Virus record (IMG/VR): IMGVR_UViG_3300030099_002874
Span: 5,685-34,320 of that record
Origin: a virus
Direction: 5' to 3' (one strand)
Length of the DNA: 28,636 bases
In this document: positions 1 through 28,636 of the stretch, piece by piece
Layout of the letters: each line of letters opens with the position of its first letter
Position numbering within the stretch: the first letter of the stretch is position 1
Program-made: the position numbers and the translations under genes
The notes under the pieces: model-generated
What the model was told of the DNA's origin: nothing
The model's input: the letters and a program-made list of their open reading frames with translations, nothing else
Database searches by the model: none

Positions 1-50
1 CACAAATTATACCTAAAGGTGTAATTAAAAATATAGATTATATTACTTAA

Positions 51-125
51 TGGTGGGTGCAATAGGACTTGAACCTATGACCTTTTCCGTGTCGAGGAAA
101 CATTCTACCACTGAACTATGCACCC
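51..125 (-). tRNA. tRNA-Val-like (anticodon GAC), CCA encoded
   Basis: Read on the minus strand, 75 nt fold into a full cloverleaf. The acceptor stem is 7 perfect pairs (GGGTGCA/TGCACCC), the D stem is GTTC/GAAT, the anticodon stem is TTTCC/GGAAA, the T stem is ATAGG/CCTAT with loop TTCAAGT, and A73 plus CCA are encoded. The anticodon loop TCGACAC gives GAC (valine); A73 agrees with valine identity. Position 33 is C instead of the nearly universal U. The 3' end points away from the integrase. A prophage that used the 3' end of a host tRNA would normally have its DNA on the 3' side, so this is more likely a phage-borne tRNA than a host attachment scar. Confident as a tRNA fold; less sure of its decoding role. 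Confidence 0.85.
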
Positions 126-132
126 TTACTTT

Positions 133-173
133 ATTATAGACCAACCTCACAAATTTTGTACAGCTATTGTACA
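133..173 (-). promoter_or_regulatory. Promoter of the tRNA gene with a TGTACA site at -35
   Basis: On the minus strand there is a perfect -10 TATAAT (133-138). Eighteen bases upstream of it lies TGTACA (157-162), one half of the TGTACA-N5-TGTACA element at 157-173. Transcription would start about at the tRNA 5' end at 125. The element sits where RNA polymerase contacts -35, so a protein bound there would control the tRNA. The -35 itself is weak compared with TTGACA. Confidence 0.5.
157..173. promoter_or_regulatory. Operator-like element TGTACA-N5-TGTACA (copy 1)
   Basis: TGTACA, 5 nt (GCTAT), TGTACA. The same 17-bp arrangement recurs at 316-332 and 11673-11689. Each hexamer is itself a palindrome, so the element reads the same way on both strands. 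The binding protein is unknown. Confidence 0.55.
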
Positions 174-180
174 CATCTTT

Positions 181-220
181 TTGTAAGAAAATGTAAACTT
201 ATGTAAAAAAATGTAAGGTT
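181..220. repeat. Four TGTAA repeats phased at 10 bp
   Basis: Positions 181, 191, 201 and 211 each start a decamer beginning TTGTAA or ATGTAA. Spacing of exactly 10 bp puts all copies on one face of the helix. It lies between the integrase gene and the tRNA, where integrase arm-type sites or bending-protein sites are expected. That function is inferred from position only. Confidence 0.5.
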
Positions 221-315
221 TGGTCAATTTTTGCATCGTCTAGTAACCTATAACTGCATCGACACGGGTTGTCTATAGCTTTTTTTTCATTAGTTTTTAG
301 CCATAAAATAAATCT

Positions 316-332
316 TGTACAGCCATTGTACA
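316..332. promoter_or_regulatory. Operator-like element TGTACA-N5-TGTACA (copy 2)
   Basis: TGTACA, GCCAT, TGTACA, lying 14 bp beyond the integrase stop codon. It matches copy 1 at all but one base, so the two copies flank the non-coding segment between the tRNA and the integrase. Possible integrase, excisionase or repressor site. Confidence 0.55.
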
Positions 333-345
333 TAGGCATTGCTGA

Positions 346-1452
346 TTAAGGCAACAAGTTGATCTTTTTTCTTGTTTGCTCTGGTACTGTAGAACCATAA
401 ACACTTATCATATCCCTGCTTTTCCAACCCCCTAAATCCATCAATTCACTATCATTTGCATTTGCGTAACTTATTAAGAAAGTTGCATAAGTGTGTCTCA
501 CAGCATGTCTTTTTTTATTTTGATCTACTCCCGCCATATTTAACATTTCTTTCCAAGTATTAGTTAAACCCTCTGGTTTATTTTTTTTGTCTTGTAAACT
601 ATTCCAAGGAAACAAATTACCATTTCGTTCATTTATTTTTTGTAGCCATAACTTTAAGTTTGGGTGCATTGCTACTATTCTTTCATCATCTTGTTTAGAT
701 TGCCATAAGAAAATTTGATCTTTTTCTAGATCAATTTGTGGTCTATTACCTGCAAGATTTGTATTATTCCAAGACACATTTAATGCTTCTTGTAATCTTG
801 CACCCGTATATAACATAAAAACAAGCAATAATTTTGTGTAAAAAAAAGCATCAGAATTTAAACAATTTTTTATTTCCTCTAATGTAAATGTGTATTTAGG
901 TCTATTTTTACCAGATAGTGTCCAAAATCTTGTTATACGCATATATTCACACCACTTATTTTCATGTGCATAGTGCATTACTTTTGATACTTGCGTAATA
1001 AAATTACGATTAACTGTTGCATGCTTAGAAGATATTTGAATTTGTTTATCTCTTGGAAGAGATTTATATTTTAACTTACTATACTTTTTTACATTGTCAT
1101 AACATTCTAATGCTTTTTGACCTATTAGCTTATTATTAATTTTGCTTAAATTAAATGACCCTAAATAGGTAACTGTTCTTTTTAAATTTTTTTCATCTTG
1201 TGATGATACTGATTCATGCGGGTCGCTAAGCATTTCTTTTGTAGCATCAGCATAATTTTTAACTCTATATCCACTATTTAATGTTTTGTATTCTTCAATC
1301 CATTCTTCTTTAAATCTTTCTATAAATCTTTTAGAATAAGATTTAGACGAAAGTAAATTTGTTTTCGTCCAATTTATTTCAATAGTCTCTGTTGCAACTT
1401 TAAAAGTGCCTCTTATGTAGATGTATTTTCCTCTTGATTTGTGCGTAAGCAT
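346..1452 (-). CDS. int: Tyrosine recombinase / phage integrase
   Basis: A 368-aa integrase that would carry out site-specific insertion and excision of the phage genome. The catalytic residues are visible: R219 in TGARLQEAL, H316-x-x-R319 in HAVRHTYATF, W343 in GGWKSRD at the second His/Trp position, and nucleophile Y352 in SVYGST. The N-terminal 180 residues are basic and helical, fitting arm-binding and core-binding domains. It is the last gene of the early minus-strand operon, and its start overlaps the excisionase-like gene by 40 nt, which suggests coupled translation. It faces the tRNA and the candidate attP at 126-345. Its presence is the main evidence that the phage is temperate. The family is certain; the target site is not known. 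Confidence 0.95.
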   Translation of the reverse strand: MLTHKSRGKYIYIRGTFKVATETIEINWTKTNLLSSKSYSKRFIERFKEEWIEEYKTLNSGYRVKNYADATKEMLSDPHESVSSQDEKNLKRTVTYLGSFNLSKINNKLIGQKALECYDNVKKYSKLKYKSLPRDKQIQISSKHATVNRNFITQVSKVMHYAHENKWCEYMRITRFWTLSGKNRPKYTFTLEEIKNCLNSDAFFYTKLLLVFMLYTGARLQEALNVSWNNTNLAGNRPQIDLEKDQIFLWQSKQDDERIVAMHPNLKLWLQKINERNGNLFPWNSLQDKKNKPEGLTNTWKEMLNMAGVDQNKKRHAVRHTYATFLISYANANDSELMDLGGWKSRDMISVYGSTVPEQTRKKINLLP

Positions 1453-1625
1453 AGCTTCATTACCTTTCCTAAATCTTCTGTAGTGAAGATTTGTTTATTT
1501 CTAACAAAACGATGCAAAGACTCTTCTTTGGGATTTTTTAATCTCATTTCTCCCAACCAACTTTTACATGCTCTTTTAGACATATTCAACTTATTTGCTA
1601 AATCTTCTACTGTATAAAAATCCAT
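1413..1625 (-). CDS. Excisionase-like helix-turn-helix protein
   Basis: This 70-aa protein has an N-terminal MerR/excisionase-type winged HTH: YTVEDLANKLNMSKRACKSW, residues 4-23. A basic segment follows, and the tail is polar. It overlaps the start of the integrase gene by 40 nt and overlaps the previous gene by one base (TAATG). Size, fold and place directly before int make it the probable excision directionality factor, which could also repress transcription. No direct evidence separates excisionase from a small regulator. Confidence 0.7.
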   Translation of the reverse strand: MDFYTVEDLANKLNMSKRACKSWLGEMRLKNPKEESLHRFVRNKQIFTTEDLGKVMKLCLRTNQEENTST

Positions 1626-2134
1626 TAATATTCCCCCTTAATAATATCTTGATTTTCCTCTTCATTTTTAGCCATTGCTACCTCTCTTAACTTATCTAAT
1701 TCTTCTCTTTCTTTAGCAAGATATGGATAAGGGTTAGGTTTATATGGGTGAAATAGTGCCTCATTTTGAGGTGTTCCACGTTTGGCTAATTTTTCATCTA
1801 AATCTTTATATTTTTCTTCATCTTTTCTTTGATGACCTAAATATAACATATTGCATAATTCTTTTGTGCTAAGTAATACATCTTGATAATCAATAAAAAC
1901 TATAGACCATTGTATTATTTTTCTGTCGTCATATAATTTAGATACTCTTTTATTAAAATGATGTACTGTATTATTGTAAGCTTTGCTTATGTATTCTTCC
2001 ATTTTTGGTTTACCTAATATCCTTTTTTCACCATCTTGAAATTCTAATTCCCACAAAGGCTTTTCATACAAACCAGATTTAGGATTATTACCGCCCTCAT
2101 CTATTTGTGTTAACTTTACTATTTCTTTACTCAT
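1625..2134 (-). CDS. Conserved phage protein of unknown function, 169 aa
   Basis: I do not recognise this protein. It is hydrophilic, with a likely beta-rich first third (WELEFQDGEKRILG, about residues 28-41), a tyrosine-rich middle and a charged helical C-terminus. There is no signal peptide or membrane segment. It begins in a 4-nt ATGA overlap with the gene before it and ends in a TAATG overlap with the excisionase-like gene, so it is part of the same message. Its place between the HNH cluster and xis/int says only that it is an early gene. Confidence 0.75.
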   Translation of the reverse strand: MSKEIVKLTQIDEGGNNPKSGLYEKPLWELEFQDGEKRILGKPKMEEYISKAYNNTVHHFNKRVSKLYDDRKIIQWSIVFIDYQDVLLSTKELCNMLYLGHQRKDEEKYKDLDEKLAKRGTPQNEALFHPYKPNPYPYLAKEREELDKLREVAMAKNEEENQDIIKGEY

Positions 2135-2391
2135 AGATTTAAACTCCCTTGATTAGGGTCTTCATTTAATGGTTTAAATAAAATATCAACTAATCTGTAA
2201 GATCCCTTAAATTTAGATTGAAAAACTTTAGAACTTGGTTTTAAATGTTGCAATTCATCTGGTGTTAATTGCATAATTTTATCGTTATGATTTATTTCCA
2301 ATCCACCTTTTTTTATTGCAGTTTGTATTTCATAATCTCTAACAGACACATACTTGCCCTGCCATAGTTTAGTTACATTTTTCTTTTTCAT
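2131..2391 (-). CDS. Small early protein of unknown function, 86 aa
   Basis: This is a basic, soluble protein. Visible features are a KLWQGKYVSVRDYEI segment (residues 8-22), a helical-looking LTPDELQHLKPS stretch (42-53) and a KFKGSYRLVDILFKP segment near the C-terminus. No catalytic motif is seen. ATGA overlaps on both sides tie it to the neighbouring early genes. Function not assigned. Confidence 0.75.
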   Translation of the reverse strand: MKKKNVTKLWQGKYVSVRDYEIQTAIKKGGLEINHNDKIMQLTPDELQHLKPSSKVFQSKFKGSYRLVDILFKPLNEDPNQGSLNL

Positions 2392-2759
2392 GTTTGATAT
2401 CTACTCATCTTCATTTCGTGTCGCTTATTAACTTCATCTGTTTGTTCAAGATCGTCTAATTTTTTTTTAGCTTCATAAACAATTTGTGATTTTAAATAAT
2501 GATTAAGTGCCTTATTTTTTTCTTCATAATGATTTTTAATTTTAGGGTCTTTTTTTACTAAAGACTTTGCAGATGTACTATTCTCTGTTTTTTTTAACTC
2601 TTCAAATACTTCGCTTTCTATTGATGATTCAGTATCTTTCAATAATTCATAAGCACTTTTTTTGTCTGCGTAATCGTAACCTAATTTTACTGTTTCATTC
2701 AACATTGCAACAGGCTCAAATCTATTTCTTTTTTTAAATTGGTAAACTTCATCACTCAT
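2388..2759 (-). CDS. Helical charged early protein of unknown function, 123 aa
   Basis: The protein is almost entirely charged and helical in character, with Lys/Glu-rich stretches and predicted amphipathic helices in the second half (KNKALNHYLKSQIVYEAKKK, about 82-101). No enzyme motif or membrane segment is visible. It starts in an ATGA overlap with the HNH gene and ends in an ATGA overlap with the next gene. It might be a small DNA-binding or adaptor protein acting beside the HNH enzyme, but this is a guess from adjacency. Confidence 0.75.
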   Translation of the reverse strand: MSDEVYQFKKRNRFEPVAMLNETVKLGYDYADKKSAYELLKDTESSIESEVFEELKKTENSTSAKSLVKKDPKIKNHYEEKNKALNHYLKSQIVYEAKKKLDDLEQTDEVNKRHEMKMSRYQT

Positions 2760-3055
2760 AATAAATCCAAATATTTTTCATCTAATGTGTCTAATAATTT
2801 GTCGGTAATGTTTTGTAGGTTTTTTATTCTTGCAAATTTATTAAATTCTTTATGTTCGTGACACTTATCGTGACAAGTTCTACAAAGACAAATAAGATTT
2901 TCAATATAATCTTTACACTTACTACCGCCAGATTGACGATTACTAATATGATGTACTTCTGCACCCCATTCACCACACGTAACACATTGTTCAGTTTGTG
3001 ATAATGTAAGTTCGTCCCACCAAAATTGTCGGTAAACATCAACGTGATTTTTCAC
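2756..3055 (-). CDS. HNH endonuclease
   Basis: A compact 99-aa HNH nuclease with the zinc-ribbon form of the motif: C24-x-x-C27, the H35-H36 pair, N53, C58-x-x-C61-H62, then H66 and H68. These are the residues expected for the beta-beta-alpha-metal active site plus a structural zinc. The start is GTG at 3053-3055, overlapping the stop of the upstream 30-aa peptide, so translation is probably coupled. In phages such proteins serve in packaging, recombination or as homing nucleases. Here it sits inside the recombination operon rather than by the terminase, so a role in DNA processing or host-DNA cutting is more likely. Specificity unknown. Confidence 0.88.
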   Translation of the reverse strand: MKNHVDVYRQFWWDELTLSQTEQCVTCGEWGAEVHHISNRQSGGSKCKDYIENLICLCRTCHDKCHEHKEFNKFARIKNLQNITDKLLDTLDEKYLDLL

Positions 3056-3144
3056 TTGTAAAGTTTATCTCCTATACCCCACAACATTAATGCAATTATA
3101 AATAAAATTATTAATTGTAAAATTTCTATAATTAAAATTAACAT
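3052..3144 (-). CDS. 30-aa single-span membrane micropeptide
   Basis: This short ORF runs from ATG (3142-3144) to TGA (3052-3054). It encodes a very hydrophobic segment (residues 2-23, Leu/Ile/Phe only broken by one Glu and one Gln) followed by a short basic tail ending DKLYK, fitting one membrane helix with the C-terminus inside. It exactly fills the gap between the DnaA-like gene, whose stop it overlaps by 7 nt, and the HNH gene, whose GTG start overlaps its stop. That overlap is the main reason to believe it is real. No ribosome-binding site is seen. Function unknown; a lysis or superinfection-exclusion role would be speculation. Confidence 0.55.
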   Translation of the reverse strand: MLILIIEILQLIILFIIALMLWGIGDKLYK

Positions 3145-3647
3145 ATTTTTTTTATATTTTTAGGTTGTTTTTTATTAAGATGGTGTAAAACATCTGTATG
3201 ATGTCTATTCATAAATTTTGAAATTTCCATGATATTAAATTCTGTGTAATTATATACTGCATGACAAAAATCTGTTCTTGCTTGAACTAAATTTTTATGT
3301 CTTCTTTTTGATCTAAATTGATCTAAAGATATTTCATAAAATATACATATTTTTACACACCATTCCATCAAACCATTTTTTCGTAAGGCATTAGGATATA
3401 CAAAATCAATATTTCTAATAAGTTCTTTCAATCTTTTAATTTCAGATTGTGAAAGATATAATTTTTTATCAACATTTAATTCTCTTTGCTCATTAGATAA
3501 CCAATGAGAATTAGATATATTAAAATTTTCTTTTTTTCCTTGAAATTTAATTTTATCAATAGTTATTTTTTCAATATATCTTTTCTGCCTCAATGCAGAT
3601 GTTGTCCTAATACCTTTTTCATTTTTGTTGTTATATTTAGCAACCAT
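3138..3647 (-). CDS. Stand-alone DnaA domain IV-like DNA-binding protein
   Basis: The C-terminal part (about residues 98-160) matches the DnaA DNA-binding domain (domain IV). It has a helix ending in an FRSKRRHKNLVQAR basic loop, then the signature helix RHHTDVLHH (R148 to H156), which lines up with the DnaA signature DHTTVLHA. There is no Walker A or B, so the AAA+ ATPase domain is absent. The first 95 residues are basic and unassigned. Such a protein could bind DnaA boxes to start phage replication, help recruit the host replisome or block host initiation, or act as a repressor. It lies in the early operon between the SSB-like gene and the membrane micropeptide, with a one-base TAATG overlap upstream. 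The domain call is firm; the role is open. Confidence 0.8.
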   Translation of the reverse strand: MVAKYNNKNEKGIRTTSALRQKRYIEKITIDKIKFQGKKENFNISNSHWLSNEQRELNVDKKLYLSQSEIKRLKELIRNIDFVYPNALRKNGLMEWCVKICIFYEISLDQFRSKRRHKNLVQARTDFCHAVYNYTEFNIMEISKFMNRHHTDVLHHLNKKQPKNIKKIC

Positions 3648-3886
3648 TAAAAACCCATTAAATCATCTTCTTCTTTTTTTTCATTATTAGGTTTCCATGT
3701 GTTTACCTCTGCATAAAGATTTCCACCCTTGCTCTCTTTAATGTCAATATTTATCCATTCTTCTTGTTTGTCTTGTTGTTTAAACCACTCAACAAATTCT
3801 GCTTTTTTAATACCAAAACTAGCTTTAATAAAATCTACTTTTGGTTTTTTTGGATAAATACCACTTACTAAATTTTTGTTATCCAT
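3647..3886 (-). CDS. Small early protein with SSB-like acidic tail
   Basis: A 79-aa protein. The body has alternating hydrophobic and charged residues that could make a small beta domain (INIDIKESKGGNLYAEVNTW, about 46-65). It ends in EEDDLMGF, an acidic tip with a terminal Phe like the SSB tail (DDDIPF) that binds partner proteins. It follows the ERF annealase with an 8-nt overlap, the usual place for a single-strand-binding partner. I infer a ssDNA-binding or recombination accessory role. No full OB fold can be demonstrated by eye. Confidence 0.6.
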   Translation of the reverse strand: MDNKNLVSGIYPKKPKVDFIKASFGIKKAEFVEWFKQQDKQEEWINIDIKESKGGNLYAEVNTWKPNNEKKEEDDLMGF

Positions 3887-4427
3887 CTATTGAATACTCC
3901 TTTGTTTCAGTTTTTTTTGAGGCTTCATTGCCATCATCATCACTTGCTAATCCGTACAGTGATTGTAAGCCATATCGTTTAGCATAAGTAATAGCTGAAC
4001 CCATTTTTTGTGGGTTGTCCTTGTGTTCACTGTTAACAATTACAGGCACGCAACATGTAAGTTTTTCATCTGTATCATTATGATAAACAGTGGTTGTAAC
4101 AAAAATATCTCTGTGTATGTCTTGATACTTTTGCGTAACTATGTCTTTATCTTTATTTGTTCTTGTTTGCTCTTTTTCTAACAGTACATTTTTATAATCT
4201 ATTGATTGTGAAAATGATAAACCAAACTCTGCACCATAATTTACAGCATTAATAACACTTGTTAAGTCTGCATATTTACTTTTAAAATGTGGATTTGTAC
4301 TATCTTTCAGTGCAGTAATATTTAATTTTTGAAATTTAGATAATGCACCTTTAAGTGTTTTTTCTTGCTCTCTTATATGATCCACTAGTTCTTTAAACTT
4401 TTCTTTTTGTTCTCTTAGTCCCTGCAT
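3879..4427 (-). CDS. erf: ERF-family single-strand annealing protein
   Basis: A 182-aa member of the ERF superfamily (P22 Erf type), which anneals complementary single strands during phage recombination and genome circularisation. The diagnostic motifs are present: NPHFKSKYADL (residues 45-55) and the C-terminal QKMGSAITYAKRYGLQSLYG (140-159), followed by LASDDDGNEA. The first 40 residues are a charged helix. It overlaps the nuclease C-half gene by 35 nt and the SSB-like gene by 8 nt, giving the classic order exonuclease, annealase, SSB. Length is typical of the core ERF domain without a long C-terminal extension. Confidence 0.92.
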   Translation of the reverse strand: MQGLREQKEKFKELVDHIREQEKTLKGALSKFQKLNITALKDSTNPHFKSKYADLTSVINAVNYGAEFGLSFSQSIDYKNVLLEKEQTRTNKDKDIVTQKYQDIHRDIFVTTTVYHNDTDEKLTCCVPVIVNSEHKDNPQKMGSAITYAKRYGLQSLYGLASDDDGNEASKKTETKEYSIDG

Positions 4428-4785
4428 TTTTTCTTACCCTTTTTTTTAATTGTTTATCTTCATCAAAAGCATCTCTTAATAATCTAAATAACTTAAAACC
4501 TTTTTTTAAATCAGTTTTATCAAACTCTCTAATTTCATAAGGCGAATCATCTTTAGGAAAACGAGCAACAAAAAATTTATCAATTTCTATTTTTTCATTT
4601 TCTTTGATTAAGTGTGCGTAAGCTGACCCTTGTATTAAATTGTCAACGTAAATTGCACTTGATGTTTTAAAATCAATTAAGATATACTTTCCATTTTCCT
4701 TAACAAGTAAATCTGGTGTTCCACCATATTTATACTTACGAGAAATAAAATGTTTTTCTGTCCAAATTATTTCAACATTAGCCAT
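4393..4785 (-). CDS. RecB/Cas4-like PD-(D/E)XK nuclease, C-terminal half (catalytic)
   Basis: The 130-aa product carries the core of a RecB-family exonuclease: GGTPD (D25), then ILIDFKTS (D38 and K40), then QGSAYAH (Q52 to Y56, the QxxxY motif). The last 15 residues are very basic. What is missing is the N-terminal part with the GxxxH motif, which is found in the gene directly upstream. The two genes overlap by 8 nt (ATGGCTAA), and the second is shifted by one base. Together they total about 224 aa, the length of a normal single-chain phage exonuclease of this type. The likely job is to resect dsDNA ends for the ERF annealase. A similar 8-nt overlap between ERF and the next gene suggests this is a natural junction, not a sequencing error. 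Confidence 0.85.
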   Translation of the reverse strand: MANVEIIWTEKHFISRKYKYGGTPDLLVKENGKYILIDFKTSSAIYVDNLIQGSAYAHLIKENEKIEIDKFFVARFPKDDSPYEIREFDKTDLKKGFKLFRLLRDAFDEDKQLKKRVRKNAGTKRTKRKV

Positions 4786-5062
4786 AATATTTTTCCCACC
4801 ATACTAAAAACTTACTGTAACAATTTTGTACTTCTTCTACATCAGATGGTACAAAATCTTTTTTGTTAATGTAATTTTCTACTTGATCGTGAAAGGTAGA
4901 ACCAATGTTAGCAGTTCTTTGCAACTCTTCGTAATATGTAATTCCTTTTAAACCTAACTTATTACTCCAACCTGTAATAGCCCCACTATCTTTGAAACGA
5001 CTTGTTATTGTTGTAACACTAGGTACTACCTCATCTTTAATTTTATATTTAATTGTTGGCAT
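4778..5062 (-). CDS. RecB/Cas4-like nuclease, N-terminal half (split gene)
   Basis: The 94-aa product resembles the N-terminus of phage RecB-like exonucleases. It has the opening VPSVTTI (residues 13-19), a WSNKLGLKG helix, and ANIGSTFHDQVENYI with the conserved Gly54 and His58. It ends KFLVWWEKYYG just where the homologous chain would run on into the sequence that starts the next gene. It has no D/DxK residues of its own and is probably inactive alone. It could be a separate subunit that assembles with the C-half, or the two could be joined by a +1 frameshift. No classical slippery heptamer is visible at the junction. Confidence 0.8.
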   Translation of the reverse strand: MPTIKYKIKDEVVPSVTTITSRFKDSGAITGWSNKLGLKGITYYEELQRTANIGSTFHDQVENYINKKDFVPSDVEEVQNCYSKFLVWWEKYYG

Positions 5063-5219
5063 TATAATTTGGTGTATTTGTTAAATATAAAATATTAGTT
5101 TTACGTTTTACTTTTTTTGGTTTTTGATAGTGAAATATACGCATAGGAAAATGTCCCCATTTTTCTTTTAAAATATCTTCTGCATATCTTGGTTTTGTGT
5201 TTGGTTTTTTATTTTTCAT
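5049..5219 (-). CDS. Small basic protein, first gene of early operon
   Basis: A 56-aa basic protein rich in Lys, Asn and Pro, with no recognised domain; WGHFPMRIFHYQKPKK (residues 21-36) is its most structured-looking part. A longer start exists at 5229-5231, but it would place the ribosome-binding site inside the gene. GGAGTGTAAA lies immediately before the ATG at 5217-5219, so that start is preferred. It overlaps the nuclease N-half by 14 nt. As the first gene after the early promoter, it may be a host-takeover or regulatory peptide; this is inference from position. Confidence 0.6.
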   Translation of the reverse strand: MKNKKPNTKPRYAEDILKEKWGHFPMRIFHYQKPKKVKRKTNILYLTNTPNYNANN

Positions 5220-5229
5220 TTTACACTCC
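5220..5229 (-). promoter_or_regulatory. Leader/RBS motif GGAGTGTAAA (copy 1)
   Basis: The motif GGAGTGTAAA stands directly before the ATG of the first early gene. It fixes that start. The same decamer precedes several island genes between 9162 and 11227. Confidence 0.7.
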
Positions 5230-5236
5230 ATAAAGA

Positions 5237-5264
5237 GGGCAACAATTCAAAAGAAATATTGCCC
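5237..5264 (-). promoter_or_regulatory. Hairpin in the early-operon leader
   Basis: GGGCAA (read on the minus strand from 5264) pairs with TTGCCC, with an additional TTC/GAA pairing around a TTTT loop. It ends a few bases before the GGAGTGTAAA ribosome-binding motif and lies in the presumed 5' leader. It could be an attenuator, an RNA-stability element or a protein-binding site. There is no T-run just after it, so it is not a standard terminator. Confidence 0.45.
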
Positions 5265-5288
5265 CCAACAACACATTATATTTATCTA

Positions 5289-5316
5289 ATGTTAAATTTA
5301 ACCTCATGTTAAATTT
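5289..5316. repeat. Repeated ATGTTAAATTT with palindrome GTTAAATTTAAC
   Basis: ATGTTAAATTT occurs at 5289-5299 and 5306-5316, 17 bp apart. The first copy is part of a perfect 12-bp palindrome, GTTAAATTTAAC (5291-5302). It lies around the expected transcription start of the early minus-strand promoter and is a reasonable repressor site. Confidence 0.45.
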
Positions 5317-5342
5317 TACTAATATTGACTATTTCTAGTCAA
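5313..5342 (-). promoter_or_regulatory. Early promoter with palindromic operator over -35
   Basis: Minus strand: -35 TTGACT (5337-5342), 18-bp spacer, -10 TAAAAT (5313-5318). The -35 is one arm of an 18-bp perfect inverted repeat, TTGACTA-TTTC-TAGTCAA (5325-5342). A repressor bound there would shut off the whole recombination and integration operon. A second TTGACA (5373-5378, minus) lies upstream but lacks a good -10 at 17 bp. Confidence 0.5.
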
Positions 5343-5411
5343 TTAATGACAATTATTAGCACTTTTGCATGATGTCAAGAAAAAACTGAATAAATAAGAT
5401 TTATTGGAATA

Positions 5412-6191
5412 CTATGCTAAATCTAGAATAATAGATATATCATCAATTACTATTTCTTCTGCTTCTAAAGGATAAACTCTTTCTATTTCTAGTTTATCCA
5501 TAACTTCCCACGTTGGAATCCAATTTTTTTCTTGTGATTTGCTTGTAGATTTTCTGTGAACATATCCCATGTAACGTAAAAACGATATTACATTATCATT
5601 ATAAAATTTTTGTATTTTACCTTTAGCGTAATCTTGATGATCTTTAATTTTTACAATACATGGTCTCCACAAAAGATTTTCTTTTTTATGTATGTTCCAA
5701 TCTTGCTTATTATCATCAAATAAACATACTCTATGATCTTTCCAATTACTTGTTTTATTATCTAATACAGGAACAGTTAAACAAGCTCTTAAAGTATTAA
5801 TTTGATTAATCCAATTTGGAAAAAACAATGCTTTTGGACTTGTTTTCATTAAATCTGGTGCTTCAAATGATTTTTTTTTATAATTCCACTCTAAAACAAC
5901 TCTAACTTTGCTTATCTCTTCACTAACAAAACGAGATAAAGATATATCTTCATTCCTATGTTCGCCTATAACTCTTAAAATTTCTTTTAATTGAAAAAGT
6001 TTTAATTGATCTGGCTTATCACTAGGTTTTTTTAGTTCTAAATCATACATTGTTTGAATACTAATTTTACCAAAACCATCAGGCGGATTTTGTGTTAAGT
6101 CTGCAATCTCTTTTTTGTTAAGAGAACAAGAATTGATTAAATCTAATAATTTATCTTTTTCGTATTCTTTATTTAAAATTGGCACTAACAT
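5412..6191 (-). CDS. Candidate phage repressor with N-terminal HTH, 259 aa
   Basis: The N-terminal 75 residues look like a helix-turn-helix region (SLNKKEIADLTQ at 23-34 and ISIQTMYDLEL at 43-53), as in XRE-type regulators. The rest is a basic, Trp-rich domain that I cannot place. It shows no clear S24-peptidase Ser/Lys pair, so RecA-stimulated self-cleavage is not supported. It is read away from the divergent replication operon at 6298 and ends just before the early operator region at 5289-5342, the usual place of a lysogeny repressor. Role inferred mainly from position and the HTH; it could instead be an early regulator. Confidence 0.5.
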   Translation of the reverse strand: MLVPILNKEYEKDKLLDLINSCSLNKKEIADLTQNPPDGFGKISIQTMYDLELKKPSDKPDQLKLFQLKEILRVIGEHRNEDISLSRFVSEEISKVRVVLEWNYKKKSFEAPDLMKTSPKALFFPNWINQINTLRACLTVPVLDNKTSNWKDHRVCLFDDNKQDWNIHKKENLLWRPCIVKIKDHQDYAKGKIQKFYNDNVISFLRYMGYVHRKSTSKSQEKNWIPTWEVMDKLEIERVYPLEAEEIVIDDISIILDLA

Positions 6192-6250
6192 ACATTTACA
6201 TCAATCATCATTTTTTCCAATGATATTCCCGTGTTCACTAAATATTCCAA

Positions 6251-6291
6251 TTTTTTCTATACATCAAGAAAATTTTGAAATATAGAAAAAA
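6251..6291. promoter_or_regulatory. 11-bp inverted repeat in divergent control region
   Basis: TTTTTTCTATA (6251-6261) and TATAGAAAAAA (6281-6291) are perfect inverted copies separated by 19 bp. They lie between the repressor candidate (starts 6191, leftward) and the LexA-like gene (starts 6298, rightward). A weak leftward promoter TTGATG-N17-TATTTA overlaps it. It is a good candidate operator for the lysis/lysogeny switch. Confidence 0.5.
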
Positions 6292-6297
6292 AACTGA

Positions 6298-6564
6298 ATG
6301 AAAGTTATTTGTAAAATGTGTGATAAAACCATAGAAATTGACGAAAATTTGTCATTTAAAGAATTACAAATATTAAAATTTATTAAAAATTATGCAGAAA
6401 AGCATGATAAACCACCATCTTTTAGAGAAATAAGTTCTGAACATAAGATTAGTTTATCTGCAATAGATCGGTATATTTATCAATTAAAAGAAAAACAATA
6501 TATAACAAAAAAACCATATAAAAGTAGATCAATCGTTGTTTTAAAGGATATTCCCTGTGGGTAA
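6298..6564 (+). CDS. LexA-type winged-helix DNA-binding protein without peptidase
   Basis: An 88-aa protein whose residues 18-82 match the LexA N-terminal DNA-binding domain. It has LSFKELQILKFIKNYAEKHD, the KPPSFREIS signature (38-46), a recognition helix ISLSAIDRYIYQLKEKQYI (51-69) and the wing ending KSRSIVVL. The LexA autoprotease domain is absent, so it cannot be inactivated by RecA in the usual way. It has an added N-terminal CKMC pair (C5, C8). It is the first gene of the rightward replication operon and overlaps the DUF1376 gene by 8 nt. It may repress or activate phage genes, or compete at host SOS boxes; a GTTC-N7-GTTC site lies at 7900. No strong SD is seen before its ATG. Confidence 0.8.
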   Translation: MKVICKMCDKTIEIDENLSFKELQILKFIKNYAEKHDKPPSFREISSEHKISLSAIDRYIYQLKEKQYITKKPYKSRSIVVLKDIPCG

Positions 6565-7393
6565 AATTTGGAAAATGGGGGTCAAAGTAGATCAGTTTGT
6601 TGCTGATACTGTAGATTTATCAGATGATGAGATGGGCAAGTATTGGCGAATGATTTTATATGCTTGGAAGCTAAAAACTATTTTACCAAATGATATAAAA
6701 AGAATTAATCAAATCTCTAAAAATCCTAACTTAAAAAAAACACAATATTTGCTTGATAGATATTTTATTCAAAGTGATGATGGTTATACCAATAAAGCTC
6801 AACTTGAAGAATGGAAATATATTGAAAAGCTTTCTCAAACAAATTCAGAAAACGCAAATTTGAGGTGGGATAACAAAAAAGAAGTTAAATCGCATAGCGA
6901 TCGCAATACTAATAAGAGTAAGAGTAAGAGTTATATAGATTATAATATAATAATAGATACATGGAATAAGTATATTCCCTCTGCCCAAATCAAAGTATTT
7001 AATCAAACAAGAAAGCAATTAATAACAAAAAGGTTCAATACTTTTTTTAATGACAGCTACGAGGAATGGGAAAAGTTTTTAGTTAAAATTGCAAAAATAA
7101 ATTTTTTGTGGGGCGACAATGATCGTGGTTGGAAAGCAGATTTTAATTGGGTTTTAAACGAAAACAATTACATTAAAATATTTGAGGGTAAATACCAAAA
7201 AGATGTTAAAGAAATTGGTATTGTTATAGATGATGATGAATCAAAAGCAAAAAGATGGATTGCTAACTTAAATAATTTATCCCCTTTTATACTTTCACTA
7301 GCACAAAGAAATTTTCAAGATATTCAACATTTATATAGAAAAAAATTACTCACTAAAGAGCAAGTAATTAATCTAGGAATAAACATTGAGTAA
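6557..7393 (+). CDS. DUF1376-type phage replication protein (replisome organiser)
   Basis: The N-terminus (VDQFVADTVDLSDDEMGKYW, residues 11-30, and following) is the DUF1376 domain found in phage replication proteins. A low-complexity linker rich in Ser, Lys and Asn (about 108-122) leads to a second domain with FLWGDNDRGWKADFNWVLNE, typical of the C-terminal part of such proteins. I expect it to bind the phage origin and bring in the host helicase. The GTG start at 6557 is chosen because AAAGGA lies 7 nt upstream; the ATG at 6575 is the alternative. It overlaps both neighbours by 8 nt. No DNA polymerase is encoded in the window, which fits dependence on the host replisome. Confidence 0.8.
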   Translation: MGKIWKMGVKVDQFVADTVDLSDDEMGKYWRMILYAWKLKTILPNDIKRINQISKNPNLKKTQYLLDRYFIQSDDGYTNKAQLEEWKYIEKLSQTNSENANLRWDNKKEVKSHSDRNTNKSKSKSYIDYNIIIDTWNKYIPSAQIKVFNQTRKQLITKRFNTFFNDSYEEWEKFLVKIAKINFLWGDNDRGWKADFNWVLNENNYIKIFEGKYQKDVKEIGIVIDDDESKAKRWIANLNNLSPFILSLAQRNFQDIQHLYRKKLLTKEQVINLGINIE

Positions 7394-7898
7394 AAAAAGG
7401 AAAAAAAAGAATAAAAATACTTTAGACCTTGGAAGCCAAGAGTTAATTAGAAACGAAGATAACACTTTAACTAGAAAGGTTGACGGAGAGATTTTTCGTT
7501 TTGCTTTTTACGGGGAAGATCGTCATTTAGAAAAAGTTTATAAATCAGTTTTAGAAAACTATCATGCAAGAGGTATGTTGTGCAATTATGATCGTAACGT
7601 AAATGATAAAAGATTTTGGGCTGGCTCAAAATTTGAACAAATATGTTATCACGCAGGTTTACAGCAAAAAATTACAGCTAAATTAACTGAAATGGTTGTT
7701 GGTGTAAGAGAGGATTTTGTTATTGATAACATAGACGCACACTCTTATTTTCATACAGTAGTTAAAGAATTAGGTAAATTTTGGAATATTGCATGGTGGG
7801 TTATGGTATTAAATAAACCTGCAAGACAATACAAAAGAAAAGGTATGGAAGAACTACAAGAATGTTTAGATCGTTTAGTAGTCTTATTTGATTTATGA
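7386..7898 (+). CDS. Replication-region protein of unknown function, 170 aa
   Basis: It starts with TTG at 7386-7388, overlapping the DUF1376 stop by 8 nt; no closer ATG keeps the conserved part. The N-terminus is a Lys/Arg cluster (KKRKKKNKN). A central segment, RFWAGSKFEQICYHAGLQQK, and a helical C-terminus ending ELQECLDRLVVL weakly recall the DUF6456-like helical proteins of alphaproteobacteria and their phages. No catalytic motif is seen. Co-transcribed with the replication protein, it may be a helper in replication or a regulator. Confidence 0.7.
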   Translation: MSKKRKKKNKNTLDLGSQELIRNEDNTLTRKVDGEIFRFAFYGEDRHLEKVYKSVLENYHARGMLCNYDRNVNDKRFWAGSKFEQICYHAGLQQKITAKLTEMVVGVREDFVIDNIDAHSYFHTVVKELGKFWNIAWWVMVLNKPARQYKRKGMEELQECLDRLVVLFDL

Positions 7899-7899
7899 T

Positions 7900-7914
7900 G
7901 TTCACTTCATGTTC
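7900..7914. promoter_or_regulatory. GTTC-N7-GTTC, alphaproteobacterial LexA-box pattern
   Basis: GTTC ACTTCAT GTTC fits exactly the SOS box known for alphaproteobacterial LexA (GTTC-N7-GTTC). It is part of a tandem 11-bp repeat (ATGTTCACTTC at 7898-7908, then ATGTTCACTT). It lies in the only gap of the rightward operon, upstream of the gene at 7992. A short hairpin, CACTT-GCG-AAGTG, follows. Binding by the phage LexA-like protein or host LexA is inferred. Confidence 0.5.
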
Positions 7915-7934
7915 ACTTGCGAAGTGTTAGGTAA

Positions 7935-7979
7935 ATAGATTAAAACATATACAATTCATATTGCTACGCATTAATCTAT
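7935..7979. repeat. 9-bp inverted repeat upstream of 7992 gene
   Basis: ATAGATTAA (7935-7943) and TTAATCTAT (7971-7979) are perfect inverted copies with 27 bp between. They sit immediately before the ribosome-binding site of the 95-aa gene. This is either an operator or a structured leader; there is no T-run to suggest a terminator. Confidence 0.4.
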
Positions 7980-7991
7980 CACGTAAAGGAT

Positions 7992-8279
7992 ATGGAAAGA
8001 CAAATAAATCTTTTCAAAGCAATATTAATTCAAGGTTTAATGGATAGTTTGCAAAAGTTTTTCTTTAAAGAAAGTAAAAACGATTTTTATTATATTACAG
8101 CTTGCGAATGGTTAGGATCAGATGATTTTAAATTAATTTGTGAGTTTGCAAATTTAGAACCAAACAATGTTTTGAAAATACATAATAAATTAAAAAAATA
8201 TAAAGATTATTTAACAGCAGATACAACAAAGATTTTATTACATGAAGCATTTAGCAGATATAAACAATTACAACTGTAA
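7992..8279 (+). CDS. Conserved small phage protein, 95 aa, unknown
   Basis: A small helical soluble protein. Its most recognisable part is ACEWLGSDDFKLICEFANLE (residues 37-56), a pattern (A-x-W-L, then D-F, then C-x-x-A-x-L-x-P) that recurs in small phage proteins near replication or terminase genes of alphaproteobacterial phages. No function is known to me. AAAGGA stands just before the ATG. It comes after the GTTC-N7-GTTC site and a 9-bp inverted repeat, so it may start a separately controlled transcript carrying the small terminase. Confidence 0.75.
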   Translation: MERQINLFKAILIQGLMDSLQKFFFKESKNDFYYITACEWLGSDDFKLICEFANLEPNNVLKIHNKLKKYKDYLTADTTKILLHEAFSRYKQLQL

Positions 8280-8433
8280 GTTATATATTGTGAAAGACAA
8301 CAAAGGTAACAAAACAGAAATTGTTGTTAAGTTTACAAATTTTGATACAGAAGAGGAAGCTTTAGAATTTGCTACGTTGTTTAAATTACAATCAGAGTTT
8401 CATGAATTAGATGAAGAATTTACAGTACACTAA
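8242..8433 (+). CDS. Small acidic protein of unknown function, 63 aa
   Basis: It starts inside the end of the previous gene (38-nt overlap) and has no close neighbour in known families. An N-terminal beta-like stretch (CKLYIVKDNKGNKTEIVVKF, residues 12-31) is followed by an acidic helix. Codon use and composition fit the region, but the large overlap leaves some doubt about the start; a shorter form from a later start would lose the beta-like part. Confidence 0.55.
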   Translation: MKHLADINNYNCKLYIVKDNKGNKTEIVVKFTNFDTEEEALEFATLFKLQSEFHELDEEFTVH

Positions 8434-8551
8434 AGAACAAGAAGAAGAATTAAAAAAAATTATAGAGGTTTTAAGTAATGAGTTCAGAATTGGAAACGAT
8501 AAAGATACCTACAAAGTTAGAAGAAAAAAAAAGAGGAAAGTACAGAAGTAG
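8411..8551 (+). CDS. Possible overlapping small ORF, 46 aa
   Basis: An ATG at 8411 opens a 46-aa charged reading frame (MKNLQYTKEQEEELKKIIEV at the start, RKKKRKVQK at the end). It bridges the 44-nt gap between the 63-aa gene and the small terminase. It overlaps the first by 23 nt and the second by 74 nt, which is large for this genome. It could be real or chance; I lean to chance. Confidence 0.3.
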   Translation: MKNLQYTKEQEEELKKIIEVLSNEFRIGNDKDTYKVRRKKKRKVQK

Positions 8552-8927
8552 TTTAGTTAAAAAAATACTAGAGGAAACATCAATCGGTTTACCAATAACA
8601 AAAGTTTGCAAACAAAATGGTATTACTTGGAATACATGGAATACATGGTGTAAAAAAGAACCTAGTTTAGACGAACAATTCCAAAAAGCAAAAGAGCGAT
8701 CAGTTTATTATACTATTGATGATGTTGAAACATTAACTAGAGAAGCAATAGATAAAGCAAAAAAAGGTGAATACAATATGACAACCATTAAGGCTTTAGA
8801 TATTCATGTTAAGCATAAACAATTTATGGCTCAAAAAATGGCAGGTAAAGTATTTGGTAGTGATAAAGAAAAACTGACCCTAACAAGTAGTCAAGGTCAG
8901 AAATTAGAAATTGAATGGTTAAAGTAA
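8478..8927 (+). CDS. terS: Terminase small subunit (Sf6-like)
   Basis: The 149-aa protein has the layout of Sf6-type small terminases. An N-terminal HTH (ITKVCKQNGITWNTWNTWCKK, about residues 40-60) with a typical DEQFQKAKERS follow-on is followed by a long helix and a C-terminal KHKQFMAQKMAGKVFG segment (about 112-127), like the family's conserved WxxxKLxPKxYG region. It should recognise the packaging site and deliver DNA to the large subunit. The large subunit is 3.1 kb away, beyond a block of small genes, so the terminase pair is unusually separated. The stop abuts the stop of the convergent gene at 8928. Confidence 0.75.
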   Translation: MSSELETIKIPTKLEEKKRGKYRSSLVKKILEETSIGLPITKVCKQNGITWNTWNTWCKKEPSLDEQFQKAKERSVYYTIDDVETLTREAIDKAKKGEYNMTTIKALDIHVKHKQFMAQKMAGKVFGSDKEKLTLTSSQGQKLEIEWLK

Positions 8928-9161
8928 TTAATATTCTATATCAGTTTCGAATGATACTTTAATTTTAGTACCTATAGATTTTTCAGTACAAAATTTTAAA
9001 ATTTCATATAATTCGCCTAAATCAAAACAATATTTATCTTGATATAAAATATTTTCAGTAACTATAGGTTTTTTGTAATTAATAGTTTTTTTCTTCTTTT
9101 CATCATAATAATATTCTTTAACAACTTCTTGCACAATTTTAATATCTTTATACTGTAACAT
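8928..9161 (-). CDS. Small island protein, 77 aa, unknown
   Basis: A Lys/Tyr-rich soluble protein with no recognised domain. A longer reading frame runs upstream, but GGAGTGTAAA ends directly at the ATG at 9159-9161, which fixes this start. It is convergent with the small terminase, with no gap between stops. A TTGACA (9192-9197, minus) upstream could be a -35 for it. Typical of small accessory phage genes; function unknown. Confidence 0.6.
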   Translation of the reverse strand: MLQYKDIKIVQEVVKEYYYDEKKKKTINYKKPIVTENILYQDKYCFDLGELYEILKFCTEKSIGTKIKVSFETDIEY

Positions 9162-9171
9162 TTTACACTCC
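9162..9171 (-). promoter_or_regulatory. Leader/RBS motif GGAGTGTAAA (copy 2)
   Basis: Directly abuts the ATG of the 77-aa gene and decides its start. Confidence 0.7.
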
Positions 9172-9199
9172 TTGTGATATAACAATTTTGTCAATAGAT

Positions 9200-9209
9200 T
9201 TTACACTCC
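9200..9209 (-). promoter_or_regulatory. Orphan leader motif GGAGTGTAAA (copy 3)
   Basis: The motif is present but is followed by ATC TAT TGA and not by a start codon. The ATG that overlaps it would encode only MECKIY. It may be a relic of a lost gene or a short leader peptide for the 77-aa gene. Confidence 0.5.
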
Positions 9210-9218
9210 ATTGGCACT

Positions 9219-9246
9219 CCCTAACTCTAACTATTTAGGGTTAGGG
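9219..9246 (-). terminator. Hairpin over the stop of the 63-aa gene
   Basis: CCCTAAC (9219-9225) and GTTAGGG (9240-9246) can pair across the TAG stop of the minus-strand gene. There is no T-run behind it, so termination would be weak. Confidence 0.3.
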
Positions 9247-9422
9247 AAACTTTTACTTAAATTAATTTTATAATCAAAAATATGAGAATTGACATGTTTG
9301 TAATGTATTTTAATTTTATTGTCGGATAACAAATCATTAATTTCAGCTATTAACATTTCAGCAATATCTAACTGATTTGATTTATAATCCCATGCAATAT
9401 AATGTCTTTTATTTTTATTCAT
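9231..9422 (-). CDS. Small island protein, 63 aa, unknown
   Basis: A basic protein with a helical middle (LDIAEMLIAEINDLLSDNK, about 18-36) and a His/Tyr-rich second half. No known domain. It is the fourth of a row of minus-strand micro-genes that begins at 9828. Its upstream sequence GAGTAAATA before the ATG is near the one before the 52-aa gene (GAGTAAACT), which suggests the two arose by duplication or share a leader. Confidence 0.55.
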   Translation of the reverse strand: MNKNKRHYIAWDYKSNQLDIAEMLIAEINDLLSDNKIKIHYKHVNSHIFDYKINLSKSFPNPK

Positions 9423-9455
9423 TATTTACTCACTTTCATTAAATCAACGCAAATT

Positions 9456-9614
9456 TTATTCATAAGTAATATCCACGTTTAAATATTCTGGTATTTCTCT
9501 TTCAAGATACTCAATAAAAGTTTCTTTCATATCAAAATTTAATTTGTCTTTATAATATTTTTTATACTCTAACCAATCATCATATAAAAAATTAATAGCT
9601 TTATATTTATTCAT
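9456..9614 (-). CDS. Small island protein, 52 aa, unknown
   Basis: ATG at 9612-9614, stop at 9456-9458. The protein is rich in Tyr, Lys and Glu, with a helical first half (INFLYDDWLEYKKYYKDKL, about 7-25) and an acidic end. The start overlaps the stop of the 51-aa gene (TATGA), which supports translation. N-terminal MNKYK is like MNKNK of the next gene. No function can be assigned. Confidence 0.5.
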   Translation of the reverse strand: MNKYKAINFLYDDWLEYKKYYKDKLNFDMKETFIEYLEREIPEYLNVDITYE

Positions 9615-9766
9615 AGTTTACTCGCTTTCATTTCCTCAAATTGTTGAGGGGTTAAGATCCTTTTAGAACCATCTAAAAGAATAAAGATAAAATAAGAATA
9701 GACCTTATTATTTTTTATAAGATCTATTCTTCTACTAGATTTAAAAGTAATCATATATTTACCCAT
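9611..9766 (-). CDS. Small island protein, 51 aa, unknown
   Basis: ATG at 9764-9766, stop TGA at 9611-9613. Two short beta-like stretches (YMITFKS and VYSYFIFILLDGSKRIL) are followed by TPQQFEEMKA, the pattern of a small beta-beta-alpha fold. It overlaps the 25-aa membrane peptide by 16 nt and the 52-aa gene by 4 nt. Function unknown. Confidence 0.5.
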   Translation of the reverse strand: MGKYMITFKSSRRIDLIKNNKVYSYFIFILLDGSKRILTPQQFEEMKASKL

Positions 9767-9828
9767 TGAACAGTTAAGAAAATAAATACATTAACAATTA
9801 ATATTGTAATAAATAATTCTGTACTCAT
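9751..9828 (-). CDS. 25-aa membrane micropeptide
   Basis: ATG at 9826-9828, TGA at 9751-9753. Residues 5-20 are hydrophobic (LFITILIVNVFIFLTV), enough for one membrane helix, with a short WVNI end. GGAGTGTAAA stands 3 nt before the ATG, and a good promoter lies upstream (9856-9884), making it the first gene of this small minus-strand operon. The strong start signals argue it is translated. It may be a membrane-active accessory peptide. Confidence 0.5.
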   Translation of the reverse strand: MSTELFITILIVNVFIFLTVQWVNI

Positions 9829-9831
9829 AAT

Positions 9832-9841
9832 TTTACACTCC
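9832..9841 (-). promoter_or_regulatory. Leader/RBS motif GGAGTGTAAA (copy 4)
   Basis: Lies 3 nt before the ATG of the 25-aa peptide and about 15 nt downstream of the -10 at 9856-9861. Confidence 0.65.
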
Positions 9842-9855
9842 ATAATTTAAATAAT

Positions 9856-9884
9856 GTAATATACAGGTAATGCGGTAAAGTCAA
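9856..9884 (-). promoter_or_regulatory. Promoter for the minus-strand micro-gene operon
   Basis: Minus strand: -35 TTGACT (9879-9884), 17-bp spacer, -10 TATTAC (9856-9861). Good match to the housekeeping sigma consensus. It lies back to back with the RHH gene at 9931, which may control it. Confidence 0.55.
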
Positions 9885-9930
9885 TATAAAAAAGACTTGT
9901 AATTAAAATTTATTTGTCTATAAGCAGGAT

Positions 9931-10107
9931 ATGGCTAAACCAAAAACTTATGAACATTCAATACAAATAAAATTAGATGATGAAACATTTAATTTTGTAG
10001 AGGAATTTAGAAGAAAACAAGTAAATATTCCTAATAGATCGCAAGCTATAAGAGATTTAATAGAATTGGCTATGAACACAGCTAAAAGAAAAAAGCCCTC
10101 TAAATAA
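9931..10107 (+). CDS. Ribbon-helix-helix (Arc/CopG-type) regulator, 58 aa
   Basis: The gene runs from ATG (9931) to TAA (10107). HSIQIKLDDETFNFVEEFRR (residues 9-28) gives the beta strand with alternating side chains and the first helix. NIPNRSQAIRDLIELAMNTA (32-51) is the classic RHH turn and second helix, with a basic tail after it. Such proteins bind DNA as dimers through the strands. It lies opposite the promoter at 9856-9884, so it may repress the divergent micro-gene operon and itself. GGAT precedes the ATG. Its last codons form part of the terminator hairpin of the facing gene. A free-standing regulator and an antitoxin are both possible; no toxin partner follows. Confidence 0.75.
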   Translation: MAKPKTYEHSIQIKLDDETFNFVEEFRRKQVNIPNRSQAIRDLIELAMNTAKRKKPSK

Positions 10108-10115
10108 AGAGGGCT
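10094..10115 (-). terminator. Rho-independent terminator of the 10121-10630 gene
   Basis: AGCCCTCT (10094-10101) and AGAGGGCT (10108-10115) form an 8-bp stem with a 6-nt loop. In the minus direction the stem is followed by a T-run, so it ends the leftward gene. It overlaps the last codons and stop of the RHH gene. Confidence 0.8.
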
Positions 10116-10120
10116 AAAAG

Positions 10121-10630
10121 TTAAATTAAAGTACCGCTTTTAGTAAATAAATAATTATTACCAATACAAATTTCTTTCATATAATCATCTGATTGCATAT
10201 AATTATATTCTGATTCAACAGAAACAATCCAATTTTTAAGACAATCATTTAATAAATTTTGAAAAGTTACATTGTATGGTTTTTTCATAAATTCAATAAT
10301 TGGATTTAATAATTCATTATCCCAGTAAACACCTGTTAATGAATTACAATCTTTATAATATTTTTTATTAACATTGTTTTGAATATATTTATACAAACGA
10401 ACATAAGATAAATTTTTTACATCATCATTAAGAAAGTTATAATTTACATAATTTCTAAAAATATCCCATTCTTGCCATTTAATATCAAAGACTATACAAA
10501 ATTTATTTAAACTTTCTTCTGCTTCTAATTGGTAAAACATTTCAAAGTCATTAAAATATTCTTTTACTTTATATTTTGCTTCATCATCTAATTCATTAAA
10601 TTCATAAGCATTAATACTAACTTGTTTCAT
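10121..10630 (-). CDS. Conserved phage/plasmid accessory protein, 169 aa
   Basis: The start YEFNELDDEAKYKVKEYF (residues 9-26) is like a widespread family of phage and plasmid proteins that open with an F-x-E-L-x-x-x-A-K motif; no function is known. The rest is acidic and rich in Tyr, Asn and Trp. It has its own leader (GGAGTGTAAA, 4 nt before ATG) and its own terminator at 10094-10115, so it is a single-gene unit, as expected for an accessory gene. Divergent from the ArdA-like gene. Confidence 0.65.
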   Translation of the reverse strand: MKQVSINAYEFNELDDEAKYKVKEYFNDFEMFYQLEAEESLNKFCIVFDIKWQEWDIFRNYVNYNFLNDDVKNLSYVRLYKYIQNNVNKKYYKDCNSLTGVYWDNELLNPIIEFMKKPYNVTFQNLLNDCLKNWIVSVESEYNYMQSDDYMKEICIGNNYLFTKSGTLI

Positions 10631-10634
10631 AGGT

Positions 10635-10644
10635 TTTACACTCC
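10635..10644 (-). promoter_or_regulatory. Leader/RBS motif GGAGTGTAAA (copy 5)
   Basis: Stands 4 nt before the ATG of the 169-aa gene. A TATAAT (10674-10679, minus) about 30 nt upstream is its likely -10; the -35 is poor. Confidence 0.65.
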
Positions 10645-10697
10645 TTTAATTGTTAATAAATCATTACAACATTATTATAAATAAGTAAAGTAATATA

Positions 10698-10726
10698 TTG
10701 ACACTATTTTAATATATTGTATTAAT
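10698..10726 (+). promoter_or_regulatory. Promoter of the acidic ArdA-like gene
   Basis: Perfect -35 TTGACA (10698-10703) and -10 TATTAA (10720-10725, spacer 16) or ATTAAT (spacer 17). It overlaps the upstream part of the divergent promoter for the 169-aa gene, so the two may interfere. Confidence 0.5.
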
Positions 10727-10745
10727 TAGATATTAACAAAAAAAT

Positions 10746-10755
10746 GGGGTGTAAA
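10746..10755 (+). promoter_or_regulatory. Leader/RBS motif GGGGTGTAAA (variant copy 6)
   Basis: One-base variant of the shared leader, directly before the ATG at 10756. It decides that start over the ATG at 10744, which would put the motif inside the gene. Confidence 0.6.
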
Positions 10756-11115
10756 ATGAATTTAGATCAAGATACTTTAGATAGTAGAGATTTAGAAGAA
10801 AGAATTATAGAGCTTGAAAAAGATAATAATTTAACTGATGAAGAAAAAGAAGAATATAACCAACTAATTGCTATAAAAAATGATTGTGAAGATTATGGTT
10901 GGGAACATGGTATTTATTTTATATCAGAATATTATTGGGTAACTTATTGTGAAGATTTTGCTTATGATTGCGGTTATATGGAAACCTTTAAAAGCAATAA
11001 TGGTTACAATCCATTATCTTACTGTGTTGATTGGGAAAAATGGGCTGATCAAGTGAAAATGGATTATTCATCTATTACTTTTAATAATAGAGATTATTAT
11101 TGGAGAGAAGCTTAA
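10756..11115 (+). CDS. Acidic ArdA-like / antirestriction-type protein, 119 aa
   Basis: A strongly acidic protein: about 29 Asp/Glu against 10 Lys/Arg. It belongs to a phage family seen beside accessory genes, with an N-terminal SRDLEERIIELEKDNNLTDE helix pair and a C-terminal half rich in Trp and Tyr. That half includes SEYYWVTYCEDFAYDCGYME and VDWEKWADQVKMDYSSITFN, the D-W-E-x-x-A and D-Y-x-x-x-x-F pattern. Some family members are annotated as antirestriction proteins, and the acid load fits DNA mimicry, but I cannot prove a target. It has its own promoter, leader and strong terminator. Confidence 0.6.
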   Translation: MNLDQDTLDSRDLEERIIELEKDNNLTDEEKEEYNQLIAIKNDCEDYGWEHGIYFISEYYWVTYCEDFAYDCGYMETFKSNNGYNPLSYCVDWEKWADQVKMDYSSITFNNRDYYWREA

Positions 11116-11130
11116 ACTATTATTACAAAG

Positions 11131-11158
11131 GGCTATGTTAATTCATAGCCTTTTTTTT
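11131..11158 (+). terminator. Rho-independent terminator after the ArdA-like gene
   Basis: GGCTATG (11131-11137), 6-nt loop, CATAGCC (11144-11150), then eight T. Strong and plus-directed. Confidence 0.88.
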
Positions 11159-11169
11159 ATTCTTATCTA

Positions 11170-11198
11170 TTGACAATAAAACATTACTTGTTTATAAC
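11170..11198 (+). promoter_or_regulatory. Promoter of the 67-aa gene
   Basis: -35 TTGACA (11170-11175), 17-bp spacer, -10 TATAAC (11193-11198). Near-consensus. It sits directly after a terminator, so the gene is an independent unit. Confidence 0.7.
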
Positions 11199-11217
11199 TT
11201 TATTTATAATAATAAAT

Positions 11218-11227
11218 GGAGTGTAAA
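11218..11227 (+). promoter_or_regulatory. Leader/RBS motif GGAGTGTAAA (copy 7)
   Basis: Stands 3 nt before the ATG at 11231; this start is preferred to the ATG at 11216, which overlaps the motif. Confidence 0.65.
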
Positions 11228-11230
11228 CCA

Positions 11231-11434
11231 ATGACTAGAAAAGATTATATTAAATTAGCTGAATTAATAAAAAAAAATGGTACAGCCGCAAATTTAAGAC
11301 GGGGTTTTACTTGGGTTATTACTACAGGTACTTTCATGAATGATCTATGCGATTATTTAAAAGAAGATAATCCTAAATTTAATGAAGTTATGTTTAGAGA
11401 GGCTACAGGCTCAATATTAAACAAAGAAGAATAA
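11231..11434 (+). CDS. Small island protein, 67 aa, unknown
   Basis: A 67-aa soluble protein with a helical start (MTRKDYIKLAELIKKNG), a TWVITTGTFMNDLCDYLKED middle and an acidic tail. Proteins of this length and style, with a DY-x-x-LA-x-x-I opening, occur widely in marine phages without known function. It has its own promoter, leader motif and terminator (11452-11482). It is the last of the accessory genes before the late region. Confidence 0.65.
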   Translation: MTRKDYIKLAELIKKNGTAANLRRGFTWVITTGTFMNDLCDYLKEDNPKFNEVMFREATGSILNKEE

Positions 11435-11451
11435 CATATAAAACTATACAC

Positions 11452-11482
11452 AAAGCCCTATGATCAAATATAGGGCTTTTTT
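11452..11482 (+). terminator. Rho-independent terminator before the late region
   Basis: AAAGCCCTAT (11452-11461) pairs with ATAGGGCTTT (11470-11479) in a 10-bp stem, loop of 8, then a T-run to 11482. It insulates the late region from the island. Confidence 0.85.
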
Positions 11483-11562
11483 AATGTCAAATAGTAGTGA
11501 ATTATATTCAATTATAGATCAATAGGTATTAGTTATATAAGTTTGGTAAGTGGGTATTTGGC

Positions 11563-11592
11563 TTGATGTAAAGGGTAAATACAAATTATTAT
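11563..11592 (+). promoter_or_regulatory. Candidate late promoter
   Basis: -35 TTGATG (11563-11568), 18-bp spacer, -10 TATTAT (11587-11592). It is the best plus-strand promoter between the island terminator and the virion operon. The TGTACA element lies about 80 bp downstream. Confidence 0.45.
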
Positions 11593-11640
11593 AACATTGA
11601 GATCATTTTCTTACAGAAAAGGTCTAAACAAGCCCTAATA

Positions 11641-11670
11641 CAGACAAAAAGAGACAAAAACAGACGTAAA
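11641..11670. repeat. Three tandem 10-bp repeats
   Basis: CAGACAAAAA, GAGACAAAAA and CAGACGTAAA follow each other with exact 10-bp phase, ending 2 bp before the TGTACA-N5-TGTACA element. The same pairing of a 10-bp phased array with this element occurs at 157-220. Confidence 0.5.
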
Positions 11671-11672
11671 AC

Positions 11673-11689
11673 TGTACAATAACTGTACA
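11673..11689. promoter_or_regulatory. Operator-like element TGTACA-N5-TGTACA (copy 3)
   Basis: TGTACA, ATAAC, TGTACA; the same spacing as the copies beside the integrase more than 11 kb away. A single further TGTACA is at 11783-11788. This links control of the late region with that of the integrase/tRNA end. Confidence 0.55.
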
Positions 11690-11770
11690 AAATAACAAAT
11701 AATGACAGAAAACAAGGCTTAAACACTGCCTATATTGTGCAAATACAGGCAAAAACACAAGCAGGCCACC

Positions 11771-11798
11771 CCCATGTACTGTTGTACATAAACATGGG
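11771..11798. repeat. Hairpin CCCATGT...ACATGGG
   Basis: CCCATGT (11771-11777) and ACATGGG (11792-11798) are perfect inverted copies. A nested ATGTAC-TGTT-GTACAT (11774-11789) offers an alternative fold. No T-run follows. Candidate protein-binding or processing site ahead of the terminase operon. Confidence 0.4.
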
Positions 11799-11918
11799 AA
11801 CTAATTTTAACTCAAAACAAACTTCCTAAAGGCTTTAAAAACGTCTATAGAAGAACAAACAAGCAACAGTTAACACATTATACTAGATAAGGACTAAAAA
11901 CGTTTCTACGGGCTAAAT

Positions 11919-12089
11919 ATGAGCAAAAAAAAACCTAAAAAACAAAAAAAAGACCCATTTAAAGAACTTGTGGACATGATGCAGAAGAAAACAAGATACC
12001 CAGAAAGTATGGGTAAGGGTCAAGTTAAGGGTAATGATGTGGCTAGGATTAGAGACATCTTGAATAATGAAGATAACAATTCCGTATAA
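11919..12089 (+). CDS. Small basic protein at start of the terminase operon, 56 aa
   Basis: ATG at 11919 to TAA at 12089. The N-terminus is very Lys-rich (KKKPKKQKK, residues 3-11). The rest is polar, with RYPESMGKGQVKGNDVARIR in the middle and an acidic end. It overlaps the large terminase start by 23 nt. Small basic proteins at this place occur in related podophages; it might help the terminase bind DNA, but the proper small subunit is probably the gene at 8478. No ribosome-binding site is visible. Confidence 0.6.
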   Translation: MSKKKPKKQKKDPFKELVDMMQKKTRYPESMGKGQVKGNDVARIRDILNNEDNNSV

Positions 12090-13317
12090 GCCTAGACAAC
12101 ACCAAATAGAAGTACACAATAAATTACAACGATTTAACGTACTAGTATGTCATAGACGATTTGGTAAAACTGTTCTTTGTATTAATGAGATACTAAAGAA
12201 GTGTTTAGAGAACAGATTATCTAGACCAAGATATTATTATATTGCCCCTACATACCAAATGGCAAAACGTACTGCATGGGATTACCTTAAAGAATATACA
12301 GGTGTATTACCAGATGTGCAGTATCACGAAACAGAATTAAGGGCTGATCTACCTAATGGTGGAAGAATACAGTTACTTGGTTGCGAGAGACCAGATAGTC
12401 TTAGAGGATTGTACATGGACGGAGTAATCTTAGACGAGGTTGCTCAGATGCCGACAAGACTTTGGACAGAGATTATTAGACCTGCTCTATCTGATAGAGA
12501 GGGTTTTATGATAGCAATAGGGACTCCCGCAGGACATAATGCTTTTTGGACTTTGTACGATCATGCAAATCATCAAGAAGATTGGTATGCAGAAACATTT
12601 AAAGCTAGTGATACAGGAATTATATCAGAACTAGAATTAAATGAAGCCAAGGCTTTAATGCCACCAGAAATATACGAGGCAGAATTTGAATGTAGTTTTG
12701 ACTCCTCTGCAATAGGATCAATATATGCAAGAGGTCTAAACAAGGCTGATGATGATGGTAGGGTAACAAAAGTACCTTATGATGAAAGTATAAAAGTAAA
12801 TACCTTTTGGGATTTAGGTATGGCAGATAAAACTGCTATATGGTTTGTCCAACAAAAAGGTAGTGCCTTTCACATCATAGACTATCTTGAAGATAGCGGT
12901 GAAAGTTTAGAATACTATGCTTCCGCACTCCAAGACAAAGGATATATTTACGATACACATTACCTACCTCACGATGCAAATGTGAGAGAAATAGGAACAG
13001 GTGTATCAAGACTAGAAACAGCACAAAGTTTAGGACTTAGAACGTCTATAGTTCCTAAATTGAGTATTGAAGATGGTATCAACGCAGTTAGAATGATTCT
13101 AAGTAGGTGTTGGTTTGACCATGAAAAGTGCAAAGATGGACTAGATGCACTTCGTCAATACAGATGGGCTACAACAGAAAAAGGTGAAGCAAAAAACAGA
13201 CCCGTCCACGATTGGACATCGCATAGTGCCGATAGTTTTAGGTACTTTGCAGTAGGAAAAAATCAATCAAGTGAATGGAGTACAGAAATTGAGTACCCGC
13301 AACTAGGAATTATTTAA
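12067..13317 (+). CDS. terL: Terminase large subunit
   Basis: The 416-aa packaging motor and nuclease. The ATPase part shows Walker A HRRFGKT (29-35), Walker B VILDE (120-124) and the coupling motif IGTPAG (151-156). The RNase H-like nuclease part has acidic residues D249 (FWDLG), D303 (PHDAN) and D389 (HSADSF). It works at the portal to pump DNA into the prohead and cut it. It overlaps the 56-aa gene by 23 nt at its start and the portal by one base (TAATG) at its end. Length is normal for the compact podovirus type. Head-full versus cos packaging cannot be told from the sequence alone. Confidence 0.95.
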   Translation: MKITIPYKPRQHQIEVHNKLQRFNVLVCHRRFGKTVLCINEILKKCLENRLSRPRYYYIAPTYQMAKRTAWDYLKEYTGVLPDVQYHETELRADLPNGGRIQLLGCERPDSLRGLYMDGVILDEVAQMPTRLWTEIIRPALSDREGFMIAIGTPAGHNAFWTLYDHANHQEDWYAETFKASDTGIISELELNEAKALMPPEIYEAEFECSFDSSAIGSIYARGLNKADDDGRVTKVPYDESIKVNTFWDLGMADKTAIWFVQQKGSAFHIIDYLEDSGESLEYYASALQDKGYIYDTHYLPHDANVREIGTGVSRLETAQSLGLRTSIVPKLSIEDGINAVRMILSRCWFDHEKCKDGLDALRQYRWATTEKGEAKNRPVHDWTSHSADSFRYFAVGKNQSSEWSTEIEYPQLGII

Positions 13318-15296
13318 TGGCAAAATTATCAAAGACAAAATTATTATCTTTAATATCACAGGAAGTACAAAACTCTTTAGGGTTTTATTCTAGTGAACTA
13401 GCAACACAAAGAAAAGAAGCAATAAAATATTATTTAGGCGAGCCTTTTGGTAATGAAACAGAGGGTAGGTCTAGTGTAGTAAGTCAAGATTTGCTTGAAG
13501 TAGTTGAGGCAATCCTCCCGAGCCTCATGCGTATGTTTACGCAACAAGACAAAATAGTTAATTTTGATCCAACACAACCGCAAGACGTTCCTTACGCAGA
13601 TCAAATATCTGATTATTGCAATCACATTTTTACAAAAGATAATAATGGATTTAGCATACTGCACAGCATGTTCAAAACAGCACTGCTACAAAAAAATGGT
13701 TTTTGTAAAGTGTATTGGAAAACATCTAAAGAGCAGAAAAAAGAATCATATAAAAATTTAACAGAAGCAGAATACCAAGCATTGCTTATAGATAGCGAAG
13801 TAGAAATTATTGGTGTTGATAGCAGAGAAGAGGACATGATGGGTATGCCTCAAACTGTATATGATGTAGAAGTTAAAAGAGTAGAAGATTATTCTAGAGT
13901 ACAAATAGACCCTGTACCACCAGAAGAAGTATTAGTAAGCAAAAGAGCAACATCATTACAAGATTGTGATTTCATTGCACAGCGAGTAATGAAAACTGTA
14001 TCTGAACTTATAGATATGGGCTACGATAGAAAACAGGTTGAGAGTCTTCCTGCAAGTGAAGAGCAAATATTTAATACCGAAGCTGTTGTAAGAAGAAGTT
14101 ACGATGATGAAACTACTGATCTAGATGCAAGCATGATTGACCCTGCACTAAGGGTTGTTCAGATCACTGAATGTTACATGAAAGTGGACATGGACGGAGA
14201 CGGAATTGCAGAGTTAAGAAAAATTACAGTAGGTGGTAGTGGTTATAACAATTATGTAATCTTAGAAAACGAAGAAATACCCCTTATACCTTTTGCAATG
14301 GTATGTGCAATACCAATGCCATTTCGTTTTTTTGGATTATCATTTTATGATCTTCTTGCAGACTTACAATTAGTTAAAACAACTATTCTTAGAAATACAC
14401 TAGACAATATGTATTTCCAAAATAATGCTAGAACGATTGTTGTTGACGGACAAGCAAACCTAGATGATCTACTGACAAGCAGAGCAGGTGGTATAGTTAG
14501 AGTAAAAAATCCTAACGCAGTAACACCACTACAAACTCCTAACTTCTTAAACGATGGTTTAGCGATGCTTGGTAAGATAGAAGAATTAAAAGAACAACGA
14601 TCTGGTGTACCAAAACAAAACTTAGGACTTAATCCAGACACAATTAATAAATCACATACGACAGCAACATCTGTAAATCAAATGATGCAAGCCTCAACTC
14701 AAAGAGTAGAGTTAATAGCAAGAAACTTTGCAGAAGGTGTAAAAGATATATTTAAAAATATACTAGCGATTGTTTGTGAGTACCAAGACCAAGAAAGAAT
14801 TATACGTCTTCGTGGACAGTTTGTACCTATGAATCCTAGAGAGTGGTCAACTAAATACGAAGCTACTGTACAAGTAGGACTTGGAACAGGAAACCAAGAC
14901 CAACGATTACAAGTTTTACAACAAGTATTAAACGTACAAGAAAAGTTAATACAAGCAGGTGGTATGGGAACATTAGTTACCCCGCAAAATGTTTACAACA
15001 CACTACAAAAATATTTAGAAAACGCAGGTTACAAAGATGCAAGTCAATTTTTTGTTAACCCTGCAACTGTGCCACCGCAACCACAACAACCTAAACAGCC
15101 TGACCCTGCAATTAAATTAGCAGGAGATCAAATAGAACTGCAAAGACAAAAAGCAATGGCGGACATGGATATTAAAAACAGAAAACTTGAACTTGACGAG
15201 CAAAGACTTGCCGCACAAATAATTAAAGATCAAAACGTAGAAAGTTTAGAAAAAGAAAAACTAGCAAGTAAGATTATAGAGCAAGGAATTAATTAA
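13317..15296 (+). CDS. Portal protein (P22/SU10-like)
   Basis: A 659-aa portal, the dodecameric ring at the capsid vertex through which DNA passes. The N-terminal region is typical of podovirus portals of the P22/SU10 group (RKEAIKYYLGEP near residue 32, then SSVVSQDLLEVVEAILPSLM, about 52-71). It is long for a portal. The C-terminus has a Pro/Gln linker (about 582-592) and then a long charged helix, which could form a barrel inside the capsid. Start by TAATG overlap with the terminase; end by TAATG overlap with the next gene. Confidence 0.9.
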   Translation: MAKLSKTKLLSLISQEVQNSLGFYSSELATQRKEAIKYYLGEPFGNETEGRSSVVSQDLLEVVEAILPSLMRMFTQQDKIVNFDPTQPQDVPYADQISDYCNHIFTKDNNGFSILHSMFKTALLQKNGFCKVYWKTSKEQKKESYKNLTEAEYQALLIDSEVEIIGVDSREEDMMGMPQTVYDVEVKRVEDYSRVQIDPVPPEEVLVSKRATSLQDCDFIAQRVMKTVSELIDMGYDRKQVESLPASEEQIFNTEAVVRRSYDDETTDLDASMIDPALRVVQITECYMKVDMDGDGIAELRKITVGGSGYNNYVILENEEIPLIPFAMVCAIPMPFRFFGLSFYDLLADLQLVKTTILRNTLDNMYFQNNARTIVVDGQANLDDLLTSRAGGIVRVKNPNAVTPLQTPNFLNDGLAMLGKIEELKEQRSGVPKQNLGLNPDTINKSHTTATSVNQMMQASTQRVELIARNFAEGVKDIFKNILAIVCEYQDQERIIRLRGQFVPMNPREWSTKYEATVQVGLGTGNQDQRLQVLQQVLNVQEKLIQAGGMGTLVTPQNVYNTLQKYLENAGYKDASQFFVNPATVPPQPQQPKQPDPAIKLAGDQIELQRQKAMADMDIKNRKLELDEQRLAAQIIKDQNVESLEKEKLASKIIEQGIN

Positions 15297-16243
15297 TGAG
15301 TATATTTACACCATTTAGAGATACGAAAACTGCACAAAATATAATTGATGATTATATTAGTGGTAACAACGCACCAACACCAAATGTAAATAGTGCAGGA
15401 GTATTTCGTAATCCTTTTTTTGACTTACGAACTGAACAAGAAAATGCAGGCACACTAGACCCATCAGCATTATACCCTAATCCACAATTAGATTTTACAG
15501 CAACACAACCACCAAACGATCCTTGCCCAGAGGGTTTCATGTTAGTTGACGGAGTATGTCAACCAATAGAACAATTTGGTCAATCTGTGTATGATGAAAA
15601 TAGTGGTGGTGACGACAATGTAGAAGAAAGACCTTACATGTCTATAGATCAAATGCGTAATGCAAGTGATGAAGATTTGTTAGATTATCTTACAAATGGT
15701 TTTTTAAAAAATAGTCTTCTTGGATATTTACCAAGCAAAGGAACAGAAGTTACAATGAAAGGCGGAATGATGCCTTTATATTTCCAATTACCTTTTGGTA
15801 AACAAAATGAAATGAGACAAAACTTTATTATGACAGAGTTAATGAAGAGAGGATATTTTACAGGCAACTTTGATAAAAACCAAAATCCAATATTTGATAT
15901 TGGTAATAAAAACATGAATACAAATACAGGTGGTATAGAAAGTGCATTACCACAAAATACACTAGGTCAACCTGTTACTGATGTATTTGGAGACACATAT
16001 CAACAAGTTTTAAATGATGGAAGTGGCAACACAGGATATACATTTACTTCTGGCACACCATTACCTGCTGTTTCACAACAAACACAAGGCGGTGTAAATT
16101 ACGGAACAGGTAGAGGTGGTACATCTGATAATCAAATGCAAAGAGGAAACGTAGTTGTAAACAATCAAACAATACAACAAGCAACAGATAATATTAATCA
16201 AGCATTGGCAGATAGAGACAGAGGAATACAAAGAGGATTTTAG
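15296..16243 (+). CDS. Unknown virion-region protein with CPEGF/DGVCQP motif
   Basis: A 315-aa low-complexity protein rich in Asn, Gln, Gly and Thr. It contains PCPEGFMLVDGVCQP (about residues 77-91), a Cys-Cys motif that often occurs in proteins between portal and scaffold in marine podophages. The middle has an LDYLTNGFLKNSLLGYLPSK stretch. The end is a Gln/Asn-rich region and a helix. It may be a minor head protein; no function is established here. Overlaps by one base at both ends. Confidence 0.8.
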   Translation: MSIFTPFRDTKTAQNIIDDYISGNNAPTPNVNSAGVFRNPFFDLRTEQENAGTLDPSALYPNPQLDFTATQPPNDPCPEGFMLVDGVCQPIEQFGQSVYDENSGGDDNVEERPYMSIDQMRNASDEDLLDYLTNGFLKNSLLGYLPSKGTEVTMKGGMMPLYFQLPFGKQNEMRQNFIMTELMKRGYFTGNFDKNQNPIFDIGNKNMNTNTGGIESALPQNTLGQPVTDVFGDTYQQVLNDGSGNTGYTFTSGTPLPAVSQQTQGGVNYGTGRGGTSDNQMQRGNVVVNNQTIQQATDNINQALADRDRGIQRGF

Positions 16244-16488
16244 TGGATTTAGAAAAAGAAAAACAACGAGGAATTAAAGCTAAACAAATATTAGAAGATG
16301 AAATGTTTGTTGAAGCAGTACAAAAAGTTTCAAGTGAATTAGACAACGAATGGGTTAATTCACCTGTAAGAGACACAGAGGGACGAGAAAAAATTTACAT
16401 GATGAAAAAAATGTTAAATGTCCTTTTGGTGCAACTAAAATCTGTAATGGAAACAGGAACACTTGCTTCCAAGCAGATTGATAAATAA
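16243..16488 (+). CDS. Small helical head-region protein, 81 aa
   Basis: Starts with GTG at 16243, sharing a base with the previous stop. The charged helices (KEKQRGIKAKQILEDEMFVE, then DTEGREKIYMMKKMLNVLLV) match small proteins placed just before the scaffold gene in many phages; their function is not known. A likely coiled coil would suit a role in head assembly. Confidence 0.75.
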   Translation: MDLEKEKQRGIKAKQILEDEMFVEAVQKVSSELDNEWVNSPVRDTEGREKIYMMKKMLNVLLVQLKSVMETGTLASKQIDK

Positions 16489-16507
16489 TCTAAACTAAGG
16501 AGTTACA

Positions 16508-17524
16508 ATGGCAGACACACCTGCACAGGAATCTGCTGTTTCAAAACCAACCTATAAAACAGATGAAACAGCAAAGGCTTTCGCCACCCTTTTAAATAAC
16601 GAGACTGCAAGGAGCGAAGAGCCAACAACAGAAGTATCAGAAAGTAAAGAAAGTGATCTTGTAGAAGACAACACGGAACTTACGGCAGACGATATAGATG
16701 TTAACGACATAGTAGATAACGAAGAAGCTACTTCTACTAGTGAAGAGACACTTTACGAAGTTACTGTCAATGGACAGAAACAACAAGTTACCCTCGATGA
16801 ACTAATGAAAGGCTACTCTAGGGAATCAGACTATACTAAAAAAACGATGGAGCTAAGTGATAAGCGAAAAGAAATTGATGGCTTACAATCAAACTTAGCA
16901 AAAGAGTTAGAAGCGGTCAAAAACTCTCGTTCTTATTATGCAGAGCAATTAGATGAATTTTCTAAACAGTTAGGCAGTAAACAAGAGGATATAAATTGGG
17001 ATCAACTTTATCAAGAAGACCCTGCTGAGTATGTACGCAAAAAAGCAGAGTCAGACAGAAATAAAGAGTTGTTGCAAAAAGCACAAGCTGAACAACAACG
17101 TCTTCAAGAAGAACAACGACTAGAGCAACAAAAAGTCTATGACGAATATATTGCAAAAGAACGTCAGTTACTTGAAGAAAAATTACCAATCTATAAAAAC
17201 AAAGAGAAGAGGGATCAGTTTGTTAATAATTTAAAAGTTTACGCAAAAGAAAATGGTTACTCAGATCAAGAACTTGCAATGATGGTAGATCATCGTGCAG
17301 TATTGATGTTAGCTGATGCTTATAAATACGATCAGTTAAAGAAAACCAAACTCTCTGGTAAAAAAGTTAACAACCCTCCTAAAATTGTTCGTCCTAATGC
17401 TTCCAATGTCAATGAAAGTTCTGAAAAAGAAGTAAAACATAATAACAGAATGAAGAGATTGAAAAAAACAGGATCAATTCGTGACGCACAATCGGTGCTG
17501 AAAGAATTGGTATTCAACAAATAA
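16508..17524 (+). CDS. Capsid scaffolding protein
   Basis: A 338-aa, strongly charged protein with an acidic first 80 residues. Then comes TLYEVTVNGQKQQVTLDELM and KGYSRESDYTKK (81-112), the conserved opening of this scaffold type, then a long coiled coil (about 113-215) and a basic C-terminus, which in scaffolds binds the coat protein. It stands directly before the major capsid gene. The ribosome-binding site AAGGAG, 6 nt before ATG, is one of the strongest in the window, as expected for a gene needed in large amounts. No protease is seen nearby, so scaffold is probably released, not cleaved. Confidence 0.88.
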   Translation: MADTPAQESAVSKPTYKTDETAKAFATLLNNETARSEEPTTEVSESKESDLVEDNTELTADDIDVNDIVDNEEATSTSEETLYEVTVNGQKQQVTLDELMKGYSRESDYTKKTMELSDKRKEIDGLQSNLAKELEAVKNSRSYYAEQLDEFSKQLGSKQEDINWDQLYQEDPAEYVRKKAESDRNKELLQKAQAEQQRLQEEQRLEQQKVYDEYIAKERQLLEEKLPIYKNKEKRDQFVNNLKVYAKENGYSDQELAMMVDHRAVLMLADAYKYDQLKKTKLSGKKVNNPPKIVRPNASNVNESSEKEVKHNNRMKRLKKTGSIRDAQSVLKELVFNK

Positions 17525-17534
17525 GGAGTAATCT

Positions 17535-18509
17535 ATGGCTGTACCTAATAATACAGTAGAGACCTTTGATCGTGTTGGTATAAGAGAAGATTTAGCTGAT
17601 GTTATCTATAACATAGCACCAACTGAAACACCTTTTATGTCAAATGCGGCAAGCGGTACTGCGGCTCAAACTTTACATGAGTGGCAAACAGACGGACTAG
17701 CGGCAGTTGGAACAAATGCTCAAAAAGAGGGCGATGATTATGCACTCGGAAGTAGAGCGGCAACTGTAAGACTAAATAACAACACACAAATCTCAGCTAA
17801 AACAGTAGGTGTGTCTGGCTCAGACCAAGCGGTAACAAACGCAGGTAGAGGAGACGAACTAGCTTACCAATTAGCAAAAATGGGTAAAGAACTCAAAAGA
17901 GATATTGAACATGCTAACATTGGTATTGAAAATGCAAAAGCATCTGGTTCATCTGGCACTGCTAGAGAATCAGCATCAGTAGGAACTTGGTACGGAGGTA
18001 ACGAGGCAGGAACATCAAGCTCTGCAGGTAATTTCTCTGTAGGTGGTTCACCATCTGCTTCACCAGCAGGTACAGGTGCAACTGCTATTGCAGGTGGTAC
18101 TAACAGAACTTTTACAGAAGCATTGTTAAAAGCAGGACTTAAAAAATGTTACGAACTAGGTGGAAACCCAGACGTAGTATTAATGTCTGCTTCACACAAA
18201 CAATTAGCATCTGCTTTTTCTGGTGTAGCAACTCTATACAAAAATGCTGATGACAGAACTGTTATCGGTGCTGTTGATGTTTATGTATCTGATTTTGGCG
18301 AAGTAAGTTTCGTTCCAGACAGACATCAAAACGCAAACAGAGTTGATATTTTGGAAATGGACAAATGGGAAATTTCTTACCTAAGACCATTCCAAACAAA
18401 AGAATTAGCATCATCTGGTGACAACGAGAAAAGACTACTCTTAGCTGAGTGGACTTTAACTGCAAGATCACCAAATGCTAACTTTGGTATTTTTAACTTA
18501 ACTGCATAA
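17535..18509 (+). CDS. Major capsid protein
   Basis: The 324-aa coat protein belongs to the SU10-like/DUF5309 group with the HK97 fold. The N-terminal VGIREDLADVIYNIAPTETP (13-32) and the C-terminal segments VYVSDFGEVSFVPDRH and DILEMDKWEISYLRPF are diagnostic. A Gly/Ser/Ala-rich insertion lies around residues 135-190. AAGGAG precedes the ATG by 8 nt, giving strong translation. A stable hairpin follows at 18527-18549. Length and position directly after the scaffold confirm the call. Confidence 0.92.
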   Translation: MAVPNNTVETFDRVGIREDLADVIYNIAPTETPFMSNAASGTAAQTLHEWQTDGLAAVGTNAQKEGDDYALGSRAATVRLNNNTQISAKTVGVSGSDQAVTNAGRGDELAYQLAKMGKELKRDIEHANIGIENAKASGSSGTARESASVGTWYGGNEAGTSSSAGNFSVGGSPSASPAGTGATAIAGGTNRTFTEALLKAGLKKCYELGGNPDVVLMSASHKQLASAFSGVATLYKNADDRTVIGAVDVYVSDFGEVSFVPDRHQNANRVDILEMDKWEISYLRPFQTKELASSGDNEKRLLLAEWTLTARSPNANFGIFNLTA

Positions 18510-18526
18510 TTTTTGTAGAAAAGGAT

Positions 18527-18549
18527 TAGGAGGGGAATAGCCCCTCCTA
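18527..18549 (+). terminator. Strong GC-rich hairpin after the capsid gene
   Basis: TAGGAGGGG (18527-18535), AATAG loop, CCCCTCCTA (18541-18549): a 9-bp perfect stem in very AT-rich DNA, with only a short TTT after it. It is probably a partial terminator or an RNA-end stabiliser that sets high capsid and lower tail expression. Confidence 0.65.
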
Positions 18550-18577
18550 TTTAACACATAAACACATAGGATAAATC

Positions 18578-18682
18578 ATGCGTGGAATGAAAAAAAGAGT
18601 AAACAAAAAAAAGTCTCCTATTTTTGCTAGTAGCAAAAAGAAGAAAAAAGGTATGAAAAAGAGAGCAAAGAAAAAAAAATAA
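18578..18682 (+). CDS. Lys/Arg-rich 34-aa peptide
   Basis: ATG at 18578 to TAA at 18682, ending directly at the next ATG. About 20 of 34 residues are Lys or Arg (start MRGMKKRVNKKK, end KKRAKKKK) around a short SPIFASS. Its fit between the capsid hairpin and the next gene supports reality. A DNA-binding or capsid-lining peptide is a fair guess; none is shown. Confidence 0.6.
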   Translation: MRGMKKRVNKKKSPIFASSKKKKKGMKKRAKKKK

Positions 18683-19027
18683 ATGAGTAAAAAACTTTGG
18701 ATTGATAACAAAAATAGCGACTCGGTTATCAAAACAAAAATGCACATTGACGAGTCAGAAAACAAATATCATTTTGAAGATGTGCAAGATATTAAACCAA
18801 TATTAGAACGTAATCAATTAGAGTCAAAAAACGATCTATATAAAGTTCGTGGTATGCAAGATGCCAAAATGTATAAAGTAGCATCAATACCTCTAATTGT
18901 TGTGCAACAACTTGCACAGCAAGGAATTATGTCAAATGCAGGTCGCATTATTGACAAAGACAGATTTAAAAAGTGGTTAAACAACCCAGATAATAAACAC
19001 TTTAGGATTTATAAAGGAAATGTATAA
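18683..19027 (+). CDS. Conserved podovirus virion-region protein, 114 aa
   Basis: A basic soluble protein. Its best part is KYHFEDVQDIKPILERNQLE (31-50) followed by IPLIVVQQLAQQGIMSNAGR and DRFKKWLNNPDNKHFRIYKG at the end. Proteins of this type lie between the capsid and tail-adaptor genes in T7-like and SU10-like podoviruses; their exact role is not known to me. It shares one base with the adaptor gene. Confidence 0.7.
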   Translation: MSKKLWIDNKNSDSVIKTKMHIDESENKYHFEDVQDIKPILERNQLESKNDLYKVRGMQDAKMYKVASIPLIVVQQLAQQGIMSNAGRIIDKDRFKKWLNNPDNKHFRIYKGNV

Positions 19028-19653
19028 TGGCAATAGATACTTACGCAAATTTAAAATCTACAATAGCAACATATCTCAATCGTGATGATCTTACTGCTAA
19101 CATACCAGATTTTATTGCCTTAACAGAAAAGAGATTAAATAGAGAACTTCGTGTTAGAGAAATGATTAACTCTGATACATCTATTACAACTGTATCTGGC
19201 ACACAAAGTTATTCACTACCCACAGGTTTTATAGAAGCAATTACTGTAATATTTCAAAGTGATCCTTTTGTTACACTACCATTTACAAGCAACCATGATT
19301 TTTATAAAAAATATAATAGTAGTGTTGCATCTGGCTCTCCATCATTTTTTACAATAGTTGGAGATAAAATTAAATTAGGTGTAGCACCAGATCAAGCAGT
19401 TACACTGCAAATTGATTTTTACAAAGAAATTACAACACTATCTGATAGTGTTACAACAAACGATATACTTACAACATTCCCAGAATTATATTTGTATGGT
19501 TCACTAGCAGAATCTTCACCTTTCTTAATGCAAGACGAAAGATTAAATGTATGGGCTTCATTATACAAAGAAGCTGTAAACAAAGCTAATGAGTCTGCAA
19601 TGAAAGGCTCATCATCTACACCTTTAATGATGTCTGCAAGAATGGTGGTCTAA
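19027..19653 (+). CDS. Tail adaptor / head-tail connector protein
   Basis: The 208-aa protein begins with DTYANLKSTIATYLNRDDL and IPDFIALTEKRLNRELRVRE (3-22 and 25-44), the helices typical of podovirus adaptor proteins that bind below the portal. A beta-rich middle (SYSLPTGFIEAITV) is followed by an ELYLYGSLAESSPFL region and a helical end. Size and place between capsid and nozzle genes fit the gp4/gp11-type adaptor. It abuts the nozzle gene without a gap. Confidence 0.82.
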   Translation: MAIDTYANLKSTIATYLNRDDLTANIPDFIALTEKRLNRELRVREMINSDTSITTVSGTQSYSLPTGFIEAITVIFQSDPFVTLPFTSNHDFYKKYNSSVASGSPSFFTIVGDKIKLGVAPDQAVTLQIDFYKEITTLSDSVTTNDILTTFPELYLYGSLAESSPFLMQDERLNVWASLYKEAVNKANESAMKGSSSTPLMMSARMVV

Positions 19654-21138
19654 ATGATTAAGTTTGGCGATTTACAAGCTGATCTACCAACGTATCAAAA
19701 CACAGGTGCATTAAAAGTAGATAATGTTATTCCATTAAGAGATGGCTACAAAAGTTTATCTGGTTTCCAAGCATTAAGTGGTACAGGTTTATCTAATCCT
19801 GCTGTTGGATTATTTACATCATTTTCAAGTGGTGGTTCTACAAACTACGCAGGTGATAGAAGTAAACTTTATCAAATGGATAGTTCACTTGTATTCCAAG
19901 ATAAATCTAAATCAGGTGGGTATAATAACTCTACTACAGAAAACGCAAGAGACTTTTGGGCTTTTACACAATTTGGATCAAACATTATAGCAACTAATGG
20001 TGCAGATAATATACAAAAATTTGAAGAGGGTGTTGATAGTGCTTTTAGTGATCTTGTTTCTTTAAAAGCAAAATTTATAGCAGTAATAAGAGATTTTGTT
20101 GTAGCAGGATTTACTACTGAATCTAGTGTCGTGTACAATCAAAGAGTTAAGTGGTCTGGTATTAATGACAGTTCAACATGGACACCTAGTCAATCAACAC
20201 AATCTGGCTTTCAAGATATTGTTGGTACACATGGTAATTTACAAGCAATAGTTGGTGGTGAGAGTTTTGGTATAGTTTTTTTTGAAAAAGCTATTTACAG
20301 AATGGATTATGTAGGTACTCCATTAGTATTTACGTTTTCTAAAATTTCAGACAACGTAGGAGCATTTGCTCCTAAGAGTGTTGCATCATTTGGTAATATG
20401 ATATTCTTTTTATCACAAGATGGATATTATAAATTAACAGGTGGACAACAACTAACACCAATAGGCAATGGTCGTATAGATAATTTTTTCTTTGACGATC
20501 TATCTTCAAATCTTGATGGTATTACATCAGCAGTTGACCCTAACAATAGTATAATAGTTTGGTCATATAGAGGGTCGGGTGCAACAGGTACATCAGATAT
20601 AAATAATAAATTATTAATTTATAATTATGCTGTAGATAAATGGAGTACAGGATCGGGTGTATCTTTACAGTTTATTTCTACTGCATCGCAGGAAGCATTT
20701 ACAACATTAGAAAGTTTAGATGTATTAGGGGATTTAGACAACTTACCTAAATCGTTAGACTCATACTTTTATAAAGAGGGTATTGTCGGTCTTGCAGGTT
20801 TTGATTCTAATAAAAAGTTTGGTAAATTTCTTGCAACATCATTAAATGCAACAGTAGATACAACAGAATTTGAGGGTGCAGAGGGTAGAAGATCAACCCT
20901 TATAAATTGCAGACCTATTGTTGATGGATCAACAAATACAAGTGTTACAGTAACACCTATATCAAGACCATCACAATTAGATACTATAAGCACAGGCAGT
21001 GCAGTATCAACAAGAGACAGTGGAGATTGTCCGTTAAGGTCAACTTCAAGGTATCATCGTCTTAGGGTTTCCGTCAGTGGTAACTTTAATACAATGAGTG
21101 GTGTTGACATTGAATCAAGACCAGAGGGTAAAAGATAA
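19654..21138 (+). CDS. Tail nozzle / DNA stabilisation protein (P22 gp10-like)
   Basis: A 494-aa beta-rich protein. It opens with LQADLPTYQNTGALKVDNVI (7-26) and has repeated propeller-type blades (SFGNMIFFLSQDGYYKLTGG is one), as in the nozzle proteins of P22/SU10-like tails that plug the tail tube. A Thr/Ser-rich C-terminal part (about 405-494) is also beta in character. It stands between the adaptor and the small beta protein. Family likeness by pattern; details are not shown. Confidence 0.8.
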   Translation: MIKFGDLQADLPTYQNTGALKVDNVIPLRDGYKSLSGFQALSGTGLSNPAVGLFTSFSSGGSTNYAGDRSKLYQMDSSLVFQDKSKSGGYNNSTTENARDFWAFTQFGSNIIATNGADNIQKFEEGVDSAFSDLVSLKAKFIAVIRDFVVAGFTTESSVVYNQRVKWSGINDSSTWTPSQSTQSGFQDIVGTHGNLQAIVGGESFGIVFFEKAIYRMDYVGTPLVFTFSKISDNVGAFAPKSVASFGNMIFFLSQDGYYKLTGGQQLTPIGNGRIDNFFFDDLSSNLDGITSAVDPNNSIIVWSYRGSGATGTSDINNKLLIYNYAVDKWSTGSGVSLQFISTASQEAFTTLESLDVLGDLDNLPKSLDSYFYKEGIVGLAGFDSNKKFGKFLATSLNATVDTTEFEGAEGRRSTLINCRPIVDGSTNTSVTVTPISRPSQLDTISTGSAVSTRDSGDCPLRSTSRYHRLRVSVSGNFNTMSGVDIESRPEGKR

Positions 21139-21467
21139 TGGCTGAAAACCAATTTCCCGTAGTGCCTTTATCAATGCCCGATAATAGTGTTCATTTACGA
21201 TTAGTTTCTTCTAGTCTTAATAACACTATTGATGGAAAACTTAATAGTACAGGAACAGTTACACTTTCTGCATCAGCTACAACAACAACTTTAACTGATG
21301 CAAGAATAGGTGGTAACTCTGTAATATTATTTAGCCCAACTACAGCTAATGGTAAAACTGCTTTTGCAAATTTATTTGTATCAGCAAAGGTAAGCGGGTC
21401 AGCTACACTAACACATGCAAGTTCATCTAATGCAGACCAGAATTTTGATTATGTTGTTATTGGCTAA
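21138..21467 (+). CDS. Small beta-rich virion protein, 109 aa
   Basis: A Ser/Thr/Ala-rich protein with alternating beta pattern (STGTVTLSASATTTTLTDAR, 37-56; then ANLFVSAKVSGSATLTHASS). It is short and resembles the small beta proteins found next to tail nozzle genes in marine podophages. It may be a decoration or fibre-anchoring protein. It shares one base with both neighbours. Confidence 0.7.
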   Translation: MAENQFPVVPLSMPDNSVHLRLVSSSLNNTIDGKLNSTGTVTLSASATTTTLTDARIGGNSVILFSPTTANGKTAFANLFVSAKVSGSATLTHASSSNADQNFDYVVIG

Positions 21468-21856
21468 TGATTACCCAAGTACCTAAAGAAGATTTATACC
21501 ATATATGGCAAGATGTAGAACCATTACTAAAAAAATCTTTAGATGATAATTATAGAACTAGAGATATTTTAGATGGATTAATACAAAACAGATTTCAACT
21601 TTTTATAAGTTGGGAAGATGGTGTTGAGTGTGCAGTTGTTACAGAAGTAGCAGTGTACCCTCAAAAAAGAATATTACGATATGTCCTCGCAGGAGGTAGT
21701 AATATGGATAATTGGTTAGAACCAATCCAAAAAAAAATAGAAGATTTTGCAACTAATAATTATTGCCAAGCTATTGAAGTAGCAGGCAGAAAAGGTTGGT
21801 TGCGTAAACTTAAAGGATTTAAACAAAAAATATACATAATGAGTAAAGAACTATGA
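21467..21856 (+). CDS. GNAT-like fold virion-region protein, 129 aa
   Basis: The pattern of strands and helices (FQLFISWEDGVECAVVTEV, then VLAGGSNMDNWLEPIQKKIE, then AIEVAGRKGWLRKLKGFKQ) is that of the GNAT-like proteins that precede ejection-protein genes in T7- and P22-like podoviruses. The classical acetyl-CoA motif (Q/R-x-x-G-x-G/A) is not obvious, so activity is doubtful. It ends in an ATGA overlap with the first ejection-type protein. Confidence 0.7.
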   Translation: MITQVPKEDLYHIWQDVEPLLKKSLDDNYRTRDILDGLIQNRFQLFISWEDGVECAVVTEVAVYPQKRILRYVLAGGSNMDNWLEPIQKKIEDFATNNYCQAIEVAGRKGWLRKLKGFKQKIYIMSKEL

Positions 21857-22671
21857 GTAAAGGCAGTAACCCAAGTAATGTAACGACAACAACTAGTGCA
21901 GAGCCTAGTGAATTTGTAAGACCATATTTAACAGAGGCTTTTGACCAAGCACAAAACTTGTTTCAATCATCTACACCTAATTATTTTCCAAACCAAACTT
22001 ACGCAGATTTTTCACCAGAAACAGAAACAGCATTACAACTTGCAACTGCTAGAGCAACAGGCGGTAATCCATTATTAGGATCAGCACAATCAGAAATAAA
22101 TAATATTTTACAAGGAAATTATTTATCTCCAACATCTAACCCGTTCTTACAAGGTTTGTACAATCAAATGGCAGGCGATGTAACAGCAGGAGTACAATCA
22201 CAATTTAGTAAAGCAGGAAGACTTGGCAGTGCGGCAAACCAAAGAGTATTAGCAGAAGAGTTAGGAGACTTAGCAACAAGAGTGTATGCACCTAACTTCC
22301 AAGCCGAAAGACAAAACATGATGGCGGCAACACAACTTGCTCCACAGTTAGCACAAGCAGATTTCCAAGACATACAAGCATTGGCAGGAGTTGGTCAACA
22401 AAGAGAAAGTCAAGAAATGGCTAAGATACAAGATAGTATTAATCGCTTTGACTTTGAACAACAAAAACCAATGTTTAAATTAAGAGAGTATCTAGCTTCT
22501 ATTGGTTCTCCATACGCACAAACTGTATCACAAACTCAACCTGTATTTAGAAACACAGGTGCAGGTTTACTTGGCGGTGCAATGGCAGGTGCAGATATAT
22601 TTGGGCAAATAAAAGGTGCAAATCCTATGTATGGTGCAATCGGTGGCGGATTACTCGGAGGGTTTTTTTAA
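21853..22671 (+). CDS. Internal virion / ejection protein, 272 aa
   Basis: Helical and rich in Gln and Ala. It has a VRPYLTEAFDQAQNLFQSST start (22-41), SKAGRLGSAANQRVLAEELG in the middle, and a Gly-rich C-terminus (GAGLLGGAMAGADIF and GAIGGGLLGGFF) suited to membrane insertion. This layout is that of T7 gp14-like ejection proteins that leave the capsid to form a channel across the cell envelope. Followed by two larger internal proteins. Confidence 0.78.
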   Translation: MSKGSNPSNVTTTTSAEPSEFVRPYLTEAFDQAQNLFQSSTPNYFPNQTYADFSPETETALQLATARATGGNPLLGSAQSEINNILQGNYLSPTSNPFLQGLYNQMAGDVTAGVQSQFSKAGRLGSAANQRVLAEELGDLATRVYAPNFQAERQNMMAATQLAPQLAQADFQDIQALAGVGQQRESQEMAKIQDSINRFDFEQQKPMFKLREYLASIGSPYAQTVSQTQPVFRNTGAGLLGGAMAGADIFGQIKGANPMYGAIGGGLLGGFF

Positions 22672-24539
22672 TGGTACAAGTAATAAAATCTAATCCTTTT
22701 TTATCAGCAATGACTTCTAATCAAGCATACAGATTAAATCAACAGCCAAGAGGTTTTTCTTCATTAGGTCAACAAATGGCAATGAATAATCAAATGGGAA
22801 TGGCTAACCGAAAACCAACTACACCACCCAATTATAGAAACAATTTACTAAATTATATTTTATCTCCTAGCGGACAGGGAATGGCACAAGGTTTATTAGA
22901 GGCTAGCGGGTATTCAACAAGACCTGTTTCTTTTGGCGAAGCATTATCAAGAGGTATGGGTCGTTCAAGAGAAGCACAACGATATGCAGATCAAATAGCA
23001 TTTAGAGATAAAAAATACGAAGATACAAAAGCATTTAGAGATCAACAAACTGATTTCCAAAACCTTATGGCAGAAAAAGCATTTGGTTTATCTGAACGTA
23101 AATTTTTATCTAATGAAGAATTAGAGCTAAAAAAAATAGGTTTAACAGAAGAGCAAATTAATAATGCTAAACAAAACAATATAAATTTATTAGCTTTTAA
23201 AAATAAAAAATTATCATCTGATGAAAAATTAGCTTTATCATCACAAGGATTAACACAACAACAAATAGATAATTTAGAAAATTATCGAATTAAATCATTA
23301 GAGTTTCAAGATAAAAAACTTACATCTGATGAAAATATTGCATTGCAAAAACTTGGTGTTAGTGAACAACAATTAGAACTTAATAAAACAAGCATTGATA
23401 ATGCTTGGAAATTAGGAATGGAAAATATTGGTTTAAAAACACAAGAAATTAATAATATTGCTCAATTTAGAAGTAATACACTTGCTTTAGATAAAGACAA
23501 ATTAGATTTTTCTAAACAAAAATTTGATAAAGATACTGAATTAACATTAAAAAAATTAGGTCTTACTGAAACGCAAATAAATAACGCACAAGAATACAAT
23601 TCTGAAAGAATAAGACTGCAAGAAAAAGGTTTAGATATTCAAAAAATTGTAGCAGACGCAAATATGATTAGAGCTAATTCTATTGATAATAGAACAACTA
23701 AACAAAAAGAATTAGATGAATATGCTTCATTATTTAATTTAGATAAAAATAGTGAAGAATTTAAAGAAATTTTTAATAAAGTTATGACTAAACCAAATAC
23801 AGTTTTTAACATGGGAGACAAAGTTGGATTAGAAAAATCCAAAAGTGCATTAACTTTAGTAGAAAAAGATTACAATAAATATGCTAACGCATCATCTAAT
23901 AAAACAGCAATTACACAAATGCGATCAGCAAGTGATAATTTTAAAACAGGTGCATTTGCAGATACAAGAATTTTTGCAGGTCAAATAGCAGATTTAGTTG
24001 GATTAGATGAAGGTAGTAAAAACGAATTTATTAACCCTAGTTCGGGAGAAAATTTTAAAGCAGCACAAAACAAACTTGTCAGACAATTAGCAGATGGTCT
24101 CGTAAATTTAAACAAAGCTGAATTAAAAATGTTGCAAGATAATTACCCTAAAGTTTCTAATACAAGAGAGGGTAATAATTTAATGTTTAACATTTTTGAA
24201 AAAGAATATGAAGCACAAGAAAAAATACTTAATGCAATAGAAAATTATTATTCAAGCGACCAATCATTAAAAGAATATGGAGATACAAAAAGACAAATTT
24301 TAAATGATTACAGCAAAGAAGTTAAAGGTATGCTTGATGAATACACAGGAAGTTTAGATAACTTTAACAAACTTATGATGGATAATGTTGGAAAAACAGG
24401 AGGAGGAATTTCAGTTAGTGGTAAGCCTGTAGATATTGCAATAGAAAAAAATGATAAATTTATAGGTTTAAATGAAAATGGTATGCCAACATATCAAAAA
24501 CTTAATGGCACTCAATATATAATAATGGACGCAGAATAA
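22671..24539 (+). CDS. Internal virion protein with 36-aa repeats, 622 aa
   Basis: A long, charged helical protein. Residues about 145-325 (23103-23645) hold repeated units of about 36 aa; the G-L-T-E/Q motif recurs at 157, 193 and 229 (GVSE), then at 254 and 297. Each unit ends near a K-K or Q-K pair, as a chain of helical hairpins would. The remainder is helical with a polar C-terminus. It is the second of three ejection-type genes and probably forms part of the ejectosome. No enzyme motif, for example a transglycosylase, is visible. Confidence 0.75.
   Translation: MVQVIKSNPFLSAMTSNQAYRLNQQPRGFSSLGQQMAMNNQMGMANRKPTTPPNYRNNLLNYILSPSGQGMAQGLLEASGYSTRPVSFGEALSRGMGRSREAQRYADQIAFRDKKYEDTKAFRDQQTDFQNLMAEKAFGLSERKFLSNEELELKKIGLTEEQINNAKQNNINLLAFKNKKLSSDEKLALSSQGLTQQQIDNLENYRIKSLEFQDKKLTSDENIALQKLGVSEQQLELNKTSIDNAWKLGMENIGLKTQEINNIAQFRSNTLALDKDKLDFSKQKFDKDTELTLKKLGLTETQINNAQEYNSERIRLQEKGLDIQKIVADANMIRANSIDNRTTKQKELDEYASLFNLDKNSEEFKEIFNKVMTKPNTVFNMGDKVGLEKSKSALTLVEKDYNKYANASSNKTAITQMRSASDNFKTGAFADTRIFAGQIADLVGLDEGSKNEFINPSSGENFKAAQNKLVRQLADGLVNLNKAELKMLQDNYPKVSNTREGNNLMFNIFEKEYEAQEKILNAIENYYSSDQSLKEYGDTKRQILNDYSKEVKGMLDEYTGSLDNFNKLMMDNVGKTGGGISVSGKPVDIAIEKNDKFIGLNENGMPTYQKLNGTQYIIMDAE
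23103..23645 (+). repeat. Coding repeats of about 108 bp in the ejection gene
   Basis: The repeated protein units (36 aa) in residues 145-325 of the 622-aa protein. The DNA copies have diverged, so the repeat is old and kept at the protein level. Confidence 0.55.
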
Positions 24540-24541
24540 TA

Positions 24542-27022
24542 ATGGTACAAATAGTTGCCCCTACAAACACTGTAACACAGGAACAAGATAAATTTAGCCC
24601 TAACTTTGCATCATTAGTTATGGGTACACCAAGCCTAATGACAAACGAAAGTGAAAAACAACGCAAAAATGATATGCGTAATGAAGAGGCTACAAGATTT
24701 TTACAAGGTGATTTTCAAATTGGCGAAGATTTGACAGACCCATGGTTTAAATATGATTTAGCAAAAAGTAAAACACTTACTGCAAAGCAACAAAAGTTTG
24801 CAAACAAATATCCTAATGGTGTTCTAACACAAATTACATTACCAAGTAGTAATGAAGTAAAACTTGTTTACAAAAAAAATCCTAATGACAAATTTCGTTT
24901 TTTAGATATTGGTGTTAACTACCCAGAAATTATGGGTGCTTTAGCATCTGGTGAAACTGTTGGTGGTATTCTTGGTTCAAGATTTGGAATAGCAGGTACA
25001 GGTGTAGGCACTATGGTTGGTAGTGGTCTTGAAACAGGTTTAGAAGCATACAGAGGATATGATGTGCCTCCTGTAAAAGATGAAATAAATGAAGCATTAG
25101 TTGAGGGCGGTGTAGCGGCAGGATTTGATGCTGTAACAAGAGGTGCAATAAGAACATTTAAAATGTTAAGTAGAGGCGGTGTATCTCAATCTATAAACAC
25201 ATCAGATTTTGCAGATAGTATTACAAAGTTTGCTGATGATGAGTTATTAAAACCATTAGCCATTGGACAACTTGCTAAAAGACCAGTAATTTTTTCAACC
25301 TTTACACAAACAGGACAAACAGGTTCTATAGTTGGTGATTTAACAAAAGATCAAGTTTTATCACTTAAAAATTCTATTGGTAAAATTACTGATGATTTTA
25401 ACCCTGCTAATTTTAGTGAATCAGAATTAGATGTTATATTAAAATTACAACAAGATGATTTACTAAAACAAGTACAAAGTAATTTTGGTGGTAAAATTGT
25501 AAACTCTTTTGAAAATAGTAATTCTGCATTAACAAAAGGTTTAGAAAATTGGAAAAATGTTTCTAGAAATAAAAGAAACAATTTATACAACAAAGCTATA
25601 AACAGCAGTGATGATTTTTCATTTGATTTAAGTGATTTGCAAAACACAGCAAGTCAACTTGAACGTGCAATTATAATGAAAAAAAAACCACAATTTCAAA
25701 ATGAAGTTGTAGGTACTAAATTAACAGATGAAGGTATTGAAGCACCTATTATTAAGACAAGTAAAATGGCAGATAAATATGCTGACATACAAGACATACC
25801 TGCTGACATACAAAAAGAAATAGATTTAATTAAAAGTTTAGACAAAACAGTTTCTAAAATTCAATATCAAGGACAAGTCTTTCAGCCATTTGAACAAATG
25901 AAAGCACTGAGAACAAGATTATTTAATTTGCAACAATCAGATAATAAAAATGTATCAAGACTAGCAGGTGAATTATACAACTCACTGAAGTCTGTTATGG
26001 ATAGTCCAATGACAGGTAGCCAAGAAGCATTAGATTTGTACAAAAACGCATCTGCATTTAATTTATACAGAGAAAATACTTTAAAACTTCCATTTATTGT
26101 TAAAGCATTAAAATCATCTACACCAGAAGATGTTGTTAAAACATATTTTAGTAATACGCAACCATCAGAAATTAAACTAATAAAAAGTTTAGTTTCCCCA
26201 GAAGAATTTAATACACTTAAAAATGCTTATGTGTATCAAATGCTAAATGATACAACAAAATTAAATCAATTTGTTAAAAACATAAACTTAAACAAAGATA
26301 CTACAAAATTAATTTTTGATGATAAACAAATAGCATCACTAGAAAAATATCAAAAAGCTATTTCTAAATTAGATAAATCAAAATTATCACAAGCTGTTAG
26401 TAAAGATTTAAGTAATTTTCAAAGAATGGTCGTAATTTCTGATGAAGGATTTGATTCATTAAAAAATTTAATAGATTCGCAAGGTGGTAAAAACTCAGCA
26501 TTTGTAAAATCATTAAAAGCAGGAATGTATAAAAAAATATTAGACGATGCAACTGTTCAAGACCCTAAAGGTGGTACAGAATTTATTGATCTTGGTAAAT
26601 TGTATGCAGGAATGGATAAAATATACAAAAATGAAAACATAATGAAATTAGTTTTTACACCAGAAGATGTTGCTAAATTAGAAAACTATGGTTTGTATGC
26701 TAGATTGATTGACAGATCATCAGATGTTGGCGGTCAAATACAAGTTGGAGAATTAGCAAGTAAATTAGCAAGCCCATTAAAACCTGCTAAATTTACAGGT
26801 GCAATAATTAAAATAGGTCAAAATGATTTTGTGGCAAAATTATTATCTCAGCCTTACAAAATTTCTAGCAAAGATGCTTATAAGACAAGTAATTTTTTAA
26901 ATGAAAATAGATTGAAAGAATTATCTATTTTAATCAACAGTACAGCAAAACAACTTGATGAAGATAGAAAAAAAGAAGTTTTAATAAATCCACAAATAAA
27001 TGAAATTGGAGCAATTAGATGA
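24542..27022 (+). CDS. Large internal virion protein with Gly-zipper, 826 aa
   Basis: The largest gene in the window. Residues 131-166 are rich in small residues at regular steps (GETVGGILGSRF and GTGVGTMVGSGLETG), a glycine zipper fit for membrane insertion. The rest is mainly helical and charged. It is the third in the ejection-protein set and may be the channel component, as with the large T7-type internal proteins. Start 2 nt after the previous stop; end in an ATGA overlap with the tail fibre. No lysozyme-type active site is seen. Confidence 0.75.
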   Translation: MVQIVAPTNTVTQEQDKFSPNFASLVMGTPSLMTNESEKQRKNDMRNEEATRFLQGDFQIGEDLTDPWFKYDLAKSKTLTAKQQKFANKYPNGVLTQITLPSSNEVKLVYKKNPNDKFRFLDIGVNYPEIMGALASGETVGGILGSRFGIAGTGVGTMVGSGLETGLEAYRGYDVPPVKDEINEALVEGGVAAGFDAVTRGAIRTFKMLSRGGVSQSINTSDFADSITKFADDELLKPLAIGQLAKRPVIFSTFTQTGQTGSIVGDLTKDQVLSLKNSIGKITDDFNPANFSESELDVILKLQQDDLLKQVQSNFGGKIVNSFENSNSALTKGLENWKNVSRNKRNNLYNKAINSSDDFSFDLSDLQNTASQLERAIIMKKKPQFQNEVVGTKLTDEGIEAPIIKTSKMADKYADIQDIPADIQKEIDLIKSLDKTVSKIQYQGQVFQPFEQMKALRTRLFNLQQSDNKNVSRLAGELYNSLKSVMDSPMTGSQEALDLYKNASAFNLYRENTLKLPFIVKALKSSTPEDVVKTYFSNTQPSEIKLIKSLVSPEEFNTLKNAYVYQMLNDTTKLNQFVKNINLNKDTTKLIFDDKQIASLEKYQKAISKLDKSKLSQAVSKDLSNFQRMVVISDEGFDSLKNLIDSQGGKNSAFVKSLKAGMYKKILDDATVQDPKGGTEFIDLGKLYAGMDKIYKNENIMKLVFTPEDVAKLENYGLYARLIDRSSDVGGQIQVGELASKLASPLKPAKFTGAIIKIGQNDFVAKLLSQPYKISSKDAYKTSNFLNENRLKELSILINSTAKQLDEDRKKEVLINPQINEIGAIR

Positions 27023-28636
27023 CAGTAAGTAATTTTAGTACAACAGCAAGTAATAACACTTCTATTAATGGTGTTAATATTTCTGAGGGCATGTCACCCT
27101 CAGACGTAAACAACGCATTGAGGGAGTTTGCAAAAGATATAAGAACTGTTTGGAATGACAAAGAATGGTTTTTATTAGGAGACGGAGATCAGACTACAAC
27201 ATTTACTAGAGCATCTAGTACATCTGTAACTGTAGCTTCTAACATTACCTCTGATTATCATGTAGGAAGAAGAGTAAAAATTATAGGAACTGCAAGCGGT
27301 ACACTATTTGGCAAAATTGCTACTTCATCTTTTTCTTCGCCTAACACTACTGTAACATTTACATTTGATAGCGGATCAATAAATTCTGGTGATACAACTG
27401 TAGCAGTATATGTTGGCTCACCTTTTACTAATCCTGCTGTTCCTGTTATTCACGATACAAGTTTAGGCACAAGCCAAGTATTACCTCCATCGCAAGGATC
27501 AGTAAAAAGCTATGTGGACACACAAATTACAGGTCAAAATTTAGATGTTTCAGATGGATCAACTGCTATTGAGATTGATCTTGATAGTGAAACATTAGGT
27601 ATTCTTGGAGGAACAGGGTTAACATCTAGTGCATCTGGTAACAATGTTACTATGGCAATAGACTCAACAGTAGCAACACTTACAGGTTCACAAACTTTAA
27701 CTAATAAAACAATCAATGCTTCAAACAACACCCTATCTAACATTCCTAATAGTTCTCTTTCTAATAACTCTGTTAACTATGGCGGAATAACATTATCTCT
27801 TGGTGGTACTGACACTACTCCTGCATTTGATTTAACAGATGCAACTAATTATCCAACATCATCATTAACAGGAACAATATCTAATTCACAAGTAGCAACA
27901 GGAATTGATGCAACTAAAATTGGCAATGGAGATGTTACTAACACAGAACTTTCTAGAATTAACTCAGTTACAGAAAATGTACAAACTTCTCTTGATGCAA
28001 AATTAGTAAAAGCATCTAACTTATCAGATGTTGCATCTGCTTCTACATCAAGAACAAATCTTGGTCTTGGTACAATATCAACACAAGCTTCTAGTAATGT
28101 TGCAATTACAGGGGGTTCTATCGTGGGATTAGGAAGTCCGAGCCAAAATGATGAAGCGGCAACGAAACTGTATGTTGACAATTTAATTACAGGATTAAAA
28201 ACAAGAATTATTGTTAGAGCCGCAACCACAGGTAATATTGATCTAACACAAGATTTACAAAACAATGATACTTTAGACGGAGTTACTTTAGCAACAGATG
28301 ACAAAGTTTTAATTAAAGATCAATCTAACAACACACAAAATGGTATTTATAAAGTTGTAGCAAGTGGCACAGCAAGTCGTGACCCAGACTTTGACACTGT
28401 AGATGAATTGGCAGGTCAAATGATAATCGTTAAGGAGGGCAGTGTTAACGCAGACTCTTTTCAATTATGTACGACAGATAGTGGCTCGATTGGAAGTGCG
28501 GCTATAACCTTCACCCAAGTAACCCCATCTTCTGGTGGCACGGTTACACAAGTTGGCATTGCACAAGCAGGATCAGAGTTTACAATATCAGGATCACCAA
28601 TAACAACTTCTGGCAATATTACTTTAGGTATAGGTA
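27019..28636 (+). CDS. Tail fibre protein, N-terminal part (cut by window end)
   Basis: Open to the window edge: at least 539 codons with no stop. The N-terminus (SPSDVNNALREFAKDIRTVW and DKEWFLLGDGDQTTTFTRAS) is the virion-attaching domain common in marine podophages. The shaft has Ser/Thr/Asn-rich repeats with LTGSQTLTNKTI and NLSDVASASTSRTNLGLG, both common in tail fibres. AATKLYVDNLITGLKTR and DDKVLIKDQSNNTQNGIYKV mark a further domain. The missing C-terminus should hold the receptor-binding tip. ATG at 27019 overlaps the previous stop (ATGA). Confidence 0.88.
   Translation, partial: MTVSNFSTTASNNTSINGVNISEGMSPSDVNNALREFAKDIRTVWNDKEWFLLGDGDQTTTFTRASSTSVTVASNITSDYHVGRRVKIIGTASGTLFGKIATSSFSSPNTTVTFTFDSGSINSGDTTVAVYVGSPFTNPAVPVIHDTSLGTSQVLPPSQGSVKSYVDTQITGQNLDVSDGSTAIEIDLDSETLGILGGTGLTSSASGNNVTMAIDSTVATLTGSQTLTNKTINASNNTLSNIPNSSLSNNSVNYGGITLSLGGTDTTPAFDLTDATNYPTSSLTGTISNSQVATGIDATKIGNGDVTNTELSRINSVTENVQTSLDAKLVKASNLSDVASASTSRTNLGLGTISTQASSNVAITGGSIVGLGSPSQNDEAATKLYVDNLITGLKTRIIVRAATTGNIDLTQDLQNNDTLDGVTLATDDKVLIKDQSNNTQNGIYKVVASGTASRDPDFDTVDELAGQMIIVKEGSVNADSFQLCTTDSGSIGSAAITFTQVTPSSGGTVTQVGIAQAGSEFTISGSPITTSGNITLGIG

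Follow-up and report, generated by a model that had tools for sequence, protein, structure and literature searches.

An MGME1/RecE-like phage exonuclease probably encoded as two overlapping and translationally coupled genes

Two overlapping genes in the window (the whole stretch of DNA analysed here, 28.6 kb out of a 34.3-kb virus record) probably encode one MGME1/RecE-like exonuclease as two translationally coupled chains, which probably feeds an ERF annealase. We infer the coupled translation, the assembly of the chains, the nuclease activity and the pathway, and give this reading a probability of about 0.83. In the proposed mechanism, the ribosome would end chain A at a TAA codon and restart at an ATG five bases upstream of that stop, and the restart would be aided by a Shine-Dalgarno (SD)-like stretch in the Trp-Trp codons of chain A. 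Chain A would supply the N-terminal helices, i.e., the counterpart of the MGME1 helical arch, together with a metal-binding His, and chain B would supply the beta-sheet core, on which Glu, Asp, Asp-x-Lys and Gln-x3-Tyr are located. The two chains would associate to form one active nuclease, and this nuclease would resect DNA ends, probably yielding single strands for the neighbouring ERF annealase.

The two genes and their protein family

The genes are arranged on the minus strand in the order chain A, chain B, ERF annealase, a 79-aa protein and a DnaA-C-terminal HTH protein. Chain A (4778..5062, 94 aa) comprises the N-terminal helical part with a GxxxH motif (G54-S-T-F-H58) containing the putative metal-ligand His, and has a C-terminal Trp-Trp pair (W88-W89). 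Chain B (4393..4785, 130 aa) comprises the beta-sheet core with E10, D25, D38-F-K40 and Q52-x3-Y56. The start of chain B lies over the stop of chain A in an 8-nt overlap, ATGGCTAA (4778..4785), with chain B in the +1 frame, and the same architecture was found in other split contigs. The Trp-Trp codons and the next bases, TGGTGGGAAAAATATT (4786..4801), are conserved and could form an SD-like element for chain B. The two ORFs, their motifs and the 8-nt overlap were thus present as the initial annotation had described them. Its motif list lacked Glu10 of chain B, the residue aligned with the invariant Glu223 in motif I of MGME1.

The next gene (3879..4427, minus strand) encodes an ERF-type single-strand annealing protein of 182 aa (Pfam ERF PF04404, E 6.5e-19; PHROG 2324/155, E 4e-26), followed by the gene of the 79-aa protein (3647..3886, minus strand). 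It had been proposed that these neighbours overlap in the same style as the two chains. This applies to the ERF gene and the 79-aa gene, which share the 8-nt overlap ATGGATAA at 3879-3886, but not to chain B and the ERF gene, whose overlap is 35 nt. The proposal that the 79-aa protein is SSB-like was not confirmed, with no SSB match obtained in Pfam or PHROGs. The protein beside the ERF module (3138-3647, minus strand) has a C-terminal DnaA-type DNA-binding domain (PF08299), and a similar-looking protein occupies the matching position in contig L112 (2679-3056). On the other side, a 259-aa protein (5412-6191, minus strand) gave nothing above noise in Pfam and PHROGs. The terminase of the virus is nearest to those of HTVC010P-type Pelagibacter phages (about 49% identity), and the virus also carries SU10-type portal and capsid genes and a tyrosine integrase.

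Overlaps of the form ATGnnTAA are no more frequent in the window than expected (40 against 41.7). The case for a real pairing was therefore built on homology and conservation, with the overlap motif excluded. Each chain alone matched PHROG 298 (exonuclease; 293 positions), chain A at positions 58-146 (E 1.9e-11) and chain B at positions 149-274 (E 9.2e-14). Since these stretches are adjacent and do not overlap, the pairing of the two chains is not a matter of chance, and the earlier suggestion of one RecB-family nuclease in two overlapping genes agrees with this result. G54 and H58 of chain A were invariant in the split and single relatives aligned, and E10, D25, D38, K40, Q52 and Y56 of chain B were invariant in all aligned relatives.

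The two chains were joined by reading the four-letter word GGCT as one residue, and the joined chain was aligned with single-chain relatives. The AF2 prediction of the joined chain had a pLDDT of 90.7 and a pTM of 0.85. Chain A is helical in this model. Helix 76-92 and strand 97-101 are connected by a loop, and it is in this loop that the break (residue 94) occurs, separating the N-terminal helical part with the metal-ligand His from the beta-sheet core and its Glu, Asp, Asp-x-Lys and Gln-x3-Tyr. Human MGME1 was the best structural match of the joined chain by Foldseek (E 3e-12) and the only strong sequence-profile match in the PDB (E 2e-8); with VIA-align it gave a Z of 20.1 (rmsd 2.4 over 190 residues), the next being RecE with a Z of 13.1. 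The active site of MGME1 consists of H180, E223, D238, D251 and K253, and two long N-terminal helices, the second of which carries H180, form an arch over the DNA (PMC6237815). These residues align with H58 of chain A and with E10, D25, D38 and K40 of chain B. By alignment, the arch helices and the His would thus be in chain A and the remaining active site in chain B, and the two chains would make up an MGME1/RecE-like PD-(D/E)XK exonuclease of the PHROG 298 family, its activity being expected from homology and its two polypeptides a variation within the family.

MGME1 and the single-chain PHROG 298 phage exonucleases resemble the joined chain over the whole length of the fold and in the active-site set H, E, D, D-x-K, and the phage family also has Q-x3-Y as in chain B. 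However, they are single chains, and MGME1 functions as a monomer (PMC6237815), whereas the window enzyme would consist of two chains, with the break separating the helical part from the beta core. RecE, lambda exonuclease, Cas4 and the AddAB/RecB nuclease domains have the RecB-family PD-(D/E)XK core in common with it but are less similar in structure to the joined chain (Z 13 and below). To our knowledge, none of them is split between the His and the Asp/Lys core. An assignment to Cas4 was rejected: neither chain has the four conserved Cys of the iron-sulphur cluster, and the Pfam Cas4 match covers only the nuclease core of single-chain relatives.

Conservation of the split in viral contigs

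The same split, which the initial annotation had suggested seeking in related genomes, was found in 36 IMG/VR contigs besides the window; these come from many metagenomes and nearly always have the 8-nt ATGnnTAA overlap. The same two ORFs are present in all of the nearest relatives from viral contigs (60-66% identity in A, 73-78% in B), and their overlap reads ATGGCTAA, ATGCCTAA or ATGTCTAA. Other split lineages are formed by L093/L101/L103/L107/L112/L114 (junction ATGAGTAA or ATGAATAA), L099/L102/L105/L108/L111/L122-L125 (TTGTCGAATAA-type junction), L258/L259/L263-L267 (junction ATGAGTAA or ATGAGTGA) and L126/L143. The overlap is also found as ATGnnTGA in one lineage and as a TTG start with 11 nt in one. 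Chain B lacks a nearby ATG in the L099/L102/L122-type lineage; translation of B would there begin at TTG or at an ATG that lies 62-77 nt within chain A. At the overlap, both start and stop are preserved while the intervening bases vary.

Searches for the exact window junction among viral contigs, and by nucleotide sequence among phage records, gave no match, and the case for the split is therefore made on protein-level relatives. The split form was not found in any cultivated phage. The Pelagibacter phages HTVC026P (gp13), HTVC111P (gp04), HTVC112P (gp03) and HTVC202P (gp04) have a homologous exonuclease, but as one ORF of about 256-262 aa.

Between the window and its nearest relatives, pairwise dN/dS was 0.27-0.38 for chain A and 0.10-0.18 for chain B. 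Pairwise values were below 0.4 for both halves in the tested split lineages (the L258 lineage was not included, and L107/L112 were without a value for B), and both halves are under purifying selection in these lineages. The faster evolution of chain A could also be expected if the halves had parted ways, i.e., if chain B alone, or neither chain, were a nuclease and chain A served some other function, e.g., DNA binding or regulation, and domain splits can indeed yield new roles. We consider this very unlikely. GxxxH is invariant in chain A of the split lineages, neither half was seen alone in any contig scanned except at contig ends, and a change of the active-site His makes MGME1, the closest homologue of known structure, much less active (PMC6237815).

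Phage exonucleases often adjoin an annealase. When the translated neighbours were inspected by eye, an ERF-like gene directly followed the nuclease in the window clade, in L093/L103/L107/L112/L114 and in the single forms L100 and L115, and other neighbours stood beside the nuclease genes of other lineages. The annealase partner is therefore not fixed. The proposal that the nuclease feeds the ERF annealase is plausible from the gene order in many split lineages, although it does not extend to all of them.

The junction and the translation of the two chains

The linker was measured from the Trp-Trp codons to a conserved (W/F)(T/S/C)E motif. It is exactly 30 nt in most single-chain forms, the exceptions being 36-39 nt in L161-L163, L260 and L269 and 51 nt in L133. 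In the overlapping split forms it is 37, 40, 43 or 49 nt, all of these being 1 mod 3. The split forms thus differ from most single forms by 7-19 nt, and none is one base away from the 30-nt single form. As the linkers differ by multiple bases, the split does not equal the loss of one base. The residue spacing across the linker in the distant single-chain homologues HTVC026P and HTVC111P is that of the 30-nt form; for this reason the single chain is likely the ancestral state. The split is best explained by fission of the gene at one loop, together with the insertion of a few linker bases.

These data also bear on whether the split reflects a sequencing or assembly error or a decaying gene. Single-chain relatives with 43-60% identity to chain B are indeed known, and most split lineages have some beside them, which would fit such an artefact. 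However, the same split recurs across the contigs of many metagenomes, the junctions differ from most single forms by several bases and not by one, both halves are under purifying selection and the catalytic residues are invariant, so that error or decay is extremely unlikely. The initial annotation had likewise doubted a sequencing error. It had named close single-ORF relatives with a single indel as the outcome that would speak against a real split, and these were not found.

Since the overlap forces much of the local sequence (A ends in [YHND][VADEG] and B starts with M-x-[NK]), similarity of junctions between lineages is a weak sign of common origin. Local recombination was considered as the source of a junction shared by L103 and L143. 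The junction identity of these two looked high, but gave p = 0.014 uncorrected after the forced positions had been removed, and other pairs showed nothing. No homing-endonuclease gene that could have caused the split was found between the halves among the loci scanned from the A side. Only in contig L112 (IMGVR_UViG_3300030372_004763) does a short insert, without a recognisable gene, lie between the half genes (1390-1515), flanked by a direct repeat of the junction of about 29 nt. This insert supplies chain B with an AGGAGG of its own; it may be a duplication, a remnant of a small mobile element or an assembly artefact. L139 was rejected as a split form. It is rather a single-chain gene (near 1200-1700) with a frame break in the core region, soon after the linker, and this break is likely a sequencing error or the mark of a pseudogene, distinct from the split.

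The predicted anti-SD duplex before the start of chain B, with pairing potential taken 5-20 nt before that start, was -6.3 kcal/mol in the window and -5.6 to -11.9 kcal/mol in other split relatives, compared with means of -4.7 kcal/mol at the phage's own gene starts and -2.4 kcal/mol at random sites. The Trp-Trp codons TGGTGG add to this pairing. The same codons are present in single forms, and the SD-like stretch may therefore have existed before the split. In L112 a distance of 100 nt, with stops in it, separates the end of chain A from the start of chain B, and AGGAGG lies nine bases before the ATG of B. If the assembly is right, the two genes of L112 must be translated separately; the arrangement may also be an assembly artefact.

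Besides a two-subunit enzyme, the initial annotation had offered a +1-frameshift product. Programmed +1 frameshifting near the stop of chain A would give a single joined exonuclease with chain A alone as a by-product. Every overlapping split lineage has its second ORF in the +1 frame, and all conserved parts of the single-chain enzyme are retained in order, which would fit frameshifting. However, no slippery run or slip-prone codon is conserved at the junction among the split relatives. The codon before the stop varies (GGC, GCC, GTC, GAG, GAA), and after a slip into the +1 frame none of these would pair well again. Moreover, the linker length varies by 12 nt, the start codon is preserved at the overlap and the stop of chain A is retained although it may be TAA or TGA (L263-L265). 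Because of the lack of a conserved slip codon and the separate genes of L112, coupled translation of two chains is favoured, and we regard frameshifting as unlikely.

Changes between one and two chains

A tree was constructed from 78 concatenated A+B sequences with the linker left out. Split and single forms are interleaved in this tree, which needs seven changes (7-8 in the bootstrap trees), and the well-supported branches force at least five. A single clade of splits was rejected in an earlier 57-row tree (p 1e-61). The trees of A only and B only need six and five changes, respectively. As some of their deep groupings disagree, the count of independent changes may be inflated by recombination between halves or junctions. 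On these trees, related marine phages seem to have gained or lost the split several times. It is possible, though we hold this only tentatively and consider it doubtful, that independent repeated cuts at the same interdomain loop, nearly always with a coupled overlap of the ATGnnTAA type, gave rise to an obligate two-chain nuclease with a shared active site, the separation of arch and core then being a selected trait. If so, the separation could allow the enzyme to encircle DNA that has no free end, or time the nuclease activity.

Enzymes encoded in pieces are known from T4-like phages. The NrdA of Aeh1 is encoded in pieces and active, and gp43A and gp43B of phage 25 co-purify with polymerase activity (PMC2988022). 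These cases and the T4 topoisomerase gp39/gp60 are, like the window enzyme, two-piece enzymes of DNA metabolism, the complex being our proposal for the window. They are interrupted by homing endonucleases or by an untranslated spacer, whereas the pieces in the window overlap by 8 nt, no mobile gene was seen between the halves in the window family and the same site is split in several lineages. A literature search gave no report of a split phage RecB-like exonuclease, which is a weak sign of novelty as subscription journals were mostly outside the search. What would be new here is a genes-in-pieces enzyme in an established nuclease family, and unusually one whose form has changed repeatedly at a single site.

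Closely related phages with the same nuclease as one or two chains offer a natural experiment on the cost and benefit of splitting an active site. A small helical-arch exonuclease that is split in nature could also serve in the design of controllable nuclease tools and in studies of how nucleases of the arch type are loaded onto DNA. In automatic annotation, the halves would be listed as two hypothetical or partial genes or taken for a frameshift error.

Three single chains with longer linkers, L133 (1198-1893, 51 nt), L269 (near 2986-3640, 36 nt) and L161 (near 1160-1863, 39 nt), are placed beside split lineages in the tree. L269 has the tail GEFSDE, as in split A chains, followed by HKVIF. 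L133 and L269 are possible re-fusions, and L161 is possibly a re-fusion or an intermediate. The only relative found in the prokaryote genome collection, L151 (PACC02000035.1, Rhodobacteraceae MAG NAT102), is single-chain and could be a phage contig binned with the MAG.
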